Origin: Aridibaculum aurantiacum
GTDB lineage: Bacteria > Bacteroidota > Bacteroidia > Chitinophagales > Chitinophagaceae
Length of the DNA: 64,000 nucleotides
Reading direction: 5' to 3'
NCBI RefSeq assembly: GCF_017355875.1
Contig: NZ_JAFEWC010000004.1
Span: 262,989 to 326,988, forward strand
The notes under the pieces: model-generated
Database searches by the model: none
What the model was told of the DNA's origin: nothing
What the model saw: the letters and a program-made list of their open reading frames with translations, nothing else
Part shown: positions 1 through 64,000 of the stretch, piece by piece
Numbering within the stretch: the stretch's first letter is position 1
Layout of the letters: each line of letters starts with the position of its first letter
Translations under genes and position numbers: made by a program

Positions 1-2
1 TT

Positions 3-1379
3 GTTATTCCTATTGGTCAGAAGGACAAGTTCAATGCGAACACGACCAGGAACGACAGCCAGTTCCATAAGTTCATGAAAAACCCTGAGCTTGCTTTGTA
101 CATGGATGACTCGCAATTTGGAACTGCTGTTCCGGGATTGGCCCAATTGCGTATTCAAACAAATTCGCTTGGCCAGTTTGACTTTAGAAATGGCAAGAAA
201 GGATTGTTCCCATTGAAAGGATCTACAGCGGTACAGGGTACAGCACTTGACGATGCTGCTTTCGGTAATTTCCTTTTACCCGATAGCATGAGCCCAAGAG
301 CAGTAGATATTTTACCCATATTTACTACTGGCGTTCCTAACCTAAGGCCGTACCAACTAGCAACAGGAAAGCCAAGAGGTAATCCACTGGCTGAGGGTAA
401 GCCTTTCATCAACAACTTCCTTCCAACCTTTGGTGATATGCTACGCCTGAATATGGCGGTGCCTGCAACACCAAGGAACAGTCCTGACTTTAGCTCACTT
501 GGTTTAGTTAAAGCTGCTGTGTTAGGATTAACAGACAATCGTTTCAACCAGACCATGGCAATACAGAACATACCAAACATGGATGGTTTTCCTAATGGAA
601 GAAGATTAGAAGATGATGTAACTACCATTGAATTGCAGGCAGTAGGCGGCGTTGTACTTGCAGCCATCGGCTTATGGTATGACGACTACAATGTAAATGA
701 TCCTAATGCTAGCCCAGTTACTCCCCAGTTAGGAAGCACGTTAGCTTTTAATGCAGGCGTTACACAAAACGATACAACATTGAAAGCAGCCTTTCCTTTT
801 GTTCAGGGTCCATGGAGAGGTTTCGTAGGCGCATCGTACCAGGGTGACAATCCACTGCCGGTGAACTTTGTAAACTTTACTGCTGAGAAACAACAAGAAG
901 ATGTGATGCTACGCTGGCAGGTAAACAACGAGATAAACAATGAATACTACCACGTAGAACAAAGCCTGGATGGCAGGTCATACAAGCAGATAGGCAGAGT
1001 GAATGCAATGGCTGGAACAACCAACCAGTACTCTCACCTGCACACAAATCCTGCTCGCGATAAAGTAAATTACTACAGGCTGAAGCAAGTAGATAAAGAT
1101 GGCAGGTTCACATATTCTGCTATTCGTGCAATTAGGTTTAGCGGCAAAAACTTGCTTACTATTTCACCTAATCCTGCTACTGATGTTATAAGAGTTTTTG
1201 CATCGCAGAACAACATGAACATTCATATACTGGATGAAAATGGCAAACTGCTGATGTCGAGAAAACTAATGAACGGTTCGGTAGAAGTGAACTTAACAGG
1301 ATTGCCTCGCGGAGCTTATATGATAGTAGCCGAAAGCAACGGCGTAAGAATAGAAACTAGAAAGATCATAAAGCAATAA
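3..1379 (+). CDS. DUF4331 family protein with T9SS sorting domain (5' truncated)
   Basis: The reading frame is open to the left edge of the window, so only the last 458 residues are present and the true start lies outside. The first three quarters resemble DUF4331 proteins of Bacteroidota, with phrases such as PIGQKDKFNANTT and GDMLRLNMAVPATP. From about residue 300 a fibronectin-like segment follows, with VMLRWQVNNEINNEYYHVEQS and YYRLKQVDKDG. The last 75 residues form a type A C-terminal sorting domain (SPNPATD, LPRGAYMIV, ending KIIKQ). Such domains direct export through the type IX secretion system and anchoring at the cell surface. The biochemical role of DUF4331 is unknown. A strong terminator follows 30 bp after the stop. 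Family assignment is from recognition of the sequence, not from a search. Confidence 0.85.
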   Translation, partial: VIPIGQKDKFNANTTRNDSQFHKFMKNPELALYMDDSQFGTAVPGLAQLRIQTNSLGQFDFRNGKKGLFPLKGSTAVQGTALDDAAFGNFLLPDSMSPRAVDILPIFTTGVPNLRPYQLATGKPRGNPLAEGKPFINNFLPTFGDMLRLNMAVPATPRNSPDFSSLGLVKAAVLGLTDNRFNQTMAIQNIPNMDGFPNGRRLEDDVTTIELQAVGGVVLAAIGLWYDDYNVNDPNASPVTPQLGSTLAFNAGVTQNDTTLKAAFPFVQGPWRGFVGASYQGDNPLPVNFVNFTAEKQQEDVMLRWQVNNEINNEYYHVEQSLDGRSYKQIGRVNAMAGTTNQYSHLHTNPARDKVNYYRLKQVDKDGRFTYSAIRAIRFSGKNLLTISPNPATDVIRVFASQNNMNIHILDENGKLLMSRKLMNGSVEVNLTGLPRGAYMIVAESNGVRIETRKIIKQ

Positions 1380-1410
1380 GTTTTCTTTCAGAGTTGGGTA
1401 GTTGTTATAT

Positions 1411-1444
1411 ATAACCGGTCTGAAAATGACCGGTTATTTTTTTT
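1411..1444 (+). terminator. Intrinsic terminator after the DUF4331 gene
   Basis: Perfect 10-bp stem (ATAACCGGTC / GACCGGTTAT) with a 7-nt loop, followed by a run of eight T. Confidence 0.9.
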
Positions 1445-1516
1445 ATATAAAACCTTTTTCAAATTGAAAGCGTACATCAGGTGTTACAACCATCTGCTCA
1501 TACTAAAACCTTGTTT

Positions 1517-2737
1517 ATGCGTATAACATTACTCCTTCTATTTATTGTTGCTATCACTTTTATAGCATGTCAATCTTCGCCAGTAGTAACGGCGGGCACA
1601 TCAGAAACTGAAACTTCTATTCCTGCTCTTTTTGAAAGACAAGGTGAACTGGCCAAGGCTGTAGAATGGCCCAGGACTAAAGAAAAAGTTGCAGAGCTTA
1701 GGCAGAAGATAGCATCAGATCCTACCAACATAAAGCCGCGCCTGCAGATCGCAACTATCTATATCACTGAAGCGCGCATCACAGGTGAGCATCCTTACTA
1801 CTATCCGGCCATTGATAAAATATTGGACGATGTGATTGCGCTTGATGCCAATAGTTACGAGGCACTGGTGCTAAAGGCGTCAGTGAAATTGTCGCAGCAT
1901 AAGTTTAAAGAAGCATTGGCACTGGCTAACCGCGCCAAAGCCATCAACCCAAATGAAGCATATGTATATGGCATATTGGTCGACGCTAATGTGGAGCTTG
2001 GTAATTATGAAGAGGCCATTAATGCTTCTGATAAAATGCAGGCTTTGAAACCTTCTTTAGAATCTTATTCAAGAGCATCGTACCTGCGCGAGATTTTTGG
2101 CGATACAGAAGGCGCTATAGATGCTATGCGTTTGGCCAGCCAGGCAGGTTTGCCAGGTTCTGAGCCGCAGTGCTGGAGCATGAAAACACTGGCTGAATTA
2201 TACGTAAATGCCAACCAACTGGAAAAGGCTGAAGTGGAATATCAAAAGATTTTGGAGATGCGCCCAAGCTATGCATTTGCAACTGCAGGCCTTGCCAAAA
2301 TAGAAGAGAAGAAAAAGAATTACGACAAAGCGTTGCAGTTGCTTAATGAAGCTGCTGCCGTTATGCCTGAATATTCTTTTTACGAGCAAATGGGAGATAT
2401 ATACGTACTAAAAGGTGAAACAGGTAAAGCAGAAGCAAGCTATGCAAAAGTAAAAGAGATGCTGGAAGAGGATGCAGCTTCAGGTCACCTTGTAGACCTG
2501 GACCTTGCAAAGCTTTATGTAAAAATGAACAAGCTTGATCTTGCGAAAAAGCATGTGATGAATGAGTATGCACTGCGCCCAAACAATATAGATGTGAACA
2601 AAGAATTGGCTTGGATCGCTTTCAAGGAGAATGACCTGAAGAGATCTAAAGAGCTGATTAAAGTTGCCCGCCGCACAGGTTCTAAAGATCCTGAACTGGT
2701 TGCCAGGGCAGAGATGATCAACGGGTTGAGATCATAG
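1517..2737 (+). CDS. TPR-repeat lipoprotein
   Basis: About 406 residues. I chose the ATG at 1517 because it starts a clean lipoprotein signal peptide: MRIT, a hydrophobic stretch, then the lipobox TFIAC with the modified cysteine near residue 18. An in-frame GTG at 1481 would add 12 residues that do not fit a signal peptide. The mature protein is built of tetratricopeptide repeats through most of its length (for example ALANRAKAINPNEAYVYG and AEVEYQKILEMRPSYAFATAGLA). It is probably a periplasmic or outer-membrane-attached scaffold that binds partner proteins. The partner is unknown; the preceding T9SS cargo gene is a candidate by proximity, but a terminator lies between them. It is followed by its own terminator. 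Confidence 0.85.
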   Translation: MRITLLLLFIVAITFIACQSSPVVTAGTSETETSIPALFERQGELAKAVEWPRTKEKVAELRQKIASDPTNIKPRLQIATIYITEARITGEHPYYYPAIDKILDDVIALDANSYEALVLKASVKLSQHKFKEALALANRAKAINPNEAYVYGILVDANVELGNYEEAINASDKMQALKPSLESYSRASYLREIFGDTEGAIDAMRLASQAGLPGSEPQCWSMKTLAELYVNANQLEKAEVEYQKILEMRPSYAFATAGLAKIEEKKKNYDKALQLLNEAAAVMPEYSFYEQMGDIYVLKGETGKAEASYAKVKEMLEEDAASGHLVDLDLAKLYVKMNKLDLAKKHVMNEYALRPNNIDVNKELAWIAFKENDLKRSKELIKVARRTGSKDPELVARAEMINGLRS

Positions 2738-2778
2738 TTACGCAGATAAATTTTTCGATTTTCTCACTGTTAAGTTTC

Positions 2779-2811
2779 ATTCCTTGCCGTTTTCGGCAGG
2801 GAATTTTTTTT
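2779..2811 (+). terminator. Intrinsic terminator after the TPR gene
   Basis: Stem ATTCCTTGCCG / CGGCAGGGAAT (one G-T pair), TTTT loop, then eight T. Confidence 0.88.
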
Positions 2812-3009
2812 GAGCAACATTCCAGTGTTGAAGCCAATTCAATCAATATCTATTCATTAGTTATTGTCAACAACACCTTCACCCATTCATCATAAACTAT
2901 CCTTAAAAACTACCATACTGGCTTCAAGTGCTAATGCCAGGTGACACTTATCAGCATTTTCATTTTTAAAACACCTATTTTTATTTTCTGAATCAATGCT
3001 TGCCTCCCG

Positions 3010-4044
3010 ATGAAGTTTGAAGCAGTTACAATTAAAGACATAGCAAGAGAATTAGGGTTATCAACTTCCACCGTTTCAAGAGCATTGCGCGATAGCTACG
3101 AGATAAGCAACGAAACAAAAAAGGTAGTGCTGGAATGTGCGGAGCGGTTAGATTACCGGCCTAATCCTATTGCATTAAGTTTAAAGGAAAAACGTAGCCG
3201 TTCTATTGGTGTTATAGTTTGCGAAATAAATAATTCCTTTTTCTCGCAAGCCATCAATGGTATAGAGTCTATTGCCTATAGCAAAGGCTACAACGTTATT
3301 ATTTCTCAAAGCCATGAATCGTATATACGCGAAGTAAGTGATCTTAATTACCTCGCTTCCCGTTCTATTGATGGATTATTGATATCTGTTTCGGCTGAGA
3401 CCAACAGCATGGAACACCTGCAAAAACTTCATACACGTGGTTTACCAATTGTTTTCTTCGATCGCATCAATGAAGAGCTAAACACGCACAAGGTCATCAT
3501 CGACAATTTTAAAGCTGCTTACAAAGCCACCGAACACCTGGTACAACAAGGGTTCAGGCAAATAGCCTGCGTGGTCAATTCAGCACATCTTAGCATTGCA
3601 CAGGATAGGATAGAAGGATATAAAAAAGCACTTGCAGATAATGGACTACAGGTAAATCCTGAACACCTGCATTGCTGTAGTCCTGCGGCTGATCTTCACC
3701 TGGAGGTAGAAAAAGGGGTAAACAAATTTTTGGAACTGCAACAGAAGCCCGATGCCATTGTTGGTCTTAGTGATAAAATAACCGTGGGTGCTTTAAAAGT
3801 TTTGCAGACTAAAAAGATCAGGATACCAGAGGAGATGGGCCTGGTAGGTTTCTCAAATTCTGATCTAACTGAATTGCTCAACCCGTCGCTTACCATCATC
3901 CGCCAGCCGGCTTTTGAAATGGGTGAAGTAGCTACCGACCTGCTGCTTCAACTGATAGAGAGCAAACGGCCTACAAAAGATTTCAACCGCCAGGTGCTGG
4001 AGACAGAACTGATCATCCGCGACTCTACACGCAGGAAAAGCTAG
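3010..4044 (+). CDS. LacI-family transcriptional regulator
   Basis: 344 residues, the usual LacI length. The N-terminal helix-turn-helix is clear (TIKDIARELGLSTSTVSRAL, residues about 7-26), with the hinge helix near residue 55 (YRPNPIALSLKEKRS). A periplasmic-binding-protein-like sensor domain follows from about residue 63 (SIGVIVCEINNSFF; VGFSNSDLTELLNPSLTIIRQP). It should bind a palindromic operator with a central CG and release it, or bind it more tightly, on sensing a sugar or sugar derivative. The downstream convergent oxidoreductase may be a target. An 18-bp CG-centred palindrome upstream of susC at 40230-40247 is the only obvious LacI-type operator I noticed, but linking it to this regulator is inference. 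The ligand is unknown. Confidence 0.93.
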   Translation: MKFEAVTIKDIARELGLSTSTVSRALRDSYEISNETKKVVLECAERLDYRPNPIALSLKEKRSRSIGVIVCEINNSFFSQAINGIESIAYSKGYNVIISQSHESYIREVSDLNYLASRSIDGLLISVSAETNSMEHLQKLHTRGLPIVFFDRINEELNTHKVIIDNFKAAYKATEHLVQQGFRQIACVVNSAHLSIAQDRIEGYKKALADNGLQVNPEHLHCCSPAADLHLEVEKGVNKFLELQQKPDAIVGLSDKITVGALKVLQTKKIRIPEEMGLVGFSNSDLTELLNPSLTIIRQPAFEMGEVATDLLLQLIESKRPTKDFNRQVLETELIIRDSTRRKS

Positions 4045-4057
4045 AGCGAGCTTTTCC
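4034..4057. terminator. Hairpin between convergent genes
   Basis: Perfect 9-bp stem GGAAAAGCT / AGCTTTTCC with a 6-nt loop, overlapping the stop codon of the LacI gene. T-tracts are weak on both sides, so it is a possible bidirectional terminator. Confidence 0.5.
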
Positions 4058-4073
4058 AATTTGAATTAACAAA

Positions 4074-5120
4074 CTAAAGCGTGATCACTCTTCTTTCGTT
4101 GCTGCTTTTGAAGGCCGCTTCAATGATGGCTATTACATTTTTCCCCTCTTCGGCAGATACAGGTACAGGTGCATCATTCCTGATTGCTTCAAAGATTTTA
4201 TCGTAGAACAAGGTATAGTTGCCAGTGAGCGTTTCCACTTGTTGCAGTGTTTCTTTACCGTCGGCTATTGTATTTAGTATGCCTTTAGCTGATGCAGGCT
4301 CTGCTCCCCAACCTTCCGGTCCTTTGTACAAGCCGGCTTGCAAATTGGCTTCCTGCACATCTGCTCTTTCTTTTAAGAAACTACCCAATGTACCATGAAC
4401 AATGAAAGAAGGCACAGGATGCTTTACCTGGTAACCACCTTTCAATCGTACGCGCTTACCCGGGTAATACAGCAGTATCTCAAAATAATCATCCACTTTA
4501 GAAATGGGCCGCATGATGAATATATCAGCAAACACAGCTTCAGGCATACCAAACAAGTAAAGTGCCTGGTCAATAATGTGCGAACCAAGATCGTATACAA
4601 TACCCGTAGCATCGCCTGGCGTTTCTTTGTGTTGTTTTGGACTTATTTCTTGCTTAAACCTGTCGAAGTGGAATTCTGCTTCCACTACATCACCAATACG
4701 TTTCTCTTCTATGATTTTTTTTACAGTCAAAAAATCACTGTCGTACCGCCTGTTGTGGTACACAGCTAATTTTTTACCGTTGGCAAATGCTAGCTCATTA
4801 ATTTCATTTGCTTGTGCTACAGTAGCTACAAATGGTTTTTCCACCACCACATGTTTGTTAGCCTGCAGTGCCTTTTTTGTGTACTCGTAGTGGCTGCTGT
4901 TTGGCGTATTTACCACTACCAGTTCTATGGCTTCGTCTGCCAGCATATCCTCCAGCGAAGTATAGCGAGTAATACCAAGATAATCCAGCCGCGCATTATC
5001 AGCACTACGTTCATAAACACCATGAAGTTGGAACCCCTGGTGGTAGTGCAGTAGCGGTGCGTGAAATACTTTTCCTGACATGCCGTAGGAGCAAAGTGCG
5101 GTGATAATAGGTGATTGCAT
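4074..5120 (-). CDS. Gfo/Idh/MocA family NAD(P)-dependent oxidoreductase
   Basis: 348 residues, full length for the family. The N-terminus is a Rossmann fold (ITALCSYGMSGKVFHAPLL, where the usual GxGxxG is shifted to YGMSGKVF, as in YdgJ/YhhX-like members). The family motif EKP appears in HVVVEKPFV near residue 95, and a conserved DLGSHIIDQAL near residue 175 carries the likely catalytic or substrate-contact histidine. It probably oxidises or reduces a sugar or cyclitol in the cytoplasm. It is convergent with the LacI-type regulator with only 29 bp between stops, and divergent from the OB-fold gene. The substrate cannot be read from the sequence. Confidence 0.9.
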   Translation of the reverse strand: MQSPIITALCSYGMSGKVFHAPLLHYHQGFQLHGVYERSADNARLDYLGITRYTSLEDMLADEAIELVVVNTPNSSHYEYTKKALQANKHVVVEKPFVATVAQANEINELAFANGKKLAVYHNRRYDSDFLTVKKIIEEKRIGDVVEAEFHFDRFKQEISPKQHKETPGDATGIVYDLGSHIIDQALYLFGMPEAVFADIFIMRPISKVDDYFEILLYYPGKRVRLKGGYQVKHPVPSFIVHGTLGSFLKERADVQEANLQAGLYKGPEGWGAEPASAKGILNTIADGKETLQQVETLTGNYTLFYDKIFEAIRNDAPVPVSAEEGKNVIAIIEAAFKSSNERRVITL

Positions 5121-5184
5121 AATGCGTAAATAATGAGTAGCTGCGAAGGTCAGTGGTTTCTTTTGAAAAATTTACATGTTCTTG

Positions 5185-5217
5185 TTTGCTTTCACATTAG
5201 AAATTGTTCTACGTTTA
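5185..5217 (+). promoter_or_regulatory. Candidate Bacteroidota promoter of the OB-fold gene
   Basis: TTTG at 5185, 21-nt spacer, TACGTTTA at 5210-5217 (consensus TAnnTTTG, last base differs), 18 nt before the ATG. Confidence 0.45.
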
Positions 5218-5235
5218 CCGCAAAACATACGGTTG

Positions 5236-5595
5236 ATGAAAGCATTAGTGTTGGCAGTGGTTTGTTTATTTTCTATTCCTGCCTTTTCGCAAAAAACAAT
5301 TGCACCAGAGGAAGTAGCAAAGCACATAGGAGATACAGTAAGAGTTTGTGGTAAGATCTATTCAGCGCGATATCTTGAAACATCTAACAAGCAGCCTACG
5401 TTGCTCAATATGGGAGATAAATTTCCAAAGCAACATCTTACAGTAGTTATTTATGGCGAAGACAGGGTGAAGTTTGGTTATAAGCCAGAAGGAACCTTAA
5501 TAGATAAAAATATCTGTGTGATTGGTAAAGTAGAAATGTACCGCGACAAGCCCCAGATTGTTGTCACAGATCCTTTCCTGATCAAGTTGCAATAG
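5236..5595 (+). CDS. Small secreted OB-fold-like protein
   Basis: 119 residues from the ATG at 5236. This start gives a standard signal peptide (MKALVLAVVCLF, cleavage after AFS-Q), whereas an upstream in-frame start at 5176 adds an uncharacteristic leader. The mature part (EEVAKHIGDTVRVCGKIYSAR, then LTVVIYGEDRVKF and KNICVIGKVEMYRDKPQIVV) follows the pattern of OB-fold beta barrels of the tRNA_anti/nucleic-acid-binding-like type found in many Bacteroidota exported proteins. The function is unknown; such proteins have been annotated as putative DNA-binding, but an exported location makes other ligands possible. It is monocistronic, with a promoter-like sequence before it and an intrinsic terminator after it. 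Confidence 0.8.
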   Translation: MKALVLAVVCLFSIPAFSQKTIAPEEVAKHIGDTVRVCGKIYSARYLETSNKQPTLLNMGDKFPKQHLTVVIYGEDRVKFGYKPEGTLIDKNICVIGKVEMYRDKPQIVVTDPFLIKLQ

Positions 5596-5616
5596 ATTAT
5601 ATAGAAACACATTTAG

Positions 5617-5646
5617 AAAAGCATGTTCACCAGGACATGCTTTTTT
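5617..5646 (+). terminator. Intrinsic terminator after the OB-fold gene
   Basis: Stem AAAAGCATGT / ACATGCTTTT with an 8-nt loop, followed by T residues. Confidence 0.85.
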
Positions 5647-5678
5647 GTTAGTAGTAAATGCCGATTGGTAAAAACTAC

Positions 5679-5705
5679 GAAGCCTTTGATACTATCAAAG
5701 GCTTC
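5679..5705 (-). terminator. Hairpin terminator of the small minus-strand gene
   Basis: Perfect 12-bp stem GAAGCCTTTGAT / ATCAAAGGCTTC with a 3-nt loop. On the minus strand it is followed by GTAGTTTTT. It lies 27 bp beyond the stop of the 69-residue gene. Confidence 0.6.
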
Positions 5706-5731
5706 ATTAGGAGGGTTATTGAAACTAAAGG

Positions 5732-5941
5732 TTAGTTGAACGAAAGTAAGTATTCAAGCTGAAGCTCGTTGATCGAAAGCTTCTTTTTTGTTACAAGTAT
5801 CATTCGATTGATAGCACGCAATTCATAACGTGTGTAGCAAAAAACTTCTTCATTACATACATCTGCCAGCAAACTTACCTGTGGTAGATCGAGCAATGGT
5901 AGCATCTGTTTCACTTCGGCAACTGAGTAAGTAGGTGTCAT
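5732..5941 (-). CDS. Small hypothetical protein, 69 residues
   Basis: I do not recognise this protein. It begins MTPTYSVAEVKQMLPLLDLP and has an amphipathic, mostly helical look, with two cysteines (DVCNEEVFC) and a basic patch (VTKKKLS) before a leucine-rich end. No signal peptide or membrane segment is visible, so a cytoplasmic location is likely. Support for a real gene comes from its balanced composition and from the perfect 12-bp hairpin with a T-tract just downstream on the same strand. It is divergent from the NA37 gene. No Shine-Dalgarno sequence is seen, which is normal in this phylum. Confidence 0.55.
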   Translation of the reverse strand: MTPTYSVAEVKQMLPLLDLPQVSLLADVCNEEVFCYTRYELRAINRMILVTKKKLSINELQLEYLLSFN

Positions 5942-6242
5942 AAACTACAGTTTTCAGGAGGTGGTTAAAACGTTTCGTACCATAAAGCTAACGAGCAAAG
6001 ACTGCAAAAAAATCTTAAAGCCGAAGGTTTAATTCGATATTAATTTCGATAAGTATTTACCAGCAAAACCGGCAGCCGTATCAGGATTAATGCTTATATT
6101 TTAGCTGCAGGCATACAGGAAGGAGCAGGTTTTTTTGAACTCGCATAATTGTATATGTATTAAAATTTATAGATGAACGGCCGCATCCTGAACAGCAGTT
6201 TGCATCGTAGGTTATTCCTTCTCCTCCCCCTACATTTGCCGC
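5942..6242. other. Divergent intergenic region before the NA37 gene
   Basis: About 300 bp without a gene. It is AT-rich, with a short direct repeat TTCGATA around 6032-6050. A good -7 box, TACATTTG, lies at 6231-6238, only 4 nt before the NA37 start codon, with no matching -33 TTTG at the usual spacing. If used, transcription would begin at or next to the ATG. Confidence 0.4.
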
Positions 6243-7289
6243 ATGACAGGTATAGATAGTGTACAGCTGGCAAGTGTTATTGTACATAAAGTAGGTAATC
6301 CCACACGCGGCGAAGAATTGAAACTTTCCGAGAACGCACTCACCCTAAACGATGAAATAGTAACCAAACTTTTAGCCCGTTACTTCCTGGCTCCTTTCAA
6401 CGAGAACGAACACTACCAGTTTACGCACCTGAGCGACCTGGCGCTGAACGAAGTCTACAACTATGTTACCCGCTTGTTTGAAGATCCAAAATCTTTTGTG
6501 GCTACTTCTGCCTTGCTGGCGCAATTCCTCTATAGCAAAAGCACGCATGCACGAGTGAAGGAAGGAGAACTATACGTGGCTATGTTTGATAATGTACCGC
6601 TTGGTTCAGAATACAAACAAGCAGTAGGAATATTTAAATCCGAGACTAAAGAAACCTTTCTGAAAGTGTTCCCACATGGGCAGAGCCTGGAGGTAATTCA
6701 CGAGGAAGGTATCAATATAAACAAGCTCGACAAAGGCTGTCTTATTTATAGGAACAACCAGGCCGATGGCTATACGGTATGTGTGGTGGACAACACAAAT
6801 AAGCAGAACGATACACAGTATTGGATCACTGATTTTTTGCAAGTACAGCCATATACCGATAGCTACCACAATACGGATAAATACCTGGGCATGTGCAAAC
6901 TGTTTATATCAAACGAATATGCTGATAAGTTTGAGGTATCCAAAAGCGACCAGATCGATATGATGAACCGGTCAATGGAGTACTTTAAAACCAAAGAGCA
7001 GTTCAGCCTGCAGGAGTTTACCGAAGAGGTGATACATCACCCGGAGGTGGTAGATACATTTATAGAATACAAAAGAAACTTCGAGGCCAGCCGCAACTAC
7101 GAAATAGAAGATGAATTCGACATACATCTATCTGCAGTAAAAAAGCAGGCAAAGGTTTTCAAAAGCATCCTGAAGCTGGATAAGAACTTCAGCATTTATA
7201 TACATGGCAGGAAAGACCTGATAGAAAGAGGCTTTGATGATGAGACCGGCAGAAAATTCTACAAGATTTATTATGAAGAAGAAGCATAG
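6243..7289 (+). CDS. Nucleoid-associated protein, NA37/YejK family
   Basis: 348 residues, the usual length of the NA37 (PF04245) family. Recognisable features are the N-terminal SVQLASVIVHKVGNP, the central LYVAMFDNVPLG and KETFLKVFPHGQ, and the C-terminal half with YWITDFLQVQPYTDSYHNT and FSIYIHGRKDLIERGFD. The E. coli homologue YejK (NdpA) is found on the nucleoid, but its precise activity is not settled. The protein has no signal peptide. The gene is alone in its transcription unit and convergent with the M23 peptidase gene, with only 8 bp between stops. A -7 promoter box ends 4 nt before the ATG, which raises the possibility of a leaderless mRNA. Confidence 0.88.
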   Translation: MTGIDSVQLASVIVHKVGNPTRGEELKLSENALTLNDEIVTKLLARYFLAPFNENEHYQFTHLSDLALNEVYNYVTRLFEDPKSFVATSALLAQFLYSKSTHARVKEGELYVAMFDNVPLGSEYKQAVGIFKSETKETFLKVFPHGQSLEVIHEEGININKLDKGCLIYRNNQADGYTVCVVDNTNKQNDTQYWITDFLQVQPYTDSYHNTDKYLGMCKLFISNEYADKFEVSKSDQIDMMNRSMEYFKTKEQFSLQEFTEEVIHHPEVVDTFIEYKRNFEASRNYEIEDEFDIHLSAVKKQAKVFKSILKLDKNFSIYIHGRKDLIERGFDDETGRKFYKIYYEEEA

Positions 7290-7297
7290 CAGCTCAC

Positions 7298-8626
7298 TTA
7301 AAGAACCTGTTTCGGCATCCAGCCCGCTACATCTTTGGTGCTCACATAGTAGAAATTATTGAACGACGCCAATACATTTACTGCTTCACCGGCACTTACT
7401 ATTGCTTTTTGTGGTGCTTCTGCAGATGGAGCGTCCAGAAGTGGATGTGCTTTAGATATAGTTGTTTTGCGTATTGGCTTATCTATATCTGCTACCATGC
7501 TACTGGCAATATAGCCGGAGGTGCCGTCTGGTAAAGTAGCCCTGAATTTATTTTCTGCGGCAGCCTCTACAACCAATACAGTATTAGCATCAAGCGAAAT
7601 GGTTTTGCCGCTACCATCTGCATTAGCAGTTAGGCTGGTGCTGCGGGTGGTCTTCACTTTCTTAGCCAGGTGCTGTAGCGGTGCAGTAACACGTGGGGCT
7701 TCTTTGGTATTCTTATTTACAAAAGGCAAAGGATCAACAGCGCCACCAGCGGCATAAATGCCAAAATGCAAATGCGGTGATGTGGTTTTAGCATTGCCTG
7801 TATTACCCATCAGACCTATTACGTCGCCGGCTTTTACCCTCTGTCCCGGCTGTACCAGTTGTTCGTCCAGGTGTGCGTAGTACAGGGTATAATCCCTGTT
7901 TAGCGGGCGCAGCCAAACAACCTTTCCTCCCAGGTTGTTCTCATTTACGGCTCCTATCACCCCATCGGCTGCGGCTACCAGTGGTGTACGTCTCGCAGCA
8001 AAGATGTCAATGCCTTCATGTCTTCTTGCGCCGCCATCGCGGTTGGCTCCCCAAAAGCTACCAATATTGCTTTTAGCATCGGGCGAAACCGGGAAAGCAA
8101 GCGAAGGTGCTGTGGTAATAGATAAAGTGTATTCGCCACCTTTCAGTAGTTCGGGCTGCAGCCTTACCAGGTAAGTTCCTTCCTGCTTTACTTCGTATTC
8201 CAGGGTAGCATCCGTGGTATCAGCAGAAGATAAAAGCTTTGGAGAGGTATTGCTGGCACTGCCCGGCTGCCAAAGGTCCACGTAGATCATGAAGCCGGTG
8301 GTCGGTTTTTTTGACAAGTTGATATTGATCTTTTCACCGCGCTTTGCAGCAAAGCGAACGCCTGCAGCCCGTGGCTGATCTGCTGAAAAATATCCTGTTT
8401 CCCGGTAAGGCAGTTTTACCTGTACAGGGTTTACCAAGCTGCGCTCTGCCGCCTGGAACCATTGTTTTCCTAATGCGGTTTCATGAAGACCGGCACTTTT
8501 TAGTTTATCTCCATAGGCCTCGTGCGGGCTCTTTTTGCCAAAAATGCCCGATGGTCCCGATGTGGTACAAGAGGAAAAACTAATAACTATTAATGCAATA
8601 ACTGCTGGAAAAATCCTGTAACTCAT
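7298..8626 (-). CDS. M23-family metallopeptidase lipoprotein with SH3-like C-terminus
   Basis: 442 residues from the ATG at 8626, chosen because it opens a lipoprotein signal (MSYRIFPAV, then lipobox SFSSC, Cys20). An in-frame start 33 bp upstream would spoil the signal. The zinc-peptidase domain lies at about residues 185-305 with the ligands of the M23 motifs: H203 and D207 in HEGID, and H285/H287 in HLHF. A jelly-roll-like region precedes it (residues 75-175), and an SH3b-type region follows from about residue 325, with basic Ala/Thr-rich turns. It should cut peptidoglycan cross-bridges in the periplasm during wall remodelling or division. All catalytic residues are present. It is divergent from the efflux operon. 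Confidence 0.92.
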   Translation of the reverse strand: MSYRIFPAVIALIVISFSSCTTSGPSGIFGKKSPHEAYGDKLKSAGLHETALGKQWFQAAERSLVNPVQVKLPYRETGYFSADQPRAAGVRFAAKRGEKININLSKKPTTGFMIYVDLWQPGSASNTSPKLLSSADTTDATLEYEVKQEGTYLVRLQPELLKGGEYTLSITTAPSLAFPVSPDAKSNIGSFWGANRDGGARRHEGIDIFAARRTPLVAAADGVIGAVNENNLGGKVVWLRPLNRDYTLYYAHLDEQLVQPGQRVKAGDVIGLMGNTGNAKTTSPHLHFGIYAAGGAVDPLPFVNKNTKEAPRVTAPLQHLAKKVKTTRSTSLTANADGSGKTISLDANTVLVVEAAAENKFRATLPDGTSGYIASSMVADIDKPIRKTTISKAHPLLDAPSAEAPQKAIVSAGEAVNVLASFNNFYYVSTKDVAGWMPKQVL

Positions 8627-8769
8627 GTACGCATGGTGACAAATGTTACGCCAGTACAAGCAAACGATTATCTAATAAGTCCTTCCTCCTTTCATGGCTT
8701 TTTTGATGAATTGATAAACAAAAAATTATATTGTAGATTTTTCACCACTATTAACCATTGCATAAGAGT

Positions 8770-8922
8770 ATGAAGCTGAACAAGCTAGTAGCTTTTACTG
8801 CTGTTGCTGTTGTTTCATCCATTGGTATACCTATTTTACCACTTGTAGGTGCAGCGGCCGATTTTAACGCTTTTGCATATTCAATGTTTCAACAACCAAC
8901 TGCTATATGTCTTTATCTTTGA
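8770..8922 (+). CDS. Possible 50-residue secreted peptide
   Basis: An ATG at 8770 opens a 50-codon frame starting MKLNKLVAFTAVAVVSS, with the shape of a signal peptide: two lysines, a hydrophobic core and a possible cleavage site after VGAAA. The mature part would be only about 20 residues (DFNAFAYSMFQQ onward). Its stop codon lies within the -7 box TATCTTTG proposed for the efflux operon. It may be a real small exported peptide, a leader for the operon, or a chance frame; no homologue comes to mind. Confidence 0.35.
   Translation: MKLNKLVAFTAVAVVSSIGIPILPLVGAAADFNAFAYSMFQQPTAICLYL
8914..8921 (+). promoter_or_regulatory. Candidate -7 box for the RND efflux operon
   Basis: TATCTTTG matches TAnnTTTG, 33 nt before the adaptor ATG. 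A clear -33 element at about 19 nt upstream is not visible. Confidence 0.4.
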
Positions 8923-8954
8923 CATTCCCCAGAAAATCTAAAGCATACCAACTA

Positions 8955-9995
8955 ATGAAATATTTTTCCATATTTCTTTCTCTTTTCATTCTATCGTGTC
9001 ACAGCAAAAAGGAAACAAAGGAAACAAAGCAGCAAGGACCTCAAGCCACCACTGTTGATGTATTGGTGGTAAATCCGCAAACAGTTACCAATACAGTAGA
9101 AGCAAACGGAACCATTGTAGCAGGAGAGTCTGTTGATGTTAGACCTGAGATCAGCGGCAGGATAACCTACTTAAGTGTAAACGAAGGCAGCAGGGTAGCT
9201 AAGGGTGCTGTAATAGCAAGAATAAATGATGCCGACCTGCGTGCCCAGCTTAATAAAATAAAAGTGCAGCTAGACCTGGCACGTACTACAGTAGATCGTT
9301 ATAAAAAACTATTAGATATACAAGGCATCAACCGTGCTGACTATGACCTGGCGGTAAACGAAGTGAACAGGCTTCAGGCAGATATTGCCATCATCCAGGA
9401 GCAGATAGCGCGTACCGTAGTGCGTGCACCATTTTCAGGAGTGGTTGGCTTAAGGCAGGTAAGCCCGGGAGCTTATGTGACGCCGCAAACGGTGATCGCC
9501 AGTTTACAGCAACTTACCAACCCGCGTATAGATTTTACCCTGCCTGAAGTTTACAGCCACCTGGTAAAGCGTGGAAATACTGTAGTAGTAGAAGCAGGTA
9601 TGGAAGGTGTAAAACGTCGTGCTACGATAACCGCTGTTGAACCACAAATAAGTACAGCCACCAGGAACCTGATGGTAAGAGCCAACCTGCAAGATGCAAG
9701 TGGAATCAATCCCGGAACTTTTGTAAAAGTGTTTGTGGAGGCTGGGCAGGATAACAGCATCCAGATACCGGCTAGTGCCATCATTCCGGATGCACGTGCA
9801 AAACAGGTAGTGCTGGTAAAAGAAGGTAAGGCGAAGTTTGTTGATATAGAAACAGGCATTCGTCGTGAAGGTGCTGTGCAGGTAACCAACGGTTTGAACA
9901 ATGGCGACAGCGTGATTGTGACTGGTGTTTTGTTCGCCCGACCTAACTCGCCGGTAAAAGTGCGTAGTGTAAAAAGGCTAGAAGAGGTTATTTAA
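8955..9995 (+). CDS. RND efflux periplasmic adaptor (membrane fusion protein), lipoprotein
   Basis: 346 residues from the ATG at 8955, which starts a lipoprotein signal ending in the lipobox FILSC near residue 15; an earlier in-frame ATG at 8907 would bury it. The domain order is that of HlyD/AcrA-type adaptors: a first beta/lipoyl half (VEANGTIVAGESVDVRPEISGRI), a helical hairpin (LARTTVDRYKKLLDIQGINRADYDLA), the second lipoyl half (ARTVVRAPFSGVVGLRQVSPG), a beta barrel and a membrane-proximal domain. It connects the inner-membrane pump to TolC. It is the first gene of adaptor-pump-TolC, spaced 178 bp from the pump. A short hairpin (AATCTTCA / TGAAGATT, 10015-10045) in that spacer may affect mRNA processing. 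The exported substrate is unknown. Confidence 0.93.
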   Translation: MKYFSIFLSLFILSCHSKKETKETKQQGPQATTVDVLVVNPQTVTNTVEANGTIVAGESVDVRPEISGRITYLSVNEGSRVAKGAVIARINDADLRAQLNKIKVQLDLARTTVDRYKKLLDIQGINRADYDLAVNEVNRLQADIAIIQEQIARTVVRAPFSGVVGLRQVSPGAYVTPQTVIASLQQLTNPRIDFTLPEVYSHLVKRGNTVVVEAGMEGVKRRATITAVEPQISTATRNLMVRANLQDASGINPGTFVKVFVEAGQDNSIQIPASAIIPDARAKQVVLVKEGKAKFVDIETGIRREGAVQVTNGLNNGDSVIVTGVLFARPNSPVKVRSVKRLEEVI

Positions 9996-10173
9996 TTGGC
10001 TGCTCACCTTTTTTAATCTTCATCTTCAGCAGCTGGTTGAAGATTTGCAGCAAAAATGTTTTCAAACGAACAAGCCTAAAAGAAAAGAAGCATTGAGAAC
10101 CTAATTGCTTCTTCTTCAGAAAAAACTGCAGGAAATAACTATCTCCTGCAAAACTAAAAGACGGTTTTTCAAC

Positions 10174-13100
10174 ATGAATATCTCCGAATTATCACTCAGG
10201 CGACCGGTGCTGGCAACCGTGATCAATATTATGATCGTGTTGTTTGGTATCGTAGGCTTTACTTTTTTATCGGTACGAGAATACCCCGCCATTGACCCGC
10301 CAATCGTAAATGTTCGCACCTCTTATACCGGTGCAAACTCAGACATCATAGAATCGCAGATAACCGAACCACTTGAAAAAGCGATTAATGGTATCCCGGG
10401 AATTAAAAGCATTACCTCATCCAGTACGGCAGGTTCCAGTAATATAACTGTAGAGTTTGACCTGGAAGTATCGATGGAAGAAGCCGCCAACGATGTACGG
10501 GATAAAGTGGGGCAGGCTGTGAGAAACCTGCCGCAGGACGTAGATGCGCCGCCGGTGGTAAGTAAAGCAGATGCCAGCAGTGAATTCATTATCATACTGG
10601 CGGTGCAAAGCCGCACCAAAGGCCTTCTTGAGCTGAGTGACTATGCAGAGAGTGTGCTAATGGAAAGATTCCAGACTATTAACCAGGTGAGTGCGGTAAA
10701 CATTTTTGGCCAGAAGCGCTATGCCATGCGCATCTGGCTGCAGCCTGACCGGTTGAATGCTTTCAACATTTCTTTTACCGAAGTGCAAAACGCATTGAAC
10801 AGGGAAAATGTGGAGCTGCCCTCTGGTAAAATTTCTGGTAGCAATACTGAACTGATCATCCGGACACTGGGTCGATTAACTACCGAAGAAGATTTTGCAG
10901 GCCTGATAGTAAGGCAGGATTCTGCAGGTATTGTTCGCCTGGCCGATGTAGCCAAAGTAGAATTAGGTCCGCAGAACGAAGAAGCCAGCTGGAAGTACAA
11001 TGGTGTAAATGCAGTTGGTCTTGCTATTATTCCACAACCAGGTGCGAATTACATTAATATATCCGACGAGTTCAACCGGAGGCTTGAAGAGCTAAAAGCT
11101 GCTGAAAAGTCGGACATCGAAATGAACGTTCTGTTTGATACTACCCTCAACGTAAGAAAATCTCTAGAAGAGGTTAAGGAAACGCTGCTGATAGCTATTG
11201 TGCTGGTGGTTTTGGTTATCCTGTTCTTCTTTAGAAACTGGATCATTGCCATTAGGCCATTGATCGATATCCCGATATCACTTGTTGCTACTTTCTTCAT
11301 CATGTACATGGCAGGCTTCTCTATAAATGTACTTACGCTGCTGGCTATTGTACTGGCTACCGGCCTTGTGGTGGATGATGGAATTGTGGTAACTGAAAAC
11401 ATTTTCAGAAAGCTGGAAGAAGGGATGCCGATAAAGAAGGCGGCACTTCTTGGAAGCCGCGAGATATTCTTTGCTGTTATTTCTACCTCCATCACACTGG
11501 CTGTGGTATTCCTGCCCGTAATCTTCCTTGAAGGTTTTGTAGGAAGACTATTCAGAGAATTTGGAGTAGTGGTAGCTGGAGCTGTATTGGTTTCATCAGT
11601 CGTTTCACTAACCATCACACCGGTATTAAATGTATACATGCGCCGCAAAAAACCGGGACATGGAAAATTCTACGACCGCACCGAACCTTTCTTCAGAAAG
11701 ATGGAAAGTGGCTACCGCAATTTTTTGGAGCGCTTCCTGAGAGTAAGGTGGATGGCGTGGGTGCTGATTGGCATTTGTGGTGTTATTATTTACCTGATTG
11801 GCAGCAACATAAAAAGTGAGATTGCACCGCTGGAAGATAAAAGCAATGTTCGTTTTGCAGTTACCGGTCCGGAAGGAGCCAGCTTCGACTACATGGTAAA
11901 AGTGGGTGAGGATGTGGTAAACTATCTATATGATTCCATTCCAGAGCGTGATTTCGTATTTGGAGCCATCCCCGGATTTGGAAGCTCGGGCCTGAACAGC
12001 GGAACGCTCCGCCTGGCCTTGGTACCTCCTGAAGAAAGAGATCGTTCTCAATCAGAAATAGTGAAAGATCTGCAGCGCAAGCTTAGCCGGTTCAATAATG
12101 CGCGTATAGTACCTATAGAAGAACAAACCATTTCTGTCGGTGGAGGACGTGGTTCGCAACCGGTGCAGTTCATTATTCAGAACCTGGATTTCCAGAAAAT
12201 AAAAGATGTGATACCAAGGTTCCTGGATGAGGCTCGTAAGGATAAGACTTTTGCAAATGTTGATGTGAACCTGAAGTTCAATAAGCCGGAACTTCAACTG
12301 GAGATTGATAGGATACGAGCAAAAGATCTTGGACTTTCTATTACTGATGTAGGTGGAGCTGTGCAAAGTGCATTTAGCGGTCGGCGGTCTGGCTACTTTA
12401 CCATGAGCGGAAGGCAGTACGAGGTGATTTCGCAGGTGGAGCGTAGCAACAGGGATGAACCTACAGATATCAACAAGATCTATGTGCGCAATGCAATGGG
12501 ACAAAACATACCACTGAGCTCTGTTGTGAAGCTGGTGGAAACAAGTAACCCACCAACACTGTTTCACTACAACAGGTTTAAGTCAGCAACTTTCCAGGCA
12601 TCGCTGGCAGAAGGATATACCATAGGAGATGGCGTTGCGTCTATGCAAGCCATTGCTAATCGCTTGTTGGATGAAACTTTCCAGACATCGCTAAGCGGAC
12701 CTTCCCGGGATTATGCCGAAAGTTCTTCTAATACAGCTTTTGCATTCGGACTGGCTCTGATCCTCATTTACCTGGTACTTGCGGCACAGTTTGAAAGTTT
12801 TACAGATCCTTTTATCATCATGATTACTGTACCACTTGCGCTTGCAGGTGCACTTATCAGCTTGTGGTTTTTCGACCATACGCTCAACATCTTTTCGCAA
12901 ATCGGGATGATCATGCTCATCGGGTTGGTAACCAAGAATGGAATCCTGATAGTGGAGTTTGCTAACCAGAAACGTGAGCAGGGGATACCGCGGATGCAAG
13001 CAGTGCTGGATGCAGCAGCTCAACGTTTGCGGCCAATTCTTATGACCAGTTTGGCTACTGCATTAGGTGCCCTGCCAATTGCTTTGAGCTTTGGTGCGGC

Positions 13101-13293
13101 AGCTACCAGCCGAATTCCTTTGGGTATTGTAGTGGTGGGTGGTATCATGTTCTCCCTCATCCTTACCCTTTTGGTTATACCTGCAGTGTATACATATATT
13201 TCGGGCAAACACAAAAAAAACCACAACAAAGAATACGATGAAGTGAAGATTGAAGAGCGCCTGAAGTTTGAACACACACTGGAAAAATATTAA
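10174..13293 (+). CDS. RND multidrug efflux pump, inner-membrane permease (HAE1 type)
   Basis: 1039 residues from MNISELSLRRPVLATV, the canonical start of this family; upstream in-frame codons from 10105 lack family similarity. Twelve membrane segments are arranged as TM1, a large periplasmic loop, TM2-TM7, a second loop and TM8-TM12. The proton-relay aspartate pair is present in GLVVDDGIVVTEN (TM4), matching the DD of AcrB. Repeat halves are visible, as is the conserved GLVTKNGILIVEFAN in TM10. It should export drugs, detergents or metabolites from the inner membrane and periplasm using the proton gradient, as a trimer with the adjacent adaptor and TolC protein. It is longer than metal-type pumps would require and lacks their charged TM4 signature. 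Confidence 0.96.
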   Translation: MNISELSLRRPVLATVINIMIVLFGIVGFTFLSVREYPAIDPPIVNVRTSYTGANSDIIESQITEPLEKAINGIPGIKSITSSSTAGSSNITVEFDLEVSMEEAANDVRDKVGQAVRNLPQDVDAPPVVSKADASSEFIIILAVQSRTKGLLELSDYAESVLMERFQTINQVSAVNIFGQKRYAMRIWLQPDRLNAFNISFTEVQNALNRENVELPSGKISGSNTELIIRTLGRLTTEEDFAGLIVRQDSAGIVRLADVAKVELGPQNEEASWKYNGVNAVGLAIIPQPGANYINISDEFNRRLEELKAAEKSDIEMNVLFDTTLNVRKSLEEVKETLLIAIVLVVLVILFFFRNWIIAIRPLIDIPISLVATFFIMYMAGFSINVLTLLAIVLATGLVVDDGIVVTENIFRKLEEGMPIKKAALLGSREIFFAVISTSITLAVVFLPVIFLEGFVGRLFREFGVVVAGAVLVSSVVSLTITPVLNVYMRRKKPGHGKFYDRTEPFFRKMESGYRNFLERFLRVRWMAWVLIGICGVIIYLIGSNIKSEIAPLEDKSNVRFAVTGPEGASFDYMVKVGEDVVNYLYDSIPERDFVFGAIPGFGSSGLNSGTLRLALVPPEERDRSQSEIVKDLQRKLSRFNNARIVPIEEQTISVGGGRGSQPVQFIIQNLDFQKIKDVIPRFLDEARKDKTFANVDVNLKFNKPELQLEIDRIRAKDLGLSITDVGGAVQSAFSGRRSGYFTMSGRQYEVISQVERSNRDEPTDINKIYVRNAMGQNIPLSSVVKLVETSNPPTLFHYNRFKSATFQASLAEGYTIGDGVASMQAIANRLLDETFQTSLSGPSRDYAESSSNTAFAFGLALILIYLVLAAQFESFTDPFIIMITVPLALAGALISLWFFDHTLNIFSQIGMIMLIGLVTKNGILIVEFANQKREQGIPRMQAVLDAAAQRLRPILMTSLATALGALPIALSFGAAATSRIPLGIVVVGGIMFSLILTLLVIPAVYTYISGKHKKNHNKEYDEVKIEERLKFEHTLEKY

Positions 13294-13325
13294 TTAAACT
13301 AGAGCGGAAGTATCAGCATATAGAA

Positions 13326-14630
13326 ATGAACAGGACTAAAATTTTTCTTCTTACCTGCCTTTGCAGTTTATGGATGATAGGTGCAGGTGCACAGGTGCTT
13401 ACGTTGGAGGAGGCTATCAATATTGCGCTTCGCAACAGCCTGGATATACAGATTGCGCGCAACAATGTAGAAGCAAGCGGCATCAATAATCACATCAGCA
13501 TTGCTGGCGGATTACCTGTTGTAACAGGTTCACTTACTGATAACCAGTCCATCACCAACCTGAACCAGGAATTGACGAATGGACAGAAGATACAGCGTAG
13601 AGGAAACGTACAGAACCAACTAAATGCCGGCGTTACCGGCAACTATACATTGTTCAATGGATTTAGGATCCAGGCTACCCGCCAAAGGCTTGAAGCACTG
13701 GAAAACCAGAGTGAACATCAACTAAGCCTGCAGATCCAAAACATCATCTCCGATGTAATGGTGAGGTATTATGACATAGTAAGGCAGCAAGGTTTCATGG
13801 AAACCATCAGGCAGAGTATAGAGGTTACGCGGCAGAGAAAGGAACTAATGGACGTACGGCAAAGTGTGGGCCTTGCTAACAATGCTGATACTTACCAGGC
13901 ACAGCTCGATCTTGTGGCAAGCCAGCAAGAGCTGCGGGCACAGGAGCTTGTACTTAACCAGGCCAAAGCCGACCTGATGAACTTGCTTGCCCAGCGGCCA
14001 GACAGCAACTACCTGGTACGTGATACTATAGTAGTTGACAGCACTATCATGATGGCAACAGTGGTGGATGCAATATCTACCAATCCTGAACTACGGTCAG
14101 CCGAAGAGCAGGTAAGGATCAATGAATTCTTAGCACGTGAGGTAGGTGCCTTAAGGTATCCATCAGTGGGTGTAAGTGCTGGATATAATTACTCCCGTAG
14201 CCAGAGCTCTGCAGGTTTTACATTATTGAATCAAAATACCGGTCCTTTTGTTGGTTTGAATGTGCAGGTTCCCATCTTCAATGGAGGTGCTAACCGAAGA
14301 AGATTAAGAGTAGCAGAGATTGATACACGCAATGCTAACCTTCAGCGGGAGGTAGTAGTGAACAACCTGGAAACATTAGCCGTACGAGCTTACCAGTCTT
14401 ACCAGAATACATTAGAGCGCCTGCGCATTGAAAGGGAGAATAACCAGGTGGCCGCAGCTTTACTAAATGTAGTGACCCAAAGATTTCAACACGGAGTAGG
14501 AACAGTAATAGACCTGCGTGAAGCGCAAAGAAGTTTTATAGAAGCGGGTTACAGGCTGGTCAATTTATCTTACTCGGCTAAGGTGGCTGAAATAGAACTA
14601 AAGCGAATCAGCAGCCAGTTAGGAAGGTAA
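13326..14630 (+). CDS. TolC-family outer-membrane efflux channel
   Basis: 434 residues with a signal peptide (MNRTKIFLLTCLCSLW, cleavage near AGA-Q). Two outer-membrane-efflux repeats follow: the first from VLTLEEAINIALRNSLDIQIARNNV, the second from ISTNPELRSAEEQVRINEFLAREV. Long coiled-coil-forming stretches alternate with beta segments (GNYTLFNGF; VGLNVQVPIFNGG), the pattern of the trimeric TolC tunnel. The gene starts 32 bp after the pump gene and completes the tripartite operon. No clear T-tract terminator follows; instead a 15-bp inverted repeat lies between its stop and the convergent endonuclease gene. Confidence 0.94.
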   Translation: MNRTKIFLLTCLCSLWMIGAGAQVLTLEEAINIALRNSLDIQIARNNVEASGINNHISIAGGLPVVTGSLTDNQSITNLNQELTNGQKIQRRGNVQNQLNAGVTGNYTLFNGFRIQATRQRLEALENQSEHQLSLQIQNIISDVMVRYYDIVRQQGFMETIRQSIEVTRQRKELMDVRQSVGLANNADTYQAQLDLVASQQELRAQELVLNQAKADLMNLLAQRPDSNYLVRDTIVVDSTIMMATVVDAISTNPELRSAEEQVRINEFLAREVGALRYPSVGVSAGYNYSRSQSSAGFTLLNQNTGPFVGLNVQVPIFNGGANRRRLRVAEIDTRNANLQREVVVNNLETLAVRAYQSYQNTLERLRIERENNQVAAALLNVVTQRFQHGVGTVIDLREAQRSFIEAGYRLVNLSYSAKVAEIELKRISSQLGR

Positions 14631-14637
14631 ATACTAC

Positions 14638-14762
14638 GGTTTAAGGTTTGGTGCTTGATAAAAGATCTTCTGTCGGATGGAAAATTGTTGTAGGCCGCAC
14701 CAATAATTATCATCTAATCGTCTCGAGCCTAACATCAAACCTTAAACATTAAACATTAAACA
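14638..14762. repeat. Inverted repeat and TAAACAT direct repeats between tolC-like gene and HNH gene
   Basis: GTTTAAGGTTTGGTG at 14639-14653 is matched in inverted form by CATCAAACCTTAAAC at 14733-14747 (14 of 15 positions), enclosing about 80 bp. The right arm runs into a short tandem array, TTAAACATTAAACATTAAAC. It may be the remnant of a small mobile unit or simply a large hairpin between convergent genes. Confidence 0.55.
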
Positions 14763-14769
14763 CCTGGTC

Positions 14770-15567
14770 CTACTTAGCTGCTTCTACATAACCCCAGTTT
14801 TCTCCGCGTTTTATTCGTAGGATCTGTGTGTCGGTAATCTTAAACTGTTTCACCAATGTCTTGATTGGCTTTCCCTGGCTAAGCAATTTTTTAAGCAACA
14901 TTACTTTCGTTATTGTGAGCTTATTCACCTTAGAATTTGGGTTGTAAGAATTGCCTTCTTTCCTGTTTGCTCTTGATGTAATAACATTTGGGCTCTTCTG
15001 CTGGTGGAGTATATTTTCTTCAGGTGTCATCCAAGCCAGGTTGTCGCTGCGGTTATTTTGTTTAGCAAAATCAAGGTGCGCCACTATACTATGTTCAGGA
15101 GATGGTCTGGGACAGAAGTATTCCGCCACCAGCCTATGAACCAAGGAATGATAGTGTATCACTCTTGCTTGCAGGTCTTTCTCCATATCCCGCCTCAGGT
15201 TTAGTTTTAGCCTTTGCAGCAATAGGTTGTTATTCTCCAGTTTCTTTTTCACTTCTACCACCTCATCAGCGGTTATTTTTTTCAGGTTGAGCTGCTTTTT
15301 TAAACTACTGTTTTTCTTTACCAGCAGCGTAATCTGCTGGTGCATATTCTCAAAACGCTCTTCTGTTTTTGCATCTCTTGCTTTGTAAAACTTCAGGCGA
15401 ACAATTTTGTAGCCTTTGATAGTGGAGCCTTTTAGCAATTGCCCTTTGTTGATCTTATTATAAGTTTTTAGCCTGCCATAGTTGGAGACAAGCAATTTGT
15501 AATCATTGGCAAAGTTGAAGTTGAACAGTACGGTTTTCCACTGCTCACCTGGTAGATCTTTAAGCAT
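14770..15567 (-). CDS. NUMOD4/HNH homing-endonuclease-like protein
   Basis: 265 residues. The first 60 residues match the NUMOD4 module (GEQWKTVL, NDYKLLVSNYGRLKTY, LLKGSTIKGYKIVRL). A charged coiled-coil insert spans about residues 65-130. An HNH-type nuclease core follows at about 140-195: VHRLVAEYFCP, then AHLDFAKQNNRSDNLAWMTPEEN, with the His and Asn residues of the motif. The C-terminus holds a helix-turn-helix-like segment (IKTLVKQFKITDTQILRIKRGE). Proteins of this type cut DNA at specific sites and move as selfish genes, though here it stands alone with no intron, intein or interrupted host gene visible. It is convergent with the efflux operon. All core residues appear intact, so it may be active. 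It may instead be a phage remnant. Confidence 0.85.
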   Translation of the reverse strand: MLKDLPGEQWKTVLFNFNFANDYKLLVSNYGRLKTYNKINKGQLLKGSTIKGYKIVRLKFYKARDAKTEERFENMHQQITLLVKKNSSLKKQLNLKKITADEVVEVKKKLENNNLLLQRLKLNLRRDMEKDLQARVIHYHSLVHRLVAEYFCPRPSPEHSIVAHLDFAKQNNRSDNLAWMTPEENILHQQKSPNVITSRANRKEGNSYNPNSKVNKLTITKVMLLKKLLSQGKPIKTLVKQFKITDTQILRIKRGENWGYVEAAK

Positions 15568-16034
15568 ACTATTGTGGGGGTTAATAGTTACTGCTCCAAA
15601 TATAATAAACTAATACGGTGAAAGAAAGAGTTCAATACCCGACATGTAACAGTTGATTTTATAACGATAGCCAGCTCCTATTGCCTGTAAAGGCTTACCG
15701 CGTAACCCAAAAGAACATCTTCATCATTTTGTACAATCAGGTGCAACCACTGCCGTTTATAGTATATGCTGCCACGGTAGCAATGTTTTAAAATCCAATA
15801 TCCAATTTCTTATGTCTATCCTCAATAAAAAAGTAAAGCGTTTCTACTCTTCGCTATTATATTATTTCGCTCCTATGCAGCTGCCTGCCGGAGCAGATGA
15901 TAGAATTATTTAGGAAAAAATATTCCAGGTTATGTAACCCCCAATTGATCCTTTCACTTATGGTACCCGGATGCAGGCGACTGCATTTTATAAGTGATGA
16001 AACGATGTTTTCATAGGGTACGGATTATAGGAAA
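15568..16034. other. Gene-free region upstream of the aminotransferase
   Basis: About 470 bp with no convincing frame. It contains AACCCCCAAT at 15936-15945, a decamer that recurs in two other spacers, and its near-complement TGGGGGTT at 15575 just before the HNH start. The region ends in the terminator-like hairpin at 16035, so a short plus-strand RNA is possible. Confidence 0.4.
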
Positions 16035-16069
16035 GAGGCTGTCTTCAAAAAGGGCAGCCTCAATTTTTT
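16035..16069 (+). terminator. Orphan terminator-like hairpin 48 bp before the aminotransferase start
   Basis: Stem GAGGCTGTC / GGCAGCCTC with G-T wobble, followed by AATTTTTTA. No gene ends here on the plus strand, so it would end a leader RNA or a small RNA from 15.6-16.0 kb. Confidence 0.6.
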
Positions 16070-16108
16070 ATAGCCAGTGCAGCCTGCATTTCCCTTTCTT
16101 CTTTCACC

Positions 16109-16116
16109 TACATTTG
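16109..16116 (+). promoter_or_regulatory. TACATTTG box abutting the aminotransferase ATG
   Basis: Matches TAnnTTTG but lies directly against the start codon. If it were the -7 box, the transcript would begin inside the gene, so either the match is accidental or start assignment needs checking. Confidence 0.25.
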
Positions 16117-17274
16117 ATGAAAACAGCAACTTTGAAAATCATCAGCAAGCTTCCTAATGTAGGTACTAACATCTTCACGGTTATGAGTTCATTGGCCGTT
16201 CAACATAATGCGGTTAATCTGGGACAAGGTTTTCCTGATTTCCAGATGAGCGATGAACTGACAGGCCTGGTGAATAAAGCCATGAAAGAAGGCATGAACC
16301 AGTACACGCATATGAATGGTTACCCGCTACTGAGGCAAAGGCTTGCTGAAAAGGTTGAAAAATTATACGGCAACCGTATAGGTGCTGAAACGGATATTAC
16401 CATAACACCCGGTGCTACCTATGCTATATATACTGCACTTACTACAGTGCTACAGCCAGGGGATGAGGTCATTATGTTTGAACCAGCGTATGATAGCTAT
16501 ATTCCTAATATTGAGATCAATGGTGCGGTGCCGGTGCTCATACCACTTTCTTACCCTGATTATTCCATTCCGTGGGACGAGGTAAGACGAAAGATCACTT
16601 CAAGAACAAGGGTGATCATGATCAACTCGCCGCATAATCCTACAGGGAGTGTTATCAGTAAAAAAGATATTGAAGAACTGTCGGCCATAGTAGAAGGCAC
16701 CAACATCTTTATTCTTAGCGACGAAGTGTACGAACACCTAATCTTCGACAACCTGCAGCACGAGAGCATACTGCGCTATCCACACTTATTACAACGCGCT
16801 TTTGTTGTATTCTCATTTGGTAAAACCTACCACTGTACCGGGTGGAAGCTTGGCTACTGCATTGCTGCGCCTTATGCTATGAAAGAGTTCAGAAAGGTGC
16901 ACCAGTACAATGCTTTTACCAGTTTTACGCCTACGCAGGTGGCACTTGCAGAATACCTATCAGATGAAAAAGCCTACCTGGACCTGGGTAGCGAAATGCA
17001 GCAGAAACGTGATTACTTCCAGCAACTAATGGATAATACCCCATTCAAAGCGTTGCCTAGCTATGGTAGCTACTTCCAGTGTTATAGCTACAAAGGCATT
17101 ACGAATGAAGGCGACTTTGACTTTGCTGTCAGGTTAACTAAAGACTTCGGGCTTACACCTATACCTGTTTCTGCTTTTTATAAAAATGGGAAGGACGATA
17201 AGGTGCTGCGGTTTTGTTTTGCCAAAAAAGAAGAAACACTTGAGAAGGCGGTAAAACAGCTGGTAAACCTATAG
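16117..17274 (+). CDS. PLP-dependent aminotransferase, methionine aminotransferase (YbdL) type
   Basis: 385 residues from the ATG at 16117. This start is favoured because the N-terminal SKLPNVGTNIFTVMSSLAVQ matches the start of YbdL-like enzymes, whereas the in-frame sequence upstream runs through a terminator-like hairpin. Fold type I features are present: the INLGQGFPDF-like region (NAVNLGQGFPDFQ), the PHNPTGS loop, SDEVYEHLIF, and the Schiff-base lysine K236 in SFGKTYHCTGWKLGYC. The YbdL family prefers methionine and aromatic or branched amino acids with 2-oxo acids, and such enzymes can complete methionine salvage. The cytoplasmic location is clear. It stands alone, with a 750-bp spacer downstream. 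Confidence 0.9.
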   Translation: MKTATLKIISKLPNVGTNIFTVMSSLAVQHNAVNLGQGFPDFQMSDELTGLVNKAMKEGMNQYTHMNGYPLLRQRLAEKVEKLYGNRIGAETDITITPGATYAIYTALTTVLQPGDEVIMFEPAYDSYIPNIEINGAVPVLIPLSYPDYSIPWDEVRRKITSRTRVIMINSPHNPTGSVISKKDIEELSAIVEGTNIFILSDEVYEHLIFDNLQHESILRYPHLLQRAFVVFSFGKTYHCTGWKLGYCIAAPYAMKEFRKVHQYNAFTSFTPTQVALAEYLSDEKAYLDLGSEMQQKRDYFQQLMDNTPFKALPSYGSYFQCYSYKGITNEGDFDFAVRLTKDFGLTPIPVSAFYKNGKDDKVLRFCFAKKEETLEKAVKQLVNL

Positions 17275-17293
17275 CTTATTATCGTCGTTGCAC

Positions 17294-17322
17294 AAAAAAG
17301 CCAGTGATGGTTAGTCACTGGC
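17294..17322 (-). terminator. Minus-strand intrinsic terminator with no annotated gene before it
   Basis: 8-bp stem GCCAGTGA / TCACTGGC with a 7-nt loop, followed on the minus strand by six T (plus-strand A run 17294-17299). There is no T-tract on the plus strand. Confidence 0.7.
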
Positions 17323-17331
17323 GGGGTTGAT

Positions 17332-17415
17332 TCATCGAGTTTGCATTAGGGGTGCTTCCTCTGTGTATATCTTACAACTATACGGGTATATAAAAAGTTG
17401 AAGTTCCGGTTGCAT
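17332..17415 (-). CDS. Micro-ORF, 27 residues, ending at the terminator
   Basis: Starts MQPELQLFIYPYSCKIYTEE and stops 9 bp before the terminator stem. It has a central cysteine and an aromatic-rich YPY segment. It could be a small peptide encoded on the structured transcript or a chance frame; length alone cannot decide. Confidence 0.25.
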   Translation of the reverse strand: MQPELQLFIYPYSCKIYTEEAPLMQTR

Positions 17416-17583
17416 TCAAACCTAAAAGAAATACTTGCTGAGTACCTTTTTGGTTATGAAGCCTGGTGACGGTTTTAGATCAGGTTCTCTATCAAAAACA
17501 TCCAAAATAATTAGAATGTTCTGTAATCTCCACCTAATGGTGGAGCTATAGATGTTTGATAAAGGTGTAGGGTTGAAATAAGG

Positions 17584-17640
17584 TTAGGAGAAAAGGAGCG
17601 TCTGTTTCTGCTGTAAAGGTAGAACAGTGGTTTTACGCAT
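17584..17640 (-). CDS. Micro-ORF, 18 residues, near the 5' part of the transcript
   Basis: Reads MRKTTVLPLQQKQTLLFS, basic at the start and preceded by AT-rich sequence. A possible leader peptide for the downstream hairpin, but short enough to occur by chance. Confidence 0.2.
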   Translation of the reverse strand: MRKTTVLPLQQKQTLLFS

Positions 17641-17870
17641 CAGATTAAATACTAATTAAACAAGATTAATTAAATGCTTCTTGTTTTAATGAATGTAGAT
17701 GGTTGCTAATCTCCCTTTGTTTCTACCCGCACCTAACCCTGCCATTCACCATTTCATTCTACCATTTATCAAGTAGCTCATCGCCTTCTATTTTTTCCAT
17801 TTCACATAAGTATCTGAAAAACAAGCATCTATCTTCTTGTAGAATATTATAGCCTACCAACTACTAAAAT

Positions 17871-17918
17871 AAAGTAGGTACTTTGTATTGCATAGTATTG
17901 AAATTCTCTGCATCTTTG
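17871..17918 (+). promoter_or_regulatory. Candidate padR promoter with overlapping palindrome
   Basis: TTG at 17888, 20-nt spacer, CATCTTTG at 17911-17918 (one mismatch to TAnnTTTG), about 107 bp before the padR ATG. The perfect palindrome AAAGTA-GG-TACTTT at 17871-17884 ends 3 bp before the -33 TTG and could be the autoregulatory PadR operator. Confidence 0.45.
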
Positions 17919-18025
17919 TTCTGTTGTTAGAGAACTACTACGCCAACAGATCGTATGGACATTCTCACGCAACCAGGAAAAGATTTAAATAACGAGTTCT
18001 TATACAGGAACTAAAACTCCGAAAA

Positions 18026-18385
18026 ATGAATATAGATAACACTCAGAGCCAGATGCGCAAAGGGGTATTGGAGTTTTGCATTTTATCCATCATCAGGCAA
18101 GGGGAAGCTTACCCGAGTGATATAGTGGAAAAAATGAAAGCAGCCAATCTAAACATATTAGAAGGCACCCTTTACCCGCTCTTAACAAGGTTGAAAAATG
18201 CAGAACTGCTAACCTACCGTTGGGTAGAAAGCAACAGTGGACCGCCCAGGAAATATTTCAGCATGACAGAAAAAGGTCTTGCTTTCTATGGCGAACTGGA
18301 AGCCACCTGGAACGAACTGGCAAACGCAGTAAATGCACTTACAGCACCAATATCCGATACTGAATATCCAGCCAACCAACTTTAA
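18026..18385 (+). CDS. PadR-family transcriptional regulator
   Basis: 119 residues, the size of the short PadR subfamily. The winged helix is clear: RKGVLEFCILSIIRQGEAYPSDIVEKM, then NILEGTLYPLLTRLKNAELLTYRWVESNSGPPRKYFSMTEKG in the order recognition helix, wing and the GPPRKYY-like motif. A short C-terminal helix serves for dimerisation. In Bacteroidota and Firmicutes such regulators commonly sit directly before a PspC or transporter gene that they repress. Here the PspC protein gene starts 39 bp downstream, so the two are an operon. The inducer is unknown; release by envelope stress or a small hydrophobic molecule is plausible. Confidence 0.93.
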   Translation: MNIDNTQSQMRKGVLEFCILSIIRQGEAYPSDIVEKMKAANLNILEGTLYPLLTRLKNAELLTYRWVESNSGPPRKYFSMTEKGLAFYGELEATWNELANAVNALTAPISDTEYPANQL

Positions 18386-18424
18386 CCAACTTGCTCCGCC
18401 ACTGCGGACACAAATTATACGATA

Positions 18425-20635
18425 ATGAAAAAGGTAATAAATATAAACTTCCAGGGCAGGGTGATACCTATTGAGGAAACTGCTTACGACATGCTGAAGC
18501 AGTATGTTGATAGCCTGCGCCTGTTTTTTGCCACCGAAGAAGGCAAAGATGAGATCATCAATGATATTGAAGGGCGTATTGCCGAACTATTTGAAGAGGT
18601 ATTGAAGAAAGGAAGCACCTGTGTAACAGATGCTGACGTAAACAATATCATCAACAGCATGGGTCGCCCTGAAGACTTTGAGGCTGACGAAGAAAAAGTG
18701 CATACTAAATTGGGCGAAGAGCAAACTTACCGCTCTACAGCTGGAGACCAAACCTATACTGGTGCTGCTCCGGGTGCTGGTACTACTACAGGTAAGCGTC
18801 TTTACCGCGATGAAAACAATAAGGTTTTAGGTGGCGTATGTAGCGGTATAGCTAACTATTTCAATATCGACCCTGTGGTTACCAGGATATTGTTCATCCT
18901 TTTTTTCGGGGTTGCTTTTTGGGTATACCTGGTAATGTGGATCGCTGTTCCAAGCAGTTCATCAGTAGTATTGGGTGCACAGCGTAAGCGCTTGTTTCGC
19001 GACACTGAAAACAAAATGTTAGCCGGCGTATGTAGCGGTTTAGCACAATACTTCAATGTGCAGGTTTGGATACCTCGTGTGCTTTTCCTTATACCGTTTT
19101 TATCAGTAGCATTTCGCTGGGGCAACTGGGGTTTCTGGGACTTCCCACATTTCCTTAGCTTCTCATTCAGCCCTGGATCTATAGTGGTATACATCATTCT
19201 TTGGCTGGTTATTCCTGAAGCTAAAAGCGCTGCAGACAAACTAGAAATGAAGGGTGAAAAAGTAGACCTGAACAATATCAAATCTACTATTCAAAGCGAC
19301 CTTGAAGGTTTTAAAGACAGGGCACAGGCATTTGGCAACGAAGTAAAAGAAAGAGCGCAAGTGATAGGTGAGAACATAGGTGTGGCAGGCGCAAGAGTAG
19401 GAGCCGAAGCAGCCAGCGCTACCAAAAGAACAGGCAGCGGCTTAGGACGAGTGATCGTAGTACTCCTGAAGGTGTTTGCGTATTTCATTATTGGTTGTAT
19501 TGTGTTTGGTATTGTAGTAGGGCTGTTTGCACTAGGTGTTGCGCTTACTGGTTTACTACCTGTTTACTCATACGTACTGGACGACGGTTGGCAGCAGGTG
19601 CTGGCATGGGGAGCATTGCTGTTCTTTATCTGGGTTCCGGTGATTGCTATCGTAACTGCTATCATCAGGAGAATTGCAAACAAAAGGGGCGGCAGCAACG
19701 TGATCCGTATGTCTTTCCTGGCGCTGTGGATCGTTGGTATCATCTGCTTTGTAAACCTGTTGGTTTCTGTGTACAATGATTTCCGCTCCAGGAATATTCC
19801 AAATGAAGAGGTGATCACTTTAGCTAATCCAAGAGTGAATAAGCTGGAAGTGAAAGCTGCTTCTTCTACTAAATATTACAATGAAAGGTGGCTACGTTTT
19901 GAACCGTTCGCAGACTTAGATGAGGACAGTGTGTTTGTAAGAAACATCAGGATGCGTATTGTGAAAGCAACCGGTGACAGCTTCCAGGTGTATATGGTGA
20001 GAATGGCAAACGGCAGCAACCGTGCTGAAGCCAGCGCAACAGCATCCAGGATAAAATTTGATATCAACCAGATAGACACTGTGCTGGCTCTTTCTAAGGG
20101 TATACCTATAACAAGAGATACCAAATTCCGCAACCAACAAGTAATAGTAACTGTAGCTGTACCCGTAGGTAAAAGAATATACATACATGAAAACCTGGGT
20201 TGGAACCATGAGAGAATTGACATTGGTGATGATAACTATTGGGATTGGGAGAGAAATGAAGAAACTCGGTCACTCGACTGGAGGTATAACGTGGAGTATG
20301 TGATGACTGACAAAGGCTTGGAGCGTGTAGACAAATCATACGATGAAGAAAACCAGGATGGGGAATCTGATGCGCTGGAGCAATACCGCAAAAGCCGCGA
20401 ACAAATAGAGCAGGAAAGGCAGCAGAAGCTTCGTGAATTGGAAGAGCTGGATAGGGAACTACAGCAACCTGTAGATACACTTACTCCTGCACCGCCTGCA
20501 GCTCCTGGGAGCAACGATAACCGTTATCGTTACACTCCCCGCCAGCGCAATGCAAGAACTGCTATCTCTGCCAAAACAACTGAAGAAGAATTTCCTGCAG
20601 GTGCACATAACCTGCTTATGATAAACTTACCATAA
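18425..20635 (+). CDS. Membrane protein with two PspC domains
   Basis: 736 residues. The first 90 residues form a soluble helical domain (VININFQGRVIPIEETAYDML; INDIEGRIAELFEE) usual before PspC in this phylum. Two PspC domains follow at about 122-178 and 187-262, each with the K-LGGVCSGIANYF type motif (second copy MLAGVCSGLAQYF). Three to four further membrane segments lie between about 340 and 455. A C-terminal domain, probably periplasmic, includes a repetitive charged coiled coil (EQYRKSREQIEQERQQKLRE, about residue 650) and a Pro-rich tail. PspC proteins in proteobacteria sense inner-membrane stress, but the Bacteroidota form is poorly understood. It follows padR and precedes two very small genes, which may be co-transcribed. 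Confidence 0.9.
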   Translation: MKKVININFQGRVIPIEETAYDMLKQYVDSLRLFFATEEGKDEIINDIEGRIAELFEEVLKKGSTCVTDADVNNIINSMGRPEDFEADEEKVHTKLGEEQTYRSTAGDQTYTGAAPGAGTTTGKRLYRDENNKVLGGVCSGIANYFNIDPVVTRILFILFFGVAFWVYLVMWIAVPSSSSVVLGAQRKRLFRDTENKMLAGVCSGLAQYFNVQVWIPRVLFLIPFLSVAFRWGNWGFWDFPHFLSFSFSPGSIVVYIILWLVIPEAKSAADKLEMKGEKVDLNNIKSTIQSDLEGFKDRAQAFGNEVKERAQVIGENIGVAGARVGAEAASATKRTGSGLGRVIVVLLKVFAYFIIGCIVFGIVVGLFALGVALTGLLPVYSYVLDDGWQQVLAWGALLFFIWVPVIAIVTAIIRRIANKRGGSNVIRMSFLALWIVGIICFVNLLVSVYNDFRSRNIPNEEVITLANPRVNKLEVKAASSTKYYNERWLRFEPFADLDEDSVFVRNIRMRIVKATGDSFQVYMVRMANGSNRAEASATASRIKFDINQIDTVLALSKGIPITRDTKFRNQQVIVTVAVPVGKRIYIHENLGWNHERIDIGDDNYWDWERNEETRSLDWRYNVEYVMTDKGLERVDKSYDEENQDGESDALEQYRKSREQIEQERQQKLRELEELDRELQQPVDTLTPAPPAAPGSNDNRYRYTPRQRNARTAISAKTTEEEFPAGAHNLLMINLP

Positions 20636-20656
20636 CCTCGGTTGAAGTTGGGAAAT

Positions 20657-20688
20657 AGGGGCTCCGGCTACTCCTGGTTGGAACCCCT
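20657..20688 (+). terminator. Weak hairpin after the PspC gene
   Basis: AGGGGCTCC / GGAACCCCT, one mismatch, 14-nt loop, no T-tract. It may only attenuate transcription into the small downstream genes. Confidence 0.3.
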
Positions 20689-20728
20689 CCCTACTTAATT
20701 CATTCCTTACATCTTCAATTACATTTTT

Positions 20729-20947
20729 ATGAAACTGGCAATGCTACTGCTTTACGCAGGTACTATACTTATGCCTGTAGGTAGGATACAAAACAATATG
20801 AAATGCTGCCAAAAGCAAATGAAAACTTCGCAGGTAAGCATGTCGACAACAAAAAGTGAAACCGGTGCTTCCTCATTTGAAACAGCTGCCACACCTGCTG
20901 ATATAGTTAGTAAAACTTCACTGCCGATGATACTGGTAATAGAGTAG
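20729..20947 (+). CDS. Small hypothetical protein, 72 residues, N-terminal hydrophobic segment
   Basis: I do not recognise it. It starts MKLAMLLLYAGTILMPVG, a hydrophobic segment that could be a signal or anchor. A methionine- and lysine-rich part with a CC pair follows (NMKCCQKQMKTSQ), then a Ser/Thr-rich tail and a hydrophobic end (SLPMILVIE). It lies 93 bp after the PspC gene on the same strand and may be its third cistron. The Met/Cys content hints at metal contact, but this is speculation. Confidence 0.45.
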   Translation: MKLAMLLLYAGTILMPVGRIQNNMKCCQKQMKTSQVSMSTTKSETGASSFETAATPADIVSKTSLPMILVIE

Positions 20948-20972
20948 TAGCCCTAAACGCAAAAAGCTTCGT

Positions 20973-21056
20973 ATGAAAAATAAATTATTTACAGCCTTCC
21001 TTTACCTCCTGGCCTTCGCCATTGGTGTTTTGCTGATAGTTATGGTTCTTAATTAA
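20973..21056 (+). CDS. Single-span membrane micropeptide, 27 residues
   Basis: Reads MKNKLFTAFLYLLAFAIGVL and ends in LIVMVLN: a positive N-terminus followed by one transmembrane helix and almost nothing else. This is the typical shape of small membrane proteins that bind larger membrane partners. It lies 25 bp after the 72-residue gene and could belong to the PadR/PspC operon. No conservation data are available to me. Confidence 0.45.
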   Translation: MKNKLFTAFLYLLAFAIGVLLIVMVLN

Positions 21057-21079
21057 TAAACAGAAGAGAGAATACATTA

Positions 21080-21560
21080 TTACACCGCCACTAAGTGTTC
21101 TCGTTCAGAGATTTTAAGATGTAGCTGGTTCCTTTCCTGGTGCTGCTGTAGCTTTTCTTCCAATACAGTTGCAAAGGTTTCAAAATATACGATCACATCT
21201 TCCCGCATTTTTCTTCAACCACCTAAAGCCTCCCGGAAGTTTTTCCAGCACCTGCCTGTCTTCCAGGTACTCAAGGTTATGGATGTCTGTTGGTGTTAGT
21301 CCGATCTCCTGCAGGCGGGTAAGCAGCAGGTCTACAGGTGCATTGGTTACACTGCAATAATCCTCCGCCAGTTCAGTCCATTCGCCAATGCCGGTATGTG
21401 CAAATTGTAATATTTCCTGCCGGCTAAAGCTGGTGATCACCTGTAGCAGGTTTCCACAATTGCAGGTGCCGTGGTTGCCCCATGCATAAGGTGCACCGTT
21501 GGCTAATTTCTCCGCTGTTTCGCGTAAAGCATTTATAAGCGTGATGTTTGGATAAGCCAT
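21080..21560 (-). pseudogene. Conserved hypothetical protein split by a frameshift
   Basis: The upstream frame (21180-21560, 126 codons) starts MAYPNITLINALRETAEKL and includes a Cys-rich turn (WGNHGTCNCGNLL). It ends GGFRWLKKNAGRCDRIF and stops. A second frame (stop at 21080, open through an ATG at 21208) continues with MREDVIVYFETFATVLEEKL. The frames switch at a run of five A on the minus strand (plus-strand T 21208-21212); removing one A joins them as RWLKK-MREDVIVYFETF. From memory, related Bacteroidota proteins carry a segment like DVVLYLKTWA-LLE at this point, so one full-length protein of about 160 residues is likely. A sequencing error, a fresh mutation or translational slippage could explain it. 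The function is unknown. Confidence 0.6.
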
Positions 21561-21823
21561 AGCAATAATTTTTCTTCTAAACTTTTAGAACAAGCAGGCG
21601 CAGTGATTGTTTGGCAGCAACTGTTCCTTTCACTTCTTCGGTAGGTAAAGATGTTATACTACACTTCACCATGTTCTCCTTCTGCATATATAGTACCATT
21701 TTGGCTGGAGATACTTTTTACAAAGAGCAGCCATAACACTTTCTTATACTTCTTCTGGCCGTACCAGTTTTTACTGCTTACACTTTTTACCCTCGTGCAG
21801 AAGAAATTAGTAAGATACTGGCC

Positions 21824-21831
21824 TACATTTG
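21824..21831 (+). promoter_or_regulatory. Candidate -7 box of gcvT
   Basis: TACATTTG, a full match to TAnnTTTG, 19 nt before the ATG. A convincing -33 TTTG is not visible. Confidence 0.45.
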
Positions 21832-21850
21832 CTGCCACACAAATCGTCAT

Positions 21851-22936
21851 ATGAAGAATACTCCTTTTACAGAAAAACATAAAGCACTCGGTGCAAAGAT
21901 GGCTGAGTTTGCAGGCTATAATATGCCCATCAGCTATAGTGGTATAAATGATGAACATGCAGCTGTGCGAAATAATGCAGGCGTGTTTGATGTAAGCCAC
22001 ATGGGTGAATTTATTTTGAAAGGAGAGCAAGCCCTCGATCTTATTCAACGGGTAACTACCAACGATGCTAGCAAACTAACTGCTGGCAAAGCGCAATACA
22101 GTTGCCTAACTAATGAGCAAGGTGGTATAGTAGATGACCTGATCGTATACTGCATAGAGGAGAACAAAGTATACATGCTGGTGGTAAATGCCAGTAATAT
22201 TGAGAAAGACTGGAACTGGATAAGCAAGCACAACACCAACAACGTGGAGATGCACAACGTAAGTGAGAAGACTTGTTTATTGGCAGTGCAAGGTCCTAAG
22301 GCTACAGCGATACTTCAGCCACTGACCGAAATGGATATCATGAACCTGAAGTATTACACTTTTGTAAAAGGAGAATTTGCAGGTGTAAAAAATGTGCTGG
22401 TAAGTGCCACTGGTTATACAGGTAGTGGAGGAGTGGAAATTTATTTTGAAGATGAGGGTGATAATGCTTCTAAAATTTGGGATGCGATTTTTGAGTCTGG
22501 TAAGGACCAGGGATTGAAGCCTATTGGTTTGGGCGCACGTGATACGCTTCGGTTGGAGATGGGTTTTTGTCTTTACGGAAATGATATAGATGACACCACC
22601 ACTCCATTAGAAGCTGGCCTTGGATGGATCACCAAGTTCACCAAAGATTTTACAGCTCGTGAGATACTTGAGAAGCAGAAGGCTGAAGGTGTGACACGCA
22701 AGTTGGTAGGCTTTGAAATGATAGAAAAAGGAATACCGCGCCATGGATATGAAATAGTAGATGCTTCAGGTAACCGCATTGGTGAAGTAACAAGCGGAAC
22801 ACAAGCGCCATCCATTGGTAAGGCTGTAGGTTTAGGCTATGTAGCTAAAGAACATGCAGGCCAGGATAGTAAGATCTATGTGAAGATAAGAGACAAGCAA
22901 GTAGAGGCTAAAGTGGTTAAGTTCCCTTTCGCTTAG
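21851..22936 (+). CDS. gcvT: Aminomethyltransferase (glycine cleavage T protein)
   Basis: 361 residues, typical length. It starts [22 protein letters not shown] and has the family signatures [29 protein letters not shown] in the N-terminal domain, [15 protein letters not shown], and [20 protein letters not shown] with the folate-contact region. In the glycine cleavage system it takes the aminomethyl group from lipoylated H protein, releases ammonia and passes the one-carbon unit to tetrahydrofolate. The other components (gcvH, gcvP) are not in this window, which is common in this phylum where the genes are scattered. It is a single-gene unit with its own promoter-like box and a strong terminator. 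Confidence 0.96.
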
Positions 22937-22950
22937 AACAATAAGACAAT

Positions 22951-22993
22951 AAAGCAACAAGCCTGTGCAGTATTTGTACAGGCTTGTTGCTTT
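22951..22993. terminator. Strong bidirectional hairpin between gcvT and the barrel protein gene
   Basis: Perfect 16-bp stem AAAGCAACAAGCCTGT / ACAGGCTTGTTGCTTT with an 11-nt loop. It serves gcvT and may also serve the minus-strand gene. Confidence 0.8.
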
Positions 22994-23055
22994 CTATGCT
23001 ATAGCAGGTCATGTGACTACAGTGGCAGCTGTATCAAATAACTAGGGTTCGTTAG

Positions 23056-24366
23056 CTAGTTCACCAACAACTTCTTCGCAATCCTGCTTATTAATTTCTG
23101 CTTGCCTTTGGCTACTTCATCTTCCAGCTGCAGTGTGGATGTTTCCAGTGCAATATTTGTCACCCTCCATTTGGCCAGCTTTGCCAGTTGTTGCTTTGTA
23201 AGCGAAACGCTATAATAAAACCTTTTGGTAGGGTTCAGATCTTTCTCCTCCTGGTGCACCGGCATTTCTAACCATTGGCCATTATGTAGCCGCAGGTAAG
23301 CATTATGAAATGGAGTTACCTTACCGGGAACGATAGGAACAAAATCAAAAGTCAGCAGATAAGACGTGTCTCCATCCTCAAGGTGAACCTTACCAGTAAC
23401 ATGTGGATCCACTACATGTATCTGTGTTTTCAGATTTCCGGAGCCTGTCCTGATGGTTGTTATACCAGGAACATCAGTATCTTTTTTCAAGCCGTTTGTG
23501 CCACCAAACTTATAGGTGAGGCCAAGGCCTGCAAAGTGATGGATGTCTGATTTTGACCCTGTAGTTACGCCATCTAAATAATCAGTAAAAGCTGATGACA
23601 GCCTGTAATCAAGTTGAAGACTTACTTTATTAGTGATGCCATATTTCACGCCTGCACCTACACTTGCCGCATGCCTCACAGGGTGCTCTGTAGTACCGGT
23701 ATAGTGGTTGAATGATTGATTGTTGTAAACACCCCATTTGCTTTCAAAATCCAGGTTCATGTGTTTGCGCAATGCAGATAAAACTGCAGCACGAGGTTGT
23801 TTAAAATCAACAGGGTGTAGGTGGCTGGAGAAATTGTAAGGCTGCATGTTTTCATCAAGAGCATCCACTCCTATATCGGCATGAAGCAGGCTATAGCCGA
23901 TGTAGCCATATAGCTGCAATGGCTTTTTGCTTCCTATAAGTTTTTGAAGATTGGTAGAGGCTATCGCCTGCGCAGAAACCTGGTGAAGTTTTGTACGGTA
24001 GTTAGCAACAAATGGCATATCGCTGCCGCCATAATAGTTCACCCACGGATCGTATGGCGACTCCCACGACATCCGGCTTACTTTGCGGCGGCGGTAATCA
24101 AGACCATAGTTTATACTTCGGGTGTAGTCAAGCCTGGCAGAAAATGTTTTTGAAATTGTTCGCGTTAAAGAAACCCCGCCACCATATCCACTGCTTGCTG
24201 GTATATCACCTGTTATAAAGGATGTTCCTCCATATGCTCCTATTTCCCAATGTTGTTGTTTTTTCTTCTTCACTTGTGCGGTTAGTACTACAGGGAAGAT
24301 CAAAGGAATACATACGCTGAATATAGCAATTGCTTTAGCGGGGGAAACACAAGCAGATACTTTCAT
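23056..24366 (-). CDS. Outer-membrane beta-barrel protein with C-terminal extra domain
   Basis: 436 residues from the ATG at 24366, which starts a signal peptide (MKVSACVSPAKAIAIF, cleavage near LTA-Q). The first 270 mature residues alternate polar and aromatic residues as in OmpA/OmpW-type eight- to ten-strand barrels: WEIGAYGGTSFITGDI, TFSARLDYTRSI, VSLQLDYRLSSAF, ending HHFAGLGLTYKFGG. About 150 residues follow with a beta-rich pattern (DTSYLLTFDFVPIVPG, NAYLRLHNGQWLEM), probably a periplasmic domain of unknown role. The subfamily is not recognised. A non-standard tail (KQKLISRIAKKLLVN) ends the protein. It is monocistronic. Confidence 0.7.
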   Translation of the reverse strand: MKVSACVSPAKAIAIFSVCIPLIFPVVLTAQVKKKKQQHWEIGAYGGTSFITGDIPASSGYGGGVSLTRTISKTFSARLDYTRSINYGLDYRRRKVSRMSWESPYDPWVNYYGGSDMPFVANYRTKLHQVSAQAIASTNLQKLIGSKKPLQLYGYIGYSLLHADIGVDALDENMQPYNFSSHLHPVDFKQPRAAVLSALRKHMNLDFESKWGVYNNQSFNHYTGTTEHPVRHAASVGAGVKYGITNKVSLQLDYRLSSAFTDYLDGVTTGSKSDIHHFAGLGLTYKFGGTNGLKKDTDVPGITTIRTGSGNLKTQIHVVDPHVTGKVHLEDGDTSYLLTFDFVPIVPGKVTPFHNAYLRLHNGQWLEMPVHQEEKDLNPTKRFYYSVSLTKQQLAKLAKWRVTNIALETSTLQLEDEVAKGKQKLISRIAKKLLVN

Positions 24367-24789
24367 AGCAGTCAGTTTGTTGGTAATAAATAAGAAATAC
24401 TGGAAAACACGGTGACGCTTGTTTCTCCAGTTTATGACCAGCAATCTTAATTTTCTGAGGTGCTTTTAGTAGGTTGTGAGGTTGCCATGCATAACCTGCC
24501 TTGTTACAGGAGGTGCAGAAAGAGGTTCAAATATAATATGAGAAACAGATAGCAGTAACATTATTTATATGAATCGCAGCTGGCTGTAGTTATAACTGCT
24601 GCTGCCAAAGAGTGGTAGGAAAATCTAATACTATACCACGTGAAGCATGTAGATGTTTGAGACCGCTGAATAGGTGGCTCTTACCTCAACTTTATCCTTT
24701 TACAAATCTTCTAAAACCAGCAATAGCGGGCATAAGATTATAACCAGTTTTTATACTAACACAAGATGGTAAAGCGTTATTCATAACGT
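24367..24789. other. Divergent spacer without visible genes
   Basis: About 420 bp between the barrel protein and the J-domain protein. I see no frame over 30 codons that looks coding, no clear TAnnTTTG box and no strong hairpin. Confidence 0.4.
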
Positions 24790-25719
24790 ATGAAGAACTA
24801 CTACCAGACACTTGGAGTAAGCCCATCTGCCACACTTGATGAGATCAAAGTTGCTTATAAACGCCTATCTAAGAAAGTGCACCCGGATGTGAACTGGGGT
24901 GATAAGATCTTCGAAGAGCTTTTCAAAAATATCAACGAGGCTTACCAGGTGCTGTCTGATGAGGAGCAACGCCGTGAGTACAACCGCAAATACAACCATT
25001 TTTTCTTTGCTGCCTCTCATCATTATTTACGCGAAGAAACACCCATGCAGGCACAGCAGGTGCGGCAGATGTATCCGCCGAATAATAAGCTGAAGAGAAA
25101 GATTATTTTGAATGGTGTGATATGCTTGCTGATGTTGTTTGCTTTCGTGGGCGTAAATGCATTGATATTTGAGAATGAAGAAAAGCCGGTAGCAGAAAGC
25201 TTTCATTCAAATAGCCAGGTAGCTGTGGCTGAAACACCTCCCGCTAGTGCAGTGGCTGCTGTTATAAAACCTGCAGTGTTAGAAGTAGTAACACCTGTGG
25301 TTGAAACTAAATTGAAAGAAGTAGTTCCGCCTGTAGCTACCGAGGAAGTAACGGAAGTAGAAAAAACAAAACCTGTAAAACAACTGGAAGCAAAACCTAT
25401 AGAAGCAGTGAAAGAAGTGGTGCCGCAGGCGGCAGTAAAGAAGCCTGCTGCAAAACAACAGTGGAGCGAACAGGAAATGCTGGATGTAGTAGAAAAAATA
25501 AAAGCTGAAAAGGCTAGAACAGGAAGTAAGGCAACATGTATCCGCCTGCATCAATCGAGCAATAGTAATATCAGTAATGGCTTTTCCATTGCCAGCTACT
25601 TGCAGATGAATAATTTTTCCATTGCAGGCAGGTTAACTACAGCAAAAGCCACAACAGGTGTAGGTATTGATTTCACTGCTGATTGTATAGTAGTAACAAT
25701 AGGAAATGTAGCACGTTAG
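24790..25719 (+). CDS. J-domain protein with one membrane anchor
   Basis: 309 residues. The J domain occupies residues 1-70 (YYQTLGVSPSATLDEIKVAYKRL) with an intact HPD motif at residues 31-33, so it should stimulate an Hsp70 (DnaK) ATPase. A single transmembrane helix follows at about 105-127. The next 100 residues are a low-complexity Val/Pro/Glu/Lys linker (VEKTKPVKQLEAKPIEAVKEV). The last 75 residues form a small Ser/Asn-rich domain I do not recognise. There is no Gly/Phe region or zinc finger, so it is not a general DnaJ but a membrane-tethered co-chaperone. It is convergent with argH, with 9 bp between stops. Confidence 0.85.
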   Translation: MKNYYQTLGVSPSATLDEIKVAYKRLSKKVHPDVNWGDKIFEELFKNINEAYQVLSDEEQRREYNRKYNHFFFAASHHYLREETPMQAQQVRQMYPPNNKLKRKIILNGVICLLMLFAFVGVNALIFENEEKPVAESFHSNSQVAVAETPPASAVAAVIKPAVLEVVTPVVETKLKEVVPPVATEEVTEVEKTKPVKQLEAKPIEAVKEVVPQAAVKKPAAKQQWSEQEMLDVVEKIKAEKARTGSKATCIRLHQSSNSNISNGFSIASYLQMNNFSIAGRLTTAKATTGVGIDFTADCIVVTIGNVAR

Positions 25720-25728
25720 AATTTCATG

Positions 25729-27072
25729 CTACTGCAGCAATTCATCTATCGCTTTTTGGTAATTATTAAATTGAAATGATGTGATCGCCTGCTTCATATT
25801 AGCCGCAATCTGTTCATTACACAAGTTACCAATGCTGCCTTCGTGCGTATGTTCCAGCTGGGTCGAATAAGTAAATTCTCCACCTTCTATTGCCAGTCCT
25901 ACTTGTTTGTATGCATCCCTGAAAGGCACACCCTGCATCACCAGTTTATTTACTTCTTCTACGCTGAATAAATACTGATATTTTTTATCCTCCAACAGGT
26001 TTTGCTTCACCTCCATATTACTGATCATCAAACCTGCCATTTCTATACAATTGCGAAGTGTAGTGAACGCAGGAAACAAATGCTCTTTCAGCAATTGCAG
26101 ATCGCGATGATAACCGGATGGAAGATTGGTTGTCATCATCATGATCTCGTTTGGTAAAGCCTTCAGCCTGTTGCAATGACTTCTTATCAGTTCAAACACA
26201 TCAGGGTTCTTTTTGTGCGGCATGATAGATGAGCCGGTAGTAAGTTCAGCAGGGAAAGAGATAAGATCAAAGTTCTGGTTGAGGTACAGGCAAGCATCCA
26301 TAGATAAACGTGCAATGGTATCGGCAACATTTGCCAAAGCACTTGCTACAATGCGTTCTGCTTTTCCTCTTCCCATTTGCGCATACACTACATTGTAGTT
26401 GAGGTCTGCAAAACCTAGTAATTGAGTGGTAAATGTTCTGTTGATAGGAAACGAAGAACCATAACCAGCAGCAGAGCCAAGTGGATTTTTATTCACCACA
26501 TCATATGCTGCTTTGATTGTGATGATATCATCAACCAAACCTTCTGCATAAGCGCCAAGCCATAAACCAAATGATGATGGCATTGCAAGTTGCAGGTGCG
26601 TGTAACCTGGTAATAGATGTGCTTTCAGTTCTTCGCTTCTTGTATTCAGCAGGTGAAAAAATTCTTCAATAGCGACAACAGTTTTTTCTATTTCAGCGCG
26701 TAAAAAAAGTTTTATATCAACCAGCACCTGGTCGTTACGGCTGCGTGCAGAATGTATCTTTTTCCCTACATCACCCAGCTCTTGCGTAAGCTGGTATTCC
26801 ACCTGCGAATGAACATCTTCAATACCTTCCTGTATAGCAAAAGAACCAGCCAACACCTGCTCATAAATTTTCCTTAGTTCTGCTACTAACTGATCCGCCT
26901 CTTCATTGGTAAGTAATCCAACTGTAGCAAGCATTTTCGCATGTGCAATATTTCCCAGTACATCGTATGGTGCCAGTTGCAGGTCAAAGTCACGATCGTT
27001 GCCTACAGTAAAACGTTCTACTTGTTTGGCAACATCAGAAGCACCGGCAGTATCTTTTTGCCACAGTTTCAT
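25729..27072 (-). CDS. argH: Argininosuccinate lyase
   Basis: 447 residues. It splits argininosuccinate to arginine and fumarate, the last step of arginine synthesis. Family landmarks are present: HSQVEYQLTQELGDVGKKIHSARSRNDQ, GYTHLQLAMPSSFGLWLGAYAE and the fumarase/aspartase-superfamily signature GSSIMPHKKNPD, whose serine is the catalytic acid/base loop. It is the last gene of the arginine operon, 47 bp after argE, and no clear terminator fits in the 9-bp gap before the convergent J-domain gene. Confidence 0.97.
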   Translation of the reverse strand: MKLWQKDTAGASDVAKQVERFTVGNDRDFDLQLAPYDVLGNIAHAKMLATVGLLTNEEADQLVAELRKIYEQVLAGSFAIQEGIEDVHSQVEYQLTQELGDVGKKIHSARSRNDQVLVDIKLFLRAEIEKTVVAIEEFFHLLNTRSEELKAHLLPGYTHLQLAMPSSFGLWLGAYAEGLVDDIITIKAAYDVVNKNPLGSAAGYGSSFPINRTFTTQLLGFADLNYNVVYAQMGRGKAERIVASALANVADTIARLSMDACLYLNQNFDLISFPAELTTGSSIMPHKKNPDVFELIRSHCNRLKALPNEIMMMTTNLPSGYHRDLQLLKEHLFPAFTTLRNCIEMAGLMISNMEVKQNLLEDKKYQYLFSVEEVNKLVMQGVPFRDAYKQVGLAIEGGEFTYSTQLEHTHEGSIGNLCNEQIAANMKQAITSFQFNNYQKAIDELLQ

Positions 27073-27119
27073 ATTCGTTCAGGTTGGTTTTTGTAAATGA
27101 GATGAAGTATGCTTAATCA

Positions 27120-28208
27120 CTACAGCACCTTCTCCAGCATTTTTATATATCCTTCTATACCGTCTTTTATTTCGTGCAGGTAAATGAATTCATCAGCTGT
27201 ATGACTACGTGCACTATCACCTGGTCCACACTTAAGCGAAGGAAAAGGCATAAGCGCTTTATCGCTGCTGGTAGGTGAGCCATAACAAGTTTTACCTAAT
27301 GCTATTCCTGCCTGTACTATAGGATGTGTAACATCAATAGCAGTAGAACGCAGGCGCATACTTCTCGGCCTGATCTCGCTTTGTACATGCTGGCTGATAA
27401 TGCCAAAAACTTCTTCGTGTGTATACGCATCTGTTACCCGCACATCCACTACATACCTGCACTGCGATGGAACTATATTGTGTGCCTTGTTCTCTGTTTC
27501 TATCACCGTCACATTCATCTTCACTGGTCCCATCCATTCACTAATTTTTTCAAACTTGTAACTGCTGAACCATTCAATATCTTTCATTGCTTTATACAGT
27601 GCATTGTCTCCTTCTTCTCTTGCTGCATGACCAGCACGGCCATGTGCAATGCAGTCAAGCACCATCAAGCCTTTTTCTGCAACTGCAAGGTTCATCAAAG
27701 TAGGTTCGCCTACTATGGCAAATGCAGGTTCATTATCACCCATTGTTGCTTTGAAATCTTTATTCCCTAAAAGTGCTTCAATACCATTATAACCACTTAT
27801 TTCCTCTTCGGCTGTAGCTGCTAGCAACAGGTTGTGAGAAAGGTTCGGGTGATCATAAAAATGAAGGAAAGCAGCGATTAAACTAACCAGGCAACCACCT
27901 GCATCGTTGCTGCCTAATCCATACAGCTTTTCATTTTCTACAGCAGGTTCAAAGGGATCCTTCGTGTATTGTTTATTTGGATGCACCGTATCGTGGTGAG
28001 AGTTGAGCAGTATAGTAGGCTTTGCAGGATCAAAATATTTATTGACAGCCCATACATTGTTCAGGTTGCGGTTTGAAGCAATCCCATGCTGCTCAAGAAA
28101 TGATGCAATAGCGTCAGCAGTAGCTTCTTCATATTTAGAATAAGAAGGAATACTGATGAGTTGCTTCAGCAAGAGAACAGCTTGTTCATATAGTTGTTCA
28201 ATGGTCAT
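27120..28208 (-). CDS. argE: M20-family N-acyl-ornithine/citrulline deacylase
   Basis: 362 residues with the M20 dinuclear zinc-peptidase pattern: the first ligand in LLNSHHDTVHP, the bridging aspartate in GSNDAGGCL, the catalytic Glu-Glu pair in TAEEEISGYNG, and a lid domain at about 180-290. In pathways that use an N-acylornithine carbamoyltransferase, the deacylase acts on the citrulline derivative rather than on ornithine. Since argF' is in the same operon, N-acylcitrulline is the likely substrate, probably the succinyl form (inference). The start codon overlaps the argB stop as TAATG, so translation is probably coupled. Confidence 0.9.
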   Translation of the reverse strand: MTIEQLYEQAVLLLKQLISIPSYSKYEEATADAIASFLEQHGIASNRNLNNVWAVNKYFDPAKPTILLNSHHDTVHPNKQYTKDPFEPAVENEKLYGLGSNDAGGCLVSLIAAFLHFYDHPNLSHNLLLAATAEEEISGYNGIEALLGNKDFKATMGDNEPAFAIVGEPTLMNLAVAEKGLMVLDCIAHGRAGHAAREEGDNALYKAMKDIEWFSSYKFEKISEWMGPVKMNVTVIETENKAHNIVPSQCRYVVDVRVTDAYTHEEVFGIISQHVQSEIRPRSMRLRSTAIDVTHPIVQAGIALGKTCYGSPTSSDKALMPFPSLKCGPGDSARSHTADEFIYLHEIKDGIEGYIKMLEKVL

Positions 28209-29050
28209 TATGCAGTTATCAAAGTGCCTGTTGTATTATCAGAAGTATTTGCCACAAGATCATTCGCATCTCCTATCAACACTTCCTGTACACCTGCGTC
28301 TATGGCTGCAAATGCATTTTCAAGTTTTGGAAGAATGCCTTCAAAAAGTTTCTGCTCATCCAGCAATTGTTGATACTTCTGCTTGTTGATGTGCGTGATA
28401 ACAGAGGTCTCATCATCTACATTTTCAAGCACACCTTTCTTTTCAAAACAATACAGCAATCGCACATCATATTCTTTAGAAAGTGCCACAGCAAGTGATG
28501 AAGCTATGGTATCAGCATTAGTGTTGAGTATATGTCCCTCACCATCGTGCGTAAGTGGAGCGAACACAGGAGTTAGCCCTATATCTACAAACAGTGTTAC
28601 CCATTCAAAGTGAACATCGTCGGCTGTTACATCGCCTACCCATCCAAAATCAACTTCTTTTACCGGTCGCTTTTTCGCAGGAATAATATTGGCATCAGCA
28701 CCTGTAAGACCGATAGCATTTACACCTTTGGCTTGCAGTGCAGCAGTGATCTTTTTGTTCACCAATCCTCCATACACCATGGTTACAAGATCAATGGTTG
28801 CATCATCTGTTATCCTTCTGCCATCAACGTAGTTGGGCTGAATATCTAATTGCTCACCAATCTTGGTTGCTATTTTACCACCACCATGAATGAGAATACT
28901 AGCCGCATGTACACCAGCAGAATGTTGCGACTTTAGAACCGATGCATATAGTTCAAGGAAATGATCTAGCCTGGCTGCATCATCTATGATGTTGCCACCA
29001 ATTTTTATGATGAATAATTTTCTTCTTGCTGCTTCAGTTTGCTTTTCCAT
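28208..29050 (-). CDS. argB: Acylglutamate kinase (ArgB family)
   Basis: 280 residues with the amino-acid-kinase fold: KLFIIKIGGNIID at the N-terminus, LIHGGGKIATKIGEQL for ATP and substrate binding, GLTGADANII, and LNTNADTIASSLAVALS. It phosphorylates the gamma-carboxylate of N-acetyl- or N-succinylglutamate. The N-terminal helix that allows hexamer formation and arginine feedback inhibition in some homologues is absent or short here, so feedback may be weak and the leader attenuator may carry the control (inference). It lies 42 bp after argF' and shares 1 nt with argE. Confidence 0.94.
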   Translation of the reverse strand: MEKQTEAARRKLFIIKIGGNIIDDAARLDHFLELYASVLKSQHSAGVHAASILIHGGGKIATKIGEQLDIQPNYVDGRRITDDATIDLVTMVYGGLVNKKITAALQAKGVNAIGLTGADANIIPAKKRPVKEVDFGWVGDVTADDVHFEWVTLFVDIGLTPVFAPLTHDGEGHILNTNADTIASSLAVALSKEYDVRLLYCFEKKGVLENVDDETSVITHINKQKYQQLLDEQKLFEGILPKLENAFAAIDAGVQEVLIGDANDLVANTSDNTTGTLITA

Positions 29051-29092
29051 ATTTCTGCTGTGGGCTAATGTTGATAGTGTAAGTGGTAAAAA

Positions 29093-30076
29093 TTACCTGC
29101 TTAATATTTCGCTTATTACAGCCTGTGCTGCCCATACACGGTTGCTTGCCTGCTGCGTTACAATGCTGTTGCTGCTATCCAATACTTCATCGCTCAGCTC
29201 TACATTTCGGCGAACAGGAAGGCAATGCATTACACGTGCATTATTGGTAAGTTGTAAATGTTCTTCAGTAAGCATCCAGCGCGGATCATTCTCATAAATC
29301 TTTCCATAATCGTTGAAGGTGCTCCAATTCTTTACGTATACAAAATCAGCTCCTTCAAGCGCTTTCTTTTGATCGTGCATGATTGTAGCTCCCTTGGTAA
29401 ACTGTTCATCCAGTTCGTAATCTTCAGGATGCGCAATCACAAAGTCTACCTTACCCCACGCTGTCATCCATTGCGAAAATGAATTGGCAACACATTGCGG
29501 CAATGGCTTTACATGCGGCGCCCATGTTAGTACCACTTTAGGCCGGTTAGCAATAGATGCTTCAGCCGCTCCGTGCATTTGCTCTTGTATAGTGATAACA
29601 TCAGTAAGTGACTGCAATGGATGAAGAGTGGCACTTTCTAAACTTATAACAGGTACACCTGCATACTTTATAAATTGGCTGATGAACATTTCGCTGTAGT
29701 CATCTTCCCTGTTTTTAAGTGAAGGAAAAGTACGTATAGCCAGTATGTCAAAATAATTCCCAAGTATGGGTGCAGCGTCTTTTACATGCTCAACAGTACT
29801 GCCACTCATTATGGCGCCTTCTTCAAATTCAAGTGCCCAACCTTCTTTATCTACATTAAAAACGATCGGTTCCATGCCCAAGTTTTGCGCCGCTACCTGT
29901 GTGCTTAATCGTGTTCGCAAACTTGGATTTAAAAACAACAAGCCAATGCGTTTGTTAGCACCCAGCTGCTTATCGGCAAAAGGGTTGGCTTTGTAATGAA
30001 GTGCCTTTTGTACCAGCGCTTCTATATCTGTTACATCGTGTACAGAAAGAAAGTTGTTCTTAATAATGTTTGACAT
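29093..30076 (-). CDS. argF': N-acylornithine carbamoyltransferase (probably succinyl type)
   Basis: 327 residues. It is a transcarbamylase with the carbamoyl-phosphate motif SLRTRLST (residues 52-59) and the C-terminal MHCLPVRRN, which marks the Bacteroidota/Xanthomonas acylornithine group rather than true ornithine carbamoyltransferases. The determinant region reads MSGSTVEHVKDA. Where Xanthomonas acetylornithine enzymes have Glu (…EEH) and, from memory, Bacteroides fragilis succinylornithine enzyme has Pro (…PEH), this protein has V95. Published mutagenesis of this site found that small or hydrophobic residues favour succinylornithine, so the succinyl substrate is predicted. It makes N-acylcitrulline from carbamoyl phosphate. 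The gene lies 26 bp after argD. Confidence 0.92.
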   Translation of the reverse strand: MSNIIKNNFLSVHDVTDIEALVQKALHYKANPFADKQLGANKRIGLLFLNPSLRTRLSTQVAAQNLGMEPIVFNVDKEGWALEFEEGAIMSGSTVEHVKDAAPILGNYFDILAIRTFPSLKNREDDYSEMFISQFIKYAGVPVISLESATLHPLQSLTDVITIQEQMHGAAEASIANRPKVVLTWAPHVKPLPQCVANSFSQWMTAWGKVDFVIAHPEDYELDEQFTKGATIMHDQKKALEGADFVYVKNWSTFNDYGKIYENDPRWMLTEEHLQLTNNARVMHCLPVRRNVELSDEVLDSSNSIVTQQASNRVWAAQAVISEILSR

Positions 30077-30102
30077 GTAGTGGTAGTAAAGAAGCTTTTG
30101 AT

Positions 30103-31266
30103 TTAGGAAATGTGTGCTGCGGGTGTGGGTTGAAGTGAAGCAATGGCTGTTTTTAATCCTTCTAGAAACTGGTCAGCTTCATTTCTTGTAAGTGCAAGTG
30201 AAGGCAATAATCTTATGACGTTTGGCTTTGCTTCACCCGTAAATATATGTTGTTGTTGAAGGAGTATTTTCTTCAGATCTTTTATCTCTTCTGGTACATC
30301 AAATCCAATCATCAAACCTTTACCTCTTACATTTTGTATGGCTGGTATTTGCCTAAGTTGATCCAGCAGGTAATCACCGGTTTCTATTGCATTTGAAATC
30401 AAATCTTCCTGTGCTATCACTTCTAGTACAGCCAGCGCAGCCGCACATGCTAAATGGTTTCCACCAAAGGTGGTACCGAGCAGAAAGTGCTTTGGTTGTA
30501 TGTGCGGGGCTATTAGAATACCTCCAATCGGAAATCCATTGCCCATGCCCTTTGCCATGCTATATACATCAGCCTGCACACCGGCAAGATCGTGTGCAAA
30601 AAAAGAACCGCTACGACCAAAACCATCCTGCACACTATCGGCTATAAATACTGCATTGTATTGATCGCACAACCTTCTTATTGCTTGTAAGAATTCATCT
30701 GTTGCTACCACTATTCCTCCTACACCCTGGATGGCTTCCAGTATAACAGCACATACTTCTTGTCCATGCTCAGCAAAGCATTGCTCTAGTGCAGTTACAT
30801 CATTGTAAGGAAGAAAAATAATGTTGTCGGTTTCATTGATAGGAGCCACTATGTTCTTGTTGTCGGTAGCGGCTACAGCAAGCGATGTACGACCATGAAA
30901 TGCTTTGGTAAAAGCAATGGCTTTTCTCTTGCTAGTATAAAAAGATGCAAGCTTCAGTGCATTTTCATTTGCTTCTGCACCACTATTCACCAGGAACAAC
31001 TGGTAGTCATTTTTACCGGAAACTTCAGCCAGCTTATCAGCCAGTTGTTGTTGTATGGGAATTTTTATGGAATTGGAATAAAAAGCAATTTTATGTAGCT
31101 GCTCCTCTATCCGCTTCACCCAGTGTGGATGCGTGTGGCCGATGCTGATCACTGCATGACCACCATACATGTCAAGATACTGTTCATTATTTTCATCCCA
31201 GACAAAAGAGCCTTGCGCTTTTGTGATGGTGATGTTGTTGAGCGGGTATACGTCGAAGAGAGTCAT
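30103..31266 (-). CDS. argD: Acylornithine aminotransferase
   Basis: 387 residues, class III PLP aminotransferase. Signatures include YLDMYGGHAVISIGHTHP, LVNSGAEANENALKLA, the glycine-rich AFHGRTSLAVAAT, and ADSVQDGFGRSG followed by the lysine in VYSMAKGMGNGFPIGG. It converts N-acylglutamate semialdehyde to N-acylornithine with glutamate as donor. A 181-bp spacer separates it from argC, much wider than elsewhere in the operon. That spacer holds repeat-like sequence and could carry an internal promoter. Confidence 0.95.
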   Translation of the reverse strand: MTLFDVYPLNNITITKAQGSFVWDENNEQYLDMYGGHAVISIGHTHPHWVKRIEEQLHKIAFYSNSIKIPIQQQLADKLAEVSGKNDYQLFLVNSGAEANENALKLASFYTSKRKAIAFTKAFHGRTSLAVAATDNKNIVAPINETDNIIFLPYNDVTALEQCFAEHGQEVCAVILEAIQGVGGIVVATDEFLQAIRRLCDQYNAVFIADSVQDGFGRSGSFFAHDLAGVQADVYSMAKGMGNGFPIGGILIAPHIQPKHFLLGTTFGGNHLACAAALAVLEVIAQEDLISNAIETGDYLLDQLRQIPAIQNVRGKGLMIGFDVPEEIKDLKKILLQQQHIFTGEAKPNVIRLLPSLALTRNEADQFLEGLKTAIASLQPTPAAHIS

Positions 31267-31281
31267 TGGTGGAATTGTATA

Positions 31282-31307
31282 AGTTGTGAGTTGTAGGTTG
31301 ATAGTTG
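31282..31307. repeat. Low-complexity AACT-type repeat in the argC-argD spacer
   Basis: On the minus strand the sequence runs CAACTATCAACCTACAACTC and on to ACAACT, very similar to a block upstream of actB (51163-51182). Confidence 0.4.
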
Positions 31308-31447
31308 TAAGTAGGAATCAATGGCAGTCTTTATTTATAGGTGATATAAGCATTGCTTTTATCTCATTTTATTATTGGTTAAGCAGGTCTTATAATTATG
31401 CATCTCTACTATAGACTCATAACTTGTTACCTACTACTTCCAACTTG

Positions 31448-32434
31448 CTAAAAGAAATTCGCCTTTAATCGCAATCCTGCTTTTTCATCTAATCCAAACA
31501 TCAGGTTCATGTTTTGGACAGCCTGTCCTGAAGCTCCTTTTAATAAATTATCTATGATAGAATGCACAACGAGTTTTGTTCCTACTTTCTCTAATTGAAT
31601 AAAGCATTTGTTGGTGTTTACCACTTGCTTTAAAAAAATAGGCTCATTGCTGACAAACGTGAATGGATGCTCTGCATAATATTCTTCAAACAGTTCATGC
31701 ACCTCTTGCTGAGTAAGAGGGCAGTTGAGTTGTGAGCTGATAAAGATGCCTCTTGTAAAATCACCTCTCCATGGAACAAAGCTGATGTCAACATCTTGCT
31801 TTACCTGCAGCTGGTGAAGTGACTGGCTGATCTCTCCAAGATGCTGGTGCGAAAGCGTTTTATAAGCCTGTACATTATTTGCTCTCCAGCTAAAATGGCT
31901 GGTAGCAGATAATCCTTGTCCTGCACCAGTGGAGCCGGTTATGCCTGTAGTGTATACCTCTGTTACCAATCCTGCTTTAGCCAAAGGCAACAACCCAAGT
32001 TGTATAGCTGTAGCAAAACAACCCGGATTGGCTACATTGGTTGCTGATATTATTTCTTGTTTATTCAATTCAGGAAGGCCATATACAAAACTCCTTTCTT
32101 CATTGAATGCTGCGTTTGCACTAAGCCTGAAATCATTTGAAAGATCAATGATCCTGGCACTTTTAAATGCATCAATATTTTCCTGCAAAAACTTCTTCGC
32201 ATCACCATGACCCAGGCAAAGAAATACTACATCTACATTATCAGTAAAGGTGGAAGAAAATGCAACAGATGTTTCACCAACCAGGTCGCCATGCACAGCA
32301 TGTACAGCTTTGCCTGCATTGCTTTTACTATGTACATAAGTAAGTTCAGCATTAGGATGATTGATCAATAGCCTGATCAATTCCCCTCCGGTATAGCCGG
32401 CACCACCTATGATACCTACCTTAATCTTTTGCAT
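31448..32434 (-). CDS. argC: N-acyl-gamma-glutamyl-phosphate reductase
   Basis: 328 residues. The N-terminal Rossmann motif GIIGGAGYTGGELIRLL and the active-site cysteine in ATNVANPGCFATA identify it. It reduces the acyl-phosphate made by ArgB to the semialdehyde using NADPH. The gene overlaps the end of argG by 14 bp, so the two are translationally linked. Its 3' side is followed by the wide spacer before argD. Confidence 0.96.
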   Translation of the reverse strand: MQKIKVGIIGGAGYTGGELIRLLINHPNAELTYVHSKSNAGKAVHAVHGDLVGETSVAFSSTFTDNVDVVFLCLGHGDAKKFLQENIDAFKSARIIDLSNDFRLSANAAFNEERSFVYGLPELNKQEIISATNVANPGCFATAIQLGLLPLAKAGLVTEVYTTGITGSTGAGQGLSATSHFSWRANNVQAYKTLSHQHLGEISQSLHQLQVKQDVDISFVPWRGDFTRGIFISSQLNCPLTQQEVHELFEEYYAEHPFTFVSNEPIFLKQVVNTNKCFIQLEKVGTKLVVHSIIDNLLKGASGQAVQNMNLMFGLDEKAGLRLKANFF

Positions 32435-33632
32435 CTAAACTATCTTTTACCTGGTAATAAATCGATGTCTGGTTGCCAAAGATCTTGCTGAAGCCTCTTA
32501 CGTCTTCACCTGTCCAGCCATTGTTCATTTCACCATAGCTACCAAACTGGCTGTTCATCAGGTCATAGTCAGATTCTATTCCAAGCACCACAAAGCGATA
32601 AGGCATCAAGCGAACAAATACATCGCCCGTTACATGTAATTGTGCGTGCTCAAAAAATGCTTCTATATCTCTCATTACCGGGTCAAGTATCTGGCCTTCG
32701 TGCAACCAGTTGCCATAGAACAAAGCAAGTTGATCTTTCCAGTTCAATTGCCATTTGGTAAGCACATGCTTCTCTAACGTGTGGTGAGCTTTGATGATTA
32801 TCATAGGTGCAGCAGCTTCAAAACCTACACGACCTTTGATGCCTATTATAGTATCACCCACGTGTACATCTCTGCCTATACCATAAGGTGCTGCTATACT
32901 TTGCAAATATTGTATAGCATGAACAGGTTGTTCAAATTCCTGGTCATCCACACCTTTCAGCTCACCTTTTACAAAGTGTAGTTTAATATCTTGTTCCGTG
33001 CTGGCAGTTACCTGCGTAGGCCATGCTTCTTCAGGCAACATGCCATTGGATTTCAGCGTTTCTTTTCCACCAACACTTGTGCCCCACAAGCCTTTGTTGA
33101 TAGAGTACATCGACTTCTCGAAGTTCATTTCCACATTACGGCTCTTCAGGTATTCTATCTCTTCTTCACGGCTTAGTTTCAGGTCGCGGATAGGCGTGAT
33201 GATCTTAATGCCGGGGATCATAATGTTGAAGATCATATCGAAGCGTACCTGGTCGTTGCCGGCACCAGTGCTTCCGTGTGCTACGGCATCTGCCTGCATC
33301 GTTTCTACATGATCTGAAATATGCAGTGCCTGTATCAGTCGCTCTGCACTTACACTCAGTGGGTAAGTATTATTTTTTAAAACATTGCCAAATACCAGGT
33401 ACTTGATAATGGTATTGTAATAGCTTTCTACCGCATCAACAGCAGTATGTGTTTTTACGCCCAGGTCATAGGCATGCGTTTCTATTTGCTTCAGTTCATC
33501 TTTGGTGAAGCCACCCGTATTTACAATGATGCTATGCACATCATAGCCAGTTTCGGTTAAGTACTTCACGCAAAATGAAGTATCTAAACCACCACTAAAA
33601 CCAAGGACAACAGAAGGTGATGGAGTTGACAT
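32421..33632 (-). CDS. argG: Argininosuccinate synthase
   Basis: 403 residues. The PP-loop pyrophosphatase motif SGGLDTS is at residues 14-20 (VVLGFSGGLDTSF), and the substrate loop AHGSTGAGNDQVRFD lies near residue 120. It joins citrulline to aspartate using ATP. Together with ArgH it finishes arginine synthesis after removal of the acyl group by ArgE. It lies 18 bp after the GNAT gene and overlaps argC by 14 bp. Confidence 0.97.
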   Translation of the reverse strand: MSTPSPSVVLGFSGGLDTSFCVKYLTETGYDVHSIIVNTGGFTKDELKQIETHAYDLGVKTHTAVDAVESYYNTIIKYLVFGNVLKNNTYPLSVSAERLIQALHISDHVETMQADAVAHGSTGAGNDQVRFDMIFNIMIPGIKIITPIRDLKLSREEEIEYLKSRNVEMNFEKSMYSINKGLWGTSVGGKETLKSNGMLPEEAWPTQVTASTEQDIKLHFVKGELKGVDDQEFEQPVHAIQYLQSIAAPYGIGRDVHVGDTIIGIKGRVGFEAAAPMIIIKAHHTLEKHVLTKWQLNWKDQLALFYGNWLHEGQILDPVMRDIEAFFEHAQLHVTGDVFVRLMPYRFVVLGIESDYDLMNSQFGSYGEMNNGWTGEDVRGFSKIFGNQTSIYYQVKDSLDAKD

Positions 33633-33650
33633 TTTATCGATTAAGATTTT

Positions 33651-34364
33651 TTAGTGTAAAAGGCCAAGCAAAAAGTTGAACAAAGATATTTTTCCTGGCT
33701 TACGATTGCCAGTAGGATCTTTTTTGCGCAAAGCCTTCAATAGGCGGCTCTGCTTTATTTTCATGAAACGCTCATACAGCTTAGAGTGCTTCTTAAAATC
33801 AGCTGCGGTTTCTTCTGGCTCATAATGATCTTTAGGATCGTACAACATACCGGTGCACAGGCAGTTCTTCCTGTCTTTGCTCATCAGTATGTCGTAGTTC
33901 ACACAAGCTTTACAGCCTTTCCAGAATTCCTCGTCGTCTGTTAGCTCAGAATAGGTAACGGGTTCATAGCCTAACTCGCTGTTGATCTTCATAACAGCAA
34001 GCCCGGTAGTAAGACCGAATATTTTTGCCTCAGGATATTTTTCGCGTGAAAGATCGAAGATGCGTTTTTTGATGCTTTTAGCTACGCCGCTCTTCCTGAA
34101 AGCAGGACTAACAATTAAACCACTGTTAGCCACAAACTTCTCATGGCCCCACGCCTCTATATAGCAGAAGCCAACCCAGGTACCGTCTGCGGTATGTGCT
34201 ATCACGGCTTTGCCCTCAGTCATTTTCATGGCTACATAATCCGGGCTGCGTTTTGCAATACCAGTACCACGTGCTTTTGCCGAAGCTTCCATTTCGTCTG
34301 TAATGGTACTTGCGTAATGCACATCGCCACTATTGGCTACCCTTATTATAATTTCCTGCTCCAC
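33651..34364 (-). CDS. GNAT acyltransferase, probable acylglutamate synthase of the arginine operon
   Basis: 237 residues. The GTG at 34364 is the first possible start (an in-frame TAA precedes it) and is needed to keep the first GNAT strand (EIIIRVANSGDV). The acyl-CoA-binding loop is in VSPAFRKSGVAKSIKKRIF, with the conserved Arg/Gly pattern near residue 95. A C-terminal extension has four cysteines (KGCKACVNY, NCLCTG). As first gene of the operon it is the natural candidate for the missing first step, transfer of an acyl group to glutamate; a similar GNAT gene precedes argG in other Bacteroidota. Whether it uses acetyl- or succinyl-CoA cannot be read from the sequence. Confidence 0.8.
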   Translation of the reverse strand: MEQEIIIRVANSGDVHYASTITDEMEASAKARGTGIAKRSPDYVAMKMTEGKAVIAHTADGTWVGFCYIEAWGHEKFVANSGLIVSPAFRKSGVAKSIKKRIFDLSREKYPEAKIFGLTTGLAVMKINSELGYEPVTYSELTDDEEFWKGCKACVNYDILMSKDRKNCLCTGMLYDPKDHYEPEETAADFKKHSKLYERFMKIKQSRLLKALRKKDPTGNRKPGKISLFNFLLGLLH

Positions 34365-34381
34365 TTATGTCTAGATATAAT

Positions 34382-34423
34382 AATTAGAAAGAAAGGTTAG
34401 AAAGCAGGTGCAATAAACCTGCC
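34382..34423 (-). terminator. Candidate attenuator hairpin of the arginine operon
   Basis: On the minus strand GCAGGT (34422-34417), a 7-nt loop, ACCTGC (34409-34404), then TTTCTAACCTTTCTTTC. It lies 28 bp after the leader peptide stop and about 40 bp before the GNAT start. An alternative pairing AAACC:GGTTT would disrupt the stem and could act as antiterminator (inference). Confidence 0.5.
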
Positions 34424-34449
34424 AATGGGAATGATGGGTTTTCCCTCTA

Positions 34450-34497
34450 TCAGATACGTGGTCGTCGGATCAGGTAAAAGAAATTTTCGTTAGCCAT
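34450..34497 (-). CDS. Arginine leader peptide, 15 residues
   Basis: The frame reads MANENFFYLIRRPRI and stops with TGA immediately followed by TAG. Three of its last five codons are arginine (CGA CGA CCA CGT), including two rare-looking CGA codons, directly upstream of an arginine biosynthesis operon and of a terminator-like hairpin. This is the classic layout of ribosome-mediated transcription attenuation: when charged tRNA-Arg is scarce the ribosome should stall at the CGA codons and alter folding of the downstream RNA. The sequence facts are direct; the mechanism is inference. Confidence 0.65.
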   Translation of the reverse strand: MANENFFYLIRRPRI

Positions 34498-34732
34498 TGT
34501 AGTTAAACGGCCAGCCAGCGTAGGGTGACTGATGATAGCGTGATATGTAAGATTGTGGTTCAACGTATCAATGAAAATTACCTGTTGTAGTAATGGGTGT
34601 AAAAGTAAGTGGTTGTAAAAACAATGAAGTTTAAATTTTTTTAAAATTCTGTTGATGAGTGTCTTTCATATATAGAAGTAGGAGATCTGCATCGAGGTAA
34701 AGGGATGTAGAACGTTCGGATATCTTTTGCTA

Positions 34733-34763
34733 CAAAAGCAAACAGCAGGCTTTTAACCTGCTG
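34733..34763 (-). terminator. Terminator after the outer-membrane barrel gene
   Basis: 7-bp stem CAGCAGG / CCTGCTG with a 7-nt loop, followed on the minus strand by TTTGCTTTTG. A T-tract is also present on the plus side, so it may work in both directions. Confidence 0.65.
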
Positions 34764-34790
34764 CTACTTTTTTGCTTATTGGTTATATGG

Positions 34791-37691
34791 CTATTGCATT
34801 ATTCTTATCTGCCTGTTTGCTCCCCTAGGTATCATATTCATAGGAAACGGCGTCTGCTGTTGCTGCCCTTTAAAAGCTCGCAGGTTGTAGGTAAACGACA
34901 ACATGAAATAGCGCTGCAATACCTGTGTTCTTACATCCTCAATATAGTTCTGGTTCACATTGCGGGTAATGCTCTTGTTTTGGTTCAGCAGGTCAAACAC
35001 CGTCAGTTTTATTTCGCCTTGCTTGTTCTTCAGGAACATCCTGCCGATGCTGGCGGTCCACAAAGGAATGGTTTGGTTGAAACCTTCGCTTTGGCCGCGG
35101 TTGATAGTATAATCAAAATCACTGGTTACTACCCAACCATTCTTAGTAGTGTATGTAGGCTCTACTGAAAATATCTGGGTGAAGAAATCGCCATTCGTTT
35201 GCTGTTGCCTTTCGGTGGCAGCTGTCTGGCTATAGCGGGCCATGGTAAAAGTAGATGTGCTTGCAAAATTCAGGTCGAGGCGCTCTTTCAGGTTGAGCGT
35301 GTAGCGTACCGTTTCACCAATCACGTAATTCCTGGTAAAACTTCTCACGTTATTTATCAGGTTCACGTCGCGGCTGTGTGCCAGGTTGGTGGTCAGGTTA
35401 ATGTTTGAGCGTGGCTTTTTCACCGGGAAACCATAGTTGATAAAGCCAGAGATGTTGTAGGCGCCATCGATATTAACCGGGCGTGTAAACTGTGCCAGCG
35501 GTGCCAATACTACATCCTGGCTAATGATAACAGGCGCATTGGTGCTGTTGATATAGTAGGCATTACCAATCTTATTATTGATAAAACTTCCGTTGATGCT
35601 CGCTACAAAGTTCTTGAACGTAAAGATGTCGATATTGGTGAAGAACAGGCTAAGGCTGTGCTGGAACTCCTGCTCCAGCGCCGCATTACCGGTAGTGATG
35701 TTCAGTGGGTTGCTGTTGTCGATCACTTCCTGCAACTGGTTGATGCCTGGTTGGCGGGTGCTGCCCCTGTAGTTGATCCGAAGGTTCTTCGTTCTGTTCT
35801 TACTATACTGCAGCATTACAGTTGGGAAGAAATTGTTGAACGTTTGGCTGAGTGTAGTGCCCCTAGTAAGGTTGTCGCTTTCTAAAGTAGCACGTTGAAC
35901 AGCCATACCTAAAGTGTAATTCCACTCTTTGCTTACCTGCCTGCGGTAGTTTATGCCAATCCTGTGCGAGTTGTTACTATTCTCAAATGAGTTGGTGAGG
36001 ATACTGTCCAAGCGGTCGTATTTGCCAGACCCTTCGTTCATGCGCCTGGTTTCCTGCTGCGAATTGTTGTTGTTGAAACTCGCATTGTAGCTCATTTCTA
36101 GATGGCCTTTTGTGCCTATTGGTTCGGTAAATGAAACATTAGCGCCCAAGGCTCTGCCATTCCTGTCTATGGTGCTCACTTGGTCAATAGTGTCGCGGCG
36201 GGCGCCTGCGCCAAAATAGGTGGTGGTATAGTTAAGGGTGTGCCTGTCGGTGTGGCTGTTGTTGAAGGCCTGTGTCAGGTTTAGTGACAGCGACCGACCT
36301 CTTTTACCAAAGCGGCGACGGTACAAGATGCTGTTGTTGAAGTTGTAGCCATTAATCTGGCTATTGTTCAAGCTCTGTGCTTCATTTTGATTTATGGTTT
36401 TGCCACGTGTAGAGAATGTACGCGATTCTCTAAAGTTGTCGCTTTCCTGCAAGCTGATCGATGGCCTGATCAGCAGCGAGTTCATCGAGTCCAGCTTCTG
36501 GTCGATCTCGAAGTTGAAGCGGTGGTTTAGGTTCTTGTTATTCGAAAAACTGGTGTTGTTTCTAAATATGGATGAGTCGTTGGGGGTGAAGTTTTCGGTA
36601 AATCGTTCCTGGCTGTTCAGTGTATTCATACTATTCACAAAATAGCTTCCGCTTACAGACGTCTTTTTGCTCCAGGCGTCGTTGTAGTTAAGTCCAGCCG
36701 CCCACGTGGTAGCTATACCAGGTGAAGTTCCGCCAATAAAATTTCCAATATTGGCCATACTACGACCCAATTGCATGCCGCCGCCACGGTTTCCACCACC
36801 GCCGCCGCCACCAGAATTCATAGTTCCTAAAATATCCTGGATACTAAAGTTTTGGTTGTTGGTATTGTTGCCCTGTCCAATAAAAGAGATCTGCTGGCTG
36901 CCATTGAATTTGTTGAAGTTCAAATTGGCAGCATAACGATCATTGTCACCGGCACCTACGGTTGCTTTTCCAAACATGCCTTTGCGGCGGTCTTTGCGGG
37001 TTACAATGTTTATGGTTTTTTCGCGGTTACCATCATCAAAGCCACTAAAGGCACTCTGATCGCTTTGCGCATCATATACCTGTATCTTATCAATCATGTC
37101 GGTGGGCAGGTTGCGCGTGGCGGTTTTTGGATCATCGCCAAAAAAGCGTTTTCCATCTACCAGTACCCGGCGCACATTTTCGCCCTGTGCCTTCACCGTA
37201 CCATCTTTTTCTACTTCCACCCCTGGCAATTTTTTCAGCAGGTCTTCGGCTGTAGCATTGGGTTTGGTTTTAAAATGACCTGCATTGAACTCTGTGGTAT
37301 CACCTTTAATAGTTATGGGAGAGGTTTTTACCGTTACCTCCTGCAGCTCAATCGGCAGTGGAGCCAGGTGTAGCACACCAGCATTGAATCCTGTTTTTTC
37401 TTTAGTTACTACAAAAGGACGTCGTACTTCTTTATACCCCTGGAAGCTGATAAGCAGCTGGTAACTTCCAAAAGGGATATTTTCTACTGCAAAACTACCA
37501 TCAGCTTTACTTAGTCCGTAAACGACCAAAGCAGAATCAGCCGCATCGAGTATGGAAATGGTGGCGTCTTTCAATTCCTGGTTGCTGACTGAGTCAATCA
37601 ACCGGCCAGAAACCGATCCGGAGCTGCGCGATTGGCCAAACGAAACAAGGCTGAAAAAAGCAAAAACGAAAAGAAGGGTAGAGTGTTTCAT
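34791..37691 (-). CDS. TonB-receptor-like outer-membrane beta-barrel protein (OMP_b-brl_3 type)
   Basis: 966 residues from the ATG at 37691, which starts a signal peptide (MKHSTLLFVFAFF, cleavage after SFG-Q). A carboxypeptidase-regulatory-like beta domain follows (VSGRLIDSVSNQELKDATISI, about 30-110). A plug-like region comes next (VTVKTSPITIKGDTTEFNAG; LKKLPGVEVEKDG), then a long barrel to the C-terminus. A glycine-only-like loop is seen at about residues 292-306 (NSGGGGGGGNRGGG). The family includes many Bacteroidota proteins without known ligand; it is related to TonB-dependent receptors but lacks a partner SusD here. It is monocistronic, with its own terminator. Confidence 0.88.
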   Translation of the reverse strand: MKHSTLLFVFAFFSLVSFGQSRSSGSVSGRLIDSVSNQELKDATISILDAADSALVVYGLSKADGSFAVENIPFGSYQLLISFQGYKEVRRPFVVTKEKTGFNAGVLHLAPLPIELQEVTVKTSPITIKGDTTEFNAGHFKTKPNATAEDLLKKLPGVEVEKDGTVKAQGENVRRVLVDGKRFFGDDPKTATRNLPTDMIDKIQVYDAQSDQSAFSGFDDGNREKTINIVTRKDRRKGMFGKATVGAGDNDRYAANLNFNKFNGSQQISFIGQGNNTNNQNFSIQDILGTMNSGGGGGGGNRGGGMQLGRSMANIGNFIGGTSPGIATTWAAGLNYNDAWSKKTSVSGSYFVNSMNTLNSQERFTENFTPNDSSIFRNNTSFSNNKNLNHRFNFEIDQKLDSMNSLLIRPSISLQESDNFRESRTFSTRGKTINQNEAQSLNNSQINGYNFNNSILYRRRFGKRGRSLSLNLTQAFNNSHTDRHTLNYTTTYFGAGARRDTIDQVSTIDRNGRALGANVSFTEPIGTKGHLEMSYNASFNNNNSQQETRRMNEGSGKYDRLDSILTNSFENSNNSHRIGINYRRQVSKEWNYTLGMAVQRATLESDNLTRGTTLSQTFNNFFPTVMLQYSKNRTKNLRINYRGSTRQPGINQLQEVIDNSNPLNITTGNAALEQEFQHSLSLFFTNIDIFTFKNFVASINGSFINNKIGNAYYINSTNAPVIISQDVVLAPLAQFTRPVNIDGAYNISGFINYGFPVKKPRSNINLTTNLAHSRDVNLINNVRSFTRNYVIGETVRYTLNLKERLDLNFASTSTFTMARYSQTAATERQQQTNGDFFTQIFSVEPTYTTKNGWVVTSDFDYTINRGQSEGFNQTIPLWTASIGRMFLKNKQGEIKLTVFDLLNQNKSITRNVNQNYIEDVRTQVLQRYFMLSFTYNLRAFKGQQQQTPFPMNMIPRGANRQIRIMQ

Positions 37692-37869
37692 GTAATATGT
37701 CGTAAGCAGCAAAGAAAACCTGTTACTTCATCTGAGAGGTAGATTTTCTATAAAAAAGGCAAAATAGCCGGAGAAGAGGGTGAGAACTAATTAATTATAA
37801 AGGCAGCTCTACTTTTTCAACCAGTTTCTCGTCAATTACCTGTTATTTTATTCAATCCTAAATTTTTGC

Positions 37870-38379
37870 ATGCCTCTCATTCATTTAACCACTTTCATAG
37901 AAGCGCCTGTTGATCTTGTATTCGATTTAAGTAGAAGTGTTGACCTGCATACCGCCTCGATGAAGGATACCGATGAAGTAGCAATTGGTGGCACAACCAC
38001 AGGCTTACTTAAAAAGGGTGACCATGTAGTGTGGCAGGCGAAGCACTTGTTCAAGCGGAGGCAATTGGAGATCTCTATTACTGAAATGCGTACAAGCAGC
38101 ATGTTTATAGACGAAATGACAAGAGGCGATTTCAAGTTCATGAAACACGAGCACCATTTTAAAGAGGTGCAGAATGGAACCATCATGATCGACCTATTTT
38201 CTTTTGAATCACCTTTTGGTGGTCTTGGAAAGCTGTTGAACTATCTTTTTCTGACCCGCTATATGCGCCAATTGCTTGTGCAGCGCAACACTCATATAAA
38301 ACAATATGCAGAAGGGAACGGATGGAAGGCAATATTGAAAGCACCTGCAAATATCAAAGGCGCTGTAAACGAGAAATGA
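37870..38379 (+). CDS. SRPBCC-fold protein
   Basis: 169 residues with the pattern of the START/Bet v1-like (SRPBCC) superfamily: an initial strand HLTTFIEAPVDLVFDLSRSVDLHTAS, a curved sheet (VVWQAKHLFKRRQLEISITEM), a HEHHF stretch and a long C-terminal helix (RYMRQLLVQRNTHIKQYAEG). Such cytoplasmic proteins bind hydrophobic ligands; many of this subgroup are annotated as putative cell-division inhibitors without firm evidence. Its TGA stop overlaps an in-frame ATG of the RlpA-like gene (ATGA), suggesting translational coupling. Confidence 0.85.
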   Translation: MPLIHLTTFIEAPVDLVFDLSRSVDLHTASMKDTDEVAIGGTTTGLLKKGDHVVWQAKHLFKRRQLEISITEMRTSSMFIDEMTRGDFKFMKHEHHFKEVQNGTIMIDLFSFESPFGGLGKLLNYLFLTRYMRQLLVQRNTHIKQYAEGNGWKAILKAPANIKGAVNEK

Positions 38380-38738
38380 ACATGATGAAATTACTCTCAC
38401 TGGTAATCTGCTTGTTCCTGCTGTTATCATGTAGTAGAAAAACTGTAGAATCAGGCAAGGCTTCTTATTATGCAGATAAGTTTAATGGCAGGCCAACCGC
38501 CAGTGGCGAAATCTTTAGGCAATCTAAAAGAACAGCAGCACATCGCACCTTACCTTTTGGCACCCGCGTAATCGTGGTAAACCAGTCAAATGGAAAAAGA
38601 GTAAAAGTTCGCATCAACGATCGTGGACCTTTTGTAAGTGGTAGGATAATAGACTTAAGCCGCAAAGCAGCCAGGAAGCTTGGCATGATACAACAAGGTG
38701 TTGTTCCTGTTGAAATTAAGTATCGGTATAAAAATTGA
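38376..38738 (+). CDS. RlpA-like double-psi beta-barrel lipoprotein
   Basis: 120 residues if begun at the ATG at 38376, which overlaps the previous stop; ATGs at 38382 and 38385 are also possible. A lipoprotein signal ends in the lipobox LLLSC. The rest is one RlpA domain: GKASYYADKFNGRPTASGE, then HRTLPFGTRVIVVNQ and VRINDRGPFVSGRIIDLS, with the conserved His and Asp residues of this fold. RlpA proteins bind, and in some species cut, denuded glycan strands at the septum. There is no SPOR domain, so septal targeting by that route is not expected. Confidence 0.92.
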   Translation: MNMMKLLSLVICLFLLLSCSRKTVESGKASYYADKFNGRPTASGEIFRQSKRTAAHRTLPFGTRVIVVNQSNGKRVKVRINDRGPFVSGRIIDLSRKAARKLGMIQQGVVPVEIKYRYKN

Positions 38739-38755
38739 TAACAATAATCAGCAGT

Positions 38756-38785
38756 AAAAAAAGGCCCCCACAGACGTGGTAGGCC
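38756..38785 (-). terminator. Minus-strand terminator-like hairpin with no gene before it
   Basis: GGCC-CCAC / GTGG-GGCC stem (positions 38763-38771 with 38776-38785, small bulge), followed on the minus strand by seven T. On the plus strand it follows the RlpA gene but lacks a T-tract. Confidence 0.5.
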
Positions 38786-38919
38786 GAGTAGATAAACCCC
38801 CAATAAAATTTTTACTGTAAAACAGTGTAGATGCAATATATGGAGCGTCCGCTGTACAAGTTTTTCCAATTTTGTCCATAAAACATTCTGTTCTAGCAAT
38901 ACATCTTTAAACGAATTTC

Positions 38920-40119
38920 ATGGCGCTTCATGAAGTCAGGGAGCTAGTCTCCAGGAAATTTGGAAAGAAAGTTAGCAGCCATTACGATGTACTGCAACTG
39001 CAGGAGGCCATTGTAGCCGAATGCGGTAAACGGATCTCTTCGCAAACGATAAAACGTTTTTTCGGTTTAATCAAGTCAGACTCCAAACCCGACCCTGCTA
39101 CTTTAGATACTTTAGCTGCCTATCTCCATTTTTCTTCATATAATGACCTGGAGAACTGGCGGCAGGTAGCCAAAACCAATGGACAGGAGACGCATGCAGA
39201 TCAATGGGCAGGCGAAATAGTGCTGCAGATTATAAAAGATATAAAGCCCGAGCACCTGCACGAAAAGGGGCTGATGCAGATTATCAAGAACCTGTTTATA
39301 TTAATTGAACGGCACCCGGAGTTGCCGTCAATCATTTACCCGCGGCTTGCCGCTTCAGAGTTTGGACGGCGCTACTTCTTCGACCAGTTCATACATTATG
39401 ATGCGCTGGCTTTCCATTATGGAAATGGACTGGAACACTACCTGATGTACGAAACCAGCCGTGAGCACAGGGTGCTTGCGTACAACCAGCTTGTATTGCG
39501 CGGCTTTCTTACCGGCAATTTTGAGGCATGCCGGTATTATTTCACCAAACTTTCTTCGTTTTCAACTGTGGAAATTGAGCGTTTCCACCCGTTTATTGTG
39601 GGGAGATATTACGCCACTAAATTATATATGAACGCCATAGAAGGCGATAATGTAGTGGAGTATGTAAATGAACAGTTAGAGAAGTTATTAGAAGTAGATC
39701 GGCCTGCTCATGATCACTTCAATGGCTACCCTTGTGCAGAGGTGGTGTTTGGAGAAGCATTGATACTCACAGGCCATTTCAAACACGCCTACCAGTTGCT
39801 AAACAAAAAAAGGATTAGGCACTACAACCACCCACCATCCGTTGACCCTGCACACAAAACGCACCTTGAAGTTTTGCGGCTAGTTGGTGCAGTTTTTTCA
39901 GATTCTTTAACAGAAGATAAGATAGATGGGGAGTTGCAATGGATTCAGGGGCTACCGGTTTATTTCCTTGGTGTAAACTATATAAACTGGTTGGTGCACC
40001 TGGTAAAGTTAAAGGCAGGGAAGAACCCACGACAGAATTTTAAAAAGGTACACGACTACATTTCCCATCTTGGATTTATAATGCCACCTGCCTTCACTGG
40101 TATATTAAACTACAGGTGA
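38920..40119 (+). CDS. Unrecognised 399-residue protein with HTH-like N-terminus
   Basis: I cannot name a family. The first 85 residues resemble a DNA-binding or protein-binding helical domain (VSSHYDVLQLQEAIVAECGKRISSQTIKRFFGL; DPATLDTLAAYLHFSSYNDLENW), like the N-termini of some Chitinophagaceae regulators. The remainder is all-helical and aromatic-rich, with a tetratricopeptide-like feel (EALILTGHFKHAYQLLNKKRI), but no repeat is clear. No signal peptide or membrane segment is visible. It lies directly upstream of the susC locus in the same direction and might influence it, but a 348-bp spacer with an operator-like palindrome separates them. Confidence 0.7.
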   Translation: MALHEVRELVSRKFGKKVSSHYDVLQLQEAIVAECGKRISSQTIKRFFGLIKSDSKPDPATLDTLAAYLHFSSYNDLENWRQVAKTNGQETHADQWAGEIVLQIIKDIKPEHLHEKGLMQIIKNLFILIERHPELPSIIYPRLAASEFGRRYFFDQFIHYDALAFHYGNGLEHYLMYETSREHRVLAYNQLVLRGFLTGNFEACRYYFTKLSSFSTVEIERFHPFIVGRYYATKLYMNAIEGDNVVEYVNEQLEKLLEVDRPAHDHFNGYPCAEVVFGEALILTGHFKHAYQLLNKKRIRHYNHPPSVDPAHKTHLEVLRLVGAVFSDSLTEDKIDGELQWIQGLPVYFLGVNYINWLVHLVKLKAGKNPRQNFKKVHDYISHLGFIMPPAFTGILNYR

Positions 40120-40467
40120 TGGCTAAGGAGTTCGATCAATTTAGAAAAAGCTTTTTATCAGGCAGAATTTCAGTGACAATAACTTAATAAACGCTATAAA
40201 TAGTTATATGTTAAGGGCTTATTAATGACATCGTTCTCGGGAACGATTGCGTAAATAAAGGCTTTTACGTCATAAAAATTGAAAGAAAATAATGATAGCA
40301 TTGTTATCGGATTAGGCTTAAAAAATTGCTTGCTGTTCTGTAGATAAACCTGTTTTTATCTTATTTCAACTCTACTAACTCCAGGTAGTTTATTATTCAA
40401 GCCGGGTGTTTTCACCTCCAGATAAAGAATCAACTGTTTTATTAATTCGAACTCAAAATTGCTTGTT
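40120..40467. promoter_or_regulatory. Regulatory region of the susCD locus
   Basis: AT-rich spacer of about 350 bp holding the palindrome at 40230-40247. I find no convincing TTTG/TAnnTTTG pair, so the promoter may be of an alternative sigma type or lie near 40330-40380. Confidence 0.4.
40230..40247. promoter_or_regulatory. LacI-type operator candidate upstream of susC
   Basis: ATCGTTC-TCGG-GAACGAT: an 18-bp inverted repeat with a central CG, broken only at one pair of the core. The size and CG centre fit LacI-family operators. It lies 221 bp before the susC ATG. Confidence 0.55.
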
Positions 40468-43400
40468 ATGCTCAAAAGGATTTTCCTTGCGATTCTATTG
40501 GTGCAGCTAAGCGTTCTTTTTGCTAGTGCGCAAACTCTGCGTATCACTGGTCAAATTGTAGACGATAGTACCAAAGCCCCAATTTCCAATGTATCAGTCG
40601 TAGTTACCGAAACCAAGAAAGGTGTAAGTACAGACGCTGAAGGAAGATTTACCCTTACTGTTACGGGAAGATCATCCGCAACTTTATTGATCTCATCAGT
40701 TGGCTACAGACCAGTTACCATCACTACCGATGGAAGAACACCTGTGAATGTATCGCTGATGAAAGAACAAACACAACTGGATGAGGTTGTAGTTGTTGGT
40801 TATCAAACTGTTCGCCGCCGCGACCTTACAGGTTCGGTTTCTTCGGTTTCATCCCGCCAGCTCCGCGACATCCCGGTTAACTCCGCTGCCGACGCGCTTG
40901 CCGGCCGACTTGCTGGTGTACAGATCACCAGTTCAGAAGGTTCGCCAAATGCTGAAGCTGTAATACGTGTTCGTGGTGGTGGTTCTATCACCCAAAATGC
41001 ATCTCCTATTTACATCATTGATGGAGTACAGGTAGAAGATGGTTTGAATGTGATTTCTCCACAAGACATTGAATCTGTAGACGTTTTGAAAGATGCGTCT
41101 ACTACCGCTATTTATGGTGCCCGTGGTGCCAATGGTGTTGTTATCATCACCACTAAAGGCGGTCGTAACACACGTACCTCAATCAATTACAATGGTTTTA
41201 CTGGTGTGAGAAAGCTGGCGCGTAAGCTGCCTGTTATGAACCCTTACGATTTTGTAATGTACCAGTACGAAAGAACAAGAGGTAGTTCTTCTGACAGTTC
41301 AAACTTTGCACGTACCTATGGTACTACCTGGGATACATTGCAGAACTATAAGAACGTTCCAATGGTTGACTGGCAGGATGAAATGTTTGGCCGCAACGCC
41401 ATCATGCAAACGCATAACCTGAGCTTATCAGGTGGTAATGCCGCTACTACTTACAACTTAAGCCTTACCTATAATAAAGAGCAGGGAACTATGTTGCTAT
41501 CTGATTTCGAAAGAAAGCTGGTAAGCTTCAAGTTCGACCACACCTTTAATAAGAACATTAAGGTTGGCTTCAATACACGTTATAATAATACATTGGTAAA
41601 CGGTGCAGGAACATCAAATGAAGGTTCTTCTGCTACTAACCGTTTGCGTCATAGCATCAGGTACAGGCCGTTCCTGGTAAGAGAAAGAGATCTTACTGAT
41701 TACGATCCTGACTATGATGATGAGACAAATGCTGCTGGTTTACGTCTAATCAATCCATTGCTAATGAACGCGGCGGAATACCGCAGGAACGTTACCAATG
41801 TAATGAACATGACTGGTTACGTACAGTATACTTACAATAAGTACCTGAGCTTGAGAAGCACGATTGGTATTGATATGAACAACCAGCGCAGAAATGCTTT
41901 TGATGATACACTGACTTCTGCATCAAGACAAAGAAGTGCAGCTATGCCGCTGGCATCTATCAGAACCATTGGCCGTAATACATTAAACCTTTCTAATGTA
42001 CTTACCTTCAACTTTGATAAGTCTAAAACAAGGTTTAGCGAAAACAACTCACTTTCAATCATTGCAGGACAAGAGATCTATGAGCAGCGCTTCAACAACA
42101 TGTTCATTGAAACCTTGTACTTCCCGGTTGGTATTACACCAAACCGCGCATTGGCCAATATGAACCTTGGAACCGGTCCGCAGGGTCAACCACAGCCACG
42201 TCCTACCACTTTTGAAGTAGAAAGCCGTATTGCTTCTTTCTTCAGCCGTGTGAACTATTCTTACAAAGACAGGTACTTACTGAATGTTTCTGTAAGGGCT
42301 GACGGTTCTACCAAATTTGCTCCTGGAAATCGTTGGGGATATTTTCCTTCAGGAACTTTTGCATGGAGAGTCTCTAAAGAGAAATTCATGGAGAACGTTA
42401 ACTGGATCAGCGACCTGAAGTTCCGTGCTGGTTACGGTGAAGCTGGTAACAACAGGATTGACGATTTCCTTTACCTGACATCTTTTGGTACCAACACACA
42501 GTACAACCTGAACAATGCTTTGACAACAGGTTACCTTTCTCAAGCACTTTCTAATAACAATCTTGTTTGGGAAGAGAATGTTTCAAGAAACGTAGGTGTG
42601 GATGCGAGTTTCTTAAGAAACAAACTAACTGTGTCAGTAGACCTTTACAAGAATAACTCAAACAACCTGTTGGTAGAAGTTGCTGTTCCTCAAAACAGTG
42701 GTTACCAAAGGCAGATACAAAATGTGGGAGCACTTTCTAATAAGGGTGTGGAAATACAGTTGAATGCTATCCCGGTTTCTACTAAAAACTTCAACTACAA
42801 CATCAACTTCAATGCATCGTTCAACAAGAACAACATTGAGAGCCTGGGTGCTTTCCAAAAATCCTTCCTGCAGAGTTCAGGATGGGCTGGTGGAAACCAA
42901 CCTGCTGATTACATCGTGAAGGTGGGCAGCCCGGTAGGTGCTATCTGGGGATTGGTAACTGAAGGTTTTTACAGAGTAGAAGATTTCGATTTCAACCCAA
43001 CTACCAATGCTTATACACTTAAGCCAACTGTTGCAAGCAATCAATCTGTTACTTCTATTGTTCCTCAACCAGGAACCATCAGGTTCAGAGATATCAACGG
43101 TGATGGTATAGTAAACGACCTTGATCGTACTATCATTGGTGATGCTACTCCAAAAGTATTTGGTGGATTGAACCAACAGCTATCTTACAAGAACTGGGAT
43201 CTGAGCTTGTTCATCAATTACCAGTTTGGAAATGATGTTTTGAACGCAAGCAAACTTGAATTTACAAGTGGTTACACACCAAACTCTAACCTGCTGGCTG
43301 ATATGAACAACCGTTGGAGAACAGTGAATGCACAGGGCGAGGTAGTAAGAGATCCACAGGCTCTTGCAGCACTTAATGCTAATGCTACCATCTGGAGACC

Positions 43401-43695
43401 AATCACCAGTGCAAGTGCATTCAACGTGCATTCATGGGCTGTAGAAGACGCATCTTTTGTTAGGATCAACAATTTAACTATAGGTTATAATCTTCCAGTG
43501 GAATTTGCGAAGCGTGCAAGAATGCAGAGAGCACGCCTGTATGTAACTTTGAACAACCTTGCGGTTATCACCAGTTACTCAGGATTTGACCCAGAAGTAA
43601 GTACTAGAAGAAACTTCGGTACTACACCAGGTGTTGATTACTCAGCTTATCCTCGCAGCCGTTCTTACATATTTGGTGTTAACGTAACATTCTAA
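40468..43695 (+). CDS. susC: SusC/RagA-type TonB-dependent transporter
   Basis: 1075 residues from the ATG at 40468. It begins with a signal peptide (MLKRIFLAILLVQL, cleavage at ASA-Q). A carboxypeptidase-regulatory-like domain follows (about 24-105; LRITGQIVDDSTKAPISNVS), then the SusC motif LDEVVVVGYQTVRRRDLTGS and a plug domain (DIPVNSAADALAGRLAGVQI; SPIYIIDGVQVED; VDVLKDASTTAIYGARGANG). The barrel ends with an aromatic C-terminus (YIFGVNVTF). It imports oligosaccharides across the outer membrane with TonB energy, paired with the SusD lipoprotein encoded 11 bp downstream. The pectate lyase that follows suggests oligogalacturonides as substrate (inference). Confidence 0.96.
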   Translation: MLKRIFLAILLVQLSVLFASAQTLRITGQIVDDSTKAPISNVSVVVTETKKGVSTDAEGRFTLTVTGRSSATLLISSVGYRPVTITTDGRTPVNVSLMKEQTQLDEVVVVGYQTVRRRDLTGSVSSVSSRQLRDIPVNSAADALAGRLAGVQITSSEGSPNAEAVIRVRGGGSITQNASPIYIIDGVQVEDGLNVISPQDIESVDVLKDASTTAIYGARGANGVVIITTKGGRNTRTSINYNGFTGVRKLARKLPVMNPYDFVMYQYERTRGSSSDSSNFARTYGTTWDTLQNYKNVPMVDWQDEMFGRNAIMQTHNLSLSGGNAATTYNLSLTYNKEQGTMLLSDFERKLVSFKFDHTFNKNIKVGFNTRYNNTLVNGAGTSNEGSSATNRLRHSIRYRPFLVRERDLTDYDPDYDDETNAAGLRLINPLLMNAAEYRRNVTNVMNMTGYVQYTYNKYLSLRSTIGIDMNNQRRNAFDDTLTSASRQRSAAMPLASIRTIGRNTLNLSNVLTFNFDKSKTRFSENNSLSIIAGQEIYEQRFNNMFIETLYFPVGITPNRALANMNLGTGPQGQPQPRPTTFEVESRIASFFSRVNYSYKDRYLLNVSVRADGSTKFAPGNRWGYFPSGTFAWRVSKEKFMENVNWISDLKFRAGYGEAGNNRIDDFLYLTSFGTNTQYNLNNALTTGYLSQALSNNNLVWEENVSRNVGVDASFLRNKLTVSVDLYKNNSNNLLVEVAVPQNSGYQRQIQNVGALSNKGVEIQLNAIPVSTKNFNYNINFNASFNKNNIESLGAFQKSFLQSSGWAGGNQPADYIVKVGSPVGAIWGLVTEGFYRVEDFDFNPTTNAYTLKPTVASNQSVTSIVPQPGTIRFRDINGDGIVNDLDRTIIGDATPKVFGGLNQQLSYKNWDLSLFINYQFGNDVLNASKLEFTSGYTPNSNLLADMNNRWRTVNAQGEVVRDPQALAALNANATIWRPITSASAFNVHSWAVEDASFVRINNLTIGYNLPVEFAKRARMQRARLYVTLNNLAVITSYSGFDPEVSTRRNFGTTPGVDYSAYPRSRSYIFGVNVTF

Positions 43696-43706
43696 TTAAA
43701 GCGATT

Positions 43707-45506
43707 ATGAAAAAGTTGTCATATAAATATTTAGCTGTCCTTTTAGTTGCAACTACCACACTGGCTACTTCGTGTAGGAAATACCTTGACGAAGTACAAC
43801 CAGAATCTACTTTTGGTCCTGAATACGTTTTTGATAATGTAGATAATGCTACAAGAGCTATTCTGGGAACTTACGCAGCAATGACCGGCGATAACGGTTA
43901 TGGTATCCGTATCAGCATGTACTACCCTTATGATGATGATATCATGATGGGACAAGGTGGTGCACCTGGCGATAACGAAAGAAGAGATATTGCCCGTTAC
44001 AACGTGCAGCCAAGTAACACACAGTTGCTGCAGCCGTACAGCCAGTTATATTCTGGTGTAGAGCGTGCTAACCTTTGTATCTACTACATTCCAAGAATGG
44101 AGCAGTACATATCTGGTACCGATCAGCAGAAAAGAGACCTGAGAAGGCTTCATGGTGAAGCGTTGACGCTGAGAGCGCAGTACTACTTTGAACTCGTAAG
44201 AAACTGGGGAGATGTGCCTGCACAATGGCAGCCTTCAGCTTTCGAGACAGATCTATTTAAGCCTAAAACAAACAGGGATAGCATCTACGACAGGATTCTA
44301 AGTGACCTTGAGCTGGCTGCTACTATGGTGCCTTGGAGAACTGAAGTTGGTGGTACTAGTGAAAGAATTACCCAGGGTGCTGTAAGAGGTTTGCGTGCAC
44401 GTATTGCTCTTTTCCGCGGTGGTTATGCACTACGCAGCGACAGAACAATGCGCCGCCCTGCTAACTACAAAGAGTACTACCAGATAGCACGCGACGAATG
44501 TGCTGCTATCATGGCAAGACCTGGTGATCATAGCTTGAATCCAAGCTTCCGTGCAATTTGGAAAGACAATATTCTTGCGCACCGCATAGAGCCAAATGGC
44601 GAGGTGTTATTTGAAGTGGCTATGGCCGGTGGCGGTAGTGCTTTGGGAGATAGCAAGCTAGGATACTACAATGGTCCTCGTTATGGTTCTTTTGGAAACT
44701 CTGCGCTGATTATTCTTCCTACTTACTTCTACATGTTCGATCCTGCCGATACAAGGCGCGATGTAACCGCTGCTCCATACGATTTCAACGCAAGTGGTTT
44801 TGTGGTAGCTACAGCTGCTAACGCCATTCGTGATGGTAAGTTCCGCAGAGACTGGATCACCAATCCTGTAGTATTAAGTTCAAACGCACAATACTTTGGT
44901 ATCAACTGGCCGATGATCCGTTTTTCTGATGTATTGCTGATGTTTGCAGAAGCAGATAACGAAATCAACAACGGACCTTCTGCTGCAGCAAGAGCCGCTT
45001 TTGAGCGTGTAAGATTAAGAGCGTTCAATAACAATGCTGCGCTTATCGGTACTACTCCTTCTGATTACACTGGTTTCTTCAATGCCATTGTAAAAGAAAG
45101 AGCACTAGAACTTGGTGGTGAAGGTATCCGTAAGTACGACCTGATCCGTTGGAATATCCTGGGTCAGAAAATGGCAGAAACAAAGGCTGAGTTAGAAGCA
45201 TTGGCTACTAATCCACTTCCTGCTCCTTACACCAACTTGCCACGTACTATGACGTATAAAACGAACTCTACTACACTTGAGTACCTGAATTCGTTCTATG
45301 CACCTAATCCAAACACCACAGCGCCAGCAGGATATGCAAACGTAAACTGGGTTGGACAAAGTAACATCAGGTCTTCACTGTTAGTTACCAGTGCAGGTGT
45401 ACCTGTATACGGTGGATACTTCCAGCAGAATAAGAACGAGTTGTTGCCTTTCCCACAGGCTGCAATAGATGCTAATCCTCGCCTGGTTCAGAATCCTGGA
45501 TATTAA
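43707..45506 (+). CDS. susD: SusD/RagB-type surface glycan-binding lipoprotein
   Basis: 599 residues. A lipoprotein signal ends in LATSC near residue 23, followed by the usual RKYLDEVQPES start. The tetratricopeptide-like SusD fold shows in LYSGVERANLCIYYIP, DLRRLHGEALTLRAQYYFELVRNWGDVP (typical first SusD helices) and the C-terminal FFNAIVKERALELGGEGIRKYDLIRW. SusD caps the SusC channel and delivers glycan. An intrinsic terminator lies 27 bp after the stop, so downstream enzyme genes are probably expressed at a lower level or from read-through. Confidence 0.96.
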   Translation: MKKLSYKYLAVLLVATTTLATSCRKYLDEVQPESTFGPEYVFDNVDNATRAILGTYAAMTGDNGYGIRISMYYPYDDDIMMGQGGAPGDNERRDIARYNVQPSNTQLLQPYSQLYSGVERANLCIYYIPRMEQYISGTDQQKRDLRRLHGEALTLRAQYYFELVRNWGDVPAQWQPSAFETDLFKPKTNRDSIYDRILSDLELAATMVPWRTEVGGTSERITQGAVRGLRARIALFRGGYALRSDRTMRRPANYKEYYQIARDECAAIMARPGDHSLNPSFRAIWKDNILAHRIEPNGEVLFEVAMAGGGSALGDSKLGYYNGPRYGSFGNSALIILPTYFYMFDPADTRRDVTAAPYDFNASGFVVATAANAIRDGKFRRDWITNPVVLSSNAQYFGINWPMIRFSDVLLMFAEADNEINNGPSAAARAAFERVRLRAFNNNAALIGTTPSDYTGFFNAIVKERALELGGEGIRKYDLIRWNILGQKMAETKAELEALATNPLPAPYTNLPRTMTYKTNSTTLEYLNSFYAPNPNTTAPAGYANVNWVGQSNIRSSLLVTSAGVPVYGGYFQQNKNELLPFPQAAIDANPRLVQNPGY

Positions 45507-45533
45507 TAGAAAGTGATTTCTTATACATAAATT

Positions 45534-45568
45534 GTAAGGCTGCTTTATTAAGGCAGCCTTACTTTTTT
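45534..45568 (+). terminator. Intrinsic terminator between susD and the pectate lyase gene
   Basis: Perfect 10-bp stem GTAAGGCTGC / GCAGCCTTAC, 9-nt loop, then TTTTTT. Confidence 0.88.
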
Positions 45569-45580
45569 CAAAGCTTCCAT

Positions 45581-46984
45581 ATGAAATTGATTGGCATAAT
45601 GGCCTTGTTTTGCATGGTCTCTTGCACGCAAAAGATTGCTTCGTCAGGTGCAGCTACAGCAAATAGACCTATCGCTTTTCCTGGTGCTGAGGGTTTTGGA
45701 AAATATACAACTGGTGGCAGGGGTGGTAAAGTAGTAATAGTAAATAACCTGAACGACAACGGCGAGGGAAGCCTGCGGCAGGCACTAAAAAGTAGCCAAC
45801 CAAAGATCATCGTATTCGAAGTTTCAGGAACCATTCATCTTCTTTCTCCTTTAGAGATTTCCGCTAATACCACTATTGCAGGTCATTCTGCACCTGGTGA
45901 TGGAATATGCCTGGCCGATCACCCCGTGGTTTTGGATGGTGACAATATTATCGTCCGCTATATGCGCTTCAGGATGGGCGACCGTTACCAGGACAATGGT
46001 ATGGTGCACGGCAGTGGCGATGATGATGCCTTCAGCGGTCAAAGGCGGAAGCATATCATTGTTGATCATTGCTCAATGAGCTGGAGTACTGATGAAGTCT
46101 GCACCGTGTACAATGGTGATAGCACCACGCTTCAATGGAACATCATTTCTGAGCCCCTCGATTATTCTTATCATTTTGAAACAGGTGATAAAGATTGGGA
46201 GCACCATGGGTTTGGTGGTATCTGGGGTGGAAGGCATTTGTCCGGGCATCACAATCTTTTCGCCCATTGCAACAATCGGACGCCACGTTTCAATGGTATT
46301 CGCCACCTGCCCGAGGAGTTCGTTGATTTCAGGAACAACGTGATATACAACTGGGGTAGCAACAATGTGTACGCTGGCGAAGGAGGCACCTACAATATTG
46401 TAAATAACTACTACAAACATGGCCCTTCTACCAATGAGCGCGTTCGCTTCCGGGTTTTAACCCCTTACAAGACCGCCACTATTCCTTATGGAAATTTCCA
46501 TTTATCTGGCAATTATGTAGATGGTTCTGAAGAAGTAAGTGAAGACAACTGGAAAGGCGTGGTGATGAATGATGGTGGTCCGCAGGATGCAATCCAGGCA
46601 AAAGTGCCAACTCCTTTTTCCTCAGTATTTATAAATACAGAAAAAGCCACATTAGCCTACGAGCATGTGCTAAATTCTGCTGGCGCTAGTTTTAGACGAG
46701 ACACGCTTGATGAGCGTATCGTAAAAGATGTTCGCAACCGTACAGGCAAAATTATCGATGTGCAGGGTGGACTTCCGCATGGCACACCTTACGAGAAGTC
46801 GAAGCATGCCTGGCCAACGCTAAGGCAGTTAGCTGCACCTGCCGATACAGACCGTGATGGAATGCCTGACACATGGGAAAAACAGCAAGGACTTAATCCT
46901 GCTGATCCATCAGATGCATCTTCCTATAAATTATCTTCAGCATATACTAATATAGAAGTATACCTAAACAGCTTAATAAAATAA
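45581..46984 (+). CDS. Pectate lyase, polysaccharide lyase family 1 type, lipoprotein
   Basis: 467 residues. A lipoprotein signal ends at FCMVSC, so the enzyme is probably anchored to the outer membrane or periplasmic face. The sequence follows the parallel beta-helix pattern of PL1 lyases: FPGAEGFGKYTTGGRGGKVV, VNNLNDNGEGSLRQAL, FEVSGTIHLLSPL, HIIVDHCSMSWSTDEV and LFAHCNNRTPRFNG, where the DHCS and NRTPR motifs correspond to calcium and catalytic-Arg regions of this family. The C-terminal part has a short calcium-type repeat (DTDRDGMPDTWEKQQGLNP). It should cut polygalacturonate by beta-elimination. It is the enzyme of the susCD locus, 12 bp after a terminator. Confidence 0.9.
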   Translation: MKLIGIMALFCMVSCTQKIASSGAATANRPIAFPGAEGFGKYTTGGRGGKVVIVNNLNDNGEGSLRQALKSSQPKIIVFEVSGTIHLLSPLEISANTTIAGHSAPGDGICLADHPVVLDGDNIIVRYMRFRMGDRYQDNGMVHGSGDDDAFSGQRRKHIIVDHCSMSWSTDEVCTVYNGDSTTLQWNIISEPLDYSYHFETGDKDWEHHGFGGIWGGRHLSGHHNLFAHCNNRTPRFNGIRHLPEEFVDFRNNVIYNWGSNNVYAGEGGTYNIVNNYYKHGPSTNERVRFRVLTPYKTATIPYGNFHLSGNYVDGSEEVSEDNWKGVVMNDGGPQDAIQAKVPTPFSSVFINTEKATLAYEHVLNSAGASFRRDTLDERIVKDVRNRTGKIIDVQGGLPHGTPYEKSKHAWPTLRQLAAPADTDRDGMPDTWEKQQGLNPADPSDASSYKLSSAYTNIEVYLNSLIK

Positions 46985-46990
46985 AAACCT

Positions 46991-48394
46991 ATGGATAGAA
47001 GCACCTTCATCAAAAATAGCACGCTGGCATCTGCAGGAATACTCCTTGCAAAGTCGCCCCTGACAGCTTTCGCCAACAAGCCTGCTGCAAAAAAGAGAAT
47101 AGTTATGGTTGGTACCGGTCACCGTGGTATCGGGTTTTGGGGCAAACCGGTAGTAGACAATTATGGTGATGTAGTAGAATTTGTAGGCCTTTGCGACAAT
47201 AACCCAGGCAGACTAGCTTTTGCTAAAGATAGAATGGGCGTTACTTGTCCAACCTTCACAGATTTTACTACCATGATGCGTACGGTGAAGCCAGAGGTGG
47301 TAATTGTAACCACAGTTGACTCCACCCACGATGAATTCATCATCAAGGCAATGGAAATGGGTGCCGATGTTATTACCGAAAAACCCATGACAACCGATGA
47401 GAAAAAATGCAAGGCCATTTTAGCTGCGGAAAAAAGAACAGGTAAAAAGGTAATGGTTGCTTTTAATTACAGGCATGGTCCGCACATGATGAAGATCAAG
47501 GAACTCTTGGCTGCCAACCGCATAGGTAATGTTACCTCTGTAGATTTCAACTGGATGCTGAATGTATACCATGGTGCAGATTACTTCCGTCGGTGGCATG
47601 GACTAATGCGTAAGAGCGGCTCGCTTTGGGTTCACAAATCAACCCACCACTTCGACTTAGTAAACTGGTGGCTAAATAGCGAACCTGTAGAGGTAACGGC
47701 TTATGGTGAATTAGAACATTATGGCAAGAACAATCCTTTCAGGGGTGTGCGCTGCCAGGGCTGCGGTCATAAAGACTACTGTAAGTTCTACCGCGATATC
47801 ACCAAAGAAGATTGGCTGAACAATCTTTATGTAAAGAATGAACATCATGACGGCTACTTCCGCGACCAGTGTGTGTGGCGTAAAGAAATAGACATTTACG
47901 ATAAAATGAGTGCCCAGATAAAGTATGCGAATGGCGTTACAGTGAACTATAGCCTTACTACCTACTCTCCGTACGAAGGTTGGCGCATAGCTTTCAACGG
48001 CTTTAATGGCCGCATGGAAACCTGGCAGGACATACCGTACCAGGATGATAACGCGCTGAACCAGGAACAAAGGCATGCAGTAGAGATGTCGCAGGATAAG
48101 GAAGCTATACCTGGCAAGTTCAGGGAGATCATGGTGATGGATAACTTCAACAAAGAGCACGAGATAATAAAAGTGCCGCAATACGCAGGCGGCCATGGTG
48201 GTGGTGATAAGCGGATGCACAACCGTATTTTCCGCGACCCGTCAGACAACCCGTACAACATTCTAGCTGGAACAAGAGATGGCGCAATGTCCATTTTGAT
48301 AGGAATAGCTGCAAACAAAAGTATTCAGTTAAAGCGTCCGGTAAAGATCAGCGAACTGACTGACCTGAAGCCGATGGCGAAGCGGCATGCTTAA
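46991..48394 (+). CDS. Secreted Gfo/Idh/MocA family oxidoreductase
   Basis: 467 residues, longer than cytosolic members because of an N-terminal export signal (MDRSTFIKNSTLASAGILLA, cleavage near TAFA-N). The signal has the shape of Bacteroidota Tat-like leaders but lacks a twin arginine. The Rossmann motif VMVGTGHRGIGFWG, the EKPMTTD motif and a catalytic-region KSTHHFDLVNWW are present, as is a CxxC-H cluster (RCQGCGHKDYC), which could bind zinc. It starts 6 bp after the pectate lyase stop, so the two are co-translated. It may act on uronate-derived sugars or glycosides by an oxidation-elimination route as in GH109-like enzymes; the substrate is not known. Confidence 0.88.
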   Translation: MDRSTFIKNSTLASAGILLAKSPLTAFANKPAAKKRIVMVGTGHRGIGFWGKPVVDNYGDVVEFVGLCDNNPGRLAFAKDRMGVTCPTFTDFTTMMRTVKPEVVIVTTVDSTHDEFIIKAMEMGADVITEKPMTTDEKKCKAILAAEKRTGKKVMVAFNYRHGPHMMKIKELLAANRIGNVTSVDFNWMLNVYHGADYFRRWHGLMRKSGSLWVHKSTHHFDLVNWWLNSEPVEVTAYGELEHYGKNNPFRGVRCQGCGHKDYCKFYRDITKEDWLNNLYVKNEHHDGYFRDQCVWRKEIDIYDKMSAQIKYANGVTVNYSLTTYSPYEGWRIAFNGFNGRMETWQDIPYQDDNALNQEQRHAVEMSQDKEAIPGKFREIMVMDNFNKEHEIIKVPQYAGGHGGGDKRMHNRIFRDPSDNPYNILAGTRDGAMSILIGIAANKSIQLKRPVKISELTDLKPMAKRHA

Positions 48395-48425
48395 CTGAAG
48401 CCAAAGAATAGAACCAAATTTTCTT

Positions 48426-48462
48426 ACCTCAATTATGACTTTAGTTGTAGTTGAGGTTTTTA
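48426..48462 (+). terminator. Intrinsic terminator of the susCD locus
   Basis: 14-bp stem ACCTCAATTATGAC / GTTGTAGTTGAGGT with three wobble pairs, TTTA loop, then TTTTTAATTT. Confidence 0.75.
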
Positions 48463-48832
48463 ATTTATTTGAATATCCGACCTGCACACTCTTGTTTATG
48501 ATAATGGTCGCGAACAGGAAAGTATCACCAGCAAAAAAACAGTACTAACCACAACAGAAATCTTGCAAGCTTCTCTTCTAATTAAATGTTGAATTGCCAA
48601 TAAGTATAATACATGATTTCAAACAGTAAATACTTTGATTGTTATCATGCAGCAGGCTAGGGGCAGCGGGTATGTTTGCACTTCAATTGCAGCTGGTCCT
48701 TTAAGAAGTAGGTTTCGTTGTGGAAATTCTGTAAACGAGAATAATGAACCCCCAATTTTTTTGACCAAGCTCGTTTGAATATTTTCCAACCAAAGCTGCC
48801 AGATTGCTGAACCATTAATGACAGTGCAGGAT
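48463..48832. other. Spacer between convergent genes, nothing clear
   Basis: About 370 bp with no convincing frame. It includes AACCCCCAATTTTTTT at 48747-48762, the same decamer seen at 15936 and 38795. Confidence 0.4.
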
Positions 48833-49414
48833 CTAACTGTTGTTTGCCATTATTTCCATTAGCAGCTTTTCTATAGTTGCAGGATACACCTCGTGCTCCA
48901 GGGCATGTATCTTTTGCGCAAGAGAAGCTTCTGTTTCACCAGCCTCTACAGTGCAGGTTGCTTGCTGTATGATATCTCCATTATCGTAATGCCCGTCTAC
49001 ATAATGGATGGTGATGCCACTTTCTTTTTCGCCGGCAGCTATTACGGCTTTATGAACGAGTGCGCCATACATTCCCTTGCCGCCGTACTTCGGCAGTAAG
49101 GCAGGGTGTATGTTCACGATCTTATCAGGATAAGCATCTATCAATGTAGCAGGCACCTTCCAAAGAAATCCTGCCAGGACAATGAAATCAACCTTCGCTT
49201 CCTTCAAAACATCCAAATAAGCATCCCCGCTAAAAAACCTTTCTTTTTCTATTAAAAGTGCAGGTATGTTTTCTTCTTTAGCCACTTCTAAAACTCCTGC
49301 CCCAGGCTTATTACATACTACAAGTGCTACATGTATAGTATTATGCTGCTCAAAATGTTGAATGATTTTTTTAGCATTTGATCCGGCACCGGAAGCAAAA
49401 ATGGCAATGTTCAT
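48833..49414 (-). CDS. purN: Phosphoribosylglycinamide formyltransferase
   Basis: 193 residues from the ATG at 49414 (MNIAIFASGAGSNAKKII, the phosphate-binding Rossmann start); an in-frame extension of 13 codons upstream has no family match. The catalytic signature is present as VDFIVLAGFLWKVP and KIVNIHPALLPKYGGKGMYG, with the His-Asp pair in ITIHYVDGHYDNGDII. It transfers a formyl group from 10-formyltetrahydrofolate to glycinamide ribonucleotide in purine synthesis. It is alone here, with no other purine genes in the window, and divergent from the respiratory operon. Confidence 0.96.
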   Translation of the reverse strand: MNIAIFASGAGSNAKKIIQHFEQHNTIHVALVVCNKPGAGVLEVAKEENIPALLIEKERFFSGDAYLDVLKEAKVDFIVLAGFLWKVPATLIDAYPDKIVNIHPALLPKYGGKGMYGALVHKAVIAAGEKESGITIHYVDGHYDNGDIIQQATCTVEAGETEASLAQKIHALEHEVYPATIEKLLMEIMANNS

Positions 49415-49767
49415 AGAGCTTCCAGTTTTATGTTGTAAAGGGGATGAATTCAAAGCAGGTAATTTTTATTTACTTACTAAAGCTTTAAATGCGTTGTCTT
49501 ATTTAATCATACAATTTAATGAACGAGATCTTTCTGTACATAAACAATATGTAATAAGAATTATTTATTTGAACAACGCAATCAAGCTCAAAGCAATTTA
49601 AAAGGGTGTAAAAATGGGTTTAAAGTCCTTGTCATAAACAGCCTTATAATCAATAGGATTAGGTTGCTTTTTTGCGTTACAAAACAATGACAATTTATTT
49701 TCATTTAGCATCAAAATCCTCCGAAACCCTTGCTACACAAGGGAAAATTTTTTTTCACCATGTTGAT

Positions 49768-49795
49768 ATATTGTCAATATCGTGACCTATTTTTG
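49768..49795 (+). promoter_or_regulatory. Candidate promoter and operator of the act-cox operon
   Basis: -7 box TATTTTTG at 49788-49795 (full match to TAnnTTTG), 47 nt before the actA ATG. A perfect 13-bp palindrome ATATTG-T-CAATAT lies at 49768-49780 just upstream, where a regulator would cover the spacer. A -33 TTTG at the right distance is not obvious. The rest of the 430-bp divergent region (49415-49842) shows no gene. Confidence 0.5.
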
Positions 49796-49842
49796 CAGCC
49801 GTTTACGGAGATTTTTCCACATCAAAGCACTACTTTTTGTGT

Positions 49843-51102
49843 ATGACCAAGCACCGACGCATTGCCAAAACAATAGTATCAAGTGTAACATTCGCTTTAT
49901 TCTTTTTATTTACCACCAATATATATGCGCAGCCTAACGGACAAGCCTTGTTCTCGAGCAATTGTGCTTCCTGTCACGCTGTTCATAAAGATCTGACCGG
50001 TCCTAAACTGGCAGGTGTAGAAGAAAGATGGGGCAACCAGGAAAACTTGTATAAGTGGATCAAGAACAGTTCGGCTTACCTGAAGACTGGTGATCAATAT
50101 GCGGTTAGTCTTTGGGAGAAGTGGAACAGGACAAACATGCCTGCTTTCAACCTGAGCGATGAAGAAATAGGTGCTATCCTTACTTACATCAATTCAGTTC
50201 CTGACCCGGCACTTGCACAACCAGTGCCCGGTGTTACTGGTGCACAAGGTGGCGGCGAAGGAGATAATACGTTGTTGTATGGTATCCTTACACTTGTTCT
50301 TGCTATCGTTGTTTTGATCTTGTTGCAGGTTAACTCAAGTCTTAGAAAACTATCTGCTGAAAAACAAGGAGAGCCTGTACTGGAGCCAGTTCCCTTCTGG
50401 CGCAACAAAGTTTACATTGCTACTTTCACTATCATTTTATTCTGCATAGGTGGTTACCTTACTGTAACCGGTGCTATTGGTTTAGGTCGTTCTCAAAATT
50501 ACCAGCCTGAGCAACCAATCTACTACTCACACAAGGTACACGCAGGTACCAACCAGATCAGCTGTTTGTACTGCCATGGTGGTGCACAGGAAGGTAAGCA
50601 TGCAAATATCCCTTCACTAAACATTTGTATGAACTGTCACATGGCAGTGAACGAATACACTGGCACAGATAAACTCTACAAAGAAGACGGTACAGAAGTT
50701 AACGGTACTGCAGAAATACAGAAGCTTTATAAAATGGCTGGATATGAGCCAGGCAAACCTTGGGATCCATCAAAAGGAAAACCAATTGAGTGGGTAAAAA
50801 TTCACAACCTGCCTGACCACGTTTATTTCAACCACGCACAACACGTAACAGCTGGTAAAGTAGCATGTCAAACTTGTCACGGAGAGATCCAGAATATGGA
50901 CGAGGTAAAACAGTTTGCTGACCTAAGCATGGGCTGGTGCGTTAACTGTCACAGGGAAACAAAAGTTCAGTTCCAGGATAATGGTTTCTACAGCATCTAT
51001 CAGAAATTCCATGATGATCTGAAGAATGGAAAGATTGATAGCGCAAGAGGTATCACTGTTGAAAAGATAGGTGGAACCGAGTGTCAAAAATGTCACTACT
51101 AA
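49843..51102 (+). CDS. actA: Alternative complex III subunit ActA, multiheme cytochrome c
   Basis: 419 residues. It carries six CxxCH heme sites at C41, C241, C262, C342, C366 and C414. The first belongs to an N-terminal monoheme cytochrome c domain (about 30-115) after a signal peptide. Two membrane helices (about 135-158 and 183-208) separate it from a C-terminal pentaheme region, which matches classical ActA. The extra N-terminal cytochrome may accept or hand on electrons to the oxidase. As first gene of actABCDEF it defines the complex that oxidises quinol in the inner membrane in place of bc1. The second half has many HxxC-type heme-ligand histidines (HAQHV, HKVHAG). Heme maturation genes are not in the window. 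Confidence 0.93.
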   Translation: MTKHRRIAKTIVSSVTFALFFLFTTNIYAQPNGQALFSSNCASCHAVHKDLTGPKLAGVEERWGNQENLYKWIKNSSAYLKTGDQYAVSLWEKWNRTNMPAFNLSDEEIGAILTYINSVPDPALAQPVPGVTGAQGGGEGDNTLLYGILTLVLAIVVLILLQVNSSLRKLSAEKQGEPVLEPVPFWRNKVYIATFTIILFCIGGYLTVTGAIGLGRSQNYQPEQPIYYSHKVHAGTNQISCLYCHGGAQEGKHANIPSLNICMNCHMAVNEYTGTDKLYKEDGTEVNGTAEIQKLYKMAGYEPGKPWDPSKGKPIEWVKIHNLPDHVYFNHAQHVTAGKVACQTCHGEIQNMDEVKQFADLSMGWCVNCHRETKVQFQDNGFYSIYQKFHDDLKNGKIDSARGITVEKIGGTECQKCHY

Positions 51103-51162
51103 TCATCATTCTAACTCACTATTCAAGCATTATAAATAATAGAAAGCGGGTACTGGCAATAG

Positions 51163-51182
51163 TCAACTACCAACTATCAACT
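51163..51182 (+). repeat. AACT-type low-complexity block before actB
   Basis: TCAACTACCAACTATCAACT, 8 bp before the actB ATG, resembling the block between argC and argD. Confidence 0.5.
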
Positions 51183-51190
51183 GAAATAAT

Positions 51191-54100
51191 ATGGAGCAAA
51201 AAAAGTACTGGCAAAGTTTTGGAGAGCTGAACCAATCTAACGCTAATCAATCCGCTGGTGAAGACGAGTTCCAGGAAGATCTGCCACTAGAGGTAGACGA
51301 CAAAGGTTTATTAGACGCAAAAACTCCGCGCAGAGATTTTCTTAAATTCATGGGTTTTAGTACTGCTGCTGCTGCTGTAGCTGCCAGTTGCGAAATGCCA
51401 GTGAAAAAGGCAATTCCTTTTGTAAACAAACCGCAGGAAATAACACCAGGTGTAGCAAACTATTATGCTACTACTTACGTGCAGGATAATGAGGTGGTAA
51501 GTGCGATAGCCAAAGTGAGAGATGGCCGCCCGATCAAAATAGAGGGTAACGAACTTTCAACTATATACCAAGGTGGTACATCTGCAAGAATGCAGGCATC
51601 TGTACTTGACCTTTATGATACAAGCAGGCTTACTGTACCTAAAGCAAATAACAAAGAAGTAAGCACATTTGATGCTTTTGATAAAATGGTAATGGCTGAG
51701 CTTGATCAACTTGGTGGAAGACCAGTTGTAGTGCTTACTAACACCATCACTTCTCCTACTACACGCGATGCTATCACCCAGTTCTTAGGAAGATACCCTG
51801 GCCGTCATGTACAGTACGATGCTATCAGCTACAGCGGCATGCTGCAGGCTAACGAAGCATCTTACGGCAGAAGAACTATTCCTTCTTACAATTTTGCAGC
51901 AGCAAGAGTAATTGTAAGCTTGAATGCTGACTTCCTGGGTACATGGTTGAGCCCGGTTGAATTCAACAAGCAATACGCGGAAACAAGAAGATTAAATAAT
52001 ACAGATCTGCAAATGAGCCGTCACATCCAGTTTGAACCTGTGATGACCATGACCGGTGCAAATGCTGATGAAAGATATAACCACCGCCCATCTGAAACAG
52101 GTGCTATAGCACTTGCTTTATATGCAGCAGTTGGTGGAGCTGTTACTGCTCCTGCATTACCTGCCAACCTGCAGCAAGCAGTGGCTCGTACTGCAAAAGC
52201 ACTACAAGATGCTCGTGGAGCTGCAGTAGTGGTAGCAGGTAGCAACGATGTAAACATCCAGACCATTGTAAATGGTATCAACGATGCTATTGGTGCAAAT
52301 GGTTCAACCATTGACTGGGGTACCACCTACAATACCTACCAGGGTATTGATACAGACATGGTACAACTGGTGAATGACATGAATTCTGGTGCGATCGGTG
52401 CATTGCTTATCTACAATGTAAACCCAGCCTACAACTACTTCGACCAACAGAAGTTTGTAGAGGGTATGAAGCGTGTGAAGTTTGCTGTTTCTTTCAACCA
52501 GAAAATGGATGAGACGAGCCAGCTTTGTAAATATGTTATTCCTGATCATCACTACCTGGAAAGCTGGGGTGATGTAGAGCCTAAAACAGGTTATTTCTCC
52601 CTGCTTCAGCCTACCATTCACCCGCTGTTTAAAACACGCCAGTGGCAAGACAGCCTGTTAAGGTGGAGTGGAGCAACCACAGACTACCTGGGCGCTTTAC
52701 GAACATACTGGATCGGCAGGTTGGGAAGCGAAAGCCGTTGGGATAAAGCTATTCAAGATGGTGTTGTTTCTCCTGCTGCAGCAACCAGCGTAAATTCTAC
52801 AAGAACTGCTGCTACTAGCAGTGCACCTGATACTTTAAGAAGCACACAAACCCCTACAGGCGGATTGCTTACAGCTTTGGCTGCAGGTGGTACAACAGCT
52901 CGTGGTGCTAGCTTCAATAGTGGTGGTGTTGCGCAGGCAGCAGCTACTATTACTGCAGCACAATCTTCTGGTACCGAGGTGGTATTGTATCAAAAAGTAA
53001 CAATGGGTATTGGCTCACAAGCTAACAACCCTTGGCTACAGGAAACGCCTGATCCAATCACTAAAGCTACCTGGGATAACTACGCTATCATTTCGCCAGC
53101 AATGGCATTGAACATCTTTGGCATTGACCTGACAAAGAATGGCGATAGCGATGCATACGAAGTACATTCTGAAAAGCCTGTTCTAAAAATAACAGCTAAC
53201 GGAAAAACTATAGAGCTTCCAATCATCATTGTTCCTGGAACAAATCAGAACACCGTAGGTATAGCAGTAGGTTACGGACGTGGTACCAACGCGGTATACG
53301 ATGGTGAAAATGCAACACGTGATGATAATGCAATGGAAAGAGCACGTGTGAATATCGGTAAAGCAGGTGGGGGTGTAGGTAAAAACGTATTCCCGCTTGT
53401 TACTTTCAACGGAAGAAACCGTGACTACTACATATACAAAGCTGAGGTTGCCAAAGCTGGATACAAAGCTTCTGTAGCACAAAACCAGGTTTCAAATAGC
53501 CACCATGGTCGTACCGAGGTTGTTATTGAAACATCACTTGCAAGTCTTAAGGCTAACCCTGAAATAATCCTGGGAAGGCGTAAGCACATGCACGAAGACT
53601 TTGCTCCTAAAACAGGCAATTTCGAAAAAGAAGCTACACTTTACCCGCTGTTTCCTAAGCCGGGTATTAAGTGGGGCATGAGCATAGACATGAATACCTG
53701 TACAGGTTGCCACGCATGTGTGGTAGCATGTACTGCAGAAAATAATGTGGCTGTGGTAGGTAAGAGCGAAGTAGCTCGTCACCACGACATGCACTGGCTG
53801 CGTATTGACCGCTACTTTAGCGGCGATTTGGATAATCCAAACGTAGTATTCCAGCCGATGCTGTGCCAGCACTGTGATAACGCTCCTTGTGAGAACGTTT
53901 GCCCGGTAGCTGCTACCAACCACAACAGTGAAGGTATCAACCAAATGATCTATAACCGTTGTATCGGTACAAGGTATTGCGGTAACAACTGTCCTTATAA
54001 AGTACGTCGTTTCAACTGGGCTGATTATATGGGTGCTGATAGCTTCCCTAACAACCAGCATGGCACCAACTCTATGACTGATGCCTCTCGTATGATGAAC

Positions 54101-54523
54101 GATGACCTGACAAGAATGGTACTGAACCCTGATGTAACTGTTCGTAGCCGTGGTGTTATCGAAAAATGTTCTTTCTGTGTTCAGCGTTTGCAAGATGGTA
54201 AGCTAAAAGCTAAGAAAGAAAGCCGTCCATTGCGTACAGGTGCTGAAGGATACGATGTGAAGACTGCTTGTCAGCAAGCTTGTCCTGCAGATGCGATCAT
54301 ATTTGGTAATGTGAACGATGAACAGAGTGATGTATTCCAACACAGGGCTAACAACCAGAACCGTCTGTTCTATGTGCTGGAAATGATACACACGCTGCCT
54401 AACGTAAGCTACCTGGCTAAAGTGAGAAATGTAGATGCACTGATGCCTGTAGGTAAAAAAGAACAAGCTACTGTAGGTGGAGAAGCAGAACAGGATAACA
54501 CAACTCGTGACCAAAAGCACTAG
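51191..54523 (+). CDS. actB: Alternative complex III subunit ActB, iron-sulfur protein
   Basis: 1110 residues. A twin-arginine-type start (TPRRDFLKFMGFS, about residues 45-57) ends in a lipobox-like AASC, so export by Tat is likely. A large molybdopterin-oxidoreductase-like domain (about 80-800) follows, which in this complex carries no molybdenum cofactor. The C-terminal ferredoxin-like region from C837 has the clusters CTGCHACVVAC, CQHCDNAPCENVCP, CIGTRYCGNNCP and CSFCVQ-CQQACP, giving three 4Fe-4S and one 3Fe-4S sites as in known ActB. An unusual Ala/Ser/Thr-rich insert lies at about residues 523-595. It passes electrons from quinol toward ActA hemes. Confidence 0.94.
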   Translation: MEQKKYWQSFGELNQSNANQSAGEDEFQEDLPLEVDDKGLLDAKTPRRDFLKFMGFSTAAAAVAASCEMPVKKAIPFVNKPQEITPGVANYYATTYVQDNEVVSAIAKVRDGRPIKIEGNELSTIYQGGTSARMQASVLDLYDTSRLTVPKANNKEVSTFDAFDKMVMAELDQLGGRPVVVLTNTITSPTTRDAITQFLGRYPGRHVQYDAISYSGMLQANEASYGRRTIPSYNFAAARVIVSLNADFLGTWLSPVEFNKQYAETRRLNNTDLQMSRHIQFEPVMTMTGANADERYNHRPSETGAIALALYAAVGGAVTAPALPANLQQAVARTAKALQDARGAAVVVAGSNDVNIQTIVNGINDAIGANGSTIDWGTTYNTYQGIDTDMVQLVNDMNSGAIGALLIYNVNPAYNYFDQQKFVEGMKRVKFAVSFNQKMDETSQLCKYVIPDHHYLESWGDVEPKTGYFSLLQPTIHPLFKTRQWQDSLLRWSGATTDYLGALRTYWIGRLGSESRWDKAIQDGVVSPAAATSVNSTRTAATSSAPDTLRSTQTPTGGLLTALAAGGTTARGASFNSGGVAQAAATITAAQSSGTEVVLYQKVTMGIGSQANNPWLQETPDPITKATWDNYAIISPAMALNIFGIDLTKNGDSDAYEVHSEKPVLKITANGKTIELPIIIVPGTNQNTVGIAVGYGRGTNAVYDGENATRDDNAMERARVNIGKAGGGVGKNVFPLVTFNGRNRDYYIYKAEVAKAGYKASVAQNQVSNSHHGRTEVVIETSLASLKANPEIILGRRKHMHEDFAPKTGNFEKEATLYPLFPKPGIKWGMSIDMNTCTGCHACVVACTAENNVAVVGKSEVARHHDMHWLRIDRYFSGDLDNPNVVFQPMLCQHCDNAPCENVCPVAATNHNSEGINQMIYNRCIGTRYCGNNCPYKVRRFNWADYMGADSFPNNQHGTNSMTDASRMMNDDLTRMVLNPDVTVRSRGVIEKCSFCVQRLQDGKLKAKKESRPLRTGAEGYDVKTACQQACPADAIIFGNVNDEQSDVFQHRANNQNRLFYVLEMIHTLPNVSYLAKVRNVDALMPVGKKEQATVGGEAEQDNTTRDQKH

Positions 54524-54706
54524 TAAGTAGCAGAAAAGGCAAGGGGAGTAGAGTAGTGAGAAGGCAGCTGAAGTGAGTGACACAACGATGTTGAATAGAG
54601 ATATAAAGTTCATTACATAAAATATTTATAGAAGTAAGCATTTAGCAGGAAAGGGAGAATTGGAAAACCAGCCACTAATGTTTACGACTTAATTAAGCCA
54701 AACCAG

Positions 54707-56146
54707 ATGCATTTAAAGTACGAATCACAAATCAGGGAACCACTGGTAGATGGTAACAAAGACTATCACCAGGTAACGGAAGACATTATTCGTCCGATAG
54801 AGGCCAAGCCGAGCAGGCTGTGGTATATAGGTTTCTTTATTTCAGTAGCCCTGTTGTTGTTTGGTGTTTACAGCGTGTACCGCGAGGTAACTTACGGTAT
54901 AGGTGAGTGGAACCTGAACAAAACAATTGGCTGGGGTTGGGATATCACCAACTTCGTATGGTGGGTAGGTATTGGTCACGCGGGTACGCTTATCTCGGCT
55001 ATCTTGTTGCTCTTTAGACAAGGCTGGAGAACAGGTGTAAACCGTGCGGCTGAGGCGATGACGATCTTTGCGGTAATGTGTGCGGGCCAGTTCCCGATCT
55101 TCCACATGGGTCGAGTTTGGATGGCGTTCTTTGTACTTCCTTATCCTAACACACGTGGTCCGCTGTGGGTAAACTTTGCTTCTCCACTATTATGGGACGT
55201 GTTCGCGATCTCTACTTACTTTACTGTATCACTGTTGTTCTGGTACTCTGGTTTGTTGCCTGACTTTGCAACAGTACGTGACCGTGCTAAAACTAAACTT
55301 CGTAAACTATTATACGGTGTAGCTGCATTTGGTTGGAACGGTAGTACAAAACACTGGCAGCGCCACGAGAGTTTGTCTCTTGTACTTGCTGGTTTGAGTA
55401 CGCCACTGGTACTTTCGGTACACACGATCGTATCTTTTGACTTCGCCACTTCAGTTATTCCAGGATGGCACACTACCATCTTCCCTCCATACTTCGTTGC
55501 TGGTGCGATATTCTCAGGATTTGCAATGGTGCAAACGCTGATGATCGTAGTTCGTAAAGTGTTGAACCTGCAGGATTATATCACCATCGGCCACATTGAA
55601 GCTATGAACAAGGTAATCGTGTTGACTGGTTCTATTGTGGGTGTTGCTTACCTGACTGAGTTATTCATTGGTTGGTATAGTATGAACGACTACGAGCAGT
55701 ATACCTTCTTCTATAGCCGTGGTAACCTGTTTAGCCCTTATGGCTGGAGCTACTATGGAATGATGTTCTGTAACGTTGTATCTCCACAGTTCTTCTGGTT
55801 CCGCAAGCTGCGTCGCAATATTGCTTTCACTTTCTTTATGAGTGTGCTGGTAAACGTAGGTATGTGGTTCGAGCGCTTTGTGATCATCGTTACTTCTCTA
55901 TACCGCGACTACCTGCCAAGTAGCTGGAGCTATTACTATAGCCCTACCATTTGGGAGATCGGTTTCTACCTAGGTACTTTCGGATTGTTCTTTACATGTT
56001 TCTTCTTGTTTGCTAAGTACTTCCCAACCATTGCGGTGGCTGAGATCAAATATGTACTGAAAACAAGTGGTGAAAACTATAAGGATAGAATGACACCAAT
56101 AGAAACACAGAAGGTGGATGAGTTTGTGCATGAGCACGCTCACTAG
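54707..56146 (+). CDS. actC: Alternative complex III subunit ActC, NrfD/PsrC-like quinone-binding membrane protein
   Basis: 479 residues with about ten transmembrane helices, the NrfD-type fold. It opens with a cytoplasmic segment (EPLVDGNKDYHQVTEDI) and has quinone-pocket regions such as FVWWVGIGHAGTLISAILLLF and SVHTIVSFDFATSVIPGWH. The C-terminal tail is charged and ends in HEHAH. It is the main membrane anchor and quinol-oxidation and proton-path subunit, paired with ActF. It lies 183 bp after actB; the spacer shows no terminator. Confidence 0.94.
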   Translation: MHLKYESQIREPLVDGNKDYHQVTEDIIRPIEAKPSRLWYIGFFISVALLLFGVYSVYREVTYGIGEWNLNKTIGWGWDITNFVWWVGIGHAGTLISAILLLFRQGWRTGVNRAAEAMTIFAVMCAGQFPIFHMGRVWMAFFVLPYPNTRGPLWVNFASPLLWDVFAISTYFTVSLLFWYSGLLPDFATVRDRAKTKLRKLLYGVAAFGWNGSTKHWQRHESLSLVLAGLSTPLVLSVHTIVSFDFATSVIPGWHTTIFPPYFVAGAIFSGFAMVQTLMIVVRKVLNLQDYITIGHIEAMNKVIVLTGSIVGVAYLTELFIGWYSMNDYEQYTFFYSRGNLFSPYGWSYYGMMFCNVVSPQFFWFRKLRRNIAFTFFMSVLVNVGMWFERFVIIVTSLYRDYLPSSWSYYYSPTIWEIGFYLGTFGLFFTCFFLFAKYFPTIAVAEIKYVLKTSGENYKDRMTPIETQKVDEFVHEHAH

Positions 56147-56222
56147 TTGAAATGGTGTGATTTGGAGATGTAGGATTGAGGGATGTTGGGATTATAAAAT
56201 TTGAATTTTTTAAGCTTAATAT

Positions 56223-56813
56223 ATGGCGCTAAAAAGATTTGTTGTTGGATGCTTTGATGATGAAGCAGTTTTATTTCCAGCTGTGAAGAAAGTTCGCAAT
56301 GCAGGTTATAAGATCCAGGATGTTTATACACCTTTTCCTGTGCATGGTTTGGATCATGCATTAGGTATGCGTGAAACAAGTTTGCACACTGCTGGTTTCA
56401 TCTATGGCATTACCGGTACCACTACTGCATTGAGCTGCATGAGTTGGATATTTACCAAGGATTGGCCTTTGAACATTGGTGGTAAGCCAAACCTTCCATT
56501 ACCTGCTTTCATTCCTATCACTTTCGAGTTGACAGTATTGTTTGCAGCGGTAGGTATGGTACTTACTTTCTGCTACCTATGCCAGTTAGCTCCATTTGTT
56601 AAGCGTCATCACTTTCACCCACGTGCTACCGACGATCTTTTCGTAATGGCCATTGAGTGTACAGAAAGAACCAATATTGATGATCTGAAAGGATTTTTAA
56701 CCAGTGCCGGCGCTGTAGAAGTAGATTTCCAGGTGGCTGAGACCGGATGGTGGTTTGGCAGGTACGATAAAGAACAGAAACTATACGCCGAGGAACAAGC
56801 GATCGCAGGTTAA
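56223..56813 (+). CDS. actD: Alternative complex III subunit ActD (DUF3341)
   Basis: 196 residues with two transmembrane helices. It starts MALKRFVVGCFDDEAVLFPAV and contains VYTPFPVHGLDHALG, a hallmark of DUF3341, and a FHPRATDDLFVMAIE stretch in the C-terminal cytoplasmic or periplasmic domain. ActD is a small structural subunit of ACIII without a cofactor. It lies 21 bp before actE. Confidence 0.93.
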   Translation: MALKRFVVGCFDDEAVLFPAVKKVRNAGYKIQDVYTPFPVHGLDHALGMRETSLHTAGFIYGITGTTTALSCMSWIFTKDWPLNIGGKPNLPLPAFIPITFELTVLFAAVGMVLTFCYLCQLAPFVKRHHFHPRATDDLFVMAIECTERTNIDDLKGFLTSAGAVEVDFQVAETGWWFGRYDKEQKLYAEEQAIAG

Positions 56814-56834
56814 AACCAGATAAGAACAAACACA

Positions 56835-57497
56835 ATGAAGAAAATATTTTTTATATCAACAGTTTCGTTAGCAGCCATAGTAATGGTAAGCTGCGGCGAT
56901 GATGTAAAGCGTACACCAGGAAAAGATTATATGCCGGACATGCGTATGAGCCGCGCATACGAAACTTATGCTGATCACAGCAACCTGGCTGATAAAGGGA
57001 TCAACTACAAACCAGAGCCTGTTGTAGGTACAGTATCAAGAGGTGAGGAATTACCTTATCACCTGCAAAACAATGAGGAAGGCTATGCGCAAAGTGCTGC
57101 AGTTACCAACCCTCTTCCTGATCTTACAGAATTGGAAATGACCGAGACTGACAGGTTGTACCAGATAAACTGTGCTATCTGTCACGGTGCTAAGCTGGAT
57201 GGTAACGGCCCGCTGTACAAAGGTGGTGCAGGTCCATATGCAGCAAAACCAGCTACACTGGTTGGCGATCCAAATATTGAAAAACTATCAGAAGGTACTT
57301 ACTTCCATGTGATGACCTACGGAAAAGGTGTTATGGGAAGTTATGCTTCGCAGCTTACCCGTAAGCAACGCTGGATGGTGGCTAAATATATCAAGGCTAA
57401 GCAAGCTGGTGCAGCTACACCAGCAGCAGGCGGCACAAATGCAGCTGATAGCGCAGCAGCAGGTGGAGCAACAACAGCAACAACACCCAGTAAATAA
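56835..57497 (+). CDS. actE: Alternative complex III subunit ActE, monoheme cytochrome c lipoprotein
   Basis: 220 residues. A lipoprotein signal ends at VMVSC near residue 20, so the subunit is lipid-anchored on the periplasmic face. One heme site, CAICH, lies at residues 113-117, with the likely axial methionine in VMTYGKGVMGSYASQL. The last 30 residues are Ala/Gly/Thr-rich (AATPAAGGTNAADSAAAGG), an odd flexible tail similar in character to the ActB insert and the CoxB tail. ActE likely receives electrons from ActA and passes them toward the oxidase. Confidence 0.95.
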   Translation: MKKIFFISTVSLAAIVMVSCGDDVKRTPGKDYMPDMRMSRAYETYADHSNLADKGINYKPEPVVGTVSRGEELPYHLQNNEEGYAQSAAVTNPLPDLTELEMTETDRLYQINCAICHGAKLDGNGPLYKGGAGPYAAKPATLVGDPNIEKLSEGTYFHVMTYGKGVMGSYASQLTRKQRWMVAKYIKAKQAGAATPAAGGTNAADSAAAGGATTATTPSK

Positions 57498-57528
57498 TAA
57501 GAACAAACTGCAATCAAAATAATTTACG

Positions 57529-58764
57529 ATGGCATCTACTATAAGAGAGCATTTTGAAGTAACAGGAAAGATGAAGACTTGGTCGTACGGTCTGATGGCG
57601 ATTGGTCTGCTAGCATTTATCATTGGGCTTGTAACCAAGGGCATGAGCCACGATCCGCATGAGCAAGGAATTTTCTGGGGTACATTATTATACAACAGTG
57701 TATTCTTCCTGTTGATCACCAATGCCAGCATGTTCTTTATCTGTGTAACCACGCTTGCTCATGGTGGATGGCAGGTTGCTTTCCGCAGGGTGCCTGAGGC
57801 TATCTCTGCTATTGTTCCAATTTTCGGTCTTATTACCTTTTTGATATTGATGTTCATCCTGTTTGGCTTGGGTCACGGAGATCATCATCCAATTTACCAT
57901 TGGCTACACCCTGAAGGAGATGAAATACTGATGGGTAAATCAGGATTTTTGAACGTAACATTCTTTGTTATCTGGAGTTTCTTGTCAATAGCTGGTTGGT
58001 CTTTCCTGGGTTACAGGATGCGTAAGCTGAGCTATGACACTGACAATGCTCCATTAAACTTAGAGCAAGGTAAAAAATGGGTGTGGAATAACACTGTTCG
58101 CGGTTCTATGTTCCTGGTATGGTTTGGTCTTACAGTGGGTTCTACTACGCCATGGTTGTGGTTGATGAGTATAGATGCACACTGGTACAGTACCATGTAT
58201 AGCTGGTATACTTTCGCTAGCTCATTCGTTGCTGGTATGTCATTGATAGCTCTGTGGGTAATCTTTATGAAAAACAGGGGCTACCTGGAGTATACAACTA
58301 ATGAGCACCTGCACGATATCGGTAAGTTCATGTTTGCGTTCTCTATCTTCTGGACATACCTATGGTTTAGCCAGTACATGCTTATCTGGTATTCTAACAT
58401 GCCGGAAGAAACTCTATACTTCAAGCACAGGGTACAAGGTCCGTGGAAAGGAATATTTTTTCTAAACCTTATCATCAACTTCATCGCTCCGTTACTAATT
58501 TTGATGAAGCGTAGCGCTAAGAGAAACTATACCCTGGTTACCTTCATGGCAGTTCTTATCATCTTTGGACACTGGATCGATTTCAACCAGATGGTAATGG
58601 CCAGTGTATCGCAGGATCATGTAACGCTCGGCTGGCTTGACTTTGGTATCCTTGCCCTATTTGCAGGCATGATCATCTTCTTTGTTGGTAGAGCACTTAC
58701 TAAGGCGCCGGTTGTTGCAAAGAACCACCCGTTCCTAAAAGAAAGTATCATTCACCACACCTAA
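57529..58764 (+). CDS. actF: Alternative complex III subunit ActF, NrfD-like membrane protein
   Basis: 411 residues with about ten membrane helices and the same fold as ActC. Typical regions are YGLMAIGLLAFIIGLVT, THGGWQ-like LAHGGWQVAFRRVPEAIS and FWTYLWFSQYMLIWYSNMPEE, with histidines clustered at LGHGDHHPIYHWLHP. ActF forms the second half of the membrane core and probably contributes a proton-translocation path. It lies 31 bp after actE and 46 bp before coxB, consistent with one operon and a supercomplex with the oxidase. Confidence 0.94.
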   Translation: MASTIREHFEVTGKMKTWSYGLMAIGLLAFIIGLVTKGMSHDPHEQGIFWGTLLYNSVFFLLITNASMFFICVTTLAHGGWQVAFRRVPEAISAIVPIFGLITFLILMFILFGLGHGDHHPIYHWLHPEGDEILMGKSGFLNVTFFVIWSFLSIAGWSFLGYRMRKLSYDTDNAPLNLEQGKKWVWNNTVRGSMFLVWFGLTVGSTTPWLWLMSIDAHWYSTMYSWYTFASSFVAGMSLIALWVIFMKNRGYLEYTTNEHLHDIGKFMFAFSIFWTYLWFSQYMLIWYSNMPEETLYFKHRVQGPWKGIFFLNLIINFIAPLLILMKRSAKRNYTLVTFMAVLIIFGHWIDFNQMVMASVSQDHVTLGWLDFGILALFAGMIIFFVGRALTKAPVVAKNHPFLKESIIHHT

Positions 58765-58810
58765 TAACTAACTACTGCTAATTATTACGAATAGAAAATA
58801 TTAGAATAAA

Positions 58811-59938
58811 ATGTCAATGTATTTCACCATCGCCGTCATAGTTTTAGTGTTTGTGGTCATCTTCCAGATAGCCAAAGCCAGTGAATATGTAGGTATACTG
58901 AAGGGAGAAGAAAAAACCAGGAAGCAGGCTAATAAGATCAATGGTTTCCTGATGGTGGCTTTCCTTGTGCTGGGCCTGTTGGGCGTATACTATTGTGATG
59001 TGGCACTAAGAGGTAAAATACTAGGTGAAAGTGCATCAGTAGAAGGTGAGAAAGTAGACGAGATGCTTTACCTTACCATTGCTGTTACAGGTATCGTTTT
59101 CCTCATCACACAAGTTCTACTGTTCTGGTTCAGTTATAAATACCAGGAAAAAGAAAACAACAAAGCATTCTTCTTCCCACACAATAACAAGCTGGAAGTT
59201 ATCTGGACTGTAATACCGGCAATCGTTCTTACTGTACTTGTAGTAATTGGTTTAAGAAACTGGTTCATCTTCACAGGCGAAGCTCCTAAGAATGCTTTGG
59301 TTGTAGAGGTTACTGGTAAGCAATTCGGCTGGATATTCAGGTACCCGGGTAAAGACCAGGAGTTTGGTAAGAAGTACTTCAGGAATATTGAAGAAGGAAC
59401 GAACTCTATCGGTTTGATCTGGGAAGACAATCCACAGGCAAACCAGAAAGCCGATCCATATGCTTTTGATGATATCGTAATGGAGCAAAAGGTTTACATC
59501 GTTAAAGGACGTCCGGTTAAGTTCATCATTGGCTCAAGAGATGTTATTCATGATGTGGGTCTTGCACACTTCAGAATGAAGATGGACGCTGTTCCTGGAA
59601 CGCCTACTACACTTTGGTTTACGCCTAAGTATACCACTGAAGAAATGAAAGAGATCACTGGTAACTCCAACTTTGTATACGAGATCAGCTGCGACCAGAT
59701 GTGCGGAAACGGGCACTACTCTATGAAGGGTACGATAGAAGTGGTAACGCAGGAACAGTTTGATACATGGATGGCAGGACAAAAACCTTATTACTTCGCA
59801 GCGTTCCCAGAAAAGGATCCGGCAGCAGCAGCTCCAGCAGGTGCACCAGCAGCTCCTGCAGCACCAGCAGCTGGCGCTGATACCACCGCAACTGCTTCTT
59901 TGAAAAAAAGCGGTGGCAACCAAAACAAACTGAAGTAA
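58811..59938 (+). CDS. coxB: Cytochrome c oxidase subunit II
   Basis: 375 residues. Four hydrophobic helices precede the copper domain, two more than the textbook two. The CuA site is intact: DVIHDVGLAHFRMKMDAVPG supplies one histidine and CDQMCGNGHYSM (C294, C298, H302, M305) the rest. The usual Glu between the cysteines is Gln here; it bonds through its main chain, so copper binding should be unaffected. A C-terminal tail of about 40 residues is Ala/Pro-rich (AAPAGAPAAPAAPAAGAD) with a Lys-rich end. It accepts electrons from the cytochrome chain and hands them to heme a. It stands next to actF, as expected for an ACIII-oxidase supercomplex. Confidence 0.95.
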   Translation: MSMYFTIAVIVLVFVVIFQIAKASEYVGILKGEEKTRKQANKINGFLMVAFLVLGLLGVYYCDVALRGKILGESASVEGEKVDEMLYLTIAVTGIVFLITQVLLFWFSYKYQEKENNKAFFFPHNNKLEVIWTVIPAIVLTVLVVIGLRNWFIFTGEAPKNALVVEVTGKQFGWIFRYPGKDQEFGKKYFRNIEEGTNSIGLIWEDNPQANQKADPYAFDDIVMEQKVYIVKGRPVKFIIGSRDVIHDVGLAHFRMKMDAVPGTPTTLWFTPKYTTEEMKEITGNSNFVYEISCDQMCGNGHYSMKGTIEVVTQEQFDTWMAGQKPYYFAAFPEKDPAAAAPAGAPAAPAAPAAGADTTATASLKKSGGNQNKLK

Positions 59939-59984
59939 TCAAACATTAGAAATTATCTGCCCTAACAGGCAAAAATTAATAGGT

Positions 59985-61805
59985 ATGAGTAACGAGCAGG
60001 CTTTACACGCACACACTACCACAGGCCACGATGCACATCACGACGAGCATCATGGTGACCACCATCATCATAAAGAGACTTTCATTTCAAAGTATATCTT
60101 TAGCCAGGACCACAAAATGATTGCAAAGCAGTTCCTGGTAACAGGTATGGTTTGGGCAATTTTGGGTGGTTTTATGTCAGTAGTGTTCAGGATCCAACTT
60201 GGATATCCTGACCAGTCTTTCCCTTGGATGGAAGCTATACTGGGTAAATGGGCGCCAGGTGGTCGTATAACTGCTGACGCTTATTATGCATTGGTAACTA
60301 CACACGGAACTGTACTTGTATTCTTCGTATTGACCGCGGGTCTGAGTGGAACCTTTGCCAACTTCTTAATTCCGTTGCAAATTGGTGCAAGAGACATGGC
60401 TTCGCCTTTTATGAACATGCTTAGCTATTGGTTCTTCTTTGCTGCAGGTATTGTAATGCTTTCTTCAGTTTTCGTAGAAACTGGTCCTTTTAGTGGTGGA
60501 TGGACAGCTTATCCTCCTTTGAGTGCTTTAGGTTCTACATCGCCTGGTTCTAAAACAGGTATGGATCTATGGTTGATGAGTATGGCCTTGTTCGTTGTTA
60601 GTAGCTTGTTGGGTGGTTTGAACTATATCGCTACCATCCTGAATATGCGTACAAAAGGTATGACCATGACGCGTCTGCCTCTTACGATCTGGGCCTTGTT
60701 CTTTACAGCAGTTTTGGGTGTACTTTCTTTCCCTGTACTTTTTGCAGGTTTCATCCTGCTGATCTTCGATCGTAATTTTGGTACTAGCTTTTACCTGAGT
60801 GATATATATGTAAATGGTGTAGGGGCTCTTTCTAACGAAGGTGGTAGCGCAATCCTTTACCAACACTTGTTCTGGTTCCTTGGCCACCCTGAGGTTTACA
60901 TTATCTTGTTACCTGCCATGGGTATGGCTTCAGAAATATTGAGTACCAATGCACGTAAACCGATCTTTGGTTATATGGCCATGCTTGGTTCTATGTTCGC
61001 CATTGCGGTACTAGCATTCCTTGTATGGGCGCACCACATGTTTGTATCAGGACTAAATCCTTTCCTTGGTTCATTCTTCGTACTACTTACATTGTTGATC
61101 GCCGTACCATCAGCTATCAAAGTATTTAACTGGCTTACTACTTTGTGGAGAGGTAATATCAGGTTCACACCTGGTATGCTGTTCTCTATAGGATTTGTAA
61201 GCTTATTCATTTCAGGTGGTCTTACAGGTATCTTCCTTGGTAACTCTGCCCTGGACATTCACCTGCATGATACCTATTTCGTAATCGCTCACTTCCACAT
61301 TGTAATGGGTGTGGCTAGTATGTTCGGAATGTTCGCAGGTATCTATCACTGGTATCCTAAGATGTTCGGTCGCTTTATGAACAACACGCTTAGTTATATC
61401 CATTTCTGGATAACTATGGCTGGTGCTTACCTGATCTTCTGGCCAATGCACTACGAAGGTTTAGCTGGTATGCCACGTCGTTACTACGACTATAGCGTAT
61501 GGGAAAGCTTCAAACAGTTCACTGAGTTGAATAAGTTCATCACCATAGTAGCTATCATCGTTTTTGCGGTTCAATTCCTGTTCTTGTTCAACTTCTTCTA
61601 TTCTATCTGGAAAGGTAGAAAAGTAACTACTCAAAATCCTTGGGGTTCAAATACACTGGAGTGGACCACACCTATCAATCCTGGTCATGGTAACTGGGTA
61701 GGCGAAATTCCGGAAGTACACCGTTGGGCATATGACTACGGTAAAGATGGTAGAGAATTTATTTCTCAAGTAGAACCAGTAGGGGCAGACGAGAGTAAAC
61801 ACTAA
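59985..61805 (+). CDS. coxA: Cytochrome c oxidase subunit I
   Basis: 606 residues with twelve membrane helices. Heme and copper ligands are visible: the low-spin heme histidine in LVTTHGTVLVFF, the CuB histidine and cross-linked tyrosine in WFLGHPEVYIILLP, the HH pair in VWAHHMFVSG, and HDTYFVIAHFHIVMG near helix X. The first 35 residues are unusually histidine-rich (HDAHHDEHHGDHHHHK), which may bind copper or zinc. It reduces oxygen to water and pumps protons. It lies 46 bp after coxB, and ctaB follows. Confidence 0.97.
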   Translation: MSNEQALHAHTTTGHDAHHDEHHGDHHHHKETFISKYIFSQDHKMIAKQFLVTGMVWAILGGFMSVVFRIQLGYPDQSFPWMEAILGKWAPGGRITADAYYALVTTHGTVLVFFVLTAGLSGTFANFLIPLQIGARDMASPFMNMLSYWFFFAAGIVMLSSVFVETGPFSGGWTAYPPLSALGSTSPGSKTGMDLWLMSMALFVVSSLLGGLNYIATILNMRTKGMTMTRLPLTIWALFFTAVLGVLSFPVLFAGFILLIFDRNFGTSFYLSDIYVNGVGALSNEGGSAILYQHLFWFLGHPEVYIILLPAMGMASEILSTNARKPIFGYMAMLGSMFAIAVLAFLVWAHHMFVSGLNPFLGSFFVLLTLLIAVPSAIKVFNWLTTLWRGNIRFTPGMLFSIGFVSLFISGGLTGIFLGNSALDIHLHDTYFVIAHFHIVMGVASMFGMFAGIYHWYPKMFGRFMNNTLSYIHFWITMAGAYLIFWPMHYEGLAGMPRRYYDYSVWESFKQFTELNKFITIVAIIVFAVQFLFLFNFFYSIWKGRKVTTQNPWGSNTLEWTTPINPGHGNWVGEIPEVHRWAYDYGKDGREFISQVEPVGADESKH

Positions 61806-61900
61806 TAAAAAGCTGCTTGCACTTTATGTATAGCAGAAAGAATAAAAGTAAATGCCCTGATCAACTCAGGGCATTGGCTTAAAGAATATGTGCGCTTGCA

Positions 61901-62815
61901 ATGATGAGTAAGACAGAAAATATATCAGCCAGTTTGACCTTGGCAACTAAAGTGAAAGACTACTTTCAGTTGATCAAGTTTACGCTCAGCTTCACAGTTG
62001 TATTTTCTTGTGTGGTTTGTTATCTGCTTGCTCCGGGTGTTACATATGATCTAAAAATGGTGCTCTTGCTTTTTATAGCAGGGATGCTGGTTACAGGCAG
62101 TGCAAATGCCATAAACCAGGCTGTGGAAAAGGATACAGATGCCATGATGAAGCGTACAGGAAAACGTCCTGTTGCCGACGGAAGAATGAGCCAGCAAGAG
62201 GCTTATACATTTGCCTTTATTGCAGGGCTGCTGGGGGTGTTCATGATGTGGTATTTCTTCAACATGGCCTCCGCTATCATTTCTGCATTCAGTTTGTTCT
62301 TATATGCTTTTATATATACACCACTAAAAAAGGTGAATTCAATAGCAGTATTGGTGGGAGCTTTTCCTGGTGCCTTACCTTGTTTGATAGGTTGGGTAGC
62401 AGGCTTTTCTCCTGATGAGCCTATTTGGTGGACGGGCGGTTTAATACTTTTCAGTATCCAGTTTCTTTGGCAGTTCCCGCATTTTTGGGCTATTGCCTGG
62501 GTAGCACATACTGATTATAGTAAAGCTGGTTTCAAATTATTGCCGGCAGATAAAGGACCAACAAAATTTACAGCGCTGCAAGCAGTAATGTACTCGGTGC
62601 TGATGATACCTGTAGGACTACTGCCTAAGTATATTGGTATAACAGGAATGGTTAGTTTGTGGATAGTGTTAGCAGCGAATATTTTCATGGTTGTGCAGTG
62701 TGTAAGGCTTTACCTGGAGATGGATGTAAAAGCAGCAAGAAGAGTAATGTTCAGTAGTTATATCTATTTGCCTATTGTTTTACTGGCTTTGTTGGCAGAT
62801 AAAATCAGTTACTAA
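61901..62815 (+). CDS. ctaB: Protoheme IX farnesyltransferase (heme O synthase)
   Basis: 304 residues (or 303 from the second ATG at 61904). A UbiA-type prenyltransferase with about nine membrane helices. The first Asp-rich motif is in NAINQAVEKDTDAMMKRTGKRP and the second region is HTDYSKAGFKLLPADKG. It attaches a farnesyl group to heme b to make heme O, the precursor of heme A used by CoxA, so its place inside the cox operon fits. Heme A synthase is not in the window. A 10-bp hairpin (AATGCCCTGA / TCAGGGCATT, 61851-61875) lies in the 95-bp spacer after coxA and may modulate expression between the two genes. Confidence 0.95.
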   Translation: MMSKTENISASLTLATKVKDYFQLIKFTLSFTVVFSCVVCYLLAPGVTYDLKMVLLLFIAGMLVTGSANAINQAVEKDTDAMMKRTGKRPVADGRMSQQEAYTFAFIAGLLGVFMMWYFFNMASAIISAFSLFLYAFIYTPLKKVNSIAVLVGAFPGALPCLIGWVAGFSPDEPIWWTGGLILFSIQFLWQFPHFWAIAWVAHTDYSKAGFKLLPADKGPTKFTALQAVMYSVLMIPVGLLPKYIGITGMVSLWIVLAANIFMVVQCVRLYLEMDVKAARRVMFSSYIYLPIVLLALLADKISY

Positions 62816-62921
62816 GGCTTAGTTAGCCAGTAATAGATGGTTACTATAAATGAGAGAAACTTACCTGCCGAAAGGCTGGTTGTGATGATGGAAATTGGTG
62901 GTTAGAATTTAAAAGTTTTTA

Positions 62922-63506
62922 ATGATGATGGCAACGTATAGTCAAGAACAAAGAAAGAAGTTACACCCGCATAAGTTCACATTGCTAATAGCGATGGGAA
63001 GCATCATTATGATGTTTGCGGGATTAACAAGCGCTTATATAGTAAAGAGCAACCAGGTTAACTGGCTACAGTTTCCGATGCCGCCGATGTTTTGGTATTC
63101 TACAGTAGTTATTTTAATCAGCAGCTTAACCATTCACCTTGCGTCTAAAGCATTTAGTGCACGTGAAATGTCAAGGTATCGCACGCTGATAACTATTACA
63201 GCTGCTTTAGGAGTTGCTTTTGTTGTACTACAATGGTTGGGCTTTCAATGGTTGCAGGATAATGGCGTACAGATATTGGGAGCAGGAAGTAATGCAGCTG
63301 CTTCATTCATAGGGGTAATTACAGGCATACATATAGTGCATGTGCTTGGAGGTGTAGTAGCATTGTTGTTTCTTTTCTTTAGGGCGTTTAGCCGTACAAG
63401 AAAGAACTACAGCAGTACAGGAATAGAAATGGCTGCTATTTACTGGCATTTTGTAGATGGATTATGGATTTATCTTTTCCTGTTTTACATGTATGTAAGC
63501 GGGTAA
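62922..63506 (+). CDS. Cytochrome c oxidase subunit III, first copy
   Basis: 194 residues with five membrane helices, typical of the short bacterial subunit III (COX3) form. Key parts are FTLLIAMGSIIMMFAGLTSAYIV, then ASFIGVITGIHIVHVLGGVVALLFLFF and the end YWHFVDGLWIYLFLFYMYVSG with the conserved WHFVD motif. Several ATGs crowd the start (62922, 62925, 62928). Subunit III stabilises the oxidase and influences oxygen and proton access. A second subunit III gene follows. Confidence 0.93.
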   Translation: MMMATYSQEQRKKLHPHKFTLLIAMGSIIMMFAGLTSAYIVKSNQVNWLQFPMPPMFWYSTVVILISSLTIHLASKAFSAREMSRYRTLITITAALGVAFVVLQWLGFQWLQDNGVQILGAGSNAAASFIGVITGIHIVHVLGGVVALLFLFFRAFSRTRKNYSSTGIEMAAIYWHFVDGLWIYLFLFYMYVSG

Positions 63507-63557
63507 ACGAAGGTTTTAAATAAATAGATTTTTATACGGTGGATATAGCATCCACAA

Positions 63558-63565
63558 TAAATTTG
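63558..63565 (+). promoter_or_regulatory. TAAATTTG box before the second subunit III gene
   Basis: Full match to TAnnTTTG, 23 nt before the ATG and just after a 6-bp hairpin (GTGGAT / ATCCAC, 63539-63555). There is no -33 element at standard spacing; a minor internal promoter is possible. Confidence 0.3.
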
Positions 63566-63588
63566 CATACCAAACTTAAACAGAACAC

Positions 63589-64000
63589 ATGGCGACAACT
63601 ACAATTTCAACAGAGCCAAAATGGTGGAGCGGAGGGAAAAGTCCATTTAATGTAGAGTATGGAAAACTGATGATGTGGTACTTCCTGATGAGTGATGCCT
63701 TCACTTTTGGAGCATTCCTTATTGCTTATGGTACAGTCCGTTTTGCCAGCAATGGATGGCCTGACCCTAACGAAGTATTCCAGTCATTTCCTGGATTAGG
63801 TAGTGGTCTACCACTGTTGTTCGTGAGTTTGATGACCTTTATCCTGATCGTAAGTTCAGTAACTATGGTGCTTGCTGTAAAAGCAGGTCATGAGCGTAAC
63901 AAAGCTGCTGTAATAAAATACCTGGTTTGGACAATTGTTGGTGGTATTGCCTTCCTTGCATGCCAGGCATGGGAATGGACACACTTACATCACGAGGGAG
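63589..64000 (+). CDS. coxC: Cytochrome c oxidase subunit III, second copy (3' truncated by window)
   Basis: The first 137 residues are present; the gene runs off the right edge. It starts MATTTISTEPKWWSGGKSPF and contains the subunit III motif KLMMWYFLMSDAFTFGAFLIAYG, two further helices (GLPLLFVSLMTFILIVSSVTMVLAV; YLVWTIVGGIAFLACQAWEW) and THLHHEG at the edge. Two adjacent subunit III genes of different length are common in this phylum, one carrying the longer form. It lies 82 bp after the first copy. Confidence 0.9.
   Translation, partial: MATTTISTEPKWWSGGKSPFNVEYGKLMMWYFLMSDAFTFGAFLIAYGTVRFASNGWPDPNEVFQSFPGLGSGLPLLFVSLMTFILIVSSVTMVLAVKAGHERNKAAVIKYLVWTIVGGIAFLACQAWEWTHLHHEG

Follow-up and report, generated by a model that had tools for sequence, protein, structure and literature searches.

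The region upstream of the arginine operon of Aridibaculum aurantiacum is best explained as a ribosome-sensed arginine attenuator, a reading that we consider probable, in which a 37-codon leader peptide ending in Arg-Arg-Pro-Arg-Ile would sense arginine through two rare CGA codons. On the comparative data, the arginine leader is real and conserved, both in the window, by which we mean the whole stretch of 64,000 nucleotides of DNA analysed, and in many of its relatives. When arginyl-tRNA is short, the ribosome would stall at the first CGA with its front edge just before the stop-codon region, and AUCUG would pair with the downstream CAGGU as an antiterminator wrapped around a small hairpin, which would block the terminator hairpin and let RNA polymerase continue into the operon. 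With arginine in good supply, the ribosome would reach the stop codon and cover AUCUGA, CAGGU would be freed to pair with ACCUG, and the terminator with its U-rich tail would end transcription at about 34387-34403. Counted from the first nucleotide of the codon in the P site, the footprint of a ribosome reaches about 15 nt. The logic would thus be that of classical attenuation, because a ribosome stalled with its A site on the first CGA extends just to AUC, leaving AUCUG mostly free, whereas a ribosome at the stop codon covers AUCUG. The stalling, the direction of control and the action on termination rather than on translation start are what we infer.

The first gene of the operon encodes a GNAT acetyltransferase (33651..34364, minus strand, GTG start; PF00583 with 20.9 bits against a cut-off of 20.7) and is followed on the same strand by argG, argC, argD, a carbamoyltransferase of the acetylornithine type, argB, an argE-like deacylase and argH (25729..33632), with argG next after the GNAT gene. 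About 32-45 nt 5′ of the leader start lies a promoter-like TTACTTTTACACCC (34595..34608, minus strand), which resembles what we take to be the Bacteroidota -7 box. Stretches like TACTTTTAC or TTTCTTTGC were seen by eye at a comparable place in many relatives, and their promoter role is putative.

The 3′ part of the leader runs on the minus strand from an ATG at 34497 to ATC CGA CGA CCA CGT ATC TGA, ending at 34450; this frame end, the GCAGGT/ACCTGC hairpin with its T-rich tail and the GTG start of the first gene are all present as the initial annotation had described them. Of the 15-codon frame that it proposed, the Arg-coded IRRPRI end is conserved and the start is wrong, as an in-frame TTG at 34563 extends the frame beyond the ATG to 37 codons (LNHNLTYHAIISHPTLAGRLTTMANENFFYLIRRPRI; 34450..34563, minus strand; stop UGA, then UAG). 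TTG is the longest start in all 40 distinct RRPRI-type leaders from the sampled family loci, 38 of which are 36-42 codons in length. Compared with seven other genus members, codons 2-23, upstream of the ATG, gave a dN/dS of 0.32 and the last 15 codons one of 0.30, so the start at the ATG was dropped; the conserved frame is, on this evidence, the one of 37 codons from TTG, and it is by these ratios under purifying selection within the genus. Family-wide, the part upstream of the ATG gave a dN/dS of 0.34 in 17 leaders of length 38 and 0.65 in 13 of length 37, and values of 0.5-0.8 were obtained in the VRR and PRRGx leader groups defined below. The predicted frame is therefore a short upstream frame that holds codons for the regulated amino acid and bears the mark of coding selection, as in known leader attenuators. 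A search of the own genome with the leader tail returned this one place and no second copy. A mid-leader motif, THxxLSAxHPSLxG(V), at codons 6-20 recurs in L002-L010, L014, L015, L044 and other loci, and CAYCC...GGGUG in its region possibly pairs inside the leader frame.

Relatives of the GNAT gene were collected from 59 genomes near the own one (matches in 37 of them; 30 loci), from the best 80 of 428 matches in the genome collection and from 40 further family regions, the named loci belonging to Chitinophagaceae such as Sediminibacterium, Ferruginibacter, Filimonas, Lacibacter, Flavisolibacter and others. The count took in 148 family loci for which 200 nt or more of upstream sequence was available, and L034 and L090 were left out as too short. 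In 144 of the 148 (the best 80 of 428 included), a leader tail rich in Arg stands before the GNAT-arg operon. These 144 represent 139 distinct 200-nt upstream sequences and fall into three kinds, namely ..RRPRI (44, the type of the window), ..PRRG[CF] and variants (77) and ..VRR (23). Four loci fall outside these kinds: L025, which is masked, and L030, L071 and L127, which carry other Arg-bearing tails.

An independent rule was also applied, by which a frame has at least three Arg codons, two of them in the last eight, at least 15 codons and a stop 55-190 nt upstream. It was passed by 92/107, 40/40 and 24/40 of the regions in three sets, against 5.8%, 5.5% and 10.5% of their dinucleotide shuffles, by 19/107, 6/40 and 9/40 of the reverse complements, and by 5/43 of the other mechanical window ORF starts. 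A native control from ATG ORFs of L031-L110 (75/273) was contaminated by antisense frames and leader regions and was not used as a control. The third set of 40 was drawn from outside the family, within its order, class and phylum, and comprises 32 regions with argG directly downstream and eight without argG nearby. Of these 32, 21 pass (8% shuffled), or 24 when the limit is two Arg codons (12% shuffled), and eight fail the rule (L177, L178, L182, L183, L185, L186, L201 and L202); without argG nearby, three of eight pass (21-22% shuffled). Tails outside the family include ..TRRPHRRIRI, ..RRPYMPRA, ..APTRRRP and ..PIPRRR.

The repressor ArgR (PF01316) was found in none of 29 genomes, the own one and 28 relatives, by a search that detected its control in Bacteroides ihuae, among others. 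In a phylum sample of 296 genomes, ArgR occurs in 110, the GNAT gene in 124 (at E values of 1e-30 or below) and both in four. The Fisher p of about 1e-28 is uncorrected for relatedness, and a more diverged GNAT gene may exist in ArgR lineages. Two of the four genomes with both have weak matches only (G300 and G321), and in G502 ArgR lies directly upstream of GNAT, in a region (L185) without an Arg leader. In cells that lack ArgR, the leader probably serves to gauge the internal arginine supply. The arginine leader peptide that the initial annotation had placed before the arginine operon thus held up, with tails in 144 of the 148 family loci, CGA at fixed places and no ArgR found. An Arg leader peptide ahead of the operon is well supported by comparative evidence, because the frame is conserved, the Arg and Pro codons change synonymously, rare CGA codons are fixed and ArgR was not found.

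Downstream of the leader, on the minus strand, the proposed 5′ arm of the antiterminator, AUCUG (34451..34455), is formed by the final Ile codon together with the stop codon and is present in all ten genus members. It is followed by an inner hairpin GGGAA-(AACCCAUCA)-UUCCC (34427..34445), a terminator-like hairpin GCAGGU-UUAUUGC-ACCUGC (34404..34422), which begins 27 nt after the stop, and an interrupted U-rich tail UUUCUAACCUUUCUUUC (34387..34403) that fails the strict tail test. CAGGU (34421-34417), the 5′ arm of the terminator-like hairpin, would be common to both folds. The AUCUG:CAGGU pairing is possible in eight of the ten genus members with invariant arms, as are both alternative folds; L003 lacks both terminator arms and L006 lacks CAGGU. 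In all eight, the computed stability of the terminator fold exceeds that of the antiterminator by 4.3 to 10.5 kcal/mol (-16.0 against -10.5 in the window), and because of this the switch would have to be kinetic. The antiterminator suggested earlier, AAACC:GGTTT, was rejected: between the stop and the GNAT start, GGTTT occurs only in the window (L001) and L007 and AAACC only in the window, so that of the ten genus members the window alone has both.

The inner stems lie at an equivalent place in the genus and differ in sequence (GGGAA/UUCCC, GGAAAU/AUUUCC, CCGGA/UCCGG, UCUUAC/GUAAGA, CCUAU/AUAGG and GAAACAU/AUGUUUC). Over nine genus sequences the inner hairpin exceeds shuffles with a Stouffer z of -5.3, and it is no more stable than shuffles in the window (z -0.04), L002 (-0.23) and L005 (+1.0), and little more so in L010 (-1.08). 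The best hairpin in the vicinity of the stop has a mean energy of -7.3 kcal/mol over 39 RRPRI leaders, against -4.2 in shuffles. In the VRR group the hairpin near the stop, which sits at the edge of a ribosome on the stop codon, does not go beyond shuffles (-5.6 against -5.3), and CATAGT...ACTATG recurs there by eye. In nine VRR loci (L027, L028, L103, L106, L108, L146, L149, L156 and L162), a different recurrent hairpin, (C)ATAGTRTYCC...GGAACTAT(G), was observed, beginning 14-15 nt past the first base of the stop codon.

A strict terminator rule, which called for a stem of 5 or more, a short loop, 5 or more T out of 8 and an energy no higher than -3, was passed by 36 of the 144 leaders, comprising 9/44 RRPRI, 21/77 PRRGx and 6/23 VRR, against 5.6%, 4.2% and 4.1% of shuffles, respectively. 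By these counts termination signals are enriched, not universal, and the idea of a simple terminator common to all leaders was discarded. In the genus, L004 and L010 are the two of ten that pass. The hairpin of the window taken by itself is weak and the case rests on the genus, because the window fails the strict U-tract test and its inner hairpin has a z of -0.04. The terminator-like repeat recurs in nine of the ten genus members with a G-C, G-U or A-U outer pair, and a U run of at least three follows it in most members and is absent in L007. The attenuator of the initial annotation therefore stands in part: the reading is supported by the repeat in nine of ten genus members and by the conserved competing arm, whereas the strict terminator is present in two of ten, the window fails, and L007 lacks the U run. 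Its expectation of a conserved Arg-rich frame with a compensated terminator stem in relatives fared similarly, as the frame and, with a varying outer pair, the stem repeat are conserved, and strict terminators are a minority.

This minority of canonical terminators fits a second possibility, namely that leader translation controls the translation start of GNAT, or mRNA decay, rather than transcription, with hairpins near the GNAT start opening or closing the initiation region. In its favour, 36 of 39 distinct rows of the relatives treated below have the end of the UGGUN segment (hairpin H2) 25-34 nt upstream of the aligned GNAT start, and the speF leader and the rbfL leader of Staphylococcus aureus act on RNA decay or translation, according to the accessible parts of their reports. 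The short U run after the repeat in most of the window's genus speaks against it, as does the hairpin followed by CUUUUU before the gene in L032, L035-L038, L043 and comparable PRRGx loci, and we regard control at translation start as unlikely, though a serious contender.

The codon use of the leaders, readable directly from the aligned frames, bears on the sensor of the proposed attenuator. The two CGA codons of the window (34462..34467, minus strand), the proposed sensor codons, are CGA in 40/40 and 39/40 of the distinct RRPRI-type leaders. The third Arg codon, CGT in the window (34456..34458), encodes Arg in 40/40 by six codons (CGT 20, AGA 9, CGC 5, AGG 2, CGG 2 and CGA 2). CGA also takes position -4 in 67 of 74 PRRGx leaders, 37 of the 40 Arg codons at their position -6, and position -2 in 23 of 23 VRR leaders. 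It is the rarest Arg codon, with 34 of 803 Arg codons (4.2%) in 35 mechanical window ORFs, and contributes 171 of 3246 in 323 GNAT and argG match regions of L001-L165. The CGACG string could also be kept for an RNA reason, but the preference for CGA at position -6 of the PRRGx leaders speaks against this. The preference is claimed for the family only, because other Arg codons (CGG, CGT and CGC, for example) are also used outside it.

Of 35 tRNA places found in the own genome, 30 were examined, and among these the Arg anticodons were ACG, CCG, CCT and TCT, with no TCG. As far as seen, only an inosine-type tRNA-Arg would therefore read CGA. The five places left out are 83-87 nt long, a size like that of Leu, Ser and Tyr tRNAs, which makes an overlooked Arg tRNA unlikely, and one of them is the Tyr tRNA seen in L208. 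As reported in the accessible portion of a study of the Salmonella his leader, inosine-type tRNA reads CGA poorly, and strong stalling occurs at Arg-Arg pairs that contain CGA, AGA or AGG (PMC4046918). In the speF leader, to judge from the part of the paper at hand, frequent Arg codons give the same arginine response as CGA CGA (PMC6386406), so the sensing need not depend on how rare the codon is.

It is improbable, in our estimate, that the nascent peptide itself, with its Arg- and Pro-rich C-terminus, arrests the ribosome on free arginine or a metabolite, the CGA codons being secondary. Precedents for nascent-peptide arrest are TnaC, SpeFL and the fungal arginine attenuator peptide. Residues and not codons alone are indeed kept in the RRPRI leaders, with Pro in 39/40 by four codons and Ile next to the Arg codons in 37/40, but the tails diverge between lineages (RRPRI, PRRGC, WVRR, PTRRRP and PIPRRR) with Arg in all of them, and a pure peptide signal would not predict the CGA preference.

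The strongest RNA evidence for the attenuator comes from relatives, because the window lacks the consensus of the element found in them. This element, H1, is a near-invariant hairpin over the leader stop codon in 76 of 108 upstream regions (from the sampled loci, the best 80 of 428 included), with the consensus C-UGA-YAGG, an internal loop [AC]CGA/C, a short inner stem and CCURUCAG-UGRA. In PRRGx leaders the stop stands in fixed register with it, UGA in 74/74 followed by UAG, CAG or UGG. In alignment A1, made of 33 of 61 distinct segments, 99.4% of cells pair and three pairs change on both sides, with a covariation score of 0.187 against 0.088 in shuffles (0/500), and measures that count pairs or pair types show no excess over shuffles (179/500 and 475/500). 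Among 244 family genomes, the H1 covariance model has matches in 75; in 73 of these there is a single match and in two a second, weak one elsewhere in the genome (G165:C44:9846-9901 and G228:C16:76682-76739). It also matches 6 of 296 genomes of the phylum sample, comprising five family members and one weak match; in the own genome it gave none. Of 60 fetched H1 places, 59 adjoin the GNAT gene. No gathering-level match to a known RNA family in Rfam 15 (T-box, riboswitch or other) was obtained in the window, nor in 17 related loci except for one tRNA, and the single sub-threshold match in window 34300-34700 lies on the opposite strand. H1 is thus a new RNA element, absent from Rfam 15, in many other Chitinophagaceae.

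Many other Chitinophagaceae would follow the same plan with other parts, the stop codon lying in the 5′ arm of H1 and the H1 loop pairing with a segment near the gene or with hairpin H2. The complementarity of the H1 loop to the segment just before the GNAT gene was first noticed by eye. For 45 non-redundant pairs of 91, the mean duplex energy was -6.0 when matched and -5.0 when crossed (3/20000 permutations; run score 1/20000). From 60 further regions fetched, eight without the H1 pattern, one without GNAT and 13 redundant ones were dropped, and the remaining 38 pairs gave -5.47 against -4.57 (2/20000; run score 3/20000); these permutations ignore the relatedness of the genomes. A single pair was then examined in loci that carry [CU]UGGUN downstream, in most cases as GGAYUGGUN; these make up 51 rows, 39 of them distinct, and L065 and L260 lack the full GGAYUGGU. 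In 25 of the 39 rows, against 12.8 expected (0/20000 shuffles), the H1-loop base that precedes ACC is paired with the base that follows GGU; the other 14 are unpaired, one of which (L020) is out of register with the pattern and would pair. At the adjacent flanking pair there is no such excess (35 against 34.2). Many single genomes, such as L042, L046, L052, L061, L262 and L290, lack a good loop partner. The H1 loop complements the 3′ arm of the terminator in L031 and some PRRGx loci with a clear terminator, and the loop of H2 in the GGAYUGGU group. H1 and its loop-H2 covariation can be seen in the alignments, and we infer that terminator arm and H2 loop play one role as the downstream partner of H1, as well as the sign of its effect.

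The near-invariant internal loop [AC]CGA/C and the UGRA tail would also suit H1 as a ligand- or protein-binding RNA with the leader frame secondary, but the Arg leader persists without H1, as in the window's genus, the leader stop keeps a fixed register with H1 and no Rfam match was obtained, which leaves this explanation quite improbable. A chance frame beside a chance hairpin is scarcely credible, for about 6% of shuffled family regions and 19/107 reverse complements hold such a frame but the frame conservation, the codons, the dN/dS values and the other families contradict it.

It is an evenly balanced proposition that, across much of Bacteroidota outside the ArgR lineages, a leader peptide with a poorly read CGA sensor (in Chitinophagaceae at least) controls arginine synthesis, coupled in Chitinophagaceae to a stop-codon hairpin whose loop kisses the loop of a second hairpin and so relays the ribosome position. 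If true, this would explain arginine control in a large bacterial group without ArgR, provide a natural case of an inosine-read CGA codon as a sensor, and make H1 with its loop pairing an added way to pass ribosome position to gene expression. The leader and H1 parts are small and easy to mutate.

The proposed attenuator shares with the his and trp leader attenuators of enterobacteria a short frame with codons for the product, the stall-versus-stop logic, competing arms (here predicted) and a terminator (here putative) before the first gene; it differs in responding to arginine, in its few rare Arg codons (CGA) among the last codons, in its TTG start, in its occurrence in Bacteroidota and in having the arm over the stop codon as the proposed switch. 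ArgR shares the physiological role but is a DNA-binding protein, and it was not found in 29 genomes, the own one included. A comparative study of attenuation by Lopatovskaya and colleagues reportedly may contain related predictions. This 2010 study is cited in the accessible text of PMC4833913. The speF leader orf34/SpeFL of gamma-proteobacteria likewise has two consecutive Arg codons, a stall at which allows, and a stop-codon pause blocks, a hairpin just after the stop, but it precedes an ornithine decarboxylase gene under Rho and RNase G control instead of an arginine biosynthesis operon, so far as the available part of the paper tells (PMC6386406). Four leader peptides gave no Pfam match at E 1, and hence none to the SpeFL family (DUF2618, PF10940). 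In rbfL of S. aureus, a rare Arg codon in the leader frame also senses arginine, but rbfL blocks the ribosome site of the next gene and represses a biofilm regulator, as the available sections state (PMC13009471). For Flavobacterium psychrophilum, clues to leader-peptide attenuation before amino-acid operons were given with no amino acid named in the portion available; phylum and general mechanism are in common with the arg leader, and argG is absent from the main text (PMC9723704). No description of an arginine leader in Bacteroidota was found in the titles and abstract beginnings of the literature searched, which within those limits agrees with the remark of the initial annotation that a standard description was not known to it.

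A few further observations concern the flanks of the leader. A long conserved AAACTGTTATACTTTTAC, which exceeds the length that a -7 box requires, was seen by eye 5′ of the leader start in L019, L031, L032, L035-L039, L042-L045, L126 and L147. Over the GNAT start, a TAGACA-17-TATAAT (window 34345-34373, minus strand) agrees at 11/12 positions with the sigma-70 consensus, and this match may be chance because Bacteroidota presumably use another consensus. A conserved TTTGGCACGAT follows the terminator-like hairpin in six of the ten genus members (L002-L006 and L009, at an equivalent place in L003) and not in the window; it resembles what we take to be the sigma-54 -24 box, and a clear -12 box is absent. 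A terminator-like hairpin on both strands at window 34741-34765 probably ends the upstream gene and separates it from the arg leader.
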